Source of the DNA: Bacteroidetes bacterium CG12_big_fil_rev_8_21_14_0_65_60_17
GTDB taxonomy: Bacteria; Bacteroidota; Rhodothermia; Rhodothermales; UBA10348
NCBI GenBank assembly: GCA_002787815.1
Contig: PCUY01000076.1
Span: forward strand, 1 to 59,936
Reading direction: 5' to 3'
Length of the DNA stretch: 59,936 nucleotides
In this document: piece by piece, positions 1 to 59,936 of the stretch
Layout of the letters: every line of letters starts with the position of its first letter
Position numbering within the stretch: position 1 is the stretch's first letter
The notes under the pieces: model-generated
Database searches by the model: none
What the model was told of the DNA's origin: nothing
The model's input: only the letters and a program-made list of their open reading frames with translations
Position numbers and translations under genes: made by a program

Positions 1-12
1 AAAAACGGCATC

Positions 13-564
13 ATGTATTTCGCACGTCAACGCGCTGTCCCGGCCTTGCGTCTCGGTGTTATATTTCTCAGTGTTTTCTTTCTCAGTGTTTTCTTTCTCA
101 GTGCATGCAGCGATAATTCTCCACTGTCAGATTCGACAACACCAGACGATGACGCAGCTGCAGGACGTGTGGAACTTGCGGGAGATGAGCGTGAAGCCAT
201 GCTTGCCCTCGCGCAGGAGAAATCCGATGCACTTCGCGCACAGACCAATCAACCTGATGCCACGATTTCCGACGTTTGGATTCTGACTGGCAACCACAAC
301 TATCTGGTTGGAAAGGGCACGAGTGCTACGGGCGAATGCGCCAACATTGCCATCCCTCTTGACCTGGCAACCAGTGGTGACATCGCGGGTCGATATGCGC
401 TGTCCAAGGCCCCTGTTACGCATTCCTGTGAAGGTGCCCCCTGTACATCATGCTCTTTCACGACAGATGCCCAAGACAAAATCACCGGGTGCGACTGCGA
501 GAGTTGTCCCACCGGCTGCAATCCATCCGGCGGAATTTGCAACCATACGATTACCTCCGGCTGA
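13..564 (+). CDS. Cys-rich lipoprotein of unknown function
   Basis: Predicted 183-residue lipoprotein. Residues 1-31 form a signal peptide ending in a lipobox (LSAC) with the lipid-attachment Cys at 32. The hydrophobic core is built from a 5-residue repeat (SVFFL twice) encoded by a 15-bp DNA repeat. The mature part begins with a Ser/Asp/Thr-rich linker. The last 80 residues hold nine Cys, including CDCESCPTGC, suggesting disulfides or metal binding. No family is recognised. The stop codon directly abuts the stop of the convergent trmH. The start is the first ATG after the window edge, so sequence further upstream is unseen. Confidence 0.7.
   Translation: MYFARQRAVPALRLGVIFLSVFFLSVFFLSACSDNSPLSDSTTPDDDAAAGRVELAGDEREAMLALAQEKSDALRAQTNQPDATISDVWILTGNHNYLVGKGTSATGECANIAIPLDLATSGDIAGRYALSKAPVTHSCEGAPCTSCSFTTDAQDKITGCDCESCPTGCNPSGGICNHTITSG
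74..103 (+). repeat. Two perfect 15-bp tandem copies inside a signal peptide
   Basis: The unit TTTTCTTTCTCAGTG occurs at 74-88 and 89-103, with a partial copy just upstream (TTTCTCAGTG at 64-73). It is in frame and lengthens the hydrophobic core of the lipoprotein signal by five residues per copy. Confidence 0.85.
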
Positions 565-1323
565 TCAGGTTTTTTCACTGCGCGCCAGAAGCTGCTCGGC
601 GTGACGAACGGCACGCATGCTGAAATCGGCCTCCAACCGCTCCCGTTCGCTCTCCGACAACTCCCCCACACCTGCCGCGCGTCGTGCCGCGTCTGCGTGG
701 TAGAGCGCCATCGCCGCGGCCACCGAGATATTGTAGCTCTGCACGAAGCCGGTGATGGGCAGCAGTACGGTGGCATCGGCCTCGGACAGCATGTTTTCCG
801 ACACGCCTGAGAGCTCATTTCCGAAGACGATGGCCACCGGCTCCGAGAAGTCCACTGCCGAGATGGGCACCGCCGTCGCATCCAGATGGGTGACCACGAT
901 CCGGTATCCGCGCGCGCGCAGCGGCCCAATGCAGTCTGCCGGTGTGTCGTGGTAATGGACATCGAGCCACTTGTGCGCCCCCTGCGTCGTACGTGTCGAT
1001 TTCTTCGGGGGAACCGACCCGCGGATGACATGGAACTCCTGCAGTCCGAGTCCCTCCGCCGTCCTCATGACGGCGCTCACGTTTCCCGTATTGGCGAGCC
1101 CCTCGACTACGGGTACCACGTGGTACGTCCGCTCGCGCACCGCATCCCGAATACGCTGCCGACGCTCGTCGGACAGGTGGGGCGCAAGGAGTCGGATGAC
1201 GTCGCGGGAAGCTGAATCGCGGGACCCCACAGAAAGACCTTCAAATCGACCGCAGGCATCCTTCTCCATCCGCGCCATATCACGCTCGGCGTCATTGACA
1301 CGGGCTGATTTCCGATGATTCAT
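565..1323 (-). CDS. trmH: TrmH-type tRNA/rRNA 2'-O-methyltransferase (SPOUT)
   Basis: SAM-dependent ribose methyltransferase of the SpoU/TrmH family; closest in motifs to tRNA Gm18 methyltransferase. Of 252 residues, motif 1 is ANTGNVSAVMRTA (about 78-89, with the conserved Asn and Arg), motif 2 is FGNELSGVS (167-175) and motif 3 is PITGFVQSYNISVAAAM (189-205). The last two form the trefoil knot that binds SAM. The start chosen at 1323 overlaps the upstream DUF885 stop as ATGA, indicating translational coupling; an ATG at 1341 is in frame but buries more of the upstream gene. Motif 3 has SYN where SLN is usual. Whether the target is tRNA or rRNA is not shown by sequence alone. Confidence 0.88.
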   Translation of the reverse strand: MNHRKSARVNDAERDMARMEKDACGRFEGLSVGSRDSASRDVIRLLAPHLSDERRQRIRDAVRERTYHVVPVVEGLANTGNVSAVMRTAEGLGLQEFHVIRGSVPPKKSTRTTQGAHKWLDVHYHDTPADCIGPLRARGYRIVVTHLDATAVPISAVDFSEPVAIVFGNELSGVSENMLSEADATVLLPITGFVQSYNISVAAAMALYHADAARRAAGVGELSESERERLEADFSMRAVRHAEQLLARSEKT

Positions 1324-3074
1324 CTCCGGCTCGCAATCCACGCATCTACTGCACGTTCCAGCATGGGAAGACTCACTGCCCCATCTGCAAGAACCGTGTC
1401 ATGGAAACCTTGGATGTCAAACCTGTCTCCCAACTGCTCCCGCGCGTATTCCCTGAGCCGCTGGATTTCCAGGCTTCCAACCATGTAGGCCGTGGCCTGT
1501 CCCGGAGTTGCCAGATAACGGTCTACTTCGGATTCGACTGCATTTTGGCTTTCAGCCGTATTCGCCAGCATGTAATCAACAGCCTGTTGTCGCGTCCAGC
1601 CGAGTACGTGCATGCCCGGGTCGACCACCAGCCGAGCCGCACGCAGCGCCCGATTCGACAGCATGCCCATACGATCCTTCTCTTCCGAGTAGAGCCCCAT
1701 CTCATCAGCCAACAACTCTGAATACAGGCCCCACCCTTCCGCCACGGCAGCCACGTAGATGTAGCGCAGGACCGGATGGACATTTCCGCCCTGAAGCGCC
1801 ACACTCATCTGAAGATGATGTCCGGGATAGGACTCATGGAACGCCGTCGCCTCCAGACCCACCTTACTGATCGCTTCCGGCATCCACGTTCCCAGTTCAT
1901 AGGTGCCCGGCCTTGAGCCATCGATGGATCCGGCCGAATAGTAACCACCGCCGGATGCCTTCTGGTATGCCGGAAACGGCTGTACGACGAGACGGGTATC
2001 GGGTACATAGCCGAACCAGTCGTGAACGGCCACACTGGCACGTTCAACCGCGGCCCGGGCGTAGGCCAGAATGTCTTCTTCTGAACGGAACGTAAACTCC
2101 GGATAGGTACGAAAGTGCTCGAGCAGCGCCGGGACATCGTCCGTCCCGAAGGATTCTTCTGCAATCCGAGCCATCTCAGCCTGGATATCCTCCATCTGGC
2201 GAAGTCCCATCTGGTGAATTTCGTCCGGGGTCAGATCCAACGACGTGTGGTAGTGCACCGAGGCTGCATAGCAGGCCGCCCCATCCGGGTTTTCGCCCAC
2301 ACCCACCACCGCACGCCCCTCATACTCCTCCTCCAGATACGCCACATAGCGTGAAATGGCCGGATTGACCATATCCCGAATGATGGCGCGCACCTCTCTC
2401 TGAAAGGAGGGGTCATTTGAACGGGAGGCAGGAGAATAAAACGGAGAATCCTCAGCCGCACCACGTATCATGGCTGTGGCCTGCCGTAAGACGGCATCGA
2501 CGTTGCTCTGCGAAGCCAGATATCCGGCCTCCTGTCCCAGCTGCAGATTATCCACATCCCGCTCGATGTAGGCCGGCACCTCACGCAGCCGCACGAGGGC
2601 ATTCTCCCGCTCAGCCGCGGTTTCTACTGGCTGTACCGCGAATGTGGACGACAGCATGGCCATCCAACCGTTCGATGTCGAACTCACCTTCCAGAGCTCG
2701 GTGCGGCAGACGCGTGTTCCCAACCGCGCCGCAATCCGATCCCTCGTGAATGCGTACGGAATGGCTGCATCCGTGCCTTCGAGGACAGCCGGGTCGAGTG
2801 CATCCAACCTGGCCATCCACGTTTCAAGCCGCGCATTCCAGGCGTTCATGGCCGCCTCACTCCGGTCTCCGAGCCGATCCATGGGCGTATCGGGGTACGC
2901 AATTTCGAATGCTTCCTCTGGAAACTGGTGGTAGTATCCATTCACGAATTCCTCGGCCACGTCAAGGGCCGCTGTGACCTGCCCGCCCGGCGACACGTCA
3001 GGCGCGTCATCAGATTCGCACGCCGAAAGAACTACACAAAACGCTGTGAGCACGGTAAAAAAAGACATCTTCAT
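1320..3074 (-). CDS. DUF885-family lipoprotein, putative zinc peptidase
   Basis: 584-residue exported protein of the DUF885 family. The start at 3074 was chosen because it gives a clean lipoprotein signal, with Cys at residue 19 (VVLSAC); the longer in-frame extension to 3191 has no signal character. The HESYPGHH motif (413-420) and downstream VAEGWGLYSE resemble the metal-binding helices of zinc carboxypeptidase-like enzymes, and the length is normal for the family. It probably hydrolyses peptides at the outer or inner membrane face. It is the first gene of a two-gene unit with trmH and is divergent from the SDR gene, sharing about 145 bp of upstream DNA. Confidence 0.82.
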   Translation of the reverse strand: MKMSFFTVLTAFCVVLSACESDDAPDVSPGGQVTAALDVAEEFVNGYYHQFPEEAFEIAYPDTPMDRLGDRSEAAMNAWNARLETWMARLDALDPAVLEGTDAAIPYAFTRDRIAARLGTRVCRTELWKVSSTSNGWMAMLSSTFAVQPVETAAERENALVRLREVPAYIERDVDNLQLGQEAGYLASQSNVDAVLRQATAMIRGAAEDSPFYSPASRSNDPSFQREVRAIIRDMVNPAISRYVAYLEEEYEGRAVVGVGENPDGAACYAASVHYHTSLDLTPDEIHQMGLRQMEDIQAEMARIAEESFGTDDVPALLEHFRTYPEFTFRSEEDILAYARAAVERASVAVHDWFGYVPDTRLVVQPFPAYQKASGGGYYSAGSIDGSRPGTYELGTWMPEAISKVGLEATAFHESYPGHHLQMSVALQGGNVHPVLRYIYVAAVAEGWGLYSELLADEMGLYSEEKDRMGMLSNRALRAARLVVDPGMHVLGWTRQQAVDYMLANTAESQNAVESEVDRYLATPGQATAYMVGSLEIQRLREYAREQLGDRFDIQGFHDTVLADGAVSLPMLERAVDAWIASRR

Positions 3075-3220
3075 GGGACTCACGGAAATCTCAGAGGTCA
3101 TGGGATTGCACCGATTGGCTGTTCCGGATGATACGCACGCTACCGATCTCATGCTGCGCTGCGGGAACACCACTTCCCGGTCCGCATGCAAACCGCCTTT
3201 GCGAACAATACGCTCATTAC

Positions 3221-3937
3221 ATGCAACTTACAGATAAAATTGCCCTCGTGACCGGTGCCAGCGCCGGTCTCGGCGCCCGGATTTCGCGTGATCTCGTTGA
3301 GCGAGGTGCCCACGTTTACGGCCTGGCCCGTCGCGAGGAGCGCCTCGGTGCCCTCCAGGAAGAGTTGGGCAGCGCCTTTACACCCCTTCCGGCCGATGTC
3401 ACCAGTGAGGAAGATGTCCGTAACGCATTCAGCCGCATTGGCGGCCGTCTCGACATTCTCATCAATAATGCCGGTCTGGGTAAGTTCGGGCCTGCAAAAG
3501 ACACCTCCACATCCGACTGGGACCTGCAGGTGAATGTGAACCTGCGGGGCGTTTTCCTCTGTACGCGTGCGGCCATTCCCCTCATGCAGGAGCAGAACAG
3601 GAACACCGGGTTCGGCGGCCACATCGTGAACGTCAGCTCGGTGGCCGGTCTCATGGGAAACCCCAATGTGAGCACCTACAACGTCACGAAATTCGGCCTC
3701 AAGGGCTATTCGGAAGCTCTGTTCAAAGAACTTCGCGAGGACGGCATCAAGGTGACCTGCATTTTTCCGGGATCTATCGAAACCGAGTTCTTCGAGCAGG
3801 CCGGCGTCCCCATCTCGGACAACCCCATGACCTCCGAGGACGTGTCCAGTTCGGTCCTTCATGTGCTTCAGACCCCGGATAACTACCTTGTATCCGAAAT
3901 CGTCATGCGGCCACTTCGCCCGAAGTTGAAAACCTGA
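3221..3937 (+). CDS. Short-chain dehydrogenase/reductase
   Basis: Classical SDR oxidoreductase of 238 residues. The cofactor motif TGASAGLG is at 11-18, the structural NNAG at 82-85, and the catalytic Ser (VNVSS, about 139) and YNVTK (Tyr153, Lys157) follow in order. An acidic residue directly after the second beta strand is not evident and Arg residues follow it (LARREER), which would suit NADPH. The ATG at 3221 starts exactly where the family begins (MQLTDKIALVTG); 31 upstream in-frame residues are dismissed. The substrate cannot be told. The TRAP binding protein follows 41 bp downstream on the same strand. Confidence 0.88.
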   Translation: MQLTDKIALVTGASAGLGARISRDLVERGAHVYGLARREERLGALQEELGSAFTPLPADVTSEEDVRNAFSRIGGRLDILINNAGLGKFGPAKDTSTSDWDLQVNVNLRGVFLCTRAAIPLMQEQNRNTGFGGHIVNVSSVAGLMGNPNVSTYNVTKFGLKGYSEALFKELREDGIKVTCIFPGSIETEFFEQAGVPISDNPMTSEDVSSSVLHVLQTPDNYLVSEIVMRPLRPKLKT

Positions 3938-3978
3938 CCACACAACATCCCGAAACGTTCCACCTGCCCCGAGCGCCC

Positions 3979-5082
3979 ATGAAACGCCGTGATTTTGTCA
4001 AGAAAGCCTCTGCAACGGCCGCTGCCGGGGCCGTTCTGGGGGGATGCGCCGCAGTCGATGAAGGCCCGGCCGCCGTGCAGACCAGTCCGCGCGTATCCTG
4101 GCGCCTGGCCTCGAGCTTCCCCCGCTCGCTCGATACCATCTACGGCGCAGCCGAAGTCATGGCCCGCCGTGTCTCGGCGCTTACGGACGACCGTTTCCGC
4201 ATCCGCGTATTTCCGGCTGGCGAAATCGTGCCCTATGACCAGGTGCTGGAGACCGTGCAGAAGGGTACACTCCAGATGGGGCACTCAGCGAGCTATTATT
4301 TCACCGGGCTGAACCCCGCCCTGGCCTTCGATGCCACAGTGCCCTTCGGTATGAACGCGCGCCAGCTCAACGCCTGGATGTACTATGGCGAGGGCATGGA
4401 CCTCATGCGATCGGTCTTCGCGGATTTCAACATCCGCAACTACCCCGGCGGCAATACAGGCGTCCAGATGGGCGGCTGGTTCCGCCGTCAGGTGGACAGC
4501 GTACAGGAACTGAAGGGCCTCAAAATGCGGATTCCGGGGCTCGGCGGCAAGGTCATGGCCGAGCTTGGCGTGAACGTCCAGGTGCTGGGCGGCGGAGAAA
4601 TCTACGCGGCCCTGGAAACGGGCACGATCGATGCTACCGAGTGGTCGGGCCCGTACGATGACGAGAAGCTCGGTTTCCACCAGGTGGCCAAGAACTACTA
4701 CTACCCCGGGTGGTGGGAGCCGGGGCCGGGACTCAGTTTCTATATCAACCAGGATGCGTGGGCCTCGCTGCCATCGACCTACCAGGCGGCGCTCGAGGCG
4801 GCGTGCGCCGAGGCGAATGTCGACATGGTCGCCTCCTACGATGCGAAGAACCCTCCTGCGCTGGAGCGCCTCCGGCAGACAGACATTACGCTTCGACCGT
4901 TTTCAGAGGACATCCTGGAGGCCGCCGAGGAAATAACGCGCGACCTGCAGTCGCAGGAGGCCGCGGCACGCCCCGAGTATGCCCGCATCCTGGAAAGTTA
5001 CCGCGCATTCTCGGACGCATCGAACGCATGGCTCGGTACGGCCGAGAACACCTACAACTCGTTCGCCTTTCGGAGCCGCTGA
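3979..5082 (+). CDS. dctP: TRAP transporter solute-binding protein (DctP family)
   Basis: Periplasmic substrate-binding component of a TRAP transporter for organic or amino acids, 367 residues. The N-terminus has a Tat-like RRDFVKK (3-9) followed by a lipobox (VLGGC, Cys23), so export folded and lipid anchoring is likely. The body (RLASSFPRSLDTIYGAAE, then AGEIVPYDQVLETVQKGTLQMG, then an EWSGPYDD segment) is typical of the DctP family that binds 2-oxo acids or carboxylates. It lies 1.6 kb from the dctQ and dctM genes but on the opposite strand, so it is probably their partner, although it is separately transcribed. The ligand is unknown. Confidence 0.9.
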   Translation: MKRRDFVKKASATAAAGAVLGGCAAVDEGPAAVQTSPRVSWRLASSFPRSLDTIYGAAEVMARRVSALTDDRFRIRVFPAGEIVPYDQVLETVQKGTLQMGHSASYYFTGLNPALAFDATVPFGMNARQLNAWMYYGEGMDLMRSVFADFNIRNYPGGNTGVQMGGWFRRQVDSVQELKGLKMRIPGLGGKVMAELGVNVQVLGGGEIYAALETGTIDATEWSGPYDDEKLGFHQVAKNYYYPGWWEPGPGLSFYINQDAWASLPSTYQAALEAACAEANVDMVASYDAKNPPALERLRQTDITLRPFSEDILEAAEEITRDLQSQEAAARPEYARILESYRAFSDASNAWLGTAENTYNSFAFRSR

Positions 5083-5118
5083 TCCCGCTCAGGCGCACAT
5101 ACCAATCCTGCCGCCACC

Positions 5119-5763
5119 ATGCCTGTATTCCACTTCCCGACGGCCCGCTCCGCCCGATACGTCCTTCAAAAGGATACAACGGCTCCCAATTCCGATCTCT
5201 GGATCGGACTGCACGGGTACGGTGAGCTCGCGACGTCCTTTGCCGATCTACTGGCGCCGATTTCCGGTCCGGGACGCGCCCTGCTCTGTCCGGAAGGCCT
5301 CTCGCGCTTCTATACGAACCACCGGAAAGGGGAAATCGGCGCCAGCTGGATGACAAGCCTGGACCGCGAATACGAAATCCTGGACCAGGTCACCTACCTG
5401 GATGCGCTCTGGGAGCACGTCCTCGATGAATTGATGACTGAGCTACCCACAACCGTGCTCGGGTTCAGCCAAGGCTGCCCAACAGCCACACGATGGCTGG
5501 GAAACGGACAGTTCAGGGCCGAGCGACTCATCCTCTGGGGCGGCGACCACGCCCACGATCTCTCCGATGAGGAGTGGGAAGCGCTGCGCGAAACCGGTGA
5601 AATCATCCTCGTGGCGGGTGAAGAAGATCAGGTTGTCCCCATGGAGCGCCTTGAAAAGGCCGAAGTCGCGCTCAGGGACGCCGGATGCAACGTGCGGCTC
5701 ATAACCCACCCTGGAGCGCACCACCTGGACACAGCCGTCCTGGCACATCTCGCAAACAGCTGA
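5119..5763 (+). CDS. Phospholipase/carboxylesterase-type alpha/beta hydrolase
   Basis: 214-residue cytoplasmic serine hydrolase of the carboxylesterase/YpfH-like group. The nucleophile elbow is GFSQG (Ser117), Asp170 lies in GEEDQVVP and the catalytic His is in GAHHLD (201-202). HGYG (32-35) provides the oxyanion region. There is no signal peptide. It follows dctP by 36 bp and is probably cotranscribed with it. It runs convergently into glsA with a 9-bp gap. The substrate is unknown. Confidence 0.82.
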   Translation: MPVFHFPTARSARYVLQKDTTAPNSDLWIGLHGYGELATSFADLLAPISGPGRALLCPEGLSRFYTNHRKGEIGASWMTSLDREYEILDQVTYLDALWEHVLDELMTELPTTVLGFSQGCPTATRWLGNGQFRAERLILWGGDHAHDLSDEEWEALRETGEIILVAGEEDQVVPMERLEKAEVALRDAGCNVRLITHPGAHHLDTAVLAHLANS

Positions 5764-5772
5764 AACAGCAGG

Positions 5773-6714
5773 TCAGAAAATCGTGTGTCCGATCTCGGCC
5801 GTGAGCAGTTCGAGCGCCCGCATGCCCAGAAATGAATTGCCGCGTTCGTTCAAGCGTGGACTCCACACGGCCACGGAATAGTAGCGCGGATGGATGGCCA
5901 CAATACCGCCACCCACTCCACTCTTGCCCGGCAGTCCCACACGGAAGGCAAATTCACCCGCCTCATCATAGAAACCGCACGTCTGCATAACCGCGTTCAC
6001 GCGCTGTACCATGACGCCTGGCGCGAGCGCCTTGCCGTCGTGCAGCGTGCGTCCTTCATTGGCCAGCAGCCCGAACGTACAGGCGAGCTGCGTGCAGGTC
6101 ATTTCCATGGCACAGAGCCGTACGTACAGGTCCAATACCTCATCGGGCTCGTTGTGGATGTTGCCGAATGACTTCATCAGATTGACGAGTGCCGCATTCC
6201 GATGGCTCGAAGCCCGCTCCGACCGTGCCACGCGCTCATTCCAGGACACGGACATGTCGCCCGAGAGCGCGTGCACGAACGCGTAGAGCTCTTCGAGCGG
6301 CCGTTTGAGCGCTGAAATCAGCACATCGCACAGAACGAGCGCGCCGGCATTGATGAGCGGATTTCGCGGCACGCCCTGTTCATATTCAAGCTGGAAGAGA
6401 GAATTGAATGCATTTCCTGAAGGCTCGACATCCATCCGCTCCCAGACCTCGTCGGGATCAATGGTCAGCGCCAGGAGCAGGGCGGGCACCTTGGCAATAC
6501 TCTGCACGGAGAATGGGACGTCCGCATCTCCCACGCTGTGCACGGACCCGTCCAGGCATTGCAGGCTCATGCCGAACTGGTCCGGATTGACGCACGCCAG
6601 CTCCGGGATGTACGCCGCCACATCGCCGCTCCGGACGTCTTCTTCCGTGGCCCCCTCGGAACCCAGGCGGCGGTGGATGGACGTGAGTATTCGCTGGTAA
6701 TCGATTTCGCTCAT
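5773..6714 (-). CDS. glsA: Glutaminase A
   Basis: Hydrolyses L-glutamine to glutamate and ammonia. The 313-residue length is normal for the bacterial serine-dependent (beta-lactamase-fold) glutaminases. The catalytic SIAK (Ser72, Lys75) follows VPFSVQ. NPLINAGALV, SERASSHRNAAL and GLPGKSGVGGGIVA are family hallmark segments. It starts 9 bp after the dctM stop on the same strand, so it is likely the last gene of the udg-rarA-dctQ-dctM-glsA run. Next to a TRAP permease, this suggests that uptake of an amino acid or 2-oxoacid is linked to glutamate supply, but this is inference. Confidence 0.93.
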   Translation of the reverse strand: MSEIDYQRILTSIHRRLGSEGATEEDVRSGDVAAYIPELACVNPDQFGMSLQCLDGSVHSVGDADVPFSVQSIAKVPALLLALTIDPDEVWERMDVEPSGNAFNSLFQLEYEQGVPRNPLINAGALVLCDVLISALKRPLEELYAFVHALSGDMSVSWNERVARSERASSHRNAALVNLMKSFGNIHNEPDEVLDLYVRLCAMEMTCTQLACTFGLLANEGRTLHDGKALAPGVMVQRVNAVMQTCGFYDEAGEFAFRVGLPGKSGVGGGIVAIHPRYYSVAVWSPRLNERGNSFLGMRALELLTAEIGHTIF

Positions 6715-6723
6715 GCCTCCATC

Positions 6724-8043
6724 CTACCAATCCCACGTCACGAGTTCCGGCCAGAGGATGATCGCTGCCAGACCGATCATCTGGATGATGATGAACGGAA
6801 TGGCTCCCCGGTAGATGTCGCCGGTCGTGATTTCGGGCGGCGCCACACCCCTCAGGTAGAACAGTGCAAATCCGAATGGGGGCGTGAGGAAGGACATCTG
6901 CAGGTTCATTCCCAGCATGACACCGAACCAGACCAGGTCCACACCCAGCAGCGCCGCGGCCGGCACGAGCAGCGGAACCACGATGAAAGCGATCTCGAAA
7001 AAGTCGATGAAAAATCCCAGCACAAACACCACCAGGTTGGCAACAATCAGCAGGCCAATCACGCCCCCCGGCAAATTCGTCAGGTAATGCTCAATCCAGA
7101 GATCCCCGTTGAGCCCCCTGAAGACGAGCGCGAATGCCGTGGATCCGATGAGCAGGAAGAGCACCATGGACGTCAGTGACGTCGTCCGGGCCATGGTATC
7201 GCGCAGCGCCGACCAGGTCAGTCGCCGGTTTACGCCCGCCAGGGCCATGGCGCCCACCGCGCCGAGCGCACCGGCCTCGGTGGGCGTAGCCAGCCCGGCA
7301 AAAATGCTGCCGAGCACCACGAGAATGAGCCCGAGCGGCGGCAACAGGACGAGAAGCACGCGGCGAAAGAGCAGGCCCAGGTTCGCGGGCCGCGCCTCCG
7401 GCGGCAGCGCCGGCGCCCGGTGCGGCTGGAAGATGGCCACACCCACCGCATAGAGGCCATACAGCCCAGCCAGCATGATCCCCGGTACGAGCGCTCCCCA
7501 GAACAGATCACCCACCGAAATACCCATCTGATCGGCGAGCACAATCAGCACGACCGACGGGGGAATGATCTGGCCGAGCGTGCCCGAGGCCGTGATGAAT
7601 CCCGTCGCAAGCTGTTTGTCATACCCGTAGCGCATCATGACGGGAAGTGAAATCAGCCCCATGGCCACAACGCTTGCCCCGACCACACCCGTCGCTGCCG
7701 CCAGCAGGGCACCCACGAACACCACCGCAAGCGCCAGTCCACCGCGAAGTGGTCCGAAAAGCTGCCCGATGGTCGTCAGCAAATCGTCCGCCAGACGGGA
7801 CTTTTCAAGCATGGTCCCCATGAAAATGAAGAACGGCACCGCCAGCAACACGAAATTCGACATGATTCCGAACGTGCGATCCGGCATGGCCAGCAGGAGC
7901 GGCCAGTCGAGCAGCCCCATTTCCACGCCGATGAACGCAAAAATCAGCGCCGTTCCCCCGAGCGCAAACGCCACCGGAAATCCGGAGAAAATGAGCACGA
8001 AAGCGCCCACGAACATGAGCGGGGCCAGCAGGTCCTCGTTCAT
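6724..8043 (-). CDS. dctM: TRAP transporter large permease (DctM)
   Basis: Large membrane subunit of a TRAP transporter, which uses a sodium gradient to import the ligand delivered by the DctP protein. Its 439 residues are almost entirely hydrophobic helices (about 12 segments). Family motifs are visible: GTLGQIIPPSVVLIVLADQMG and TPTEAGALGAVGA. Its ATG overlaps the dctQ stop by 4 bases (ATGA), so the two subunits are translationally coupled. Confidence 0.94.
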   Translation of the reverse strand: MNEDLLAPLMFVGAFVLIFSGFPVAFALGGTALIFAFIGVEMGLLDWPLLLAMPDRTFGIMSNFVLLAVPFFIFMGTMLEKSRLADDLLTTIGQLFGPLRGGLALAVVFVGALLAAATGVVGASVVAMGLISLPVMMRYGYDKQLATGFITASGTLGQIIPPSVVLIVLADQMGISVGDLFWGALVPGIMLAGLYGLYAVGVAIFQPHRAPALPPEARPANLGLLFRRVLLVLLPPLGLILVVLGSIFAGLATPTEAGALGAVGAMALAGVNRRLTWSALRDTMARTTSLTSMVLFLLIGSTAFALVFRGLNGDLWIEHYLTNLPGGVIGLLIVANLVVFVLGFFIDFFEIAFIVVPLLVPAAALLGVDLVWFGVMLGMNLQMSFLTPPFGFALFYLRGVAPPEITTGDIYRGAIPFIIIQMIGLAAIILWPELVTWDW

Positions 8044-8603
8044 GTTGCCCCTCCGGGTCCGGGACCGTCACCGGGCACCGCATCCCCACCCAGAATCACC
8101 GCCAGGCTATGCGCAAACAGCGACACCCCCTGCAGCGCGAGCAGCAGAAAGGCCACCGGAATCACCGTCTTGATGGGATAGCGCGGCAACCCGCCCGGAT
8201 CGGGCGATGCTTCCATCACGGCCCACGAGTTTACAACCGCCGGCCACGCCGTCCAGAGCATGAGTCCACAGAAAGGGAGCATCAGGAAAACCGTACCCAG
8301 CACATTGATCCACGCCTTTCCCTTGGCCGAAAGCCGCCCGTAGAACACATCCACTCGCACGTGGGCATCTTCCTTGAGCGTCCAGGCCGCTCCGAGCAGA
8401 AAAAGCAGGCTGAACAGGTACCACTGCAGCTCAAGCCACATGTTCGAGCTCAAACCGAGTCCCGTAAATCGATCCGTATACCGCGCCACCGCATTCAAAG
8501 CGCCCACGAGCACCATCGCCAGCGACAGCCACACGAGCACGCGCCCGAACCGCTCCTGGAAGCGGTCAATCCGGTCGGCAATCTGCAACAACAAAGGCAT
8601 CAT
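8040..8603 (-). CDS. dctQ: TRAP transporter small permease (DctQ)
   Basis: Small membrane subunit of the TRAP system, 187 residues with four predicted transmembrane helices (about 20-40, 60-80, 105-125 and 148-170). The WLELQWYLFSLLFLLGAAWTL and HVRVDVFY segments are characteristic. ATGA overlaps occur at both ends: its start overlaps the rarA stop and its stop overlaps the dctM start. It forms the complex with DctM and probably receives ligand from the DctP protein at 3979-5082. Confidence 0.9.
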   Translation of the reverse strand: MMPLLLQIADRIDRFQERFGRVLVWLSLAMVLVGALNAVARYTDRFTGLGLSSNMWLELQWYLFSLLFLLGAAWTLKEDAHVRVDVFYGRLSAKGKAWINVLGTVFLMLPFCGLMLWTAWPAVVNSWAVMEASPDPGGLPRYPIKTVIPVAFLLLALQGVSLFAHSLAVILGGDAVPGDGPGPGGAT

Positions 8604-10003
8604 TTATCCTGATCCTCTTCCTTGTTTTCCCGGTTTTCCGTGTCTGCATATCTGTGGATGCGACGCTCCAGGCTTTCCTCCGCGTCGCGACCGCGAAGAT
8701 ATTCCATGCGCTCCTGAATTGTGCGCTCGTACCCCACATCCGATGGCGTATAGAAATACGTGCCTTGCATGTCATCGGGCAAATACTGTTGCGGCACATA
8801 GTGATTCCGGTAGGCATGCGGATACAGGTATCCCTCTCCGTGCCCAAGCCCCTTGGCATCCCGGCTTCCGTCCTTGAGCGGATTCGGGACATCCCCGGTC
8901 TCTTCGCGCCCCACAAACCCGATGGCATCGAAAAAGGCATACGTACTGTTGCTTTTTGGGGCGGTTGCCAGGTACAGGCAGCACTGGGCCAGGTGGAAGC
9001 GCCCCTCGGGCAGTCCCACGTAGTCAAAAGCCTGGGCGCACGATGTGGCGACGTGCAGGGCCCGCGGGTCGGCCAGGCCGATGTCTTCTGCCGCGAAAAT
9101 CAGCATGCGGCGGATAATGAAGCGGGGATCCTCGCCCGCATAGAGCATGCGTGCCATCCAGTAGAGCGACGCGTCGGGATCCGAGCCCCGCAGGCTCTTG
9201 ATGAAGGCGCTGATGGTATCGTAATGCGCATCGCCCTCCTTGTCATAGAGAACGGCTCTTTTCTGGATGGATTCCTCCGCTACGTCGAGCGTAATGTGCC
9301 GCGTGCCATCATCCCCGGCATCGGTCGTCTCCACCGCCAGTTCGAGGGCGTTCAGGAGCGAGCGCGCATCCCCGTTCGCGGTCGAGACCAGGTGCTGCGC
9401 GGCGTCCGCATCCACCCGTACAGACCACGCACCGTAGCCCCGCTCCGTGTCGGCCAGTGCACGTTGCAGTACCCCATGCAGATCCTCTTGAGTGAGCTGT
9501 CGGAGCTCAAAAATCCTGCTGCGCGATACGAGCGCCTTGATGACTTCGAAGTACGGGTTCTCCGTGGTCGCTCCGATCAGCGTGACTGTGCCGTTTTCCA
9601 CGTGCGGCAACAATGCGTCCTGTTGCGACTTGTTGAAGCGGTGCACTTCATCGATGAACAGGATGGTGCGCTGGCTGTGCAGGCGCAGTCGCTCTTCCGC
9701 GCGTCCGATGGCCACGCGGATATCCTTCACGCCCGCCAGCACGGCGTTCATGGTCTCGAAGGCGGACCGGGTCGTATTGGCAATGATCCTCGCCAGTGTC
9801 GTCTTGCCGGTGCCGGGAGGTCCGTAGAAAATCAGCGAGGATATCCGATCCGCTTCGATGGCGCGACGCAGCATGCGCCCGGCGCCCAGGATATGCTCCT
9901 GTCCCGCGAACTCACCCAGGGTCTGCGGCCGCATGCGATCGGCCAGAGGGGCGCGGCTTTTCATGAAATCACGGATCGATGCATCGAACAGATCATCATT
10001 CAT
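8600..10003 (-). CDS. rarA: Replication-associated recombination ATPase RarA (MgsA)
   Basis: AAA+ ATPase acting at stalled replication forks, related to clamp loaders, 467 residues. Walker A is GPPGTGKTT (61-69) and Walker B ILFIDEVH (114-121). ATTENPYFEV carries sensor 1, and the C-terminal MgsA-type domain (DPDASLYWMARML, then YVPQQYLPD) is complete. The start at 10003 was chosen for homology (MNDDLFDASIRDFMKSRAPL) and because it overlaps the upstream gene by only 8 bases. The C-terminus is a highly charged tail. Coupling to a TRAP permease gene downstream is unusual. Confidence 0.94.
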   Translation of the reverse strand: MNDDLFDASIRDFMKSRAPLADRMRPQTLGEFAGQEHILGAGRMLRRAIEADRISSLIFYGPPGTGKTTLARIIANTTRSAFETMNAVLAGVKDIRVAIGRAEERLRLHSQRTILFIDEVHRFNKSQQDALLPHVENGTVTLIGATTENPYFEVIKALVSRSRIFELRQLTQEDLHGVLQRALADTERGYGAWSVRVDADAAQHLVSTANGDARSLLNALELAVETTDAGDDGTRHITLDVAEESIQKRAVLYDKEGDAHYDTISAFIKSLRGSDPDASLYWMARMLYAGEDPRFIIRRMLIFAAEDIGLADPRALHVATSCAQAFDYVGLPEGRFHLAQCCLYLATAPKSNSTYAFFDAIGFVGREETGDVPNPLKDGSRDAKGLGHGEGYLYPHAYRNHYVPQQYLPDDMQGTYFYTPSDVGYERTIQERMEYLRGRDAEESLERRIHRYADTENRENKEEDQDK

Positions 10004-10673
10004 CGTACTGCCGGGTTGTCCCGTGTGTGCTGTCCGGTTGCGAGTCGAGCACCCGGCGGATTCCGGATGCGAACAAGGTAGCACCGCCCTGTGAAGGATG
10101 CCGCACGTACGTGCACGCCAGACCGAGCTCATGGAAGGCGCGCTCGGCCTTCCTGCCAACCGCCACGAGATCTTCGGCGCCTACGGCCCGGACCACTTCC
10201 CCGACAAGTGGCAGGAAGTGCCTGAGTTCGGAGATGCGGGGCGTGCGGATGGACAGGGGTTCGTTTTTCCTGTAAGGATGGCATGGCACTGCATTCCAGG
10301 TAAATATTTGCTCGTGATACGGCGCCAGAATACGCCAGTAGATTGACGCGCTGTATTCTGCATGCGGTTGGTCACGCCGGCTCGACTGCCGACCGGATAT
10401 GGGAAAATCCGGGTCCACGAGCTGCGCCTCGCTCGTGATGGGTACGCCCGAAAAACGGCATCCCCACGGGCCCGGAGCTTCGGCCAGAAGCAGGATGCGG
10501 GGCGGCTGCGTCCTTTCGCGCACGTAGGCCTCCAGATTGGCACGGCGAATGGGGACGGCGTCCTCACGGTCCTCGTCTGCATCCCGGTCGAAGTAGGGGT
10601 TGAACAGGAGCGGGTGCCCACCGTCATTGTAGAGCCGCTCCCGAAACAGGGTTATGAGGGCGTCTGCGTCCAT
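9996..10673 (-). CDS. Uracil-DNA glycosylase-superfamily protein
   Basis: 225-residue protein with the uracil-DNA glycosylase fold. It shows LLLAEAPGPWGCRFSGVPIT, the motif I region with a G-x-P-x(8)-F-like water-activating loop; TWNAVPCHPY, where an Asn stabilises the base pocket; AVGRKAERAF; and the C-terminal YVRHPSQGG loop holding the family His. This places it near families 4-5 or a related unclassified branch. The start at 10673 fits homologues; an in-frame ATG at 10736 would add a Cys-containing leader. It is the first gene of the run leading to rarA, so two genome-maintenance genes head that unit. Confidence 0.75.
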   Translation of the reverse strand: MDADALITLFRERLYNDGGHPLLFNPYFDRDADEDREDAVPIRRANLEAYVRERTQPPRILLLAEAPGPWGCRFSGVPITSEAQLVDPDFPISGRQSSRRDQPHAEYSASIYWRILAPYHEQIFTWNAVPCHPYRKNEPLSIRTPRISELRHFLPLVGEVVRAVGAEDLVAVGRKAERAFHELGLACTYVRHPSQGGATLFASGIRRVLDSQPDSTHGTTRQYDE

Positions 10674-10806
10674 GACTCCATGATACGCAGCAGGTTGAGA
10701 CGAATTTTCCTTGCAGATCACACAATCCGGGTTCATTTTTCTATGTACGGCGTTAATCTGGACAGTACACAATTCGCCAAGGATGGATTTAGATCGGAGA
10801 CGCCAT

Positions 10807-12081
10807 ATGGACAACGCCACGCTTCACGTTCAGGACGAGAAACTCGAACTGCCCCTCACCAAGGGTACAGAGAACGAAGTCGCCATTGGCATCAAGACGC
10901 TCAGGCCGTCTACCGGCGTCATTACCATGGATCCCGGGTTTGCCAATACCGGGTCGTGTGAGAGTTCCATCACGTTCATTGATGGCGAAAAAGGAATTCT
11001 TCGCTACCGCGGTTACTCGATCGAGGAACTGGCTGAAAAGTCCACATTCACCGAGGTAGCCTACCTGCTCATCTACGGCGACTTGCCGAGTACCGATGAG
11101 CTGGAGTCGTTCCGGCGCCAACTCCGTCGGCACAGCCTGCTCCACGAGGACATGAAGAAGTTCTTCGAGGGGTATCCACCGAGCGCACCACCCATGAGCG
11201 TGCTGAGCACCATCGTGGCATCGCTTGCAGCCTACTATCCGGTGGCGAATACGGACGACGACCTGAACCTGAACATCATCAGGCTGATCGCGAAGCTTAA
11301 TACGATTGCAGCATTTGCTTACAAGAAGTCCGTTGGCCAGCCGTATATATATCCTTGCAACGATCACTCATACGCGGGAGACTTCCTGCACATGATGTTC
11401 GCCGTGCCGGCCGAAAAGTATGACATTGACCCCCTGCTCACCAAGACGCTCGACATGCTTCTCATCCTGCATGCTGATCATGAACAGAATTGTTCGACTT
11501 CGACCGTGCGCATGGTGGGCAGTTCAGGAGCCGACCTGTTTTCCTCCATTTCAGCAGGTATCCAGGCGCTCTCCGGGCCACTGCACGGCGGGGCCAACCA
11601 GGCCGTTATTGAAATGCTGGAAAAGATTGAACAGGACGGACGCAACATCACAAAATATGTCGAGCTCGCCAAGAACAAGGATTCGGACTTCCGCCTCATG
11701 GGCTTCGGCCACCGGGTGTACAAAAACTTCGATCCGCGTGCCCGCGTCATCAAACAGAAGGCGGCCGAAGTCCTCGATCAACTCGGCGTGGATGACCCGC
11801 TCCTGGACATTGCCCGCGAACTGGAACGGATTGCGCTCGAGGACGAATTCTTTGTCGAGCGTAAACTGTATCCGAATGTGGACTTCTATTCAGGCATCAT
11901 TTACCGGGCCATGGGTATTCCGACCAACATGTTCACGGTCATGTTTGCACTCGGACGACTCCCGGGCTGGATTGCCCAGTGGCTCGAGATGAAAAAAGAT
12001 CCCGCCACACGCATTTACCGACCACGACAAATCTATACGGGGAGCAACGAGCGTGCTTATACACCAATAGCCGCTCGATGA
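10807..12081 (+). CDS. gltA: Citrate synthase (type II)
   Basis: Condenses acetyl-CoA and oxaloacetate to citrate, the entry step of the TCA cycle. The 424 residues match the hexameric bacterial type. Catalytic residues are visible: His260 in GPLHGGANQAV, His302 in GFGHRVYKNFDPR (the family signature) and Asp359 in YPNVDFYSG. The start at 10807 has GGAG about 7 bases upstream, one of the few clear ribosome binding sites here. It stands alone, divergent from the udg gene. Confidence 0.97.
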   Translation: MDNATLHVQDEKLELPLTKGTENEVAIGIKTLRPSTGVITMDPGFANTGSCESSITFIDGEKGILRYRGYSIEELAEKSTFTEVAYLLIYGDLPSTDELESFRRQLRRHSLLHEDMKKFFEGYPPSAPPMSVLSTIVASLAAYYPVANTDDDLNLNIIRLIAKLNTIAAFAYKKSVGQPYIYPCNDHSYAGDFLHMMFAVPAEKYDIDPLLTKTLDMLLILHADHEQNCSTSTVRMVGSSGADLFSSISAGIQALSGPLHGGANQAVIEMLEKIEQDGRNITKYVELAKNKDSDFRLMGFGHRVYKNFDPRARVIKQKAAEVLDQLGVDDPLLDIARELERIALEDEFFVERKLYPNVDFYSGIIYRAMGIPTNMFTVMFALGRLPGWIAQWLEMKKDPATRIYRPRQIYTGSNERAYTPIAAR

Positions 12082-12240
12082 GCGGAGAGGAGAGGACCAT
12101 GCGTAAAGCCTGATTATTCATTCGTTAACACACAGTCCTTATATTATGCTAAGCTGAGTACGCCTGCGTCGTAAGCGTGTACCATGTATGCATCTCGTGA
12201 CTACACCACTACACGCGACACCTACCAATCAAGCACGACC

Positions 12241-13794
12241 ATGAAACACCCACTACTGTCAGTAACAGGCATCCTGTTCGCATTATCCGTTCTTCTTCTT
12301 GCGCCACTTTCAGCCGACGCCCAGGTGGAGCGTGGCGACAAGACACTGTACATTCGCCCACACGTTGGCATTTCGTGGTATCTCGGTGACAATGAAAAAT
12401 CACCATTCAACTTCGATGGCGACCTGTTCCAGGACGATTTCCCCTTCAATGTGGGCGGTGAAATCGGCTGGCGTTTCAGCCCCCGGTACAGCCTCGGCCT
12501 GGCCTACAGTTACGGTAATTTCACGCAGATCAGTGATTTTGAGGCCAACACGGACGTTTCGCTCGACGGCCACGAATCTACACGGTGGTCGGTGAGCCTT
12601 GTGGGGCGGCAACTCCTCAGTGACAAAAAAATTGCTCCGTACTGGTTCGGCATGATTTCGGTCGGTGGTGGCGATGTTACCACATTCAGTGAAGCCTGTG
12701 CGGCCAACGTTATTGGCGCCTGTGAGGTCGAGACGGGCCTCTTGACAGGAGGCGTGGGTGCCGGCTTCGGATTTGATTTCATGCTCAATACGTCCACGTC
12801 CTTCTTCGTACAGACGAGTCTCGATGCCCGTCTGCCCGATGATCATGTGGATGGACGTGACTATAACGCTTTCACGGATATTGAATTCCTGGGGGCCCAC
12901 ACCGTCGGTCTGCAGGCGAATCTGACACGGTTCAGACCGGTCAAGTCGGTATCGGTCATCTGTCCCACGGACGAATTCAACACCGGGGTTCCCATGACCT
13001 TTACGGGTTCGGCCAATGAGAATGCCACGCAGCCGGTGAATTACCGCTGGAGCTTCGGCGACGGCTCCTCCGCCCACGGCCCAACGGCTACGCATACGTT
13101 CAACCGGGCCGGAGATTTCACGGTCTCGCTCACGGCGACCAACGGCAACAGCAAGGGCAGCGCATCGGCCGAGTGCCCGGTCACCGTTACCGAGCCCTGC
13201 GAGGAAGCCCAGATCACGGGCATGCGCGCATCGAACATGAATCCGGATACGGAAACGGATGTCCGTTTCTCGTCCACGGTACGTGGAAGTGAAGCCACGA
13301 GCTACCGATGGGACTTCGGGGATGGTACGAAGGGTACGGGCGCCATGGCTACACACCGGTATGCCCGCGCCGGTACGTACACCGTCACGCTCGAAGTGAC
13401 GAACTGCGCCGGTACGGTCACCCGCACGATGACCATCACGGTCAATCCGTTCGAGGCGGCCATCTGTCGTGAGGTCACGGAAATGAACCCGGCCTTCTTC
13501 GCGCACAACTCGTCCGACCTCTCAGCCGACGCCCGCGCCGCACTGCGCGAAAACCTCGAAATCCTGCTCGAGTGCCCGAACCTGAATGCCCGCCTCGAAG
13601 GATGGGCCGCTCCGGGTGAACGCCGCGCGCAGCAGCTCTCCGAGGACCGTGCCCGGGCAGCCGAGCAGTTCTATGTGGACAATGGTGTGGCAGCAAGCCG
13701 CCTGGTGCTGCAACCCATGGGACGCGCCGCCGGCACGAGCAAGAAGGAAGGGGCCGGCCAGCACCGCCGCGTGGACACGATCCCGCTGCGTTGA
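12241..13794 (+). CDS. Outer-membrane beta-barrel, two PKD domains and OmpA-like C-terminus
   Basis: 517-residue surface protein. A signal peptide (1-27, ending ADAQ) is followed by an OMP beta-barrel-like region (about 33-232), PKD domain 1 (about 240-316, YRWSFGDGS), PKD domain 2 (about 322-402, YRWDFGDGT) and an OmpA-like domain (about 412-517). The OmpA part keeps LSEDRA with the Arg but has GWAAPG where the peptidoglycan-binding GHTD is expected, so the usual Asp is missing. It probably links the outer membrane to the wall while carrying extra Ig-like domains. The start was chosen for the signal peptide; 19 in-frame upstream residues are ignored. A strong terminator follows. Confidence 0.85.
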   Translation: MKHPLLSVTGILFALSVLLLAPLSADAQVERGDKTLYIRPHVGISWYLGDNEKSPFNFDGDLFQDDFPFNVGGEIGWRFSPRYSLGLAYSYGNFTQISDFEANTDVSLDGHESTRWSVSLVGRQLLSDKKIAPYWFGMISVGGGDVTTFSEACAANVIGACEVETGLLTGGVGAGFGFDFMLNTSTSFFVQTSLDARLPDDHVDGRDYNAFTDIEFLGAHTVGLQANLTRFRPVKSVSVICPTDEFNTGVPMTFTGSANENATQPVNYRWSFGDGSSAHGPTATHTFNRAGDFTVSLTATNGNSKGSASAECPVTVTEPCEEAQITGMRASNMNPDTETDVRFSSTVRGSEATSYRWDFGDGTKGTGAMATHRYARAGTYTVTLEVTNCAGTVTRTMTITVNPFEAAICREVTEMNPAFFAHNSSDLSADARAALRENLEILLECPNLNARLEGWAAPGERRAQQLSEDRARAAEQFYVDNGVAASRLVLQPMGRAAGTSKKEGAGQHRRVDTIPLR

Positions 13795-13851
13795 CCGCGT
13801 GCACATGTTGACATCCGGACTCGTCCGGGTACACAACTGACAGCAAGCAAC

Positions 13852-13887
13852 GAGGGGGCGGCCGCCAGGCCGCCCCCTCTCTTTTTG
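13852..13887 (+). terminator. Intrinsic terminator of the OmpA/PKD gene
   Basis: A perfect 12-bp GC-rich stem (GAGGGGGCGGCC at 13852-13863, complement at 13868-13879) with a 4-base loop is followed by TCTTTTTGTT. It is 58 bp after the plus-strand stop. Confidence 0.92.
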
Positions 13888-13918
13888 TTACCTGGCCTGA
13901 CGGGGCTTTGAAACCCGG

Positions 13919-13943
13919 AAATGTAACTTCTATTGTTACATTT
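13919..13943 (-). repeat. 25-bp palindrome at the roxA 3' end, copy 1
   Basis: On the minus strand, AAATGTAAC, 7 bases, then GTTACATTT. It begins inside the roxA stop codon. A copy identical at 23 of 25 positions lies at 53588-53612, also at a gene's stop codon and in the same orientation to that gene. Confidence 0.85.
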
Positions 13944-15093
13944 ACTTTTTGAGCAAAACCAGGGCTCCCTCCGATACGAGATCAGCGAGCAGTCTACGGA
14001 TTTCAACCGAATCCGGGATATCCGATGCAGCTGCACCCGGGATGGAGCTGATGGCGGCAACCATCGGCTCGAGCGCCGCGTCGAGCTCCAACTCCTCCCC
14101 ACGCAGGAACCAGATGAGCAGCCGACCCCGGATGGTGTACAGGCTCTGATACCGGCCTGGCGTTGCAAGCCGCGAGCCGGATGCCAGGTCGGCCATGAGA
14201 TTGTCCAAAGAGCAGGTGGCTTCGCGCGGCGTTTCATCTTGCCCGGTCTCGTCGTAGCGACGCGGCTCCGTGAGGAGCCGCCCGAGCGGGCGCTCCACCT
14301 CCCTGGCCACATTTTCAATGAGCCCGCGCGCCCAGGACGCCACGTCCGGACTCAGCGATGCGGGCGCCGTCGTCGGCCCGAGATCAGGATCCGAATAGCG
14401 CGAACCGCCGGGAAGCGCCATGAGGGCTTCCTCGAGCAGGCCCCCCAATACATCGGCCGCCGACGGCGCCCGGCATCCCAGCGAATACGTCATACACTCC
14501 CCAACGGCGATTCCGTGATGTGCATACCGGGGTGGCAGATAGATCATGTCGCCCGGCTCCACCGTCCAGTCATGCTCGGGATGGAAATTGGCCAGGATCC
14601 GGACGTCCAGATCCGGAATGAGCTCTTCCTCTTCGACGGGCTCGCCGCCGATGAGCCACCGCCGTTGTCCGTGGCCCTGGAGCAGAAAAACATCATATTC
14701 ATCGATATGGGCTCCCACACCACCCTGGTCCGAGGCCAGGCTGACCATGATGTCATCCAGCCGCCAGGAGGGCAGGAAGTCCAGGTGCGACCAGAGCCCG
14801 CGAACAGCCCCGTCGAGATGGTCCACTTCCTGGATGAGCATGCTCCAGATGGACGCCGGCACCGGATACAGATCCTGCGCCTCGAACGGGCCTTCGATGA
14901 GTTGCCACGGATAGTCACCGCCTTCTTCCAGAACAAGGCGGACCTGCGCCTCCGGGCGTGTAGCAAGCTTGCGGAACGCCGCCGGCGAAAGAGGCGCATT
15001 GAATGCCGGCACCGCTCCTCGCACGAGCAGCGGCTTCTTCTGCCAATACTCCGACAGGAAAGCATCAGGCGAAAGCGATCCAAGGAATCCCAT
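13942..15093 (-). CDS. roxA: JmjC/cupin-type ribosomal protein hydroxylase (RoxA/YcfD-like)
   Basis: Fe(II)/2-oxoglutarate-dependent oxygenase of the family that hydroxylates an arginine of ribosomal protein uL16, 383 residues. The iron triad is GAHIDEYD (His129, Asp131) and a His in YAHHGI (192-193). Lys/Arg-rich segments before the C-terminal winged-helix dimerisation region fit RoxA. The start at 15093 overlaps the upstream zinc-ribbon stop as TGATG; an in-frame ATG at 15162 would lie inside that gene. Its 3' end runs into the 25-bp palindrome. Confidence 0.85.
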   Translation of the reverse strand: MGFLGSLSPDAFLSEYWQKKPLLVRGAVPAFNAPLSPAAFRKLATRPEAQVRLVLEEGGDYPWQLIEGPFEAQDLYPVPASIWSMLIQEVDHLDGAVRGLWSHLDFLPSWRLDDIMVSLASDQGGVGAHIDEYDVFLLQGHGQRRWLIGGEPVEEEELIPDLDVRILANFHPEHDWTVEPGDMIYLPPRYAHHGIAVGECMTYSLGCRAPSAADVLGGLLEEALMALPGGSRYSDPDLGPTTAPASLSPDVASWARGLIENVAREVERPLGRLLTEPRRYDETGQDETPREATCSLDNLMADLASGSRLATPGRYQSLYTIRGRLLIWFLRGEELELDAALEPMVAAISSIPGAAASDIPDSVEIRRLLADLVSEGALVLLKK

Positions 15094-15302
15094 CAGAATA
15101 TCCGATCCAGTATCCACATCAGCGGCAGTATGAGCAGGCACGCAAACAGAAAGGTCATCCACCGTGTAGACCTTTTATGCGGGGGAAACTCGTACTGGCA
15201 CCACGGGCAGGTCTCGTGACCCGCCTCTACATCAAGCCCGCAGGAGGGGCACTCCTGCGCGGGAAACTGGTCAGCGTTGTCAGGTAGATCAACAAGGCGC
15301 AT
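15093..15302 (-). CDS. Small zinc-ribbon membrane protein
   Basis: 69-residue protein with a four-Cys zinc ribbon (CPSCG at about 18-22 and CPWCQYEFP at about 32-40), followed by a basic stretch and one C-terminal transmembrane helix (about 48-65). The ribbon is predicted to be cytoplasmic. It is translationally coupled to roxA through TGATG, suggesting related function or merely shared expression. The family is not recognised. Confidence 0.75.
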   Translation of the reverse strand: MRLVDLPDNADQFPAQECPSCGLDVEAGHETCPWCQYEFPPHKRSTRWMTFLFACLLILPLMWILDRIF

Positions 15303-15417
15303 TGCGGCGGTGTGAACGTGTGTACAACAAGTTACGGCCTGTTGCGCTTGCAGACCGGATCTGCCTCGTCAACGCGGTGTACGATGGTCTGTGGAAGGAA
15401 TGAAAGGATATAACACA

Positions 15418-16317
15418 ATGCCACCCGGGATGTGGCAACGGGCTGCAGAGCGCCATGCCGGGCGGGTCTCGCGTCTGGTCGATGCGCACGTCGAGCGGAG
15501 AGCCGCGCACAAAAAAGACCCGGTCGCGGATTTTCTGTTCGAATATTACCGCTTTCGCATCTCACATCTTCGGCTGTGGTCACCGGGCCTGGGTGTCGGA
15601 CTCGCGCTTCCCGACGAACGGCAGCCTCGTTCGGATCATGGTCTCGTACCGGACCCTTGGACGACCGGTGGCGATGGGCACATCCGGCTCGATCCAACGC
15701 GCATTCCGGCGCATCGACAGGCAGGATTCATGTTCATCCGGGAACTGCTTGCGCGGACACTTGAGAGACCACCGCTTTTTGGATGCGCGGGTATGCACGA
15801 GTGGGCCATGGTCCATGGCGGTGGTGCTGTGCGGCATGCCGATGTGCCGCTCAGGCTATCACGGAGCGACATCGACAGAATCCTGGAGGAGGTGGGCCCG
15901 CGCTGCACACACTTCGATGCATTCCGGTTCTTTTCCCGTTCGGCCCGGCCCCTGAACCATATGGAACTCACGCGAAGTGACATGCTCGGCACGGAACAGC
16001 CGGGGTGCCTGCATGCCAACATGGACCTTTACAAATGGGCCTACAAGGGGTGGCCGTGGATCGGTTCGGACCTGGTAGTGGATGGTCTGGAACTCGCCTT
16101 CGAGATCCGTGAGCTGGACATGCGCGCCAGCCCGTATGATCTTCGCTCGCAGGGGCTTGAGCCCGTGCGTGTCGAGACGCCCGACGGCCGCGCCGAGTAT
16201 GCCGCCGAGCAGAAGGCATTCTGTGACAGGGCGCAGACATTGCGGCGTCGCCTGCTGTCGGCTTGGGACGTTTTGCTCGACACCATGCAGAGAGCGCCTG
16301 TGCAGAAGTGTTTATAA
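15418..16317 (+). CDS. Conserved protein of the family often labelled 3-methyladenine DNA glycosylase
   Basis: 299 residues. The N-terminal pattern (HVERR, then DPVADFLFEYYRFRISHLRLWSPG) and the interior MHEWAMVH and NMDLYKWAYK resemble a conserved family common in actinobacteria that databases often call 3-methyladenine DNA glycosylase. I know of no experimental basis for that label, and no helix-hairpin-helix glycosylase motif is visible. The start at 15418 has AAAGGA 9 bases upstream; the frame continues up to a GTG at 15391. It is rich in Trp, His and Tyr, with no signal peptide. Confidence 0.6.
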   Translation: MPPGMWQRAAERHAGRVSRLVDAHVERRAAHKKDPVADFLFEYYRFRISHLRLWSPGLGVGLALPDERQPRSDHGLVPDPWTTGGDGHIRLDPTRIPAHRQAGFMFIRELLARTLERPPLFGCAGMHEWAMVHGGGAVRHADVPLRLSRSDIDRILEEVGPRCTHFDAFRFFSRSARPLNHMELTRSDMLGTEQPGCLHANMDLYKWAYKGWPWIGSDLVVDGLELAFEIRELDMRASPYDLRSQGLEPVRVETPDGRAEYAAEQKAFCDRAQTLRRRLLSAWDVLLDTMQRAPVQKCL

Positions 16318-16381
16318 TATTGCAAGTTCCGGATCTGGTTCTTAACCTGAGCTCCCTCAAGACCATATCTCCAGTGCTTTC

Positions 16382-17641
16382 ATGACGGTCCCTTTTCAAG
16401 AGCACGCCGCCCCTATGTGGATTATGCTCCTGGGCCTTCTGGCAGGAACGTCCATCCACCACGCTGTCCACGCCCAGACGAAGGGCGACAGGGCGAGTCG
16501 AAACGTTACTGTCCTCGCCCAGGTGCCGCTCGGCGGACACGATGCGCTGCGGACAGTGTACCTGGACCAGCATCCGGACCGTCGGCTGGCCTACGCTGCA
16601 GGACCGAACGCCTGGCATGTCGTCGACGTATCTGACGAGACCCGGCCCCGTGTCCTCCACTCTTCACAGACGCCCGGCACGACATGGAACGCGCTCGATG
16701 GCTTCCGTCGTGATGGAAACAGTTATCTGGTCCTTGGCGGGGCGCACGTGGAAATATGGGACGTCACAGAGCCCATGCGTCCACGGCCTGCCGTCCAGCT
16801 TGAGGATGAGTCGGTTTCGGAACACGGCGTGCAGAACGTCTTTGCCTACCGCTCGGGCAGTGATGCCGGCTGGCTCTTCGTTGCTGCGGGCGGAGACATT
16901 CTGGTGTATGACATCAGTGACGTCCTGGCCGGCTCGACCGGCGCGCATACACGGATTGGCCTGCCCGAGCCGGTGCCCAACGTGGATTACGGGTTCCACG
17001 ATGCATGGGCAGCCTGGCATGCCGATACGGAGACCGATCGGTTGTACGCCTCGGGCGCAGGCGGATACTACATATTCGATATCACAGATATCACCGCACC
17101 CCGCCTCCTGACACAGGTCAATTCGGCGGCTGTCCAGGTAGGACGCTCGGTCCGGGCGACACCCGATGGTACGCACCTGGTCACAACCGCCGGATATGAG
17201 ACTGCCCCCATCCGGATTTTCGATATGCGCCCGGCGCTCGACGGCACCGTACCCGTCATGCGTACAGCGATCGGGGCATGGACCGCGAACTGGCGCCGGC
17301 CCGTTGAGCGGCACGTTGTGCGCTGGCCATTCATTTTTGTTGCCGCCTTCGAGGAAGGTCTCCAGGTCGTGAACATGATGGATCCGGTCGCGCCGTACAC
17401 CGATGCCTATTTCAGGACCTGGCAGGGGCCTGTTCCAGCTCCCGGCCAGGTTCCGGTGGGAGCCCGTGACGTGGATGTCCGCAATCACGATGGCCTGGTG
17501 GCGGTTGCCGACCAGCACGAAGGCCTGTTCCTGTTCAGGATAGAGGCATTCAACGGCTGGGATGGCCGGGGCTGGGGCTTCCCGAACGTGAGTGACGTGC
17601 AGGACTGGGAAAATGGACCTGCCGGACACGTCTCCTGGTAA
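16382..17641 (+). CDS. Secreted LVIVD-like beta-propeller protein, divergent paralogue 1
   Basis: 419 residues with an N-terminal signal peptide ending HAVHAQ. The body is made of short repeats of the kind seen in LVIVD/beta-propeller proteins (AWHVVDVSD, IWDVTEPMRPR, GYYIFDITD, PIRIFDMRPALDG). It is the first and most divergent of six tandem homologues: it keeps FHDAWAAWH, GAGGYY, RWPFIF and FNGWDGRGWG. The HNHE motif of the others is reduced (VERHVVRWP) and GGFHNIF is absent. It has no anchor at the C-terminus and is probably periplasmic or secreted. It begins the unit that leads to the multicopper oxidase. Confidence 0.72.
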   Translation: MTVPFQEHAAPMWIMLLGLLAGTSIHHAVHAQTKGDRASRNVTVLAQVPLGGHDALRTVYLDQHPDRRLAYAAGPNAWHVVDVSDETRPRVLHSSQTPGTTWNALDGFRRDGNSYLVLGGAHVEIWDVTEPMRPRPAVQLEDESVSEHGVQNVFAYRSGSDAGWLFVAAGGDILVYDISDVLAGSTGAHTRIGLPEPVPNVDYGFHDAWAAWHADTETDRLYASGAGGYYIFDITDITAPRLLTQVNSAAVQVGRSVRATPDGTHLVTTAGYETAPIRIFDMRPALDGTVPVMRTAIGAWTANWRRPVERHVVRWPFIFVAAFEEGLQVVNMMDPVAPYTDAYFRTWQGPVPAPGQVPVGARDVDVRNHDGLVAVADQHEGLFLFRIEAFNGWDGRGWGFPNVSDVQDWENGPAGHVSW

Positions 17642-17657
17642 CGATACGATCACCATC

Positions 17658-19046
17658 ATGAAAAGCATGAACACCACGCGAGTGGCCCTTTTGAGCGCCG
17701 CGCTCCTGTTGCTGGGCTCGGGCCTGCCGGCCCTCGCCCAGCTTGGCATTGAGCAGCCTCCCCATCCCCCCCCACCCGGTGAACGGGGTTCGCCCAATAT
17801 CACCGTGCTCTCCCACATTCCGCTCGGAGCGGCCGGCAGTGTGTCCGACATTGAAATCGAGCAGGAGATGGACCGGCCCTATGCCTATGTGGCCCGCCGC
17901 GTCGATGAAATCGGATTCGACATCATTGACCTCTCGAACCCGGAGCAGGCCCGTGTCATTCACCGCTGGCGTATTGAGGACCAGGAACTGCATGTAGGCG
18001 GCGCCATGGACGGCCGGTATTTCGGCTGGGAGGGACGCATCTATTATGTACAATCCGTGCAGCTGCGCCAGAGCGGACCGAATTCGGACGTTGGTGCCAT
18101 CGTGTTTGATGTGACCGATCTGCCGGAATCCTTCCACGAGGTTGGTCGCATCCGCCAGTCCGAAACACCCGGAGGGTTCCACAACATATTCATGTACGAG
18201 CACTCCGGTGGAAAGCCGCTGCTCTTTGCCACGTCGGGCCAACACGCCAAGGTGTTCGACATGGCCCGGTTCGTGGACCGTGATCAGTCCGAGATGGAAG
18301 ACGTCCTTCGGGATGAGAACCGCGAACTCGTCGGCATGGTGCCGGTCGCCCAGTCCGAGAACATGTGGTCCCGCGGTTACCACGATTTCATGGTCCAGTA
18401 CCACGCAGAAAGCGGCCAGGACCGGTTCTATGGAGGTGGGGGCAGCGGCTTCTACGTGTATGACGTGACCGACCCGGGTTCTCCCAACCTGCTCACAAAA
18501 ATACTGGATGTACCCGGTGTGTCCTGGGGACACACGTTCACCCCCACACCCGATGGCAACTTCGCGGTCGGCGAAACCGAATTCCAGTACCAGCCGCTGC
18601 GCATTTTCGATCTGCGACCGGGCTTGAGCGGTGAGGTGGACAAGATTGATCACGCGGTCGGGTACTGGCAGGCCGATTGGCGCGCCCTGGCCCACAACCA
18701 CGAAATGCGCTGGCCCTATGTGTTCGTATCGGGCTATGAAACCGGGCTCGGCGTGTTCAACATGGCGGACCCTGCCAATCCCTATACGGTCGCCTACTAC
18801 GATACCTACAACGGCGTCCACAATGATCGGCAGGCCGCTCTCGAGCGCCTGGGCAGCCCATACACATGGAATGTATACGACGGCGCCTGGGGTGTCGACG
18901 TGCGAAACGCCGATGGCCTCATTGTGATTTCCGACATGACCACCGGCTTCTGGGCGTTCCGCATGGACGGCTTCAACGGCTGGAATGGCGAGGACTGGGG
19001 CATGCCCAACGAGTCTTCCGCCCAACGAAAGTTTCTCGACGACTGA
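17658..19046 (+). CDS. Secreted LVIVD-like beta-propeller protein, paralogue 2
   Basis: 462 residues starting at the ATG at 17658, which gives a signal peptide ending PALAQ. Features shared with paralogues 3-6 include EQEMDRPYAYVARR, FDIIDLSNPEQARVI, PGGFHNIFMYEHSGG, DRFYGGGGSGFYVYDVTD, GHTFTPTPDG, FQYQPLRIFDLRPGL, NHEMRWPYVFVSGY and DGFNGWNGEDWG. Insertions relative to paralogues 3-6 include the DRDQSEMEDVLRDENREL segment. It follows paralogue 1 after 16 bp. The function is unknown; the repeats are consistent with a beta-propeller outside the cytoplasm. Confidence 0.75.
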   Translation: MKSMNTTRVALLSAALLLLGSGLPALAQLGIEQPPHPPPPGERGSPNITVLSHIPLGAAGSVSDIEIEQEMDRPYAYVARRVDEIGFDIIDLSNPEQARVIHRWRIEDQELHVGGAMDGRYFGWEGRIYYVQSVQLRQSGPNSDVGAIVFDVTDLPESFHEVGRIRQSETPGGFHNIFMYEHSGGKPLLFATSGQHAKVFDMARFVDRDQSEMEDVLRDENRELVGMVPVAQSENMWSRGYHDFMVQYHAESGQDRFYGGGGSGFYVYDVTDPGSPNLLTKILDVPGVSWGHTFTPTPDGNFAVGETEFQYQPLRIFDLRPGLSGEVDKIDHAVGYWQADWRALAHNHEMRWPYVFVSGYETGLGVFNMADPANPYTVAYYDTYNGVHNDRQAALERLGSPYTWNVYDGAWGVDVRNADGLIVISDMTTGFWAFRMDGFNGWNGEDWGMPNESSAQRKFLDD

Positions 19047-19073
19047 ACTGGGTCAATCACCAGATAAACCAAC

Positions 19074-20393
19074 ATGAAATACCCCACCTTTCTGCTTTCT
19101 CTCATGCTCCTCCTCACGGCAGGAGCGTCCACCCTGTTTGGCCAGGCCACCGTTCTGAAACGCGGATCGGACAACATGGAGGTGCTCGGCCACATTCCAC
19201 TCGGCAAGACGTCGAGCGTTACCGATATGGAGCTCGAACAGGAACTCTCCCGGCCCTATGCATACGTCAGCCGGGCATCCATCGTGGATGGCGGCCCCAA
19301 GGGCATGGACATCATTGATCTGTCAAACCCCTCAAAGCCGGAAGTCATCCTGCGCTGGCGCCTGGAAAACCAGGATCTGCTTCAGAACCGGGGGGGCATG
19401 GACGTGAAGTACTTCAAGCTCGACGGGCGCTATTATGTGGTCCAGTCCTTCGAGTTCGGTGGCGGCCCCTTCCGGGAACTCGGGGCTGTGGTTTTTGACG
19501 TGACGGGCCTTCCGGATCCGTCGAAAGTTACGGAAATTGCGCGGCTTGAAGAGCCTGATCACCCGGGCGGCTTCCACAATATTTTCATTTACAAGCACTC
19601 CAACGGCGGCGTCTACCTGTTCGCCACCGTCCGCGGCGACGATGTGCGGGTCTACGACCTCGGACGGGTCGTGACAGGTGATCTGGCCGGCGCACATGTT
19701 GCCACCATCCATAACCCCATGGAGGGCGTTTCGCAGACGTCCTATCACGACATGTATGTTGGATACCACCCTGACAGCGAAGAGGACCGTTTCTACGGCG
19801 GTGGAACCGGCGGATACTTCGTCTTCAACATCACCGACCTGCAGAATCCGGAGATCCGGGCCACACTGACGGGAATCAACGGTGTGGAATGGGGTCATAC
19901 CTTCACGCCGAGCCCGGATGGCCGTTACGCGGTGGCAGAGGCAGAATACCAATATGCTCCTCTGCGCATATTCGACCTGAAACCGGCACTCGATGGTGAG
20001 GTCTCGAATATCCGATCGCCCATCTCGGCCTGGACCGCCAACTGGAAAAACCTGTCGCACAACCACGAGGTCCGCTGGCCCTTCGTGTTCGTGTCCGGCT
20101 ATCTCGATGGATTGCAGGTGTTCAGCCTGATGGATCCTGAAAACCCGCAGACCGTCGGCTACTACGACACGTTCATCGGCGACCCCGATACAGGCCTGAA
20201 TCCCGTCATCAACGGTGCTTTCGGCGTGGATGTCCGCAATGCGGATGGCTTGATTGCAGTCAGTGACATGTCAACCGGCTTCTGGACATTCCGCATGGAA
20301 GGATTCAATGGCTGGAACGGTGAGGACTGGGGGCAGCCCGATGTATCGAGCGTTCAGAAATGGGACGAAGAGTCCAAGGACGGCACCCGATGA
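19074..20393 (+). CDS. Secreted LVIVD-like beta-propeller protein, paralogue 3
   Basis: 439 residues with a signal peptide (MKYPTFLLSLML onward, ending FGQA). From here to paralogue 6 the copies are close in length and in order of motifs: GSDNMEVLGHIPLG, EQELSRPYAYVSRA, GGMDVKYFKLDGRYYVVQS, GGFHNIFIYKHSNGG, DRFYGGGTGGYFVFNITD, AEYQYAPLRIFDLKPALDG, NHEVRWPFVFVSGY and GFNGWNGEDWG, then SSVQKWDEESKDG. Its stop overlaps the ATG of paralogue 4 by ATGA. Confidence 0.77.
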   Translation: MKYPTFLLSLMLLLTAGASTLFGQATVLKRGSDNMEVLGHIPLGKTSSVTDMELEQELSRPYAYVSRASIVDGGPKGMDIIDLSNPSKPEVILRWRLENQDLLQNRGGMDVKYFKLDGRYYVVQSFEFGGGPFRELGAVVFDVTGLPDPSKVTEIARLEEPDHPGGFHNIFIYKHSNGGVYLFATVRGDDVRVYDLGRVVTGDLAGAHVATIHNPMEGVSQTSYHDMYVGYHPDSEEDRFYGGGTGGYFVFNITDLQNPEIRATLTGINGVEWGHTFTPSPDGRYAVAEAEYQYAPLRIFDLKPALDGEVSNIRSPISAWTANWKNLSHNHEVRWPFVFVSGYLDGLQVFSLMDPENPQTVGYYDTFIGDPDTGLNPVINGAFGVDVRNADGLIAVSDMSTGFWTFRMEGFNGWNGEDWGQPDVSSVQKWDEESKDGTR

Positions 20394-21799
20394 CTTCCAC
20401 AATATCAAACTCCGACGCACGCATGAAACATCTCATTCAGCCCAAGCGGGTATTCACAGCGACAACAGCGGCCGTTTGCACGCTTGTCCTTCTCGCCACT
20501 GCCCTCTCCGCTCCGGCCATCCTGGCGCAGGACGAAACGCCCTGGACGCCGCTCAAACCCGGATCGGATAATATGGCCGTAGAGGGGCATGTGCCGCTCG
20601 GCCTACCGCTCAACACAATGGACTTGGACATAGAGCAGGAGCTGTCGCGTCCGTACGTTTACGTGTCGCGCGGCACGGTGGGCGAGGGTACGGAGCGGGG
20701 CACCGACATCATCGATATCTCTGACCCGTCGAGTCCAAAAGTCCTCAAACGGTGGCGTATTGAGAGCCAGGAACTGCATACGGGCCTGGGTGGCATGGAT
20801 GTGAAGTACTTCAAGTGGAACGACCGGTATTATGTGGTGCAGTCCACGCAGTTCGGGCCGGGCCCGAACAATGATCTGGGGGCCTACATCCTTGATGTCA
20901 CGGGACTTCCCGACGCGGCGACCGTGCGCGAAGCGGGTCGTATTCACGAGCCGGATCTGCCCGGTGGGTTCCACAATATTTTCGTGTACAAGCATTCCAA
21001 TGGCCGCGTCTATCTCTTTACGACAGTTTCGGGGCCGAATGCGCACATCTACGACCTCGGATCCATCGTGGACGGTGATTCCGGGAACGGGTTCGTTGGA
21101 ACGGTGCCCGTTCCCCTGCCCGGCGGAGAAACGAGCGGGTCCTACCACGACCTGTACGTTGCCTGGCACCCGGACACCGAAGAAGACCGCTTCTACGGGG
21201 GCGGTACGGGTGGATACTACGTTTACGACGTGACGGATGTGGAAAATCCGGAACTTGAGATAACACTCACCGGCATCACGGGCGTGCGCTACGGCCATAC
21301 ATTTACGCCCAGCCCGGATGGTCGGTACGTCGTCACGGAAACGGAGTACCAGTATGCGCCACTCCGCATGTTCGACCTGAAACCGGCGCTCGATGGGGAC
21401 GTCACCAACATCCGCCAGCCCATCTCGGCCTGGACCGCGAACTGGCAAAACCTCGTGCACAACCACGAAGTCCGCTGGCCCTTCGTATTCGTCTCGGGAT
21501 ACCATGACGGCCTGCAGGTCTTTTCCATGATGGATCCGGAGAATCCCGTCACGGTGGGCTACTATGACACCTATACGGGTTCGCGCAAGGCGGGCGTCAT
21601 GGAAGGTGCTGTCGCGAACGGCGCGTTTGGCGTGGACGTTCGCAACGCCGACGGACTGATCGTGATCAGCGACATGACCACCGGCTTCTGGACGTTCCGC
21701 ATGGAGGGGTTCAATGGATGGAACGGCGAAGACTGGGGTCAACCAAATATCTCGAGCGCACAGCAGTTTGACGAGGAATCGAAAGAAGGAACGAAATGA
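20390..21799 (+). CDS. Secreted LVIVD-like beta-propeller protein, paralogue 4
   Basis: 469 residues if it starts at 20390, where its ATG overlaps the previous stop as ATGA, as at the next two junctions. An ATG at 20423 gives a more compact signal peptide (ending AILAQ) and is the alternative. The mature protein begins DETPWTPLKPGSDNM, a segment shared with paralogues 5 and 6. All propeller motifs are present (GFHNIFVYKHSNG, SYHDLYVAWHPDTE, RFYGGGTGGYYVYDVTD, HNHEVRWPFVFVSGYHDGLQ). It ends DEESKEGTK, coupled by ATGA to paralogue 5. Confidence 0.77.
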   Translation: MTSTISNSDARMKHLIQPKRVFTATTAAVCTLVLLATALSAPAILAQDETPWTPLKPGSDNMAVEGHVPLGLPLNTMDLDIEQELSRPYVYVSRGTVGEGTERGTDIIDISDPSSPKVLKRWRIESQELHTGLGGMDVKYFKWNDRYYVVQSTQFGPGPNNDLGAYILDVTGLPDAATVREAGRIHEPDLPGGFHNIFVYKHSNGRVYLFTTVSGPNAHIYDLGSIVDGDSGNGFVGTVPVPLPGGETSGSYHDLYVAWHPDTEEDRFYGGGTGGYYVYDVTDVENPELEITLTGITGVRYGHTFTPSPDGRYVVTETEYQYAPLRMFDLKPALDGDVTNIRQPISAWTANWQNLVHNHEVRWPFVFVSGYHDGLQVFSMMDPENPVTVGYYDTYTGSRKAGVMEGAVANGAFGVDVRNADGLIVISDMTTGFWTFRMEGFNGWNGEDWGQPNISSAQQFDEESKEGTK

Positions 21800-23121
21800 G
21801 AAGCGTCGTACTCGGCGCGATCCTGATGGCATTTGCCATCACGGATCGCGCCGCAGCCCAGCAGGAAACGCCCTGGACACCACTCAACCCGGGATCTGAC
21901 AATATCGAAGTCCTGGGCCACATTCCGCTCGGGCCTATACTGAGTGTGGCCGACGTGGACCTGGAGCAGGAGTTGAGCCGGCCCTACGCCTACGTGTCGC
22001 GCATGGTCTATGGCTGGGAAGGAGACAAGGGCACGGACATCATTGATCTATCGGACCCCTCGAATCCCAGGGTCATCTACCGCTGGCGTATAGAAAACCA
22101 GGACCTGCACCAGCGCACGGGTGGCATGGACGTGAAATATTTCAAGTGGAACGGTCGGTATTATGTGGTGCAGTCGCTGCAGTTCGGGCAGGGTGGCCCA
22201 AACAACGATCTCGGGGCGGTGGTGCTCGATGTGACCGGCCTTCCGAATCCGGCTTCGGTTACCGAGGTGGCGCGCATCCATGAACCCGATTTCCCGGGAG
22301 GCTTCCACAATATTTTTGTGTACAGGCACTCGAATGGCCGCGTATACCTGTTTTCGACCGTCCAGGGGTCGACGGCGCACATCTACGACCTCGGGCTCGT
22401 TGTTGAAGGGCGTGGTGATGAGGCGCTGGTTGGCCGCGTGCCCCTTCCCCAGGAAACGTCACGCCGCGCGTATCACGACTTCTTTGTGGGCTGGCACGAG
22501 GGCTCCGAAACCGACCGGTTCTACGGCGGCGGCCGTGGCGGCTATTATGTATATGACGTAACCGACCTCGAGAACCCGGAACTGCTTGCATCGCTCACCG
22601 GCATCAATGGTGTCACGAGCGGACATACGTTCACGCCCGACCCGACGGGCCGGTACGTGATCGCAGAGACGGAGTACCAGTTTGCTCCGCTTCGCATTTT
22701 CGACCTCAAGCTGGCCCTCGACGGTGAGGTCTCCAACATCAGTCAGCCCATCGCCGGATGGACGCCCAACTGGCGCCACGTCGTGCACAACCATGAAGTA
22801 CGCTGGCCCTACGTATTCGTATCCGGATACCACGACGGACTCCAGGTCTTCAGCATGGCCGACCCCGAAAACCCGGTCACCGTGGCCTACTATGACACGT
22901 ATGTCGGGCCGTATGTCGAAGGACGTAATCCCATGTTCAATGGCGCCTTCGGCATTGACGTCCGCAACCAGGACGGGCTGATTGTGATTTCCGACATGTC
23001 CACGGGGTTCTGGACTTTCAAGATGGAAGGGTTCGACGGCTGGAATGGTGAGGAATGGGGCGTACCCGATGTATCGAGCGCACAGAAATGGGATGAGGAG
23101 TCCCGGGAGGGTTCAAGATGA
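21796..23121 (+). CDS. Secreted LVIVD-like beta-propeller protein, paralogue 5
   Basis: 441 residues. The signal peptide (1-21) ends in RAAAQ, and the mature part starts QETPWTPLNPGSDNI. The order of blocks is the same as in its neighbours: EQELSRPYAYVSRM, GTDIIDLSDPSNPRVI, GGMDVKYFKWNGRYYVVQS, GFHNIFVYRHSNG, RFYGGGRGGYYVYDVTD, TEYQFAPLRIFDLKLALDG, HNHEVRWPYVFVSGYHDGLQ and GFDGWNGEEWG. ATGA overlaps occur at both ends, so expression is coupled to paralogues 4 and 6. Confidence 0.77.
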   Translation: MRSVVLGAILMAFAITDRAAAQQETPWTPLNPGSDNIEVLGHIPLGPILSVADVDLEQELSRPYAYVSRMVYGWEGDKGTDIIDLSDPSNPRVIYRWRIENQDLHQRTGGMDVKYFKWNGRYYVVQSLQFGQGGPNNDLGAVVLDVTGLPNPASVTEVARIHEPDFPGGFHNIFVYRHSNGRVYLFSTVQGSTAHIYDLGLVVEGRGDEALVGRVPLPQETSRRAYHDFFVGWHEGSETDRFYGGGRGGYYVYDVTDLENPELLASLTGINGVTSGHTFTPDPTGRYVIAETEYQFAPLRIFDLKLALDGEVSNISQPIAGWTPNWRHVVHNHEVRWPYVFVSGYHDGLQVFSMADPENPVTVAYYDTYVGPYVEGRNPMFNGAFGIDVRNQDGLIVISDMSTGFWTFKMEGFDGWNGEEWGVPDVSSAQKWDEESREGSR

Positions 23122-24467
23122 GTGGTTTCCCGCACCTGTCGTGTTTCCTCGCGGGCCTGATTCTGATCGCCGTACCGGCAACGTCCAATCCGGCATACGC
23201 CCAGCAGCAGAATACGCCGTGGACGGCGCTGAATCCCGGGTCCGGGAACATGGACGTAGTAGGTCATCTCCCGCTCGGCCCGGTCATGACGGTGGCCGAC
23301 CTCGACATGGAGCAGGAGATGGAGCGCCCCTACGTGTACGTCTCACGGCGTGCGCGAAATGAAAGCGTGGAGCGCGGCACCGATATCATCGACATATCGG
23401 ACCCGTCGCATCCAGCCGTACTCTACCGGTGGCGCATTGAAAACCAGGAACTCCATACGGGTGCCGGCGGCGTGGACGTGAAGCACTTCAAGTGGGATGG
23501 ACGCTATTATGTCGTCCAGGGCATGCAGCTGGGGACGGGACCCAATAACGATCTCGGCGCCGTGATTCTCGATGTCACCGGGCTTCCCGATCCGGGCAGT
23601 GTCCGCGAAGTGGCGCGCATTCACGCGCCGGAAACGCCGGGTGGCTTCCATAATATTTTTGTCTACAAACACTCCAATGGACGTGTGTATCTGATGACCA
23701 CCATTCGCGGACCCGGTGCGAATGTGTATGACCTGGGTCGCGTTGTAAGTGGCGACGTTGAAAATGCGCTCGTCGCCAATATTCCCGTTCCTGATAATAC
23801 GGGTGGTGAGCGGGGAAGCTATCATGACTTCTATGCCGGCTACCATGTCGATACGGACACGGATCGCTTCTACGGCGGCGGTTCGGGTGGCTATTACATC
23901 TACGATATTTCGAATCTGGACCGGCCTGAATTACTGGTCACCATGACCGGCATCACGGGCGTATCGCGCGGGCATACGGTTACGCCCGGACCGCGAGGCC
24001 GATATGTCATCACGGAAACCGAGTACCAGTATGCACCGCTGCGCATTTTCGATGTTCAGCCTGCGCTCGACGGTGAGCAGCTCAATATCCGCACACCCAT
24101 CAGCGCCTGGACGGCCCACTGGGAAAACCTGGTGCACAACCACGAGGTGCGCTGGCCGTACGTCTTCGTATCAGGGTACCACGACGGACTGCAGGTCTTC
24201 AGTCTCATGGATCCGGAAAACCCGGTTACGGTGGGGTACTACGATACGTACACAGGGCCGCGCAGTCTGGGGTCCATGGGTGGCAATGTTGGTAACGGCG
24301 CTTTTGGCGTGGATGTCCGCAACGCCGATGGACTGATCGTGATCAGCGACATGACGACGGGTTTCTGGGCATTCCGCATGGACGGATTCGACGGCTGGAA
24401 CGGCGAGGGCTGGGGGCTGCCCGACGTATCGAGCGCGCAGAAGTGGGACAGCGTTCCGGCCCAATAG
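23118..24467 (+). CDS. Secreted LVIVD-like beta-propeller protein, paralogue 6
   Basis: 449 residues with a signal peptide ending NPAYAQ and mature start QQNTPWTALNPGSG. It retains the full block order (GGVDVKHFKWDGRYYVVQG, GGFHNIFVYKHSNG, SYHDFYAGYH, RFYGGGSGGYYIYDISN, TEYQYAPLRIFDVQPALDG, HNHEVRWPYVFVSGYHDGLQ, GFDGWNGEGWG) but lacks the acidic DEESKEG tail, ending KWDSVPAQ. It is the last of the six homologues; 85 bp separate it from the next secreted protein. Confidence 0.77.
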   Translation: MSGFPHLSCFLAGLILIAVPATSNPAYAQQQNTPWTALNPGSGNMDVVGHLPLGPVMTVADLDMEQEMERPYVYVSRRARNESVERGTDIIDISDPSHPAVLYRWRIENQELHTGAGGVDVKHFKWDGRYYVVQGMQLGTGPNNDLGAVILDVTGLPDPGSVREVARIHAPETPGGFHNIFVYKHSNGRVYLMTTIRGPGANVYDLGRVVSGDVENALVANIPVPDNTGGERGSYHDFYAGYHVDTDTDRFYGGGSGGYYIYDISNLDRPELLVTMTGITGVSRGHTVTPGPRGRYVITETEYQYAPLRIFDVQPALDGEQLNIRTPISAWTAHWENLVHNHEVRWPYVFVSGYHDGLQVFSLMDPENPVTVGYYDTYTGPRSLGSMGGNVGNGAFGVDVRNADGLIVISDMTTGFWAFRMDGFDGWNGEGWGLPDVSSAQKWDSVPAQ

Positions 24468-24517
24468 AAGGCTGTTGAAAAACCATCGGGTGACAGGGTG
24501 CGAACCAGGACGCCCCA

Positions 24518-24554
24518 ATGGCGTAGAGGAGTGTGAATATGACGTCTACGCCAT
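24518..24554 (+). promoter_or_regulatory. Inverted repeat spanning a start codon, with the SD in the loop
   Basis: ATGGCGTAGA (24518-24527) pairs with TCTACGCCAT (24545-24554), a perfect 10-bp stem. The 17-base loop holds GGAG. The last two bases of the stem are the A and T of the ATG at 24553. A transcript hairpin would hide the start codon and expose the ribosome binding site. Confidence 0.6.
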
Positions 24555-25134
24555 GAATATTCCTTCTTTTGCAGTACCTGGCGTCGCTTGTGCGCTGCTT
24601 CTGGTCATCGCTTGGATGCACGAGCCTGTCACAAGCCGCGCCCACGCTCCTGCCGCGGTCATGTCGTGTGTCGATGTGGACCCCGATCCTCCCGTCTATT
24701 ACGCGATAGATCTGGTACCCACTCGCAAAGTGCCGGGTGCCAGGATGGCTGAAGGGCAGGGTGATGTGACGTTCGCGACGAGCCCGTTCGGGGTGTCTAT
24801 CTCGGAGAACGGCCAGTATGTGTACAACCTCTCGGTTGCCATGAAAAACGTCACCCTCAAAGAGGGCAAAGCGCTCGACGTGTGGGTCACAACGCCCAAT
24901 CTTGACCAGGTAAAGCATCTGGGACGCCTCGATGAGGCGTTCAGGACCGTGGGCAGCGTGGACTGGAACAAGTTCCTTGTCGTTGTCACGCTCGAGTCTG
25001 CGACTGCGGATCCGGGAAGCACATGGACCGGACCCATTGTTGCCCGAGGCATGTCCCGCAGTGGCCTCATGCATACGATGGCTGGCCATGGCCCATTCCA
25101 GAGTGAACCCTGCGCCGTCTACGGCTACCGCTGA
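24553..25134 (+). CDS. Small secreted protein upstream of multicopper oxidase
   Basis: 193 residues. The N-terminal hydrophobic segment (about 7-22) is a signal peptide or anchor. A predicted beta-rich domain follows (YVYNLSVAMKNVTLKEGKALDVWVTTP, described here by its middle at about 90-110). The C-terminus (about 170-193) contains MHTMAGHGPF and one Cys, so Met, His and Cys could bind copper, but this is inference. GAGGAG precedes the ATG by about 20 bases, within the hairpin described at 24518. The multicopper oxidase begins 5 bp after its stop. No named family is recognised. Confidence 0.65.
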   Translation: MNIPSFAVPGVACALLLVIAWMHEPVTSRAHAPAAVMSCVDVDPDPPVYYAIDLVPTRKVPGARMAEGQGDVTFATSPFGVSISENGQYVYNLSVAMKNVTLKEGKALDVWVTTPNLDQVKHLGRLDEAFRTVGSVDWNKFLVVVTLESATADPGSTWTGPIVARGMSRSGLMHTMAGHGPFQSEPCAVYGYR

Positions 25135-25139
25135 TCCAT

Positions 25140-26867
25140 ATGCTCAAACGCCTACTGCGCGCTGTCCAGGCGGGCTCCCTCCTTTTCGGAACGTTCTTTA
25201 TCATCGGGCTATCCACTTCTGCGCGGGCGCAGGATATGGATATGCACGCCGGACACAACATGGATGCGCCCGTCATGCGGGGTGACAGTGTGCTCTGGCG
25301 CATGCCTCCTATGGACATGTCCATGCCCATGCTTCCCGGCATGGACACGGAAGTGCCCATCACGGCGGCCTATCTGCCAGGTGCTGGTCTCGACCCCATG
25401 TCAGTACCCGAGGCAAAGCCTTTTGAGATCCTGGATGTGGATGATGGTGACACCATACACCTGCAGGCGGGACTCGTCAGGCGCCAGATCGGAGCGCAGA
25501 CCCTCGTCATGATGGGGTACAACGGGCAGTACCCCGGACCCCTGTTGCGTGTCAGCAGAGGCGCCAACATCAACGTCCATTTCGTCAATGCCATCGACCA
25601 GCCCACGACTGTCCACTGGCACGGTCTGCGCCTGGATGACTACCGCTTCGACGGCATCCCGGGTATTTCCCAGGCGCCTGTCGAGTCCGGTGAGAGCTTC
25701 CTGTACAAGCTCAATTTTCCGGATGAGGGGCTTTACTGGTATCACCCCCACATGCGGGAGGATGTACAGCAGGACCTCGGTCTCTACGGCAACATGTTGG
25801 TCAACCCGATATCAGCGGACTTCTATGCGCCTGTGAACCGCGAGCAGACCCTCGTTCTTGATGACATCCTCATCGACGCGAACGGGATCATTCCCTATGG
25901 CAAAAGTGCGCCCACGCACGCCCTGATGGGGCGATTCGGAAATGTCATGCTGACCAATGGCGTGACTGATTTTTCGATGGATGTGAAGCGCGGCGAAGTG
26001 GTCCGCTTCTTTCTGACCAACGTAGCAAACTCGCGTACGTTCAATGTGGTATTCGGCGGCAATCCGATCAAGGTCGTAGCCTCTGACATCAGTCGGTATG
26101 AGGAGGAAATGAGCGTAAGCAGCGTTGTAATTGCGCCGGCAGAGCGCTATATCGTGGATGTGCTCTTCGACGAACCAGGAGAGGTCACCATTACAAATAC
26201 GGTCCAGGCCATCAACCACTTCCGCGGCGAATTCTATCCTTCGGTGCAGGCACTTGCCACGGTCCGCGTCGATGATACGCCCGCGGATGTATCGCATGCG
26301 GCGGCGTTCGAAGAACTTCGTACAAACGAAGAGGTCATCGCCGACATCGACTCCTTCCGTCCCTACTTCGACAAGGCCCCGGACAAAGAATTGGAGCTCA
26401 CGGTCCGTGTGAACAACCTGCCCCTGCCAGTCATGCGCATGATGGAGATCGATACGCTTTACGTTCCACCCATCGAGTGGAACGATGCCATGCCCATGAT
26501 GAACTGGGTCTCCACGGGTGAGCAGGTCGAGTGGCTGCTTCGGGAAAAAGACACGGGGCGCGAGTCCATGGATATCAACTGGACGTTCCAGAAGGACGAC
26601 GTCGTGAAGGTCCGGATTTTCAACTCGCCACGGTCGTTTCATCCCATGAACCACCCGATCCACTTCCACGGCCAGCGGTTCCTGGTCACGCACATCGACG
26701 GGGTGGAAAACCCCAACATGGCGTGGAAAGACACGGCCATCGTTCCGGTAGGCTCAACGGTCGACTTCCTGGTCCATATGTCAAACCCCGGGAAATGGAT
26801 GGCGCACTGCCATATCGCCGAACACCTGCACGCCGGCATGATGCTCTCATTCGAGGTCACCGATTGA
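25140..26867 (+). CDS. Multicopper oxidase with Met-rich N-terminus
   Basis: Laccase/CopA-type oxidase, 575 residues, exported (signal peptide to about 31). Copper sites are complete: HWHG (159-162), WYHPH (200-204), HPMNHPIHFHG near residue 515, and HCHIAEHLHAGM (556-567), giving type 1 ligands Cys557, His562 and Met567. Residues 33-68 hold ten Met and two His, typical of proteins that bind or oxidise Cu(I). It likely oxidises a phenolic, metal or other small substrate in the periplasm with reduction of O2 to water. It is probably cotranscribed with the small protein and the six propeller genes upstream. It overlaps the convergent hydrolase gene by 11 bp. Confidence 0.93.
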   Translation: MLKRLLRAVQAGSLLFGTFFIIGLSTSARAQDMDMHAGHNMDAPVMRGDSVLWRMPPMDMSMPMLPGMDTEVPITAAYLPGAGLDPMSVPEAKPFEILDVDDGDTIHLQAGLVRRQIGAQTLVMMGYNGQYPGPLLRVSRGANINVHFVNAIDQPTTVHWHGLRLDDYRFDGIPGISQAPVESGESFLYKLNFPDEGLYWYHPHMREDVQQDLGLYGNMLVNPISADFYAPVNREQTLVLDDILIDANGIIPYGKSAPTHALMGRFGNVMLTNGVTDFSMDVKRGEVVRFFLTNVANSRTFNVVFGGNPIKVVASDISRYEEEMSVSSVVIAPAERYIVDVLFDEPGEVTITNTVQAINHFRGEFYPSVQALATVRVDDTPADVSHAAAFEELRTNEEVIADIDSFRPYFDKAPDKELELTVRVNNLPLPVMRMMEIDTLYVPPIEWNDAMPMMNWVSTGEQVEWLLREKDTGRESMDINWTFQKDDVVKVRIFNSPRSFHPMNHPIHFHGQRFLVTHIDGVENPNMAWKDTAIVPVGSTVDFLVHMSNPGKWMAHCHIAEHLHAGMMLSFEVTD

Positions 26868-28335
26868 CCTGCGCCAGGCGGTCACGAATCACGACAATCA
26901 TGGCCTTACCACTCTCGTTTTCCGGGTTGAGCAACACGGAGCGGCGGTAGAAATCCAGGCTTTTGTCCAAGTCTCCCTTGGCATACCAGGCCTCGCCGAG
27001 CGAGTCATACACGTTGTAACTCTGTGGAAACTGGACCGTGTTGAGTTCGAACATGGCAATGGCTTCATCGACGCGGCCCTGGCGCAGTAACTTGTAGCCG
27101 AGTGTATTGAGCGATTCTTCCACGAATGCATCCTCCGGCAGGTCTGCCCTGGCTGCATCATAGGCTTCAAATGCCGCCTCTATACCGCCCTCGGCCAGTA
27201 CATCGAGCAGGCGTCGTCCCAGCCGGTACCCCGGGTCATCGAGGCTTTCATAGTTGAGCCACGCGACCGACGTTGCCGGTCCCGACAGCAACAGGTCATA
27301 AAGACGATCCAGGATGAGCATACCGTTTTCACTGTTGGACAGGTACACCATGCCTTCCTCGGCATTCGGCGTGATGTAGGCATACCCACGGTATCCACCC
27401 TGATCACCCCAGTGCCAGAGCGCCTGTCCTTCGCGGCGTGGCTCCAGACCCAATCCCTCGCTCCAGTAAATTCCATCCTCGGCCGACATCTGGGGCGTCC
27501 AGAGTGCCATCCGGCCCTCTGCGTTGAGCCCCTCTCCACGCGCGAGCGCGAGAAGGAAAGCGGCGTAATCGCCAATGGTCGTGTGCAGACTGAACGCCGC
27601 ATTTGCCTCTGACGGCGTGAATTTGTTCAGGCTGTTTCCCTGTGTATCGTGGGCAACCGCGAGATGTTCGGAAAACGAGTCCTTCCAGATGAAACTGCTC
27701 CTTGTCATGCCCAATGGCTCGAACACGAACTCCCCGGCCAACGACTCCAGCGTACGGCCCGTAGCCGCCTCCATGGCCATCTGGAGGAAAACAAAACCCT
27801 CACCCGAGTATGAAAAAGACGTGCCTGGATCAAACTCGATGAGCAGGTCTCCACCCGCCGGACGCCAGTTTGGAAACCCTGTACTGTGCATGAGCGCCGT
27901 GCGGGCCGATACCTCGAAAAGGCGTGGATCGGCCACATTCCGGTCATAACCCAGATATTCGGCCAACGGTCTGTCCAGGTTGAAGAGCCCCTTGTCACTG
28001 AGCACATGCGCCAAGTACGCCACAACCGGCTTGCTGAGAAGGGCCGCCTCGAAGACCGATTCCTCCGTGACGGGCTCACCACTTACAGCACTTCGCACGC
28101 CGAGCGGAAGCGTCCACTTCAGCTCACCATTCCGGATCAGGGCGATAGCCGCACCCTCAATCCGGGCCTCTTCCATGAGGGCCACAACGTCAGCGGCCAC
28201 CACTTCCCTGTCGGGCACTTCCTGTGCCTTCGAGCTTCCTGTAGATGCGACGAGTAGCAGCAGAACGGCCGCTGCGGTCATGGACAGGCCGCGCACAATT
28301 CGGTGCTTCTTGCTATCATATGGTTCAGTCATCAT
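26857..28335 (-). CDS. Serine beta-lactamase-like protein with TPR tail, nucleophile replaced
   Basis: 492 residues: signal peptide (to about 38), a COG1680-type beta-lactamase fold (about 45-380) and a C-terminal TPR-like region (about 405-485, NVYDSLGEAWYAKGDLDKS). The usual SxxK of the family (FEAASLSKP in relatives) reads FEAALLSKP, so position 99 is Leu (codon CTT at 28041-28039) while Lys102 remains. The YSG and HWGDQGG motifs are intact. It may therefore be a non-catalytic relative or use Ser101 abnormally. It is convergent with the multicopper oxidase and divergent from the lipoprotein gene at 28403. Confidence 0.82.
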   Translation of the reverse strand: MMTEPYDSKKHRIVRGLSMTAAAVLLLLVASTGSSKAQEVPDREVVAADVVALMEEARIEGAAIALIRNGELKWTLPLGVRSAVSGEPVTEESVFEAALLSKPVVAYLAHVLSDKGLFNLDRPLAEYLGYDRNVADPRLFEVSARTALMHSTGFPNWRPAGGDLLIEFDPGTSFSYSGEGFVFLQMAMEAATGRTLESLAGEFVFEPLGMTRSSFIWKDSFSEHLAVAHDTQGNSLNKFTPSEANAAFSLHTTIGDYAAFLLALARGEGLNAEGRMALWTPQMSAEDGIYWSEGLGLEPRREGQALWHWGDQGGYRGYAYITPNAEEGMVYLSNSENGMLILDRLYDLLLSGPATSVAWLNYESLDDPGYRLGRRLLDVLAEGGIEAAFEAYDAARADLPEDAFVEESLNTLGYKLLRQGRVDEAIAMFELNTVQFPQSYNVYDSLGEAWYAKGDLDKSLDFYRRSVLLNPENESGKAMIVVIRDRLAQVNR

Positions 28336-28402
28336 GCCGAACTGTAAGATTGAAACCCCGCCGGGTTCCTGTCACCCAAACCTGTCATCCACACCCATTA
28401 CC

Positions 28403-29122
28403 ATGAACATACTCCGTTCCTGCCTCGCACTGCTCCTGGTCCTCTCCGTGCTCGGCGCCTGCGGCTCCTCCGACACACCTGCGAACCGCGCTGAGCCAGA
28501 CGCGTCGTCCGACCTTCAGACCGGGACGCAGTCAGCAGGTGATGCCGTCCCGGCCGGTTGGCAGATTCGTACGGACGACGGCTCCATACCGAGCGTCGCG
28601 ACCTCCGCGACCGAGGATGCCGACATTCAATTTGCCGTCATGGAACCTGGTTTCCACGTCCGAATGTACCGCCCGCGCGCCATTTTCTGGCATCCAGACT
28701 CAACGGCCGAAGGAAATTACAGGGCCAGGACGACCATGCACCTGTTCGATCCCGGACAGCGTCGTGAAGCCCACGGTCTTTTTGTTGGCGGCACCAACCT
28801 CACGGGACCCGATCAGGAATACCTCTACTTCCTGATACGCAGAACGGGCGAATTCCTGATCAAAGTGCGCCGGGGCGACAATACGGAGACTGTTGTGGAC
28901 TGGACGGCACACGAAGCCGTCGTACCGTTCAACGATGACACCGAAGGCACGGCGACGAATTCACTGGAGATCGAGACCATGAGTGGCATGGTCCATTTTC
29001 GCGTGAACGGTCAGGACGTGCACGTCTCAACAGATGAATCGCTGCCGGTCAACGGCCACTTCGGCTTCCGTCTCAATCACGGCCTCGAAGTCCACATCGA
29101 GACGCTTACTGCCGCGGAATGA
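28403..29122 (+). CDS. Lipoprotein with concanavalin-like beta-sandwich
   Basis: 239 residues. The start at 28403 gives a lipoprotein signal with Cys20 (SVLGAC). The mature part has a low-complexity Asp/Ser/Ala linker (about 22-48) followed by a beta-rich region (FWHPDSTAEGNYRARTTMHL, EYLYFLIRRTGEFLIKVRRG, SLEIETMSGMVHFRVNGQDV, GHFGFRLNHGLEVHIETL) that resembles the DUF1080/LamG-type jelly-roll fold. No catalytic residues are evident. The 3' end overlaps the convergent M24 gene by 17 bp. Fold and function are inferred. Confidence 0.68.
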   Translation: MNILRSCLALLLVLSVLGACGSSDTPANRAEPDASSDLQTGTQSAGDAVPAGWQIRTDDGSIPSVATSATEDADIQFAVMEPGFHVRMYRPRAIFWHPDSTAEGNYRARTTMHLFDPGQRREAHGLFVGGTNLTGPDQEYLYFLIRRTGEFLIKVRRGDNTETVVDWTAHEAVVPFNDDTEGTATNSLEIETMSGMVHFRVNGQDVHVSTDESLPVNGHFGFRLNHGLEVHIETLTAAE

Positions 29123-30476
29123 GCAGCAGTTCCTCCTGCCGGGAATCGATATACCGAACCGTATCGCCATCAAAGAAGGCGTCTTCTTCCAGCATGATCC
29201 GGACCATCTTGCCGTCCCATTCGGGCACCTGAACCGCTGCATTGAGCTCAATCGAGTGCGCCGTGTTCGGATACAGTGGGTAATCGCCCTTTCCCGGAAC
29301 GCCCTGCTGCGCATCCCACAGGCCAATCGTAGGGCCCGCCGCATGACCGTGGAATCCGATCGGGTGTGTGTATATGGTCGCTGCAATGCCTTCTTCCCGT
29401 GCCTGGGCCAACGCATCGGCCAGAATGGCATTGCCGCTTTTTCCCGTTTTGAAGGCACCCGTCAGGATGTCCTGCAGCCGGTTGCCAACAGCCAGGCCAT
29501 CGACGAGTCCCTTGGGGGCGCCTGTTTCACCCGGCTTCAACACGTAGGCCAGCATCTGCGTGTCCGTATTCAGGCCCAGATAGGTGATGCCGAAATCCAT
29601 ATGCACCAGATCGCCCGGCAGAATGACCTGACTCCCCTCGCGCGCCGAAAAATCATTGTCGCGCGCATGGTCATCGGCGCGCTGCACGTCCACCGATGGA
29701 TGAAACCACGTCACCAGACCCCGGTCCCGGATCCGGTCCCGGTACCACCATTGGACGTCGTCGGTCGTGGTCACGCCCGGCGTAATGGCCAGCTCCGAGA
29801 GGCCTTCCTCGATAATGCCACGGGCAATACGCATGACGGTCGGGTACGCCAGCATCTCGCTTGGCGTGCGGGTTTCAAGCCAACCCACCGCCAGACGCTC
29901 CGCCCCTGCTACGCGGGATGACATTTCCGGACCGATGGCGTCCAGAAAGAGGGCGTGTTCGCTGGATGTCAGGCCATCGGCCAGGCCGAAAGTCTCCGAC
30001 ACGTTGATGCCTATGGCCTTCGGGTTCCACTCCCGAAGGATTTCTGCGACTCGGGCCCATTGGTCCGGCTGCGTGTCCGGATCCCAGACTCCCCTGAACA
30101 TGGTTCCGATGTCATAGCGCGACACCGCCAACCGCTCTACCGGCGCGTCGGAACCGGGGTCATGGAAAAGCAGAACGGTTCGCCTCCGCGCCGCCAGCCA
30201 CGTGGCCGGCAACATGGTTTCGATGACCGGATCCTCGTTGTACTCCCGCGCGGCCACCATCCAAACATCGAACCCCTCGCGGCGCATGAGTTCGGGTACG
30301 ACCGTATTGAGCCGCTCCTCCAGCCACGCGTCCATGACGGCCGCCCGCTCCTTCATAGGCAGGACGCCCTGGGCGTGCGCCAATCCCGCGCCGGGGAAGA
30401 TGGACAAGAATACCGTTCCCGATAGAAGCATCGTGCCGGGAAGCAGGAGCGAAAACAGACGGAGTGGGTAGATCAT
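29106..30476 (-). CDS. Secreted M24-family metallopeptidase (Xaa-Pro aminopeptidase-like)
   Basis: 456 residues with a signal peptide ending AHAQ. The C-terminal pita-bread domain has the metal ligands in order: two Asp in VHMDFGITYLGLNTDTQ, His in HPIGFHGHAAGP, Glu in SIELNA and Glu in RIMLEEDAFF. The N-terminal half matches the creatinase-like domain. It probably removes N-terminal residues next to proline from imported or periplasmic peptides. It sits 8 bp after the small gene that follows uvrA and is likely cotranscribed with it. Confidence 0.85.
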   Translation of the reverse strand: MIYPLRLFSLLLPGTMLLSGTVFLSIFPGAGLAHAQGVLPMKERAAVMDAWLEERLNTVVPELMRREGFDVWMVAAREYNEDPVIETMLPATWLAARRRTVLLFHDPGSDAPVERLAVSRYDIGTMFRGVWDPDTQPDQWARVAEILREWNPKAIGINVSETFGLADGLTSSEHALFLDAIGPEMSSRVAGAERLAVGWLETRTPSEMLAYPTVMRIARGIIEEGLSELAITPGVTTTDDVQWWYRDRIRDRGLVTWFHPSVDVQRADDHARDNDFSAREGSQVILPGDLVHMDFGITYLGLNTDTQMLAYVLKPGETGAPKGLVDGLAVGNRLQDILTGAFKTGKSGNAILADALAQAREEGIAATIYTHPIGFHGHAAGPTIGLWDAQQGVPGKGDYPLYPNTAHSIELNAAVQVPEWDGKMVRIMLEEDAFFDGDTVRYIDSRQEELLLIPRQ

Positions 30477-30484
30477 ATCGGAAA

Positions 30485-30867
30485 TCAGGGTCCCTTCAGG
30501 ACCAGTTCGTCAGGAATGTCATTGCGCTGGGGCTGGGGATTTACCAGGCCCCCGAGCATGGGCACCTCGAATGCCGTCACGAAGTGCGCTATTGTCGAGA
30601 ACCAGAACTCCTGTTGGAACTCGTAAAAGTCGTCATCAAAGCCCGAGCGGTCTCCCTTGTGCCCCAGGATGTCAACGTAAAATACACGCGGCCAGTCAGG
30701 ATAGTCCTGCTGGGCCTTCTTGAGCAGGTGGAATACCGTTCCAACGGCCTCCTCAAACGTATCATCCTGTTGCACAATATGGTAAATTGAAACCGTATTG
30801 TCGAAGTTCATGGCAATGCCCGGCGCATCGGGCTTGCTGTAATCCGGAATGAACGGGGACTCTTCCA

Positions 30868-30868
<1 letters not shown>
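30485..30868 (-). CDS. Small conserved protein downstream of uvrA
   Basis: 127 residues, acidic, no signal peptide or membrane segment. The ATG at 30868 overlaps the uvrA stop by one base (GTGATGG context); a GTG one codon earlier is possible. The pattern MNFDNTVSIYHIVQQDDTF followed by WPRVFYVDILGHKGDR looks like a compact alpha/beta domain, but no family is recognised. Its place between uvrA and a peptidase gives no firm clue to its job. Confidence 0.65.
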
Positions 30869-33809
<2,941 letters not shown>

Positions 33810-33813
<4 letters not shown>

Positions 33814-34811
33814 GCAATCCCGGGCACGTCTGATCCTTTCGACTTCGTAGCGCGTCGCAGTGCTACAAGCAACCAGACCAGTACAAGCAGAAGCAGGGCC
33901 GTGCGCGCGATGACGCCCACCGTGTGGGCACCCCCGAAAGCCTGAATCGAGGCTGGCGCCGCAAACCAGTAGTAGATACCTATGCTGAGGGCGCCGAGCA
34001 GCACCGTCACGACCCTCAGTCTCACGCGTGCAGCTGCAGACACGACGGTCATCGTACTGCCGAGAAGCAGGAGACTCGCCAGACCGCCTCCGAAAATACT
34101 TGCAGACACGTCAAGAACACCGGCCACGGGGTAGTCAGCTGTGAGAAAATACCCCATTATGATACCCGGGAATGAGAGCGAAAACAGACCGAATGGTGTT
34201 TTCATCCAGAGCCGGGGTGTCGTCTCTGCTGTCACGGCACGCACGGGATCAATATCCAGACACCCTTTTGTACTGCAGAGGTCACAGGGTACACACCGTG
34301 GATTGCGAACGTGGATGAGCGGTGATTGCCCGTACAGTTTTTCCACCGGCAACACCGGACACAGGGAGTTGCAGAAACCCGCTTTCGACCTGTAGAACCG
34401 CCCGAGAACGAACGCTGCCGCAACGATCGCGAGCAGCAGACCTGCCAGTACCGGTCCCTCAGTATTGAGGGCAAGGCGTCGTGTGGCAATGAGCACGACA
34501 AGCAGGATCATTCCTGCCGCCAACATGACGCGCAGTGTACTTCCACGCAGCGCGCGTCCACTGCCTGGAGCCGCAAACGTGTTGGCGGTCGCAATCGGGC
34601 ACACGCCGCGCCAGAAGCCGGCATTGACCAGAAAGGAGGCCGGAAGAAGTGGCACGACACCGAACCAGGCCAGACGCAGTGTCGCATCCGGATACACGAT
34701 AAGACCGGCAATGACAGCCAGCGCCGCGACAAAGGCGGTCCCCTGGGCGGCACTCCAGAGACGCTTCTGTGCGGTTGACAGGGGTTTGCCGGTTGTCGAC
34801 CGCTTCAACAT
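33810..34811 (-). CDS. Membrane ferredoxin-like (NapH/NosR-type) protein
   Basis: 333 residues with about 7-8 transmembrane helices. The cytoplasmic or periplasmic loops carry [26 protein letters not shown] and [17 protein letters not shown], the Cys patterns expected of polyferredoxin-type membrane proteins; the third region has CxxCxxC and a further Cys. It may pass electrons from the quinol pool to an unknown acceptor. It lies 43 bp after rpoZ and overlaps uvrA by 4 bases, an unusual setting for such a protein. No partner reductase is nearby. Confidence 0.7.
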
Positions 34812-34854
34812 GGGTTTTTCTGTATTCGGAGCCCTTCAACGGGCCTTGTGAGCC

Positions 34855-35157
34855 CTAAATGTCCTCTTCCTTCGATGAGTCCCTGTAGTAGATGTCCCCA
34901 TCGAGGAGTTCATTGATGGCCACTTCCGAAGGTTCCGGCCGAACCTCGTACTCGAGACTGACACGCGCCTGTTCCTCCTGGAAGCGCGGGTCTTCGAGTT
35001 CCTGTTCAAAGCCCTCGAAATAGGCCAACCTCTCGTCGAGCTCAGCCTTTTCCTGGGTTGCAACCTGACGGGAGCGCTTCGACAACACTGTCACACTCTC
35101 GTAAATATTCCCCGTGAACGCCGCAATGGCGTCCATGTCAATCGGTTTGATAGCCAT
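34855..35157 (-). CDS. rpoZ: RNA polymerase omega subunit
   Basis: 100-residue protein with the omega pattern of Bacteroidota-like organisms: TGNIYESVTVLSKRSRQV (15-32) followed by a charged helix and PSEVAINELLDGDIYY near the C-terminus. It helps assemble RNA polymerase by binding beta prime. The start at 35157 fits homologues; the in-frame stretch upstream to 35340 is non-coding in character. It is the first gene of the group rpoZ, membrane ferredoxin, uvrA, small gene, M24 peptidase. Confidence 0.85.
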   Translation of the reverse strand: MAIKPIDMDAIAAFTGNIYESVTVLSKRSRQVATQEKAELDERLAYFEGFEQELEDPRFQEEQARVSLEYEVRPEPSEVAINELLDGDIYYRDSSKEEDI

Positions 35158-35316
35158 AGCTCGTCGTTGGTAGTGTAAGGACCTGCTTAATCGCCGCGAA
35201 TGCATCATCTGTTTCCAAGTTAACGTGATCTTGACACGCGCACAAGGCATGGACACATTCTTAAGCGCAATCACGCACGGTCGATACCCCATGTATCCAA
35301 GCACACCGATATCGTC

Positions 35317-36813
35317 ATGCCCCGATCGTACGCATCGCACTACATCCTGTTGCCCCTGCTGATTGCCGCCCTGTTCATGGCTGGATGCGACGCATTCAAG
35401 CCGGACGACGACGCGGAGTCCGGAGGATTCGTCTCGCTTTCGGGCCAGGTGCTCAACGCCGCAACCGCCGAGCCCATTGCCGGCGCATTCGTACGCGTAC
35501 TTCCGTTTGATCTACTGTTTGAAACGACCACGGACGGAAAATTCACGGCCGTCGTTGAAATAGACAGCACAATGAACCTCTCCATCCGGGCTACCAAAGA
35601 CGGGTTCTCTGAAGCATCGACGGAAATCCTGGCACTCGCAGAACGCACCATAACCGTACCCAGCCTGTCACTCAGTCCAGCAGCCGGTGCTCCGCGCGAG
35701 TCCGGAAGAGCGGCCAACATGCTGCTGCTCAGTCAGTCGGCCACTGTCATCGGTGTCCGGGAGAGCGGCAGTGAGGAAGTAGCCACGCTTCGCTTTCAAC
35801 TCGCAGACTCGGTGGGGCGTCCCGTCATTCTGGATCGCTCCAGTCGCGTTCGTTTTTCGTTCGGGGTCAGGCCCGGTGGTGGCGAGGAACTGGCGCCGCT
35901 CGAGGCACAGACCAACGACCAGGGGCAGGTGGACGTAACCCTGTCCAGTGGAACGCAAGCGGGCGTCGTGCAGGTCATTGCTGAAACCGATGTGGCAGGA
36001 CGCACGGTCCGCTCGCAGCCCATTGCGCTGACCATTCACGGGGGGCATCCAGACCAGGCACACTTCTCGCTCGGGCCTGCACGGCGCAATTTCCCGGGAT
36101 TGAACGTGATTGGATTGACGAACCAGATATCCGTGATCGCAGGTGACAAGTTTTCAAACCCTGTCCGCCCGGGGACATCGATCAACTTCAGTTCCACGCA
36201 CGGCGTGATTGGTGGATCGACCACGACCGATGCCGACGGGCGCGGCACGGTCACGTTGACGAGTGCCAACCCGCTGCCTTCAGACGGAATTGCCCACGTC
36301 ACGGCAACCACGGCCGATGACCAGCAGAGGGCCGTCACATCCACGACTCCCATCGTGTTTTCAGGCACACCGGTCGTCCAGGTTTCTCCGGCCGTGGCGC
36401 GTGTGAACCAGGCCTACTCCATGACCATTACCGACGGAAACGGAAATCCTCTTGTCGCCGGATCGACGGTGACCGTGACCGCGGAAGGCACAGCGGTCAA
36501 AGCGACCGGAAATATCGATTTCCAGATTCCCGAGACGTCGTTTTCAGGTGGAATGAACTTCGAGAACGTGGTGCGAGGACCCGGTACGACAACGTTCCAG
36601 TTCTTCGTGGTTGAAGACATCGACCCCGAAGCACCCAGCACGCCGTCCATCGGATCCATCACAATTGAGCTCGGAAGTGAAAACGGCGCACTGGAAATCG
36701 TCCTGCCACCGGAAGGAGGTGCCGCCCCACGCATTGTCACCCAGACGGAATACAGCCACACGGCCGAACCCGTCGGTGCGGGATATCGCATTTCCTTGAA
36801 AACCGGGCGCTAA
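35317..36813 (+). CDS. Lipoprotein with carboxypeptidase-regulatory-like and Big-type Ig domains
   Basis: 498 residues. Lipoprotein signal with Cys24 (LFMAGC). After an acidic linker, a carboxypeptidase-regulatory-like domain (SLSGQVLNAATAEPIAGAFVRV, about 40-120) precedes two or three Ig-like repeats with the Big-1/intimin pattern (TNDQGQVDVTLSSGTQAGVVQV near 208-230; TDADGRGTVTLTSANPL near 306-322; VNQAYSMTITDGNGNPL near 365-385). Such proteins are structural or adhesive surface lipoproteins. The stop overlaps the stop of the convergent gene by 3-4 bases. Confidence 0.78.
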   Translation: MPRSYASHYILLPLLIAALFMAGCDAFKPDDDAESGGFVSLSGQVLNAATAEPIAGAFVRVLPFDLLFETTTDGKFTAVVEIDSTMNLSIRATKDGFSEASTEILALAERTITVPSLSLSPAAGAPRESGRAANMLLLSQSATVIGVRESGSEEVATLRFQLADSVGRPVILDRSSRVRFSFGVRPGGGEELAPLEAQTNDQGQVDVTLSSGTQAGVVQVIAETDVAGRTVRSQPIALTIHGGHPDQAHFSLGPARRNFPGLNVIGLTNQISVIAGDKFSNPVRPGTSINFSSTHGVIGGSTTTDADGRGTVTLTSANPLPSDGIAHVTATTADDQQRAVTSTTPIVFSGTPVVQVSPAVARVNQAYSMTITDGNGNPLVAGSTVTVTAEGTAVKATGNIDFQIPETSFSGGMNFENVVRGPGTTTFQFFVVEDIDPEAPSTPSIGSITIELGSENGALEIVLPPEGGAAPRIVTQTEYSHTAEPVGAGYRISLKTGR

Positions 36814-37409
36814 ACGAGAGCCGCAACCCGGAAGTCGTCGAAGAGCATGCGGTCATACAGCTCGAAATAGAACTTGTGTTCCGCCCGTGCCTTCTGGAAG
36901 GGTATCACATACGCTTCCAGGTCGCGTCCCGCCATCTCCGCCAACAAGGCCCGTACGGTGCCGGACAGGGCCACCGGTGAATGGATGGCCCAGTCCTGTC
37001 CGTCGTGGGATGGCTCCGGAAACAGTAACGTGAGCCCGTCTTCAATAAGCGCTCTGGCCTGGGGGGCGGCGTCACGGATTCCATGTTCGAGCAGCATGGC
37101 CACCGCCTCTCCGTGATCGGAACTGCGGTAGGGTCCCGCTACGATCATGGCCTTCCTGACCCGCTTCGTGAGTGCCGCGGAAAGTGATTCGGAAAATTCT
37201 CCGTCAGATGCCAAGAGGTCATCGAACGCCACACCCGGACGGCCTGCGAAGGCCGTGCCCGACCCGTCGTTGCTCCAGTAACAGGTGCGCCCACTGGACG
37301 GCAACAACCCGGAAATGAGTCGCGTGAGCGTCTCGGGTAACACCGAGGCACCCATGCGCTGCGTGTCCAGATCGGTTGCAGCGACATAACCGCGGTGTCC
37401 CAGTCCCAT
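36810..37409 (-). CDS. Conserved protein of unknown function
   Basis: 199 residues from the ATG at 37409 (MGLGHRGYVAATDLD). A GTG at 37475 would add 22 residues, but those codons are much poorer in third-position GC than the rest and overlap the plsC promoter, so they are not used. There is no signal peptide or membrane segment. Stretches such as KAMIVAGPYRSSDHGEAVAMLLEHGI and HKFYFELYDRMLFDDFRVAALV suggest a globular alpha/beta protein. The family is not recognised. It is divergent from plsC. Confidence 0.6.
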   Translation of the reverse strand: MGLGHRGYVAATDLDTQRMGASVLPETLTRLISGLLPSSGRTCYWSNDGSGTAFAGRPGVAFDDLLASDGEFSESLSAALTKRVRKAMIVAGPYRSSDHGEAVAMLLEHGIRDAAPQARALIEDGLTLLFPEPSHDGQDWAIHSPVALSGTVRALLAEMAGRDLEAYVIPFQKARAEHKFYFELYDRMLFDDFRVAALV

Positions 37410-37460
37410 CGGCGCCGGTTCTTCAAAGAAATATTTTACGACATACACTGCGGCCACCGG

Positions 37461-37468
37461 TATCTTTG
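37461..37468 (+). promoter_or_regulatory. Candidate Bacteroidota-type -7 element for plsC
   Basis: TATCTTTG matches TAnnTTTG exactly, 36 bases before the plsC start; a T-rich patch (TTTT near 37433) lies at the expected -33 distance, without a perfect TTTG. Confidence 0.5.
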
Positions 37469-37496
37469 TAGCCACAAACTACGCACGGAGGCTCGT

Positions 37497-38294
37497 TTGG
37501 TTGTACTGCGTTCCATCTGGGGCTGGCTGTCCATTTCAGTCCTGATCCTGGTCTGGGTACCCGTCATGTGGGTCACGAATCTCTTCGACCGGGATGAGTG
37601 GAGCTACGCCACAGGCCGCCAGTTCCGCCGACTCGGGTGGATGATGGTGGCCGTGAATCCCATGTGGCGCGTTGAGATTACCGGCGCCTACCCGGCGAAT
37701 ATCCGCAACCCGTACATCGTGGTCTGCAACCACCAGTCCTTCGCTGACATCCCCGTGGTAAGCCGATTGCCATGGGACATGAAATGGGTCGGAAAAGCCG
37801 AGATGTTCCGGCTTCCCGTGCTGGGTTGGCTCATGCGCAAGGCCAAGGACATCGCCGTCGACCGGGCGGATCGCCGCAGCCGGGCAGCCGTCATGATCGA
37901 GGTAGCCAAACGCATTCGGGGACATATGAGTGTCATGATCATGCCCGAGGGTACGCGCTCTCCCGACGGTCGCGTGCTCCCGTTCAACGACGGCGCATTC
38001 AAACTGGCCATGAAACTCGGCGTGCCCGTACTTCCCCTCGCGCTTGACGGGACGTTTGACATGCTTCCGCGCAGCGGCTGGAAATTCGGCCCTCCCCGCA
38101 CCATCCGCCTGCATGTTTTTGATCCGATCGATACATCCACCTGGGATGACGGCATGGCCCTCACGGCACACGTACGCAGCATGATCATGGAACAGATTGC
38201 GGCCTGGCGCGGCCTGCCCGTCAGCGATGTCGATACCGCGACGGCCCCGGCCGCGACAAACCACACGGTTGGAAAAAATTCCGGGTCGCCGTAA
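37497..38294 (+). CDS. plsC: 1-acyl-sn-glycerol-3-phosphate acyltransferase, TTG start
   Basis: Makes phosphatidic acid by acylating lysophosphatidic acid, an inner-membrane step of phospholipid synthesis. 265 residues: an N-terminal transmembrane helix (about 8-27), the catalytic NHQSFAD (78-84) and substrate-binding EGTRS (151-155), with PVLPLALDGTF after it. The start is a TTG at 37497 because GGAGG (37487-37491) lies 5 bases upstream and the next ATG falls inside the membrane helix. The C-terminus is a low-complexity Ala/Thr tail. It is followed by tRNA-Gln 15 bp later. Confidence 0.9.
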   Translation: MVVLRSIWGWLSISVLILVWVPVMWVTNLFDRDEWSYATGRQFRRLGWMMVAVNPMWRVEITGAYPANIRNPYIVVCNHQSFADIPVVSRLPWDMKWVGKAEMFRLPVLGWLMRKAKDIAVDRADRRSRAAVMIEVAKRIRGHMSVMIMPEGTRSPDGRVLPFNDGAFKLAMKLGVPVLPLALDGTFDMLPRSGWKFGPPRTIRLHVFDPIDTSTWDDGMALTAHVRSMIMEQIAAWRGLPVSDVDTATAPAATNHTVGKNSGSP

Positions 38295-38309
38295 ATTACG
38301 CGTCTACGC

Positions 38310-38382
38310 TGCCCCATAGCTCAATTGGCAGAGCGTCGGATTCTGGTTCCGAAGGTTCAAGGTTCGACTCCTTGTGGGGCAA
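38310..38382 (+). tRNA. tRNA-Gln (CTG anticodon)
   Basis: The acceptor stem TGCCCCA pairs with TGGGGCA, the D stem is GCTC/GAGC, and the anticodon stem TCGGA/TCCGA encloses TTCTGGT with anticodon CTG. The T stem is CAAGG/CCTTG with loop TTCGACT. The U1-A72 pair is typical of tRNA-Gln. The CCA end is not encoded. Confidence 0.93.
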
Positions 38383-38387
38383 CACAC

Positions 38388-38425
38388 CGCCTCCTGACAG
38401 CCACGCCGTCAGGAGGCGTTTTTTT
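38388..38425 (+). terminator. Intrinsic terminator after tRNA-Gln
   Basis: An 11-bp perfect stem (CGCCTCCTGAC at 38388-38398, complement at 38408-38418) with a 9-base loop is followed by seven T. It ends plsC/tRNA transcription just before the convergent small membrane gene. Confidence 0.92.
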
Positions 38426-38708
38426 ATGCCGTTTTGCGCCGTTCTTTCGTCAGTACATGGACATCGACAGCGAGTCCGAGGAAGTACGCTCCGATGAGCA
38501 CGCTGGACGTGGAGTCGAAGTAAGGGCTCGCGGCCACCGACCGCACAAAATGGTCGCTCAGGGTCAAAACACCGAGGCCAGCAAGCGCAGGGACGATTGC
38601 CGCCCAACGATCTCCCTTCGCAACCCTGTACCGGGCAACGATATACCAGATGCCTGCGACGACTACAACAGCCATGTGTGCCCATTGGGCAATTCCTGTG
38701 TCCATCAT
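38424..38708 (-). CDS. Small three-helix membrane protein
   Basis: 94 residues with three hydrophobic segments (about 10-28, 38-55 and 66-83) and a basic C-terminus (LTKERRKTA). The ATG at 38708 overlaps the stop of the upstream lipoprotein by ATGA; a second ATG lies one codon on. The family is not recognised. It is convergent with the tRNA-Gln/terminator region. Confidence 0.65.
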   Translation of the reverse strand: MMDTGIAQWAHMAVVVVAGIWYIVARYRVAKGDRWAAIVPALAGLGVLTLSDHFVRSVAASPYFDSTSSVLIGAYFLGLAVDVHVLTKERRKTA

Positions 38709-39493
38709 TCCCACCAGTTTAGTTCCTGAATAAAACAAGCCATGCGGCAGTCAGCAAGTGCCTGGCTGGCATCCTGCTGCATGAGGTCGACCTCCATCCA
38801 TCCGAACCAGGAGCAGGTCGTGCCAGCCAGAAACCCTGCTCCGGCCGCATAGATCAGATTGCCCGAATAGGCAGAGATAAGTGCGGCCTCGGCACTCAGC
38901 ATGGTACACTCGATGGTTCGAAGGTAAACAGTGCGATCAATTTCAGCCTGTGCCCGTTCATAAGCAAGGTTGCACTCTTCGTAACAGGGTTGTTCTTTAC
39001 CGAGTGGCGCAGGATTTACCGGGGCGTTGGAGAGCACGGTATCAATCAACCTGAGTACATCGGTCTGATGCATATCGTCCAGCTCCGGATAGTCCCGGGC
39101 CAGTTGGGCCAATGCATCGGCAATGTTGACGTAAAGTCGTTCGTTCGCTCGCGTCAATCGTCGCATGAATGCAATGCCCTGCTTATCCGATGCGCCTGGA
39201 TTCCGCCTGCGGAAACGATTCACTTGTTTTTCCATCTTCTGCAGGTCTCGTAACGCCACCGCGTACATTTTCGTTACGCGGCGTTCGAATGCGGCGTCAG
39301 AAACACTTCCTTTGCCTAAAGCGTCTGTCGCCGGGCGCAATACCTCTTCCCATTCTGAAGCGGGCACAATGGATTCGACGTCAACTTCGGCGTCATTGGC
39401 TGGAGCAGAAGAGTCACACCCGGTCAGTACTCCGCCACCGATAAGGAGCAGAAACACGATTTTTGTCAGGCGTTTGAAATTGGTGCAGGACAT
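38705..39493 (-). CDS. Lipoprotein of unknown function
   Basis: 262 residues. The signal ends in a lipobox (GVLTGC, Cys26), then an acidic linker. The rest is predicted mostly helical, with basic and acidic residues (RRVTKMYAVALRDLQKMEKQVNRFRRR at about 88-114). The C-terminal third has a Gly/Ala-rich hydrophobic segment (AALISAYSGNLIYAAGAGFLAG, about 205-226) and several Cys (CYEEC, CTML, CSW, CRMACF). No family is recognised. It is the first gene of a pair with the small membrane protein. Its leader carries an inverted repeat. Confidence 0.65.
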   Translation of the reverse strand: MSCTNFKRLTKIVFLLLIGGGVLTGCDSSAPANDAEVDVESIVPASEWEEVLRPATDALGKGSVSDAAFERRVTKMYAVALRDLQKMEKQVNRFRRRNPGASDKQGIAFMRRLTRANERLYVNIADALAQLARDYPELDDMHQTDVLRLIDTVLSNAPVNPAPLGKEQPCYEECNLAYERAQAEIDRTVYLRTIECTMLSAEAALISAYSGNLIYAAGAGFLAGTTCSWFGWMEVDLMQQDASQALADCRMACFIQELNWWE

Positions 39494-39495
39494 GA

Positions 39496-39540
39496 GGGGT
39501 CACCATTTGTTTTGTGATCAGGGTTCGATCACAAGACCCC
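39496..39540 (-). promoter_or_regulatory. Two-stem hairpin in the lipoprotein 5' leader
   Basis: On the minus strand, GGGGTC, then TTGTGATC, 7 bases, GATCACAA, 10 bases and GACCCC, the last ending 2 bases before the ATG at 39493. The inner 8-bp stem (39512-39519 with 39527-39534) is perfect. It could be an operator or a leader structure; no T-run supports a terminator. Confidence 0.5.
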
Positions 39541-39580
39541 GGCATGGACGCGACATAACCCCGAGGAAGTATAAACCGCC

Positions 39581-40990
39581 CTACACCTCTTCCAGCCCGT
39601 CCAGCACAAACGGCATGAGCTCGGAAACGGTCGGGTGCACGAGGACCACCTGGCGGTAGTTGCGGCAGACAATACCGCTGTGCATGATGGCCGCGAACAT
39701 ATTGATGATCTCGTCGCCCCCCGGACCAAGGACGCTCGCACCAAGCACCAAATCGGTATCGGCGTCGACCAGGAGCTTCGCGAAGCCCTGTGTCTCGCTC
39801 ATTTCCTTGGCCCGGCTGATTTTGGCCATGGGCCGCGTGGCCTTCAGAACGCGGTGTCCGGCACCAAGCGCTTCCCGCTCGGTGAGTCCTACCCGGCCGA
39901 GTGGTGGATCGGTGAAGAGGGCGTAGATGGAATTGCGGAGAGATACGGTCCGTGTGCCCCCGAACAGGGTATCGAGCGCAATTTCCGCATCATTTACCGC
40001 CGTGTGCGTGAATGCGCCCTCGCCGTTCACGTCGCCGAGCGCAAAAACGCCCGGTTCGTCCGTGCGGCAGTGGTCATCGACCTGGATGAAACCGCGGGAA
40101 TCCGTGCGGATGGCCGTGTTTTCGAGCGCCAGCCGGTCGGAATTGGGTTTGCGGCCGGCGGCGACCAGCAGGTGGCTGCCCACGAGGCGTCCGTGGTTCG
40201 TGTCGAGCACCACGCCGCCGCTGCCTGTCCTGCCAACCCGCGTCGTTTCGGTGCCGGTCCGAATGCGCACGCCCTCGGCGGTCAGGATGTCATTTAACGC
40301 ACCGGACACGTCCTCGTCTTCGCCGGGCATGATCCGGTCGGAACGCTGAATGAGGGTGACCTTGGAGCCGAAGCGGCGGAATATCTGGGAAAACTCGGCC
40401 CCGATATACCCGCCACCGAGCACCAGCAGATGTTCGGGAAGCTCCTCCAGATCCAGAAGACCCGCGCTGTCCATCCAGGGTACCGAGTCAAGGCCCTCAA
40501 TGGGCGGTGCCGACGGACGGGTACCCGTATTGATGAACACCGTTTCGCCCGTGATACGGGTGGACGGGCCTGTGCCCACCGCATCCAAACCCGCATCCGA
40601 ACCCGCGTCCGGGTGCACGATTCCGATCACGCGGTTCTCGACAAAATGGCCCCATCCGCGAAAAAGCGTCACGTTATCCGTCGATTCCATCCAATTTGTC
40701 AGGCCCTTGGTGGAGCCGTTGCGGATGCTGTTCATCCGCTCCCGGATCCGCTCATAATTGACTTCGAGGCCCGACGTGCGGAAACCGAATTCGTCGCCGC
40801 GCCGCGCCTGGTGGATGGCCCGCGCCGATGCCACGAGCGTCTTGGTGGGCGTGCATCCATAGTTGACGCACGAACCACCCACACGGGCCCCTTCCACAAC
40901 AGCAATGGATTTGCCCGTGGGAATCAGTTTTCCGAGCAGCGTACCGAGTGCCTGGCCGGTACCGAGAATGACGTAGTCGAACGAAGTCAT
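39581..40990 (-). CDS. FAD-dependent pyridine nucleotide-disulfide oxidoreductase (mercuric reductase-like)
   Basis: 469 residues with an FAD-binding N-terminus (YVILGTGQALGTLLGK), the redox-active disulfide GGSCVNYGCTPTKT (Cys41, Cys46), an NAD(P)H motif (LLVLGGGYIGAEFSQ), AAGRKPNSDRL and GVFALGDVNGEG, and the C-terminal dimerisation segment with HPTVSELMP (catalytic His-Glu pair). Of the mercuric reductase/lipoamide dehydrogenase group, but no C-terminal Cys pair is seen, so mercury reduction is unlikely. It lies 21 bp after the second hemD-like gene and may be cotranscribed with the heme genes. The substrate is unknown. Confidence 0.85.
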   Translation of the reverse strand: MTSFDYVILGTGQALGTLLGKLIPTGKSIAVVEGARVGGSCVNYGCTPTKTLVASARAIHQARRGDEFGFRTSGLEVNYERIRERMNSIRNGSTKGLTNWMESTDNVTLFRGWGHFVENRVIGIVHPDAGSDAGLDAVGTGPSTRITGETVFINTGTRPSAPPIEGLDSVPWMDSAGLLDLEELPEHLLVLGGGYIGAEFSQIFRRFGSKVTLIQRSDRIMPGEDEDVSGALNDILTAEGVRIRTGTETTRVGRTGSGGVVLDTNHGRLVGSHLLVAAGRKPNSDRLALENTAIRTDSRGFIQVDDHCRTDEPGVFALGDVNGEGAFTHTAVNDAEIALDTLFGGTRTVSLRNSIYALFTDPPLGRVGLTEREALGAGHRVLKATRPMAKISRAKEMSETQGFAKLLVDADTDLVLGASVLGPGGDEIINMFAAIMHSGIVCRNYRQVVLVHPTVSELMPFVLDGLEEV

Positions 40991-41011
40991 ATGGGCGAAG
41001 TGCTTTTCTTG

Positions 41012-41776
41012 TCAGTTCTGTTTCGTGTGGGAGATGCGCCGCATAATGCCCTGCACAAGCGCGCCGACATCATGATACGATGCCGCGACCTCCGCATCCC
41101 ACCCGAACTCCTGGATGGCGGTTCGGCTCGTCGCGCCGACCGTCGCCTTGCGTATGCGCGCCCACGGCCACGGCCAGGCCGATGCCGCCCGCATGCTTGT
41201 CGGGCTGAAAAACACAACCCAGTCCGGGATCGGCCCGGCGGGCGGGTCCGTCTGCAATAGCGTCCGGTATACGACGAGCTCGCGCAGGCGAACGCCTGCG
41301 CGAGCGAGCGTCTCGGGCAGCTCGGGGCGCCGCTCCTCGGCGCAGCAGAACAGAAGTGGCAGAGGTAGCTCCGGGCTCATCTCCGACGCGAGCGCCATCT
41401 GTTCCCCGGCAATGAAGCGGCCGAGCGCCGCGGCCGATCCTTCGCGGGCCCCGCGCGGCGCGAGGCCGAGCGCCCGGGCTTCCCGGGCCGTCCTGGGACC
41501 CACTGTGTAGACGGGCAGATGCCGCCACGCCTCAAGCCGCTTCCGGGCTTCGGGCAGGCGCGCCCAGGCCATCGTCGTCCGGGGGCTCGTCACCACGAGA
41601 CCGCCATGGGCCTTTGGATGTGCCAGCGCGGCCAGCATGGCCTCCTCGTTCAGGAATTCAAACCTGACCACATCGACGCACGCGGCATCGATGCCTTCGT
41701 CCCCGAACGCCCGTACATACGGCTCGCACCCGTCCCCGCTGCGGAGCAGGAGGACGCTCGTGCGGGTATCAGGCAT
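41012..41776 (-). CDS. hemD: Uroporphyrinogen-III synthase-like protein (second copy, standalone)
   Basis: 254 residues from the ATG at 41776, which overlaps the hemH stop by 8 bases. An ATG at 41797 is the alternative. The protein has the two-domain HemD pattern: SVLLLRSG start, GLVVTSPRTTMAW (about 56-68), LPVYTVGPRTAREARALG (about 85-103) and DWVVFFSPTSMRAA near 183-196. It should cyclise hydroxymethylbilane to uroporphyrinogen III. It resembles eukaryote-like HemD more than the domain fused to HemC at 48764. Having both is a redundancy, or one has changed function. Confidence 0.72.
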   Translation of the reverse strand: MPDTRTSVLLLRSGDGCEPYVRAFGDEGIDAACVDVVRFEFLNEEAMLAALAHPKAHGGLVVTSPRTTMAWARLPEARKRLEAWRHLPVYTVGPRTAREARALGLAPRGAREGSAAALGRFIAGEQMALASEMSPELPLPLLFCCAEERRPELPETLARAGVRLRELVVYRTLLQTDPPAGPIPDWVVFFSPTSMRAASAWPWPWARIRKATVGATSRTAIQEFGWDAEVAASYHDVGALVQGIMRRISHTKQN

Positions 41777-42860
41777 GGGAGGCGACGTATCGGGCATGAT
41801 GACAGGGTACGTCACGGTGGCCATTCGTGCACACTGTGCCCTCCCGTTTCCTGCAGCGACATGGGTACAGGCCGCGCGTGGCGGGCGCATCTCCCCGGAG
41901 GAAAGGGGTGACGAGATCGGCGAGTACGGCCGCCAGGCCGTGCCGGTCGGTGGGCACCGGAACGCGGTGCATTTTCATGCCGAGCGCCTCGACGTCCGCA
42001 CGGAAATCCAGATCGAGTTCGGCCAGCGTCTCCGATTGCTCATGCACGAACGATATGGGCTCGACCACGAGGCACCGCGCGGAAACGGTCTGGATGTGGG
42101 TTTCATTGTCCGGCTCGGTCCAGGCAATGCCCCGGTTGGCGTGGTTCTGGTAGCCCAGCGTCCACGCCGGACCGCCTAGCAGATCCGCGATCTGCGCGCA
42201 GTGCTCCTCCACGTATCCGTCGTAGCGGCTTCCCATCTCCAGATACTTGATGGGTGTGCCGTGGGCCGAGAAATAAAGGAGCGTTTCCGGGTCGAAGAGG
42301 TCCACACCCTCCTCCGATGCAAAGCGACGGATGTTTTCCGCGCGGAGTCGGGTGTATGCCTGGTCGTGGTGCCAGGCCGTGAGTTCGTGGATGGGCACGT
42401 CCCATCCCAGGTCTGCTGCGGCCCGTTCCACATCCGCGAGCGCCGCCACGTTCGTCGAGAACCCGCAGATCGGGTAGATGGGCAGGGCAATGAGCGCATC
42501 CACCCCGCCGGCCTGCGCACGGGCCACTACATCGGTGATGGTCGGATCGGTGAACTGCATGGCCACATATGCCTGTACGTTGAAACCGCGCGCTTGGAGT
42601 TCATCCTCGACCAGGCGGGCCTCCTCGCGCGCCTGGGCATTGAGCGGCGATCCGCCAATGCGCGCATAGTCCTCAATCAGCCCGGGCGCCCTGTTTTCGG
42701 CGAGCTCCCGGCAGCGTGCGCGTCGCGCCTCCTCCGTCGGAAAGCGCTCGAGCGGGGCATTGTTGTAGAATATCCGCTCCAGGAACGGCACGACGGCCTC
42801 CATTGTCGGCGCCTCCGGCTCCCCGAAGTTGAGCATGATGAGTCCGAATGTATGAGCCAT
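41769..42860 (-). CDS. hemH: Ferrochelatase with Cys-rich C-terminus
   Basis: Inserts ferrous iron into a porphyrin; with HemQ in the operon the substrate is probably coproporphyrin III (CpfC). 363 residues. FSAHGTP holds the catalytic His and EPISFVHEQSETLAELD the conserved Glu loop. The C-terminus has four Cys at 334, 336, 344 and 353 (YPCRCRKREG, VCTNG, VPCHH), reminiscent of, but not identical in spacing to, the [2Fe-2S] ligands of some ferrochelatases. The 5' side is separated from hemL by 85 bp containing the 29-bp repeat. Confidence 0.93.
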   Translation of the reverse strand: MAHTFGLIMLNFGEPEAPTMEAVVPFLERIFYNNAPLERFPTEEARRARCRELAENRAPGLIEDYARIGGSPLNAQAREEARLVEDELQARGFNVQAYVAMQFTDPTITDVVARAQAGGVDALIALPIYPICGFSTNVAALADVERAAADLGWDVPIHELTAWHHDQAYTRLRAENIRRFASEEGVDLFDPETLLYFSAHGTPIKYLEMGSRYDGYVEEHCAQIADLLGGPAWTLGYQNHANRGIAWTEPDNETHIQTVSARCLVVEPISFVHEQSETLAELDLDFRADVEALGMKMHRVPVPTDRHGLAAVLADLVTPFLRGDAPATRGLYPCRCRKREGTVCTNGHRDVPCHHARYVASHA

Positions 42861-42911
42861 GGATGTTTTTCTGGTAGATGCGAAGGGGAGGGGTCAGATC
42901 AGGGTCGGGGT

Positions 42912-42969
42912 GAGGGTCAGGTCGCGATCCGGGTCGGGCCGAGGGTCAGGTCGCGATCCGGGTCGGGCC
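42912..42969 (-). repeat. Two perfect 29-bp tandem copies around the hemL stop
   Basis: The unit begins GAGGGTCAGGTCGCGATCCG; copies are at 42912-42940 and 42941-42969. The hemL stop codon (42946-42948) lies in the second copy. Only the copy in 42941-42969 is partly coding; the first is downstream spacer, so duplication did not change the protein. Confidence 0.9.
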
Positions 42970-44304
42970 GAGGGGATGCAGCGCCTTGGAGGCGGCGCGG
43001 TACGTGGCCTCGACTTCCGTTTCGCCGTGCCGCGCGCTCACGAAGCAGGCTTCGAACTGGGATGGCGGCAGGTACACGCCTTCCTGCAGCATCCCGTTGA
43101 AGAAGCGGGCGAACACGTCGAGCGGGCACGCCGCCACGGATTCGTAATCCCGGATGGGGCTTTCGGCGGCTGCGGCGGCGGCTGCATCCTTTCCTGCACC
43201 AGCTCCCGTGAAGAACGTCGTGAACATGGTGCCGACGCGCGTCTGCGCGAGGGGGACGCGCGCCTCACGGGCCGCATGCCCAATGGCCTCCTCAACGCGT
43301 TGCGCGGTATGGGCAATCTGCTGCCAGACACCGGGCTGGGCAAGGCGCCGCAGAGTCACAATGCCGGCCGTCATGGCGAGTGGGTTGCCCGAAAGCGTAC
43401 CCGCCTGGTACATGGGCCCGACGGGAGCGACCATGTCCATGATGTCGCGCCTCCCGCCATAGGCTCCTACCGGCAGGCCACCGCCGATGACTTTTCCGAG
43501 CGTCGTGATGTCGGGCACCACGCCATAGAGTGCCTGCGCGCCGCCGGGATGCACGCGGAACCCCGTCATGACCTCGTCGAATATGAGAAGCACGTCGTGG
43601 TCGCTCGTCGCACGTCGAACACCTTCCAGGTATCCTTCCACGGGTGGAATGACGCCCATATTGCCTGTCACGGGCTCCATGATCACGGCGGCAATCTGCC
43701 CGCGGTGCGTGTCCAGACACTTCTCCACAGCCTCCAGGTCATTCCAGGGCAGGACGAGCGTATCTTCGACGGCATGTTTCGGAACGCCCGGCGAGTCCGG
43801 CAGGCCGAGCGTTGCCACGCCCGATCCGGCACTCGCGAGCAGCATGTCGGCGTGCCCGTGGTAGTTTCCCTTGAACTTGATCACCTTGTCGCGGGAGGTG
43901 AAGGCGCGCGCCAGACGGATGGCGCTCATCGTGGCCTCCGTTCCCGAATTCACGAGTCGGACCCGCTGCAAGCTTGGCATGGCGGCCTGTATGAGGCGAA
44001 CCAAGTCCACTTCGAGTGGGCTCGGCGCCCCGAAACTCGTACCCTTGGCTGCCGCTTCGGCCAGGGCGCGGGTTACTTCGGGGTCTGCATGTCCCAGGAT
44101 CATGGGACCGAATGAGAGGACATAGTCGATATAGGAATTTCCATCCACATCGGTCATGGTCGCGCCCTCGGCACGGTCAATGAAAAGCGGCTGCCCTCCC
44201 ACGGCGCCGAAGGCCCGCGCGGGTGAGCTCACGCCCCCCGGCATCAGGTCCCGGGCTTCGCTGAAAAGTCTGATGGATTCATCGATCTGCATGGTATGTG
44301 TCAT
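42946..44304 (-). CDS. hemL: Glutamate-1-semialdehyde 2,1-aminomutase
   Basis: PLP enzyme converting glutamate-1-semialdehyde to 5-aminolevulinate, the second step of the C5 pathway. 452 residues. PLP Lys in TTLGKVIGGGLPVGAYGG; other landmarks are VNSGTEATMSAIRLARA, KFKGNYHGHAD and LIFDEVMTGFRV. It carries an Ala-rich insertion (GAGAGKDAAAAAAAES, about 382-397). Its ATG overlaps the hemY stop by ATGA. Confidence 0.97.
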   Translation of the reverse strand: MTHTMQIDESIRLFSEARDLMPGGVSSPARAFGAVGGQPLFIDRAEGATMTDVDGNSYIDYVLSFGPMILGHADPEVTRALAEAAAKGTSFGAPSPLEVDLVRLIQAAMPSLQRVRLVNSGTEATMSAIRLARAFTSRDKVIKFKGNYHGHADMLLASAGSGVATLGLPDSPGVPKHAVEDTLVLPWNDLEAVEKCLDTHRGQIAAVIMEPVTGNMGVIPPVEGYLEGVRRATSDHDVLLIFDEVMTGFRVHPGGAQALYGVVPDITTLGKVIGGGLPVGAYGGRRDIMDMVAPVGPMYQAGTLSGNPLAMTAGIVTLRRLAQPGVWQQIAHTAQRVEEAIGHAAREARVPLAQTRVGTMFTTFFTGAGAGKDAAAAAAAESPIRDYESVAACPLDVFARFFNGMLQEGVYLPPSQFEACFVSARHGETEVEATYRAASKALHPLGPTRIAT

Positions 44305-45791
44305 GGGTTGTGGGCTGCTTTCTGCTTCAATACGTTACCGGCTGCTTCGTTTGCCTGCCGGATTACATCCGGAATGCCGACTCCCCGGTAGGCGGCGCCG
44401 GTGAGGACGAGTCCGGGTAGCTTCCGCGTCGCATGATCCAGACGATCGAGCCGGTCCAGATGGCCCATGGTATAGGCGGGCTGCGACCGCGGCCAGCGCC
44501 AGATGCGGACCAGTTCGGGCCGCGCGGCCACGCCGGGCGCGACGTCCAGAATGTCGACGAGTTCGCACGCGACGTGGCTCAGGAGTTCCTTTTCGCTGGC
44601 TGCAAGCAACGGATCGTCCTCGTGGCGCCCGAAGAAAAAACGTAGCAGGACGCGGTCATTCGGCGCGCGGCCCACGATTTTCGACGAGCTCCACGTGCAC
44701 GCCCGCACGGCCTTTCCCTCGGATTCCGGCACCAGATACCCGTATCCGTCGAGCGGGTGCCGTACATCCTTCCTCCGGAAACCGACGGTCACGACGACTG
44801 TGGAACTGTACGGTATTCCCCGCAGCTCCTCGGTAACGGCCGTCGTGGCCGCCTCGCCGGGCGCCTCACGGGCCGCCTCATGGGAACGCGCCCCGAGCAT
44901 GTCGGCCGCCACGAATGCCGGCGTCGCGACAACAACCGAACGCGCACGGAAAGAGAGCGGTGCGCCCCGGTGCGTGGCACGCGCCTGCCATTCGTTGTCA
45001 AGGTGCACCGATTCCACCGGGCAGGAGGTGATAACGCGGACCGGGTTATCACCAGTCGTGATTTTTTCGACAAGGGCTGCGGAGAGCGTCTGCATGCCGC
45101 CTCGAAGCGTAACAAAGGCTGAACCGGTGGCACCGGATAGCCGATGTCCACGCCCGCCCGATCCCGTCCGAACGGCGGCCCGCAGAAAACTGCCATGCTC
45201 CGCCTCCAGTTCGTGGAACTGCGGGAACGTGGCCTGCAGGCTCAACCTGTCCACATCACCCCCGTATATCCCCCCGAGCAGCGGACCCATGAGGCGCTCG
45301 TGCATTTCGCGTCCCATTCGGCGCCGGATGAACCGCCCAAGTGCCTCGTCGGCCCCGCCCCGGCGCCGCGGCACAAACCATTCCATGGCCACGCGCGCTT
45401 TGCCAAGTGGCGAGAGCAGGCGCGTCGTCATGAGCGGCCAGAGCCGCGAGGGTACCAGTCCACTCATGCCGGCGGGAAGCGGATACAGCTTGCCCGCCCG
45501 CTGGACGAAGCTCCCGGCATGGGCCGGGTTGGTCGGTACGATGTCTTGCTCCAGGCCCAACTCGCGGCACAAGTCAAGCGCCCACGGCTTACGCGCCAGG
45601 AAAATATCCGGGCCGTGCTCAATCGTATACCCGTCCACGTGCTCGGTCACCAGTTTGCCTCCACACTCGCCGGCGGCTTCGACAAGAGTAATGGCAAGAT
45701 GCGGGGCCGCCTGGCGCAGGCGCCAGGCGGCCCCCAGCCCCGAAATCCCGCCGCCGATCACGAGCACGTCCTGTACAGGCTCCCGGTTCAT
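44301..45791 (-). CDS. hemY: HemY-type porphyrinogen oxidase (oxygen-dependent)
   Basis: FAD-dependent oxidase of 496 residues. The dinucleotide-binding VLVIGGGISGLGAAWRL is at about 9-25 and VEAAGECGGKLVTE follows. GGIYGGDVDRLSLQATFPQ and the C-terminal LVLTGAAYRGVGIPDVIRQ are typical of the family. In an operon with HemQ, it is expected to act as coproporphyrinogen III oxidase (CgoX), making coproporphyrin III for the ferrochelatase. Its ATG overlaps the hemE stop by ATGA. Confidence 0.93.
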   Translation of the reverse strand: MNREPVQDVLVIGGGISGLGAAWRLRQAAPHLAITLVEAAGECGGKLVTEHVDGYTIEHGPDIFLARKPWALDLCRELGLEQDIVPTNPAHAGSFVQRAGKLYPLPAGMSGLVPSRLWPLMTTRLLSPLGKARVAMEWFVPRRRGGADEALGRFIRRRMGREMHERLMGPLLGGIYGGDVDRLSLQATFPQFHELEAEHGSFLRAAVRTGSGGRGHRLSGATGSAFVTLRGGMQTLSAALVEKITTGDNPVRVITSCPVESVHLDNEWQARATHRGAPLSFRARSVVVATPAFVAADMLGARSHEAAREAPGEAATTAVTEELRGIPYSSTVVVTVGFRRKDVRHPLDGYGYLVPESEGKAVRACTWSSSKIVGRAPNDRVLLRFFFGRHEDDPLLAASEKELLSHVACELVDILDVAPGVAARPELVRIWRWPRSQPAYTMGHLDRLDRLDHATRKLPGLVLTGAAYRGVGIPDVIRQANEAAGNVLKQKAAHNP

Positions 45792-46849
45792 CTGGACGTG
45801 GCTTCGTGCACGTAGTCGACCAGGCGACGCACGTTGTCGACCGGCGTGTCCGGCAGAATGCCATGCCCGACATTGAAAATGTGTCCCCTGCGTCCACCGG
45901 CCCGTGCCAGTACGTCATCGGCGCCGCGGCGAAGCACCTCCCAGGGTGCATGCAGCCGTACCGGATCCAGATTTCCCATGATGACCCGGTCCGTACCTAT
46001 CCGGGCCCACGCCTCGTCGAGCGGCACATGGAAATCCACCCCCACCGCCGTCCGGCCAGCCGCTGCAATGCTCTCCAGGTACGCGCCCGTACCGGTCGAG
46101 AAATGAATAACCGGAACACCCGTCGCCAGGGCCGATGCCAGAACCTGCCGCGTGTAGGGCTGGACGTACCGCTCATAATCCAACCTCCCGAGCGCCCCGG
46201 CCCAGGAATCGAAAAGCTGCAGCGCCTGGGCGCCGGCCGCCGCCTGGGCCGAGAGGTAATCGGACACGACGGTGACCAGCTTTGACATGAGCACGTCCCA
46301 GGCCTCCGGATCGCTGTACATGAGGCTCTTCGCGTGCACATAGCTCTTTGAGCCGCCGCCTTCCATGGCATAGCTGGCGAGCGTGAACGGCGCTCCCGAA
46401 AACCCGATGAGAGGAATGCCGCGCGTATCCAACTCCTTGCGTACCAGACGGATGGCTCCCAGTGTGCCTTCCATGACCTCCGTCATGGAGGGCGTCCGCA
46501 GGGCGTCAATATCGGCCCGGCTGCGCACCGGGTTTGCAAGCCGCGGCCCCACTCCCTTGATGAAATCCAGTTCCAGCCCCATACCGGAGAGCGGCGGCAG
46601 AATATCTGAAAAAATAATGGCGGCATCGAGATCAAACGCCTCGATGGGCTGCATCGTGATTTCAGCCGACAGCTCTGGCGAGTGGATGCTCTCGAGCATC
46701 GTGTACCGCTCGCGCAGCGCCCGGTATTCGGGCATATAGCGACCCGCCTGCCGCATGAGCCAGATCGGTGTGGCATCGGCGTGTTCACCACGCAGTGTTT
46801 TCAGGAATCGGCCCTGTTCGGCCGGAAAGAGTTTCGAGGCGTGAGTCAT
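45788..46849 (-). CDS. hemE: Uroporphyrinogen decarboxylase
   Basis: Decarboxylates uroporphyrinogen III to coproporphyrinogen III. 353 residues, standard length. The N-terminal signature TPIWLMRQAGRYMPEYR (about 27-43) with the substrate-binding Arg, FSDILPPLSGMG and GFSGAPFTLASYAMEG are clear. Its start overlaps the stop of a 10-codon upstream reading frame by ATGA. Confidence 0.97.
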   Translation of the reverse strand: MTHASKLFPAEQGRFLKTLRGEHADATPIWLMRQAGRYMPEYRALRERYTMLESIHSPELSAEITMQPIEAFDLDAAIIFSDILPPLSGMGLELDFIKGVGPRLANPVRSRADIDALRTPSMTEVMEGTLGAIRLVRKELDTRGIPLIGFSGAPFTLASYAMEGGGSKSYVHAKSLMYSDPEAWDVLMSKLVTVVSDYLSAQAAAGAQALQLFDSWAGALGRLDYERYVQPYTRQVLASALATGVPVIHFSTGTGAYLESIAAAGRTAVGVDFHVPLDEAWARIGTDRVIMGNLDPVRLHAPWEVLRRGADDVLARAGGRRGHIFNVGHGILPDTPVDNVRRLVDYVHEATSR

Positions 46850-46878
46850 GGCGGAACGGGTAGCGAGGAGTGGGTCAT
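46846..46878 (-). other. Ten-codon open frame coupled to the hemE start
   Basis: ATG at 46878 reads MTHSSLPVPP and stops with TGA overlapping the hemE ATG (ATGA). It starts with the same MTH as hemE, suggesting a local duplication of the start region. It may be a leader peptide or chance. Confidence 0.35.
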
Positions 46879-46894
46879 GGCGGGGTGTTCGGTA

Positions 46895-47695
46895 TTACCG
46901 GGGAGCGTTGGACGCGGCGCCCTGGCCGGCGGCGCCCTGGCCGGCGGCATCCTGGCCGGCGGCATCCTGGTCGGCGGCGCCCCGGCTGGCAGGCTGCTGC
47001 CAGACGGCGTGGCCCACGAAAAAAGGGCCCATGTGGTCCATGTATTCGGAGGTCTGCTTCGTTTTTCGCATGTGTTCGACGACCTTCGAGAGCGGTGCCA
47101 GCTCCCGGCCCACAAGCGCCACCACGAAGTCATTGTCGTTCGCATCGAGCCCATGACAGGCCAGGCGGATATCGTGTGCATGGTCAGCGCGGCCATACGC
47201 CATCCCGATCCCGCCGTGCTCCATGAGCATGCGGCGCTGCTCCTCGGCCGGCTCCGTCACGAAGGTGCCTTTCCGGCGGAGCGGATACCACACGGCCCAC
47301 GGCCAGGCCTCCGTTGTCGCGTGCCGCACGGGACGGCGGAGAAGCACCTCTTCCAGATCCGATTCATACCCGATGGCATACGTCCGGCCGGTCATCGTAT
47401 ACGCAGGCTGAAGCGCAAGATCACCGAACGGAGCCGCGTTCAGAAACGGCCGCAGGTCCGCCACGAACCAGGCCGGATCGCGCGCCCAGGTAAGCAGTCC
47501 CACACGGCGCGCATGCAGCACGTCGGCATAGAGCACGCCGTGCATGTCCGCCTGCTGCAGCGCCCCGGTGAGCACGGCCTCGTCCACGTCCGGCCCCGCA
47601 TCAAACACGAGCAGCTGCATGAACAACCGCTCATTCGATTCGACCGGGCCACTTTCGCCGCGCCCCCGTTCCGCAATGGAAATCCCTTCAGCCAC
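46895..47695 (-). CDS. hemQ: HemQ/ChdC (coproheme decarboxylase, chlorite dismutase family), GTG start
   Basis: Oxidatively decarboxylates coproheme to heme b. 266 residues from the GTG at 47695, chosen because GGGAGG lies 9 bases upstream and overlap with hemB is then 8 bases; an ATG at 47737 would overlap hemB by 50 bases. Family landmarks are ADVLHARRVGLLTW, WAVWYPLRRKGTFVTEP, HGGIGMAYGRADHAHDIRLA, CHGLDANDNDFVVALVG (proximal His region) and MRKTKQTSEYMDHMGPFFVG. The last 25-30 residues are an Ala/Gly/Gln/Asp repeat from a 15-bp tandem repeat. Confidence 0.93.
   Translation of the reverse strand: MAEGISIAERGRGESGPVESNERLFMQLLVFDAGPDVDEAVLTGALQQADMHGVLYADVLHARRVGLLTWARDPAWFVADLRPFLNAAPFGDLALQPAYTMTGRTYAIGYESDLEEVLLRRPVRHATTEAWPWAVWYPLRRKGTFVTEPAEEQRRMLMEHGGIGMAYGRADHAHDIRLACHGLDANDNDFVVALVGRELAPLSKVVEHMRKTKQTSEYMDHMGPFFVGHAVWQQPASRGAADQDAAGQDAAGQGAAGQGAASNAPR
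46916..46990 (-). repeat. Five 15-bp tandem copies encoding the HemQ C-terminal tail
   Basis: Units begin GGCGCCCTGGCCGGC (46916-46930 and 46931-46945), then GGCATCCTGGCCGGC, GGCATCCTGGTCGGC and GGCGCCCCGGCTGGC. In frame they give AAGQGA-type 5-residue repeats. Copy number is expected to vary between strains. Confidence 0.9.
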
Positions 47696-48761
47696 GTTGC
47701 ACGTCCTCCCGAAGCCAGTTGGCTGCGTCTTTTGCATGATAGGTCAGTATGATATCGGCACCCGCACGCTTCATGGACAGAAGCAGTTCGTACACCACCT
47801 CGCGCTCCTCCAGAAACCCGGCCGCCGCCGCGGCCTTGACCATCGCATATTCCCCGCTCACGTTGTACACCGCGAGCGGTATCTCCGGAAATCGCGTGCT
47901 GAGCGCGCGGACCACGTCCAGATACGGCAGCCCGGGCTTGACCATGAGCACATCGGCGCCCTCGGCCACATCCAGATCCGCCTCGAGCAGGGCCTCGGCG
48001 CCGTTGGCCGGATCCATCTGGTAGGTTTTCTTGTCTCTTGGCACACTCGCACGCGGCCTGGGTGCCGAACTGAGTGCATGCCGGAATGGTCCATACAAGG
48101 CCGACGCATACTTGGCCGTATAGCTCAGGATGCCAACGTCCGTGAACGCCGCCGCATCGAGCGCTTGGCGAATGGCCGCCACACGCCCATCCATCATATC
48201 GCTCGGCGCCACGAAGTCCGCCCCCGCACGCGCCTGTACCACTGCCATCGCGGCCAGCACATCGAGCGTTTTGTCATTGTGGATGCGCCCGCCGTGGACA
48301 ATCCCATCGTGCCCGTCCGAGGAATACGGGTCGAGCGCCACATCGGTCACCACAAGCAGGTCCGGGAAGGCCTCTTTCACGGCCCTGATGGCCCGCGGGT
48401 AGAGCCCGTCCGGGTCAACGGCGTGGCTGGCCGTGGCATTTTTCAGGTCCTCGGAAATCGCGGGAAAGAGCGCAATGCCGGGGATTCCGAGCGCGGCGAG
48501 TGCGCCGGCTTCCTCAAGGAGTGCATCCACAGAGAAGCGGTACTGTCCGGGCATGGCCGCAATCGGCGTTTTCCCGCCGGAACCCTCCTCCACGAAAAGC
48601 GGCGCAATGAGATCTCCCGCCGACAGATGCGTTTCCCGAACCAGGCTCCGGTGGGCAGCCGTCTGCCGCAGCCGCCGGGGCCGCCGAACCGGCCGCGGGG
48701 CCGCGTCCAGTGATGTGACGGCGCCTGTGGCACCCCATTCGGTTTTTCTGCTGCTCATCAT
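47688..48761 (-). CDS. hemB: Porphobilinogen synthase (5-aminolevulinate dehydratase)
   Basis: Condenses two 5-aminolevulinate to porphobilinogen. 357 residues. The metal-binding segment reads DVALDPYSSDGHDG, with Asp/Ala replacing the three zinc Cys of many homologues, so a Mg-dependent or metal-independent type is likely. Active-site Lys are in SYTAKYASALYGPFR and VLMVKPGLPYLD; NVSGEYAM is also present. Start at 48761, 2 bp after the hemC-hemD stop. An upstream in-frame extension to 48857 lies wholly inside that gene and is dismissed. Confidence 0.96.
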   Translation of the reverse strand: MMSSRKTEWGATGAVTSLDAAPRPVRRPRRLRQTAAHRSLVRETHLSAGDLIAPLFVEEGSGGKTPIAAMPGQYRFSVDALLEEAGALAALGIPGIALFPAISEDLKNATASHAVDPDGLYPRAIRAVKEAFPDLLVVTDVALDPYSSDGHDGIVHGGRIHNDKTLDVLAAMAVVQARAGADFVAPSDMMDGRVAAIRQALDAAAFTDVGILSYTAKYASALYGPFRHALSSAPRPRASVPRDKKTYQMDPANGAEALLEADLDVAEGADVLMVKPGLPYLDVVRALSTRFPEIPLAVYNVSGEYAMVKAAAAAGFLEEREVVYELLLSMKRAGADIILTYHAKDAANWLREDVQRG

Positions 48762-48763
48762 GG

Positions 48764-50509
48764 TTATACCTGCTGTTCGCTTTGGACGGCCCAGCGGACG
48801 AGGCCATGGACGAGGCCCTCCGCCGTATGCGGCTCCGCCACAACGTGTACGGGCCATCCCATGTCTTCCACGGCGCGGGCCGTCACGGGACCAATGACCG
48901 CGATGACGGCGGTCGCGGCGACCGTGTCCGCCAGGTCGCCGAACTGCGCGCGGAAGGCCCGCGCCGTGGATGGACTCGTGAACGTCAGCGCATGGGCGCC
49001 GGCCGCCAGCGCCGTCTGCGCTTCAGTTGATGCCGTCGCCGTCGCCGTATCGTAGGCCGCAACGGCAGTCAGGTCGGCGCCCGCGCTGCGCAACGCATCG
49101 GCAGCGGCCCGTCGGGCCCCGGACGCCTGTATCAGAAGCACCCGGACACCCTTCATAGCCTCCGCGCCCCGGGCACCAGGACCCGCACCCGCGACGAGCG
49201 CACGGGCCAGTTCCTCACCCGTGAATTCATCCGGGACGAACACATTGTCGGCGCCATGCGCTCGGAAGGCGTCTGCCGATCGGCTGCCCACCGCCGCTGC
49301 GCGCACGGATGCCGGCAGAGCCGCGCCCGGGAGCGCATTGAAAAGCACATCCACGCCGTTCGAACTCGTACACACGACGCAATCGAACGAATCGATTTCT
49401 TCCACGGCGGCACGCAGCGCCGGGTTGGGGCGGATGGGATGAATTTCGATTCCGGGAATAGCCACCGCCACGGCGCCTTCGGCTGCCAGTGCATCGATGA
49501 GCGACGCCGCCTGGTGCGCAGCCCGCGTCACCACCACACGCCAGCCTTCCAGGCGGCCTCCCCGCCTTGGTTCGGACACGGCCACGAGACGCGCGGCGCC
49601 GCGCTCAAGAGCCATTTCGGCTACCGCCCGGCCGAGCAGAACAGGGTCCGTACCGGAATCCACGATACGAATGCTTTTCTGTCCGGAGGGCGCCGCCACA
49701 AGTCCCTCCAGCACAAGATGTCGCCCGTCGCCGGCCTCCGTCTGAGAAGAGCGATCCACGATCCGGGCGCAGGCGGCGACGGGCGACGAACACCCGCCTT
49801 CCAGCACAGCCAGAAAGGTGCGCTCGGCGGTTGTCGCTCTCGCCACGTCCTCATCGTGCACGGCGCGCAGCAGTTTCAGCACGCGCTCGTCTCCCTCACG
49901 ACACTGAACCGCAAGGGCGGCCTGGCCTGGCGCTGGTAGCATGGTAGCCGTCTCAAACCACTCGGTCACGACGTCCAGCAGATCCATACGGACGAGTCCG
50001 GCCGCGGCCATCACCGTGGCATGGTAGGCTCCGCGCTCTACCTTCTCCAGGCGCGTCTGCACGTTTCCCCGGATACTTTCCACGCACACATCCGGACGGA
50101 GCATGCGGATCTGCGCCGCACGGCGCATACTGCTCGTCCCGATGACCGCGCCCGGCGGCAATTCAGCCAGTGTCAGGCCGCCGCGCGCCACAAGCACGTC
50201 GCGCACGTCGGCGCGCTCCAGAATGGCGCCCAGGACCAGCCCGTCGGCATCCCGGGTCGGCAGGTCCTTCAGTGAGTGTACGGCGATATCGATCATTCCT
50301 CCGCGTAGAGCCGCTTCGAGCTCGGCTGTGAACAGGCCTTTCGCCCCTATCGAGGGCAGCGGGTCGTGCTGGTTGAGGTCACCCGTCGTATCCATCGAAA
50401 TGATTTCCGTGCGGAGGCCCCTGTGCGCCGCTGTCAACAGACGAAGGACGCGCTTTGTCTGCCACGTAGCCAGCGCGGATTTTCGTGTACCGGCGCGAAC
50501 GGCGGTCAT
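48764..50509 (-). CDS. hemCD: Fusion of porphobilinogen deaminase and uroporphyrinogen-III synthase
   Basis: 581 residues combining two consecutive steps of heme synthesis. HemC occupies about 1-310: AGTRKSALA, SIGAKGLFTAELE, HSLKDLPT and LEGGCSSPVAA, whose Cys240 carries the dipyrromethane cofactor. After a short linker (about 310-325) the HemD domain runs to the end: WRVVVTRAAHQAASLIDALA, CVVCTSSNGVDVLFNA, AAVGSRSADAFRAHGA and ALTFTSPSTARAF. No stop or frameshift separates them. Coupled by ATGA to hemA. The fusion could channel the unstable hydroxymethylbilane. Confidence 0.95.
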   Translation of the reverse strand: MTAVRAGTRKSALATWQTKRVLRLLTAAHRGLRTEIISMDTTGDLNQHDPLPSIGAKGLFTAELEAALRGGMIDIAVHSLKDLPTRDADGLVLGAILERADVRDVLVARGGLTLAELPPGAVIGTSSMRRAAQIRMLRPDVCVESIRGNVQTRLEKVERGAYHATVMAAAGLVRMDLLDVVTEWFETATMLPAPGQAALAVQCREGDERVLKLLRAVHDEDVARATTAERTFLAVLEGGCSSPVAACARIVDRSSQTEAGDGRHLVLEGLVAAPSGQKSIRIVDSGTDPVLLGRAVAEMALERGAARLVAVSEPRRGGRLEGWRVVVTRAAHQAASLIDALAAEGAVAVAIPGIEIHPIRPNPALRAAVEEIDSFDCVVCTSSNGVDVLFNALPGAALPASVRAAAVGSRSADAFRAHGADNVFVPDEFTGEELARALVAGAGPGARGAEAMKGVRVLLIQASGARRAAADALRSAGADLTAVAAYDTATATASTEAQTALAAGAHALTFTSPSTARAFRAQFGDLADTVAATAVIAVIGPVTARAVEDMGWPVHVVAEPHTAEGLVHGLVRWAVQSEQQV

Positions 50510-51834
50510 GTTCCTGACCGCCTGTCGAGTTGAAAAAGCTGGCGCACGACGCCCGTCACATCGGGTGTGCTCTCCCGGGCGCCATCGCGCAGCTGCATGG
50601 TCGGGTGGTGCAGCAGTTTCTGCACAAGTGCCTGCGAAAAGCGGTCCACCTGCTCTTCAATGTCCTTCTGCACATCCGGCTCAAGCTTGGCCATGTGGCG
50701 CGTGAAGCGGGCTATTTCCTGCCGACGAATGGCCTCCGCCTGGCGGCGTAGATCGGAAATGAGCGGCTCCGTGCGGCGCCTGGAGCGCCATGTCAGAAGT
50801 CGCGAAAGTTCATCTTCGAGGATTCGCTCTACATCCGGGATGGCCCGTCGGCGTTTCTCAAGGCTGGCCGTGACTACGCTCTCGAGGGCATCCACATCGT
50901 AGAGTTGTACGCCCTTCACGTACGCCGCTTCGGGTTCCACGTCGTGCGGGACGGCCATGTCCATGAGCACCAGGCGGCGGTCGGGCCGCCGCTGCATGGC
51001 GCTCGCAATCATGTCGCGATGTATCATCGGATATGGACACCCCGTAGCGCTGAACACCAGATCAGCCTCGGCGAGTATGTCCGGAAGCGCCAAGACCGAT
51101 GCCGATTCAGCGTCGAATTCAACTGCCTGCCGTATGGCTGTTTCGGGTGTCCGGTTGATGAGCACCAGGCGGCCCGGCTGCATGCCACGGAGCACCTTGA
51201 GAGCAAGTTGGCCCACTTCTCCCAGGCCCATCACGACCACTGTTCGACCTTGGAGCGAACCCAGAATACGCTCGGCCATCCGGATACCCACCGAGCTTAC
51301 GCTGACGGGATTGCGGCCAATACCGGTTTCCGCCCGTGCGCGGCGTCCTGTTTTCAGTCCGTACTGCATGAGCGCTTCCAGGTGGGCGTCCAGGGCGCCG
51401 TGTTCACGCGAGAGCTTCACGGCCGCATCGAGCTGGCCCAGGATCTGCGCTTCACCCAGCACAACGGCATCGAGACCGGCGGCGACACGCCCCAGATGCC
51501 GGGCGGCCTCGTCACCGTTCAGGATGAACAGGTGGTCAGCGACCGGGGAAACATCCACGCCGAGCTCCTGCAGCAGGGCAATGCCGTCAAGCCGGGACGC
51601 GTCGGAGTGCTCCCGTACCATCGACACGTAGAATTCGACGCGGTTGCAGGTCGCCACCAGTACGAGGCCCTTCAGACCATGCAAAATTTCCGGAATATCA
51701 GCCGATGGGTCGTGCTGCCCCACACGCGAGAGCACCTGCTGCTGCTCACGAACGGTAAGCGCCACCCTCTCCCGGATGTGCACGGGAGCCGTGTGGTGGT
51801 TGATTCCGATACAATACGTTTCTGTGTGCGGCAT
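50506..51834 (-). CDS. hemA: Glutamyl-tRNA reductase
   Basis: Reduces glutamyl-tRNA to glutamate-1-semialdehyde with NADPH, the first committed step of the C5 heme pathway. 442 residues from the ATG at 51834 (MPHTETYCIGINHHTAP). The catalytic Cys63 is in ATCNRVEFYV; the NADPH domain has VVMGLGEVGQLALKVL and the C-terminal dimerisation helix region is intact. A TAnnTTTG element lies 9 bases upstream, so the mRNA may be nearly leaderless. First gene of the heme operon. Confidence 0.96.
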   Translation of the reverse strand: MPHTETYCIGINHHTAPVHIRERVALTVREQQQVLSRVGQHDPSADIPEILHGLKGLVLVATCNRVEFYVSMVREHSDASRLDGIALLQELGVDVSPVADHLFILNGDEAARHLGRVAAGLDAVVLGEAQILGQLDAAVKLSREHGALDAHLEALMQYGLKTGRRARAETGIGRNPVSVSSVGIRMAERILGSLQGRTVVVMGLGEVGQLALKVLRGMQPGRLVLINRTPETAIRQAVEFDAESASVLALPDILAEADLVFSATGCPYPMIHRDMIASAMQRRPDRRLVLMDMAVPHDVEPEAAYVKGVQLYDVDALESVVTASLEKRRRAIPDVERILEDELSRLLTWRSRRRTEPLISDLRRQAEAIRRQEIARFTRHMAKLEPDVQKDIEEQVDRFSQALVQKLLHHPTMQLRDGARESTPDVTGVVRQLFQLDRRSGT

Positions 51835-51842
51835 AAGTGGCA

Positions 51843-51850
51843 CAAATGTA
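51843..51850 (-). promoter_or_regulatory. Candidate hemA promoter (-7 element TACATTTG)
   Basis: TACATTTG (minus strand) matches TAnnTTTG exactly. A TTTG lies 16 bases upstream, one short of the usual 17-23 spacing. The start codon follows 8 bases on, implying a transcript start at or near the ATG. Confidence 0.5.
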
Positions 51851-52090
51851 AGCAATCTTGATCATCCAAATAAAATGACCAGACACAATTCTATGGCACA
51901 TCATGGAAAAGATCCGCCAAGACCGTGCGAAGAAGTCGGGTTCTTGCCACAATGCCTGGCACAAGCTTCGAGGACGACGCCACGCTGCTCCTGATATCGC
52001 GTGTTACATGATCGTGAACATAGGGACGCAGCGCTGATTCCCGGCGCGGGGATTTGCATATTGAGAGGCACCCCACATCCCATATGTCCA

Positions 52091-53281
52091 ATGATGCTCC
52101 GTAACCATTGTCACAGACTGGCGCTCAGCGCACGCCTTGTTGCCGCTCTGCTGGCCGCGCTCCCGATCGCTTCCCACCAACGAGCCCATGCACAGGCGTC
52201 CGGCGACCCCACGGCGGCCGCGCACACGCATGCCGCCGAGCGCGCCATCGAGTTCCCCGACACACCGGACTACCTGTCACTCACGTGCGACTTCCACACG
52301 CACACCGTTTTCTCCGATGGCAGCGTATGGCCCACGATCCGTGTCCAGGAAGCGCTGCGAGACAACCTGGACTGCATTGCCATTACCGAGCATATCGAGT
52401 ACCAGCCGCACCGGGATGACATCCCACACCCGGACCGGAACCGGGCTTTCGACATTGCCACACGCGCCGCCGCGAATTCCGAGCTCATCGTCCTGCTCGG
52501 ATCCGAAATTACACGCAGCATGCCTCCAGGCCATTCGAATGCCATTTTCCTGACCAATGCCAACGCGCTGCTCGTCGACGATGTCCGGGCCGCCTTCGAG
52601 GCCGCGGGCAGCCAGGGAGCATTCACCTTCTGGAACCATCCGAATTGGACAGCCCAGCGAAAAGATGGCATTGCGCGGCTTGAGCCGCTGCATGAATCGC
52701 TGATTGCCGATGGCCTGCTCTCCGGCATTGAAGTCGTGAACGAGCATACCTATTCACGTGAGGCCCTTCAGATTGCACTGGACCATGATCTGGCCATCAT
52801 CGGCACGTCCGATGTTCACGGTATCGTGGACTGGGATTACCACGTGCCGGAAGGCGGGCACCGCCCGGTGACCATCGTGCTCGCGGCGGCGCGCTCCGCG
52901 GAGGGCATAAGGCAGGCACTGGCAGAGCGGCGCACCGTGGTATGGCACCGGAACATGCTGATTGGTCGCGAAGCGCATGTGATGCCGGTGGTCCATGCAT
53001 CCATCCGCGTCACGAGAGCCTACTACCCGGGCGATACGTCGGTGCTGCGTGTCGAAATCGAGAACGTTTCCGACGCCGAGTTCGTGCTACGCAATACCTC
53101 GCCGTACAGCTTCCACAAGCAGGGCGACCTCATCATGCTGCCGCCGCACCACACGACGGTCCTCGACGTGAAAACACTCGAGCTGCTTACAGGCGTCCGC
53201 ATGACGTTCGAAATGCTTTCGGTCATAACCGCGCCCGGCACGCACCCGGTGCTCGAACTCCGGGTGCCGGTCGGAGAATAG
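52091..53281 (+). CDS. Secreted PHP-domain phosphoesterase
   Basis: 396 residues from the ATG at 52091, with a signal peptide ending RAHAQ (about 1-35). The PHP metal ligands are CDFHTHTVFSDG (His69, His71), ITEHIEY (Glu and His), the WNHPNW region and SDVHGIVDWDY near 254-264. It is a probable metal-dependent phosphoesterase outside the cytoplasm, acting on a phosphate or nucleotide substrate that is unknown. The C-terminal region (about 325-396) is beta-rich and may be an accessory domain. Confidence 0.82.
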   Translation: MMLRNHCHRLALSARLVAALLAALPIASHQRAHAQASGDPTAAAHTHAAERAIEFPDTPDYLSLTCDFHTHTVFSDGSVWPTIRVQEALRDNLDCIAITEHIEYQPHRDDIPHPDRNRAFDIATRAAANSELIVLLGSEITRSMPPGHSNAIFLTNANALLVDDVRAAFEAAGSQGAFTFWNHPNWTAQRKDGIARLEPLHESLIADGLLSGIEVVNEHTYSREALQIALDHDLAIIGTSDVHGIVDWDYHVPEGGHRPVTIVLAAARSAEGIRQALAERRTVVWHRNMLIGREAHVMPVVHASIRVTRAYYPGDTSVLRVEIENVSDAEFVLRNTSPYSFHKQGDLIMLPPHHTTVLDVKTLELLTGVRMTFEMLSVITAPGTHPVLELRVPVGE

Positions 53282-53373
53282 ACGGCCCGGCGTAACGCAC
53301 ACGCGCCGCGTGCAACGTAACTGGTGCCCGGAAGAAGATCGCACCCACGTCACGAATCCCGGAGGTAATCATC

Positions 53374-53595
53374 ATGGGAATGAACCTTGACGCTCGGTGC
53401 AAATGCGACAATGGAATTGACAGCTTCTGGGTGAGCCCCGAAGCACATTATCCGCTCTGGTCCTTCTTTGCCGGGCTCATGCTCGGTGTGGCTCCGTCCC
53501 TTCCGGACCGTATCCGCTGGCGCTGCCGAACGTGCGGCACGTTGATTGCCGAAAGTCGCGACGAAGCCCTGCGGGCGCAGTATCAGGAAATGTAA
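53374..53595 (+). CDS. Small Cys-containing protein of unknown function
   Basis: 73 residues with a good ribosome binding site (GGAGG at 53361-53365, 8 bases before the ATG). Two Cys pairs (CKC at about 9-11 and CRTCG at about 51-55) could bind zinc; a hydrophobic stretch (LWSFFAGLMLGVAP, about 28-41) lies between them. No family is recognised. Its stop codon is inside the second copy of the 25-bp palindrome. Confidence 0.7.
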   Translation: MGMNLDARCKCDNGIDSFWVSPEAHYPLWSFFAGLMLGVAPSLPDRIRWRCRTCGTLIAESRDEALRAQYQEM

Positions 53596-53612
53596 CAATA
53601 ATAGTTACATTT
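53588..53612 (+). repeat. 25-bp palindrome at a gene 3' end, copy 2
   Basis: AAATGTAAC, 7 bases, GTTACATTT; the TAA of the small Cys gene (53593-53595) is in the first half. 23 of 25 bases equal copy 1 (13919-13943 on the minus strand). Confidence 0.85.
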
Positions 53613-53690
53613 AAATTCCTGCGAACCTGACGCGGATGGGCGTGTATACGGCTCGAAGGCTGTCTTTTTGGCCGATTTCAACACCCACAT

Positions 53691-54746
53691 ATGCCGCGTC
53701 ACGAGTACTCTCCGCCGTTGCTGCTGCGCAACGGCCATCTGAACACGATAGTCGGGGGACGGTTGCGACGCGTTCCGCCGCCCGACTACGCACGGGAGCG
53801 GATCGATACCCCGGACGGTGATTTCCTGGACCTGGACTGGGCATTCGCCAGTAAACCGAAAACCAGCAAACCGGAAAGCGGAAACACGCCGGCCGATCGC
53901 GCCCGGCACGCGGTCGTCATTGCGCATGGACTGGAGGGAAACTCCGACAAACCCTACATCCGTGGCATGGTGCGTACCTTGACGCAAGCCGGCCATGATG
54001 TCGTGGCGTGGAATTTCCGGGGCTGCTCGGGCGAGCCCAACAGGCAATTGCACTTCTATCACAGTGGCGCAACGGACGATCTCGACACGGTTCTCCGGCA
54101 CGTGCGCACCCGCTACGATCATGTGGCCCTCGTGGGGTTCAGCATGGGCGGCAACAAGGTGCTCAAGTACCTTGGTGAGCAGGGCGACCGCGCGCTCGCC
54201 GACGCCGGCGTGACTTTCTCCGTGCCCTGTGACCTGACAACGAGCGCGGAAGTCATTGAACGGAGGGAGAACAGGATCTATCTCAAGCGCTTTATCCGAT
54301 CCATGCAGGCCAAGGTCGCTGAGAAGGCATCGCTCTTTCCTGGCCTGCTGGATACGGAAGGACTCGAAAAAATTGTGTCCTTCCGGGAATTCGATGACCG
54401 CTACACGGCCCCGCTGCATGGATTCCGCGACGCGCTCGACTACTGGGAGAAGGCCAGCTGCATCCACGTTCTGGAGGACATCCGCCGGCCGGCACTGCTC
54501 ATCAACGCGCAGGACGATTCATTTCTGTCGCCAAGCTGTACGCCCGACTCGGACAATCCGTATCTCGAAGTGGACACTCCGCGCTTCGGGGGGCACATCG
54601 GGTTTGTGACGCGCCGCGGACCGTACTACACGGAGCGACGCACATTGGAATTCCTGGCGCGGATATGGTCAGAACGGGACGGCAGGCGCGACCGTCCAAA
54701 AGCGAAACAACCACAATTCGCCGAGGAGCAGCCCGCTGCGACGTAG
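53691..54746 (+). CDS. YheT-family alpha/beta hydrolase
   Basis: 351 residues. Begins SPPLLLRNGHLNTIVGG, then a Pro-rich segment, and has HGLEGNSDKPYIRGM and NFRGCSGEPN. The nucleophile is GFSMGGN (Ser151), and the catalytic His is in FGGHIGF near 300. Belongs to the YheT/abhydrolase group linked to medium-chain esters or lipids; the substrate is unknown. No signal peptide. The start at 53691 is 79 bp after the palindrome. Confidence 0.85.
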   Translation: MPRHEYSPPLLLRNGHLNTIVGGRLRRVPPPDYARERIDTPDGDFLDLDWAFASKPKTSKPESGNTPADRARHAVVIAHGLEGNSDKPYIRGMVRTLTQAGHDVVAWNFRGCSGEPNRQLHFYHSGATDDLDTVLRHVRTRYDHVALVGFSMGGNKVLKYLGEQGDRALADAGVTFSVPCDLTTSAEVIERRENRIYLKRFIRSMQAKVAEKASLFPGLLDTEGLEKIVSFREFDDRYTAPLHGFRDALDYWEKASCIHVLEDIRRPALLINAQDDSFLSPSCTPDSDNPYLEVDTPRFGGHIGFVTRRGPYYTERRTLEFLARIWSERDGRRDRPKAKQPQFAEEQPAAT

Positions 54747-54747
54747 T

Positions 54748-55071
54748 GTGAACACGCCCTATTACGTCTACGTCATCGAACTGGACCCTGCTGTCAAGGG
54801 GCGCGCCCGGTTCCGGAAAGCGAACCCCGGCGCATCTACCAAAAGTACGTGCCTGTATGTAGGCAGCAGCGTGCGCAGACCGACACTGCGTATGGAGCAG
54901 CACAAGGAAGGCTACCGGGCCAACCGGTATGCACGGGAATTCGGTCTTCGGCTGCGGCCGGACCTGTTCGAGGCGTATAATCCCATTCCGACGCGCGCCG
55001 ATGCGCTTGAGCTCGAGGTTTGGCTGGCCGAGCGGCTCCGCAGCAAGGGGTTTGCCGTATGGCAGGGGTAG
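54748..55071 (+). CDS. GIY-YIG-like nuclease-domain protein, GTG start
   Basis: 107 residues. YYVYVIELD near the start and CLYVGSS (about 35-41) are the GIY-YIG half-motifs, followed by an Arg (RMEQHKEGY, about 48-56) and YNPIPTRADALELEVWLAERL with the Glu position. It is a compact single-domain member whose targets are unknown. The start is GTG, 1 bp after the YheT stop, so the two are probably cotranscribed. Confidence 0.72.
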   Translation: MNTPYYVYVIELDPAVKGRARFRKANPGASTKSTCLYVGSSVRRPTLRMEQHKEGYRANRYAREFGLRLRPDLFEAYNPIPTRADALELEVWLAERLRSKGFAVWQG

Positions 55072-55117
55072 GGCCGGTATGGGGCGCGCGGATCGCGGGG
55101 AATTGCTACATTCAGGC

Positions 55118-56176
55118 ATGCAGATTGAGAACACCTTTCACCGCCGTTGGCTGCTCATCCTGGTAACCAGCATTTCGCTGCTGTTCCTGTGGATGGTGCG
55201 TGATTTTCTGATCACCTTGTTCCTGGCAGCCGTCTTCAGCGCCATGGCGCAGCCGCTCTCGCGCATCTGCAATCGGATGTCGCGGGGACGGCGTACGCTC
55301 GGTGCTTCGGGGACGCTTGTGATCCTGATTCTCGGCGTGGGGCTTCCGCTTGCGGGTTTCCTGGGGCTCGTGGCCAATCAGGCGCTTGAAATCAGCCAGG
55401 CCGCCCGGCCGTGGATCCTGAGCCAGATCGAGGATCCGAACATGCTCAGCGACAAGCTCTCGCAGTTGCCTTTCGTCGGCGACCTGATGCCGGACGAGGA
55501 GGAGTTGGTAACCAAACTGAGTGAGTTCGCTGCCGCAGCGGGTTCCTTCCTGGCCAATTCGGTGGTGGGCCTGACGCGCGGCACGGCGACGTTTTTCCTC
55601 CACCTCTTCATCCTGATCTATGCCATGTTCTTCTTCGTGCGCGACGGAACGCGGATCCTGGACCGCATACTGTACTACAGTCCGTTGCCACGGGAATCGG
55701 AAGAGGTGCTGCTTGAGAAGATCGTATCCGTAACGCGGGCCGTCATCAAGGGTAGCCTGGTGATCGGACTCATCCAGGGATCGCTCGCCGGGTTGGCGTT
55801 CTTCCTGGTCGGATTTCCGGGGTGGGCCTTCTGGATGACGGTCATGATCGTGCTCTCCGTCATTCCTGCCATCGGATCGGCACTCGTCTGGGTGCCGGCG
55901 GCCGTGATTCTGTTCATTCAGGGCCCTGTCTGGATGGCGGTACTTTTCACGCTGTGGTGCGCGCTTGTCGTGGGTACGGTCGACAATTTCCTGCGCCCGA
56001 AACTGATCGGGCATGACACGAAAATGCCCGACCTGCTCATACTGGTCGGCACGCTCGGCGGCATTGTGCTCTTCGGGGCAGTGGGCTTCATCATCGGGCC
56101 CATCGTCGCAAGCCTGTTCCTCGCGATCTGGTACCTCTACGGCGAGACGTTCTCGAGCGAACTGGCCGATTCCTGA
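55118..56176 (+). CDS. AI-2E/PerM-family membrane transporter
   Basis: 352 residues with about 7-8 transmembrane helices; start at the ATG at 55118 (MQIENTFHRRWLLILVT), which opens the first helix. The helix pair at about 25-60, the NSVVGLTRGTATFFLHLFI and FFVRDGTRILD segment and the DNFLRPKLIGHDTKMPDLLILVGTLGG region are typical. The family includes sodium-proton antiporters and permeases; the substrate here is unknown. The 3' end overlaps the convergent DUF2721 gene by 40 bp. Confidence 0.85.
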   Translation: MQIENTFHRRWLLILVTSISLLFLWMVRDFLITLFLAAVFSAMAQPLSRICNRMSRGRRTLGASGTLVILILGVGLPLAGFLGLVANQALEISQAARPWILSQIEDPNMLSDKLSQLPFVGDLMPDEEELVTKLSEFAAAAGSFLANSVVGLTRGTATFFLHLFILIYAMFFFVRDGTRILDRILYYSPLPRESEEVLLEKIVSVTRAVIKGSLVIGLIQGSLAGLAFFLVGFPGWAFWMTVMIVLSVIPAIGSALVWVPAAVILFIQGPVWMAVLFTLWCALVVGTVDNFLRPKLIGHDTKMPDLLILVGTLGGIVLFGAVGFIIGPIVASLFLAIWYLYGETFSSELADS

Positions 56177-56625
56177 GTATCCGTACCCCCCTCGTGCACC
56201 ATATCGGCCAGGTCCTTCAGGTCGGCACGCGTATTCGATGCCGCCCGCATGATATCGACCAGGAACAGAACCACACTTGTGAGCGCTGACAGGGCAACGA
56301 CGAGCATGAGCTCTTTCAGTTCACGGGCCGATGTCGAGAAAAACAGGATGAGTCCGCTCGCAGCCAGCGATACGGCAATCGATGTGGCCGCGAAAAAAAT
56401 GGATGCCTTCAGGATATCGATCCGGGCCGCCAGTTTTTCAATCCGCTCCGGATGACGCCGGGCGAATCGGCGTCCCCGGGCGTCATTCGCGTCCCTTACC
56501 CAGTTCGTGATGAATTCCTGGGCGCGGCTCGTGAGCGTCGTGAACCGGTTGGTGAGAACCAGCAGGAAGAGGCTCATGCCCGAAACAAATACGAGCGGAG
56601 TGAGGGCAATTTCAATGGTTTCCAT
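56137..56625 (-). CDS. DUF2721-family membrane protein
   Basis: 162 residues; helix at about 5-25, a charged central region (RRFARRHPERIEKLAARID) and two further helices (about 78-96 and 106-126). This order matches DUF2721. The C-terminus is acidic. Its start codon is only 11 bp from the start of the divergent small membrane gene at 56637. Function unknown. Confidence 0.8.
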   Translation of the reverse strand: METIEIALTPLVFVSGMSLFLLVLTNRFTTLTSRAQEFITNWVRDANDARGRRFARRHPERIEKLAARIDILKASIFFAATSIAVSLAASGLILFFSTSARELKELMLVVALSALTSVVLFLVDIMRAASNTRADLKDLADMVHEGGTDTQESASSLENVSP

Positions 56626-56636
56626 AACTTCCGGGC

Positions 56637-56888
56637 ATGGATGATCGCTCCAATATACCGGCCGCTGTCGGCTTTTACCTCTGGCGGGGAGGCCTGGCTT
56701 TCAGCGCGGCATACCTCCTGTGGGAAGTGGCGCGGCGCCTGTGGATGGTAATCCGCGCGGCGGGTGTACCTTGGCTCATTTCGCTCGGAGTCTTTCTGCT
56801 CGCGGCGGGGTTCATCCTGTTCATTGGCAGTTTCATCCTGGAGCGCCTGCTCGATGCTCGGGCCGAACGTGGGCTGGGGGACCTCTGA
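56637..56888 (+). CDS. Small membrane protein
   Basis: 83 residues with two hydrophobic segments (about 11-30 and 45-66) and a charged tail (LERLLDARAERGL). It starts a four-gene plus-strand group: this gene, a second small membrane protein, a YbjQ protein and a MutS-family ATPase. No family recognised. Confidence 0.62.
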   Translation: MDDRSNIPAAVGFYLWRGGLAFSAAYLLWEVARRLWMVIRAAGVPWLISLGVFLLAAGFILFIGSFILERLLDARAERGLGDL

Positions 56889-56890
56889 CC

Positions 56891-57166
56891 ATGCGTACTG
56901 CAACTACCGCTGCAACCCTCGTTCGCGTTGTACGAATACTCGGCCTGTGGCTCATGGGTCTTGGCCTGCTGATGCTCGTCGGGTATGCAGTCCGGCCACT
57001 TTTGTCTGTGATCCGGGCGTTGTTGCCCGACCTCTTGTTACTTTTGCCATGGCCGCTGCTCGTGGGCCTGGGAGCAGCGACCCTGGGCGCAGTCATCCTG
57101 CTCACAACGCTCGTGGCCAGGCGCATGGCCCGGCGTACGTATGACAACAACCTGAAAAAATCATGA
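56891..57166 (+). CDS. Small membrane protein
   Basis: 91 residues, two or three hydrophobic segments (about 12-32, 38-55 and 59-75), basic C-terminus (RRMARRTYDNNLKKS). Starts 2 bp after the previous stop and its own stop overlaps the ATG of the YbjQ gene by ATGA, so the three are probably cotranslated. No family recognised. Confidence 0.62.
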   Translation: MRTATTAATLVRVVRILGLWLMGLGLLMLVGYAVRPLLSVIRALLPDLLLLLPWPLLVGLGAATLGAVILLTTLVARRMARRTYDNNLKKS

Positions 57167-57483
57167 TCCTCGTAAATACTCCCACGGTTGACGGCTATAA
57201 CATCACCGAATCGCTCGGACTCGTGCGCGGGAATACCATCCGAGCGAAACACCTCGGAAAGGACTTCATGGCGGGTATTCGCATGCTCATCGGCGGCGAA
57301 ATCAAGGAATACACCGAAATGCTCACCGAGGCGCGCAATGAAGCCATTCTTCGCATGCAGGCCGAGGCCGGCGAGTGTGGGGCCGATGCCGTCGTGAACG
57401 TGCGTTTCGTGACGAGTCAGGTCATGACGGGCGCGGCCGAGTTGCTCGCCTACGGGACGGCTGTGAAGCTGCAAAGATTGTGA
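57163..57483 (+). CDS. YbjQ-family (DUF74) protein
   Basis: 106 residues, full length for the family. VDGYNITESLGLVRGNTIRAKH at about 9-30 and ECGADAVVNVRFVT near 72-85 are hallmark segments. The family is a small pentameric fold, sometimes called heavy-metal-binding without biochemical proof. ATGA overlap upstream and TGATG overlap with the MutS-family gene downstream tie it to that unit. Confidence 0.9.
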   Translation: MILVNTPTVDGYNITESLGLVRGNTIRAKHLGKDFMAGIRMLIGGEIKEYTEMLTEARNEAILRMQAEAGECGADAVVNVRFVTSQVMTGAAELLAYGTAVKLQRL

Positions 57484-59330
57484 TGCCGATGCGGCTCGGC
57501 CGCGCCGCCACGCGGCTCGATGGACAGCGGGAGCGCCTCGCGCACCGAAGTTCATTGTTCTCTCGCGTGCGTCTCGGGCTTGTGCTCGCTGGCGTGCTCA
57601 CGGCAGCCGTGGCTTTTTCAGCTCAGCAATCGGGACTTGCCTGGGTCGTCGTGGGGGGTACCACGGTGATTTTCGCGATTGTGGTTCGTTATCACGAGCG
57701 CGTCGCCGAGCGCATCCGCTCCCACGACATTGCCATTCGGCTCCGACGCGAGGAACTGGCGCGGATAACATGCCGCTGGGAAGACCTCCCGTCACCCGTC
57801 GATGTGGCTGGGCCGCTTGGGGTTTCGGAGAGTCATGCGTTCGCCGCGGACCTGAACCTGTTCGGGCCCCGATCGGTGCACCACCTCTTCGATACGGCGC
57901 TGTCACGGGACGGCAGCCGGGAGCTCGGCCGATGGCTCCTGGATGAAGGTGAGGGGGTGGCTGACGGCACCGGGCGCGCCACGGAGCGGCAACGCCTGGT
58001 CCGTGAGCTGCGGGACATGCCCGTTTTCCGGTACCGATTGGCGGTAGCCGCCGGACTCGTTCGCATCCACGAGAACCATCCGTTCGACGGCCAGATACTC
58101 CTCGACTGGCTCGGCAGGCGGCAGGTCTCCCCCGGCGTCCGCCTTTTGCTCGGCGTGCTCACGGGACTTGCCGCGCTGAACGCCGCGCTGGTGACGACGC
58201 ACGCCCTCGGCTGGACGCCCGCACTCTGGCTCTTTTCGTTTACCGCCTACGCCGCCATCTATCTCCTGAACAGCCGGCATTACGAGCATCTTTTCGACGA
58301 CGCCGAGCATCTGTACTACCAACTGCGTCATCTGAGGCCCGTGCTGCGGGTCCTGGAGCGGTTCCGGTTCCACGGTCGGCCGGCTCTCGAAGCCCTCTGC
58401 CGCCCCTTACAGGACGGAAGCCCGTCGCGCGAACTGGCTCGGCTTTCCCGGCTTGCGGCCGCCGCCAGCACGCAGAAAAGCGAAGTGCTGCGCCTGGTGC
58501 TCAACATCCTCGTGCCGTGGGACCTGCTTTTTTCTGTGCGTCTGGCACGCGCCGGCGAGCGGCTTCACCGCGAACTTCCCGCCTGGCTGCATGCCTGGCG
58601 TACGCTCGAGGCCGCCGGATCGCTCGCCGCCTGGGCGTGGAGGCATCCGGAGGCGGTATTTCCCGCATTCCGGGGAGATACAGCGGCCTCGGCATCCCGC
58701 GAAGACGACCCGGACACGACCCTCCTGGAGGCCGATGCGCTCGGGCATCCGCTGATTCCGCCCGAAGAACGCGTATCCAATGACTTTGCGCTCGGGGGCG
58801 CGGGCCACGTGGTCCTCATCACAGGCTCCAACATGTCCGGCAAGAGCACCTTCCTGCGCACGGTGGGCGTGAATGTGGTGCTGGCGCGGGCGGGCTCGGC
58901 GGTCGCGGCCAGTCGCATGATGCTCCGTCCGTGTCGCCTTTTCACGTCCATCAATGTGTCCGATTCGCTCGGCGACGGGATGTCCTACTTCTATGCCGAA
59001 GTCAAGCGCCTTCGCGCGCTACTCGACGCGCTCAGCCAGGACAGCGGCCCGCCGCTGCTCTTCCTGGTCGATGAAATCTTCCGCGGTACGAACAACCGGG
59101 AGCGCTATGCAGGCAGCAGGGCCATACTCGAGGCGCTCCGCAGGGGCCGGGGCGCCGGGCTCGTCACAACGCATGACCTGGAACTCATTCACCTGGAAGG
59201 CCTCGACAACCGGCACTTCCGCGAGCATATCGAGCATGGCCGCATGGCTTTCGACTACCTGCTCCACAACGGCCCCTGCCCCACCACGAACGCGCTTGCC
59301 ATCATGAAAATGGAGGGATTGCCGGTGTAA
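57483..59330 (+). CDS. Membrane-anchored MutS-family ATPase
   Basis: 615 residues. Two hydrophobic segments near the N-terminus (about 31-47 and 51-69) and two more at about 220-236 and 246-262 suggest membrane insertion. Helical core and ATPase follow: Walker A GSNMSGKST (448-456), the MutS-type NVSDSLGDGMSYFYAEVKRL (491-510), Walker B LLFLVDEIFRGTN (525-537) and TTHDLEL (562-568). No mismatch-binding domain I (FxE) or MutS2 Smr domain is present. The family is known from annotation but its role, perhaps DNA handling at the membrane, is unsettled. TGATG overlap with the YbjQ gene. Confidence 0.85.
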   Translation: MPMRLGRAATRLDGQRERLAHRSSLFSRVRLGLVLAGVLTAAVAFSAQQSGLAWVVVGGTTVIFAIVVRYHERVAERIRSHDIAIRLRREELARITCRWEDLPSPVDVAGPLGVSESHAFAADLNLFGPRSVHHLFDTALSRDGSRELGRWLLDEGEGVADGTGRATERQRLVRELRDMPVFRYRLAVAAGLVRIHENHPFDGQILLDWLGRRQVSPGVRLLLGVLTGLAALNAALVTTHALGWTPALWLFSFTAYAAIYLLNSRHYEHLFDDAEHLYYQLRHLRPVLRVLERFRFHGRPALEALCRPLQDGSPSRELARLSRLAAAASTQKSEVLRLVLNILVPWDLLFSVRLARAGERLHRELPAWLHAWRTLEAAGSLAAWAWRHPEAVFPAFRGDTAASASREDDPDTTLLEADALGHPLIPPEERVSNDFALGGAGHVVLITGSNMSGKSTFLRTVGVNVVLARAGSAVAASRMMLRPCRLFTSINVSDSLGDGMSYFYAEVKRLRALLDALSQDSGPPLLFLVDEIFRGTNNRERYAGSRAILEALRRGRGAGLVTTHDLELIHLEGLDNRHFREHIEHGRMAFDYLLHNGPCPTTNALAIMKMEGLPV

Positions 59331-59410
59331 CAGCCCAGCATTGACACGTGACCAGCCGCTGCGATTATATTGGGGTTCTGCACCCACCAACACTACATTC
59401 GGCTGTATCC

Positions 59411-59936
59411 ATGCGTAATCTCCTGATTCCATCCGCCCTGGCAGTCCGCGTATCCGCGCTCGTCGTTGCCGCCACCCTCATCGCTTCGGCGTGCACACCG
59501 GCAGATGAAGCGCCGACGGGCGCATCTCCCCGGAATACCGATCAGTCTGCCGCCGGGAGCGACCTCGAATTCCTTCCGGGCATGACGGCCGATCTCGGCT
59601 ACCCGTTCTCCGAAGCCGTGCGGGTGGGAAACATACTGTTCCTCTCGGGCCAGGTCGGCATTTTGCCGGACAACACGATCATTGAAGGGGGCGTGCTCGC
59701 CGAAACGCGCCAGATCATGGAGAACATCAAAACCGTCCTCGGCGCAAACGGTCTCGGCATGGAGCATATTGCCAAATGCACGGTCATGCTTGACGACATG
59801 AGCCAGTGGGGCGCGGTAAATGAGGTCTACGCCGAGTACTTTCCGGGTCCCAAGCCGGCACGCAGCGCTTTCGGCGCGGACGGGCTTGCGCTCGGCGCGG
59901 CTGTTGAAATCGAGTGTATTGCACACGTGCCCTCCA
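59411..59936 (+). CDS. RidA-family lipoprotein (3' end cut by window)
   Basis: 175 residues seen, no stop before the end. The signal ends LIASAC (Cys28), so it is probably a lipoprotein, followed by a short Pro/Ala/Thr linker to about 50. The RidA (YjgF/YER057c) fold then follows: FSEAVRVGNILFLSGQVG, ETRQIMENIKTVLGANG, KPARSAFG with the conserved Arg, and VEIECIAHVP near the end. RidA deaminates enamine/imine intermediates and is normally cytoplasmic; an exported form is unusual. Confidence 0.82.
   Translation, partial: MRNLLIPSALAVRVSALVVAATLIASACTPADEAPTGASPRNTDQSAAGSDLEFLPGMTADLGYPFSEAVRVGNILFLSGQVGILPDNTIIEGGVLAETRQIMENIKTVLGANGLGMEHIAKCTVMLDDMSQWGAVNEVYAEYFPGPKPARSAFGADGLALGAAVEIECIAHVPS

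Follow-up and report, generated by a model that had tools for sequence, protein, structure and literature searches.

On the + strand of contig PCUY01000076.1, six genes for propellers (P) are followed head to tail by one for a small secreted protein (s) and one for a multicopper oxidase (M), all within a window of 59,936 nt, by which we mean the whole stretch of DNA that was analysed. The ORF of propeller paralogue 1 (16382..17641) is followed on the same strand by those of paralogue 2 (17658..19046), paralogue 3 (19074..20393), paralogue 4 (20390..21799, with an alternative start at 20423), paralogue 5 (21796..23121) and paralogue 6 (23118..24467), the last of which adjoins s (24553..25134), and M occupies 25140..26867. 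The start codons of copies 2 and 4 were picked by eye; s, whose stop lies at 25134, could start at a TTG at 24475, but the ATG at 24553 is the likely start. ATGA overlaps join paralogues 3 and 4 (20390-20393), 4 and 5 (21796-21799) and 5 and 6 (23118-23121). Identity to copy 6 is 66% for copy 5, 68% for copy 4, 61% for copy 3, 52% for copy 2 and 35% for copy 1, which excludes chance as the source of the likeness. The ORFs, these identities of 35–68% and the overlaps confirm the original prediction, which had described six tandem homologous secreted genes, joined at the last three junctions by ATGA and followed by s and M on one strand.

Signal peptides were judged by eye, from a hydrophobic N-terminus and an A-Q site. 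The absence of a terminator between the genes, also claimed earlier, holds: no terminator-like site was seen on the + strand between them, while promoter- and terminator-like sites overall occur at chance level. RNA family and tRNA searches returned nothing bearing on the array. The eight genes are best explained as one secreted module whose parts would act in one pathway.

Fold and candidate metal site of the propellers

The predicted AF2 model of P (paralogue 6) is a seven-bladed propeller (pLDDT 90, pTM 0.88), as expected from the propeller fold first proposed. The label "LVIVD-like" fared less evenly: family matches exist and are weak, and copy 6 alone passes the Pfam cut-off for LVIVD (20.6 vs 20.2 bits). 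Against TIGR04312 the six copies score 18–55 bits, all below the curated cut-off of 100 (E=4.7e-10, 2.5e-13, 1e-14 and 6.4e-15 for paralogues 2 to 5), and the choice-of-anchor-B member L003 of the same genome scores 420 bits. At the same time, homology to TIGR04312 extends over the propeller domain and was detected at E<=1e-3 in 60 of the 60 P tested, with a best value of 3.5e-17. No C-terminal surface-anchor domain was found in P, either in the model, where the chain stops soon after blade 7, or in Pfam and NCBIfam searches. P is related to the choice-of-anchor-B/LVIVD family but has diverged from it. Membership of the SBP56/SELENBP1 family was ruled out, as Pfam SBP56 gave no match to P up to E=1.

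The closest solved structure to P is the Sphingobium phosphotriesterase 5hrm (Foldseek E=3.6e-11, probability 1.00, TM 0.56/0.51), with 16% identity over the fold alignment and a weak sequence match (E=0.02). Six residues of P, D120, H178, H236, H286, E302 and H340, are invariant in 60 aligned P and again in 20 further P, distant ones included; the His/Glu motifs of the site are present in 176/176 P outside position 1, and choice-of-anchor-B proteins of the same genome carry the same ordered D-H-H-H-E-H motif. Whole-length hhalign of P against the phosphotriesterase failed and the C-terminal local alignment alone was usable, so the register was set by blade order and by this one weak alignment of the C-terminal blades (P 355-421 vs enzyme 494-569, 31% identity, E=0.0022). 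In that register, and compared by residue type, the six positions of P pair in order and chemistry, with one Asp for Glu, with E201, H258, H317, H389, E407 and H475 of the enzyme. These we take to be the ligands of its binuclear centre, having checked them for residue type alone. The centre of the Sphingobium enzyme is said to work with Mn. Judged from these residues, five of the six propellers apparently carry a predicted metal-binding site, intact in paralogue 2 and also in paralogue 3, where H113 is replaced by L. The match to these presumed ligand positions, together with the occurrence of P where there is no multicopper oxidase, speaks against the earlier suggestion that the propellers deliver copper.

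The oxidase, the small protein and their linkage to P

M has three Cu-oxidase domains (Pfam Cu-oxidase_3, E=1e-31; Cu-oxidase_2, E=5e-23), a full set of candidate copper ligands among its conserved His, Cys and Met residues, an axial Met and a Met-rich N-terminus. Its best solved relative is the laccase 4f7k (E=2.7e-49). The best NCBIfam match is CueO-like (152.5 bits against an equivalog cut-off of 525), and M falls far under the CueO, CopA and laccase cut-offs. The small protein, conserved in 60 homologues, is modelled as a beta-rich domain with a Met/His-rich tail, RGMSRSGxMHTxAGHG...C; a structure search started from s found nothing significant (best E=0.006), and no family profile matched it above cut-off. 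The s domain is fused to a second M elsewhere, including in this genome (L106), and s is a better candidate than the propellers for a copper-handling accessory.

The order P-s-M is kept in 52 of the 62 relatives with room to judge, and 57 of the 62 have M within 10 kb, so that the expected recurrence of the link to a multicopper oxidase is seen across phyla; loci of this type are found in Rhodothermota, Gemmatimonadota and Acidobacteriota, and rearranged orders (s-M-P and s-M-P-P) also occur. Among 114 genomes of the order, a stand-alone s is present in 43, all of which (43/43) also have P, and a manual count placed 40 of 43 high-scoring M genes in these genomes next to s. P also occurs alone or beside other oxidoreductases with no M neighbour, and M is therefore not obligatory for P. 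A Gfo/Idh/MocA oxidoreductase adjoins solo propellers in eight genomes of one family, with other contexts elsewhere, and was for that reason rejected as a general partner. Clustering of the neighbours returned no recurring partner past P, s and M save lineage-specific genes, which rules out a wider conserved operon; nor did it link any copper exporter or sensor, or any substrate or catabolic pathway gene, consistently to the loci.

Could the module serve copper homeostasis? M would then act as a cuprous oxidase like CueO, s as a chaperone for copper, and the propellers as binders or buffers of copper in the periplasm. The Met-rich M with its axial Met, its CueO-like best match (though far below cut-off) and the Met/His tail of s would all fit, and a copper-binding propeller is known in SELENBP1 (PMC10362175). 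On the other hand, Asp and Glu are part of the site of P, which corresponds to that of a hydrolase, the loci have no copper exporter or sensor as a recurrent neighbour, and buffering would hardly account for diversified copies in a fixed order, so that we consider this explanation unlikely.

A role in Mn oxidation, in which the propellers would take up Mn(II) at their D/E-H-H-H-E-H residues and hand it to the oxidase, appears improbable. In its favour, the centre of the matched Sphingobium enzyme is said to work with Mn. The mnxG operon also encodes a propeller protein and SCO1/SenC alongside a multicopper oxidase that oxidises Mn (PMC8218464, PMC11409713). However, the oxidase MnxG is of another kind, those papers annotate the accompanying propeller as YVTN/lactonase type, P exists without M, and diversified loops on a substrate face are unneeded for a metal ion.

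Diversification of the copies and a proposed mechanism

The conserved blocks listed in the original prediction survive in copies 2–6 (RFYGGG, HNHEVRWP and GFNGWNGE, with slight changes in copy 2, such as HNHEMRWP). In copy 1 they are altered (GVQNVF, DRLYASG, VERHVVRWP), and this copy is degenerate: at positions 120, 178, 236, 286, 302 and 340 it has A, Q, H, R, G and E, so that most of the metal site is lost. Positional paralogues group across genomes with their order kept (the position-1 group has 24 members, and copy 2 belongs to a clade of 23), and these groups, common to several genomes, rule out a recent tandem expansion. Divergence between paralogues is 0.67 bits in the BC/DA loops vs 0.38 in the AB/CD loops (p=6e-5, with columns treated as independent); that is, the differences lie mainly in the loops of the metal-bearing face. 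Both the grouping and the loop bias agree with the view of the propellers as diversified.

We give little credence to the idea that the propellers are non-catalytic ligand binders or scaffolds, keeping M or a polymer on the cell surface, with the conserved residues being structural: many propellers are scaffolds, and the position of copy 1 is kept in 24 loci despite the loss of most of its site, but the other copies, distant ones too, all keep the same polar residues of ligand type, and the paralogues differ preferentially on one face.

The explanation that we favour, at slightly less than an even chance, is that diversified propeller enzymes, dependent on metal and located outside the cytoplasm, work together with a laccase-like M and an accessory s; catalysis, substrate and the role of s are our inference. 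M would be a laccase-like multicopper oxidase on which s docks, perhaps via the Met/His-rich segments of both, and s would aid its assembly or copper loading. The intact propellers would be metal-dependent enzymes in which D120, H178, H236, H286, E302 and H340 hold a binuclear centre, probably of Mn or Zn, at one mouth of the central channel, like that of the Sphingobium phosphotriesterase; their reaction with a substrate, a hydrolysis or an elimination, may precede or follow the oxidation by M. The array may have originated from a one-propeller cassette, its copies diverging mainly in the metal-face loops to give a set of substrate specificities, and copy 1 may have become a non-catalytic partner or scaffold.

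More tentatively, and as a possibility rather than a probability, the loci could represent a new oxidative-hydrolytic system that works outside the cytoplasm and occurs in three or more phyla. Its ordered binuclear-metal propeller enzymes, of differing specificities, would act with M and the accessory on a shared substrate class. If true, this would give a testable function to a large secreted propeller family now named by its anchors alone, show the metal site of the unusual Sphingobium phosphotriesterase to be old and widespread, and tie it to a copper oxidase in bacteria that are mostly uncultured. With its degenerate first copy and fixed order, the array is a natural series for the diversification of propeller enzymes.

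Comparison with known systems

In the papers searched we found no published description of a P-s-M system, in line with the earlier statement that none of this composition had been described. The nearest precedent is the Pseudomonas mnxG operon, in which genes for a beta-propeller protein and SCO copper chaperones come after that of a Mn multicopper oxidase (PMC8218464, PMC11409713), and by analogy it keeps a Mn-oxidation reading in play. In both gene sets a multicopper oxidase is encoded together with a propeller, with copper chaperones on the mnxG side; they differ in their oxidase and propeller families (as annotated), in having s instead of SCO1/SenC, and in the propeller array seen here. 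The mnxG-type layout, with an SCO chaperone and a YVTN/lactonase propeller by the oxidase, was not found; s and P (LVIVD/TIGR04312) stand there instead.

SELENBP1/methanethiol oxidase likewise has seven propeller blades, and its conserved His, Asp and Glu have been put forward as metal ligands in the central cavity (PMC10362175), but its motifs are HXXH and XHHX and P has no Pfam match to it; as a copper thiol oxidase, it also illustrates that metal-binding propellers need not be hydrolases (PMC10362175). P shares with choice-of-anchor B (TIGR04312) and LVIVD (PF08309) proteins a detectable homology and, with the family members of this genome, the ordered D-H-H-H-E-H motif, but unlike choice-of-anchor-B proteins it scores under the cut-off, shows no anchor domain and is linked to s and M. 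With the Sphingobium sp. TCM1 phosphotriesterase (a haloalkylphosphorus hydrolase, 5hrm/5ioj) it has in common seven blades and the six matching positions that we presume to be ligands, whereas no multicopper oxidase adjoins that enzyme in the one plasmid locus seen. Finally, M resembles CueO and the laccases in its three Cu-oxidase domains and full candidate copper ligands, and differs from them in falling far below their cut-offs and in being tied to s by order or fusion.

Gene array and its linkage across genomes

Six head-to-tail homologous genes for secreted propellers (P), followed by a small secreted protein (s) and a multicopper oxidase (M), had been proposed from the sequence, and this arrangement is borne out by the open reading frames, all on the forward strand: copies 1 to 6 at 16382-17641, 17658-19046, 19074-20393, 20390-21799, 21796-23121 and 23118-24467, s with a likely start at 24553 and its end at 25134, and, after a 5-base gap, M at 25140-26867. 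Copies 5, 4, 3, 2 and 1 are 66, 68, 61, 52 and 35% identical to copy 6, and ATGA overlaps form junctions 3/4, 4/5 and 5/6 (visual inspection was used to assign signal peptides and some of the start codons). The array carries the conserved motifs quoted in the original prediction, with the correction that copy 1 lacks most of them. Promoter- and terminator-like sites in the window were no more frequent than expected by chance. Ahead of copy 1, and in its orientation, a gap of about 65 bases separates the array from a gene (15391-16317) for a conserved protein without a Pfam or NCBIfam match, which has similarly placed homologues in about ten loci; convergent with M and overlapping its end is a TPR-containing serine hydrolase of the beta-lactamase fold (26857-28335, reverse strand), with homologues close to M in about 15 loci.

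In a scan of GTDB genomes, 77 loci turned up, most of them assigned to Bacteroidota/Rhodothermales, Gemmatimonadota or Acidobacteriota. Four that carry a Gammaproteobacteria label (L040, L043, L044 and L046) fall amid Gemmatimonadota-labelled relatives in tree order, so that mislabelling or transfer is possible. Where at least 3 kb of sequence extends past the last propeller (62 loci), s lies within 1.5 kb in 54, M within 3.5 kb in 54 and both in 52, while M is found somewhere downstream in 57. Loci fetched later showed P-s-M in another family of the window's class, and the Gemmatimonadota sample included other genomes with the orders s-M-P and s-M-P-P. The linkage of propellers to multicopper oxidases recurs in other genomes, and that it is kept when the genes are rearranged speaks for a functional connection among P, s and M. 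Across 114 surveyed genomes of the window's order, P is present in all 43 with stand-alone s, and s is the neighbour of 40 of the 43 high-scoring M genes (a hand count of listed places), the other three being at a contig edge, split over contigs, and a second copy. In one Longimicrobiales genome (L121:5543-16207) roughly 8 kb separate s from M, and a short frame in this interval (G114:C1:2218577-2218708) resembles s in its tail motif only.

Fold and candidate metal site

The AlphaFold2 model of copy 6 (pLDDT 90.4, pTM 0.88) has, by manual strand assignment, seven blades, the last closed by an N-terminal strand, supporting the proposed propeller fold. Among solved structures, Foldseek ranks the Sphingobium sp. 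TCM1 phosphotriesterase (5hrm) first, and this enzyme is also the top, though weak, sequence match. The structure paper on this enzyme reportedly (its title, from a reference list) describes a seven-bladed propeller with a binuclear metal centre. We take its ligands to be E201, H258, H317, H389, E407 and H475, and the residue types at these positions agree in the phosphotriesterase sequence; a Sphingobium plasmid supplied an almost identical coding sequence. Local profile alignment of P 355-421 to phosphotriesterase residues 494-569 sets the blade register, and the counterparts in P, by order, are D120, H178, H236, H286, E302 and H340, with H286 and E302 spaced 16 residues apart as against 18 in the phosphotriesterase.

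With position 1 left out, these six residues are invariant in 60 of 60 aligned P and in 20 newly fetched ones, including distant ones near 520 bits, and the His/Glu motifs are found in 176/176 propellers outside position 1. Window copy 1 keeps one of the six (H236); among the 24 members of its group H340 is substituted in nearly all, 19 of them having Glu there, and the other His vary.

Positional paralogues form groups common to several genomes (tree support 0.98-1.00 for positions 2, 3 and 4; the last group was taken from tree order), which shows that the array is old and that copy order is kept. Fixed differences between four groups average 0.67 bits in BC/DA loops versus 0.38 in AB/CD loops (p=6e-5; p=5e-4 without the main hot spot), and variation within groups did not differ between these loops. 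The BC/DA loops belong to the face at which strand A, and hence the His residues, start; this bias fits divergence in substrate choice.

Family placement and other contexts of the propellers

Pfam gave weak LVIVD matches to the P copies, one barely over the cut-off, and NCBIfam gave TIGR04312 (choice-of-anchor B) well under its cut-off, while 60 of 60 relatives tested match TIGR04312 at E<=1e-3 (best 3.5e-17); by these profiles, P are divergent relatives of that family and not members by its own threshold. Choice-of-anchor-B proteins of the window's own genome match P in the ordered set of D, H, H, H, E and H, and one (L003) shares the E-to-H spacing of 38.

Solo propellers of eight genomes in a single Rhodothermales family (L101-L104, L131-L133, L135; those of L101-L104 group with position 3 in the tree) adjoin a Tat-type Gfo/Idh/MocA oxidoreductase, whose closest NCBIfam model, glycoside 3-dehydrogenase, scores far under cut-off; elsewhere solo propellers have unrelated neighbours or stand by themselves. 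P is therefore not exclusively linked with copper proteins. In one lineage the gene before a solo propeller, read in the same direction, encodes a putative Rieske-type oxygenase subunit identified by eye (L025:8672-11293, L138:6085-8706). LVIVD propellers have CopM-type DUF305 proteins as immediate neighbours at two unrelated sites (L001:474-1244 and L001:1258-3105, contig C30 of the window's own genome; L126:630-3019), one a Paraburkholderia plasmid, making a separate copper link of the superfamily possible.

The small protein and the proposed role

In several Gemmatimonadota loci and the window's own genome (contig C80, L106:6616-8862, reverse strand) a second, more distant M carries an N-terminally fused s domain; no propeller occurs in the 11 kb fetched around the own-genome fusion. 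Stand-alone s of the main type has an almost invariant tail, RGMSRSGxMHTxAGHG...C, whose MHTxAGHG part is degraded in the fusions read. This tail is predicted with low model confidence, as might be expected of a segment that orders on binding; together with the fusions, it supports s being a partner of M. The Met, His and Cys residues of s suggest that it may handle copper.

On the best-supported account, which combines computed linkage, fusion, fold and invariance with a metal, reaction and substrate that we infer, the intact propellers would be metal-dependent enzymes acting together with M, and s would serve M. Mn(II) oxidation by P and M would be a rival role by analogy, kept alive by the Pseudomonas mnxG operon; copper homeostasis and propellers as pure scaffolds are less well supported. 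That operon, in which genes for a propeller protein and SCO1/SenC proteins come after that of a Mn-oxidising multicopper oxidase (PMC8218464; PMC11409713), is the nearest published arrangement to P-s-M that we found in the open literature searched.
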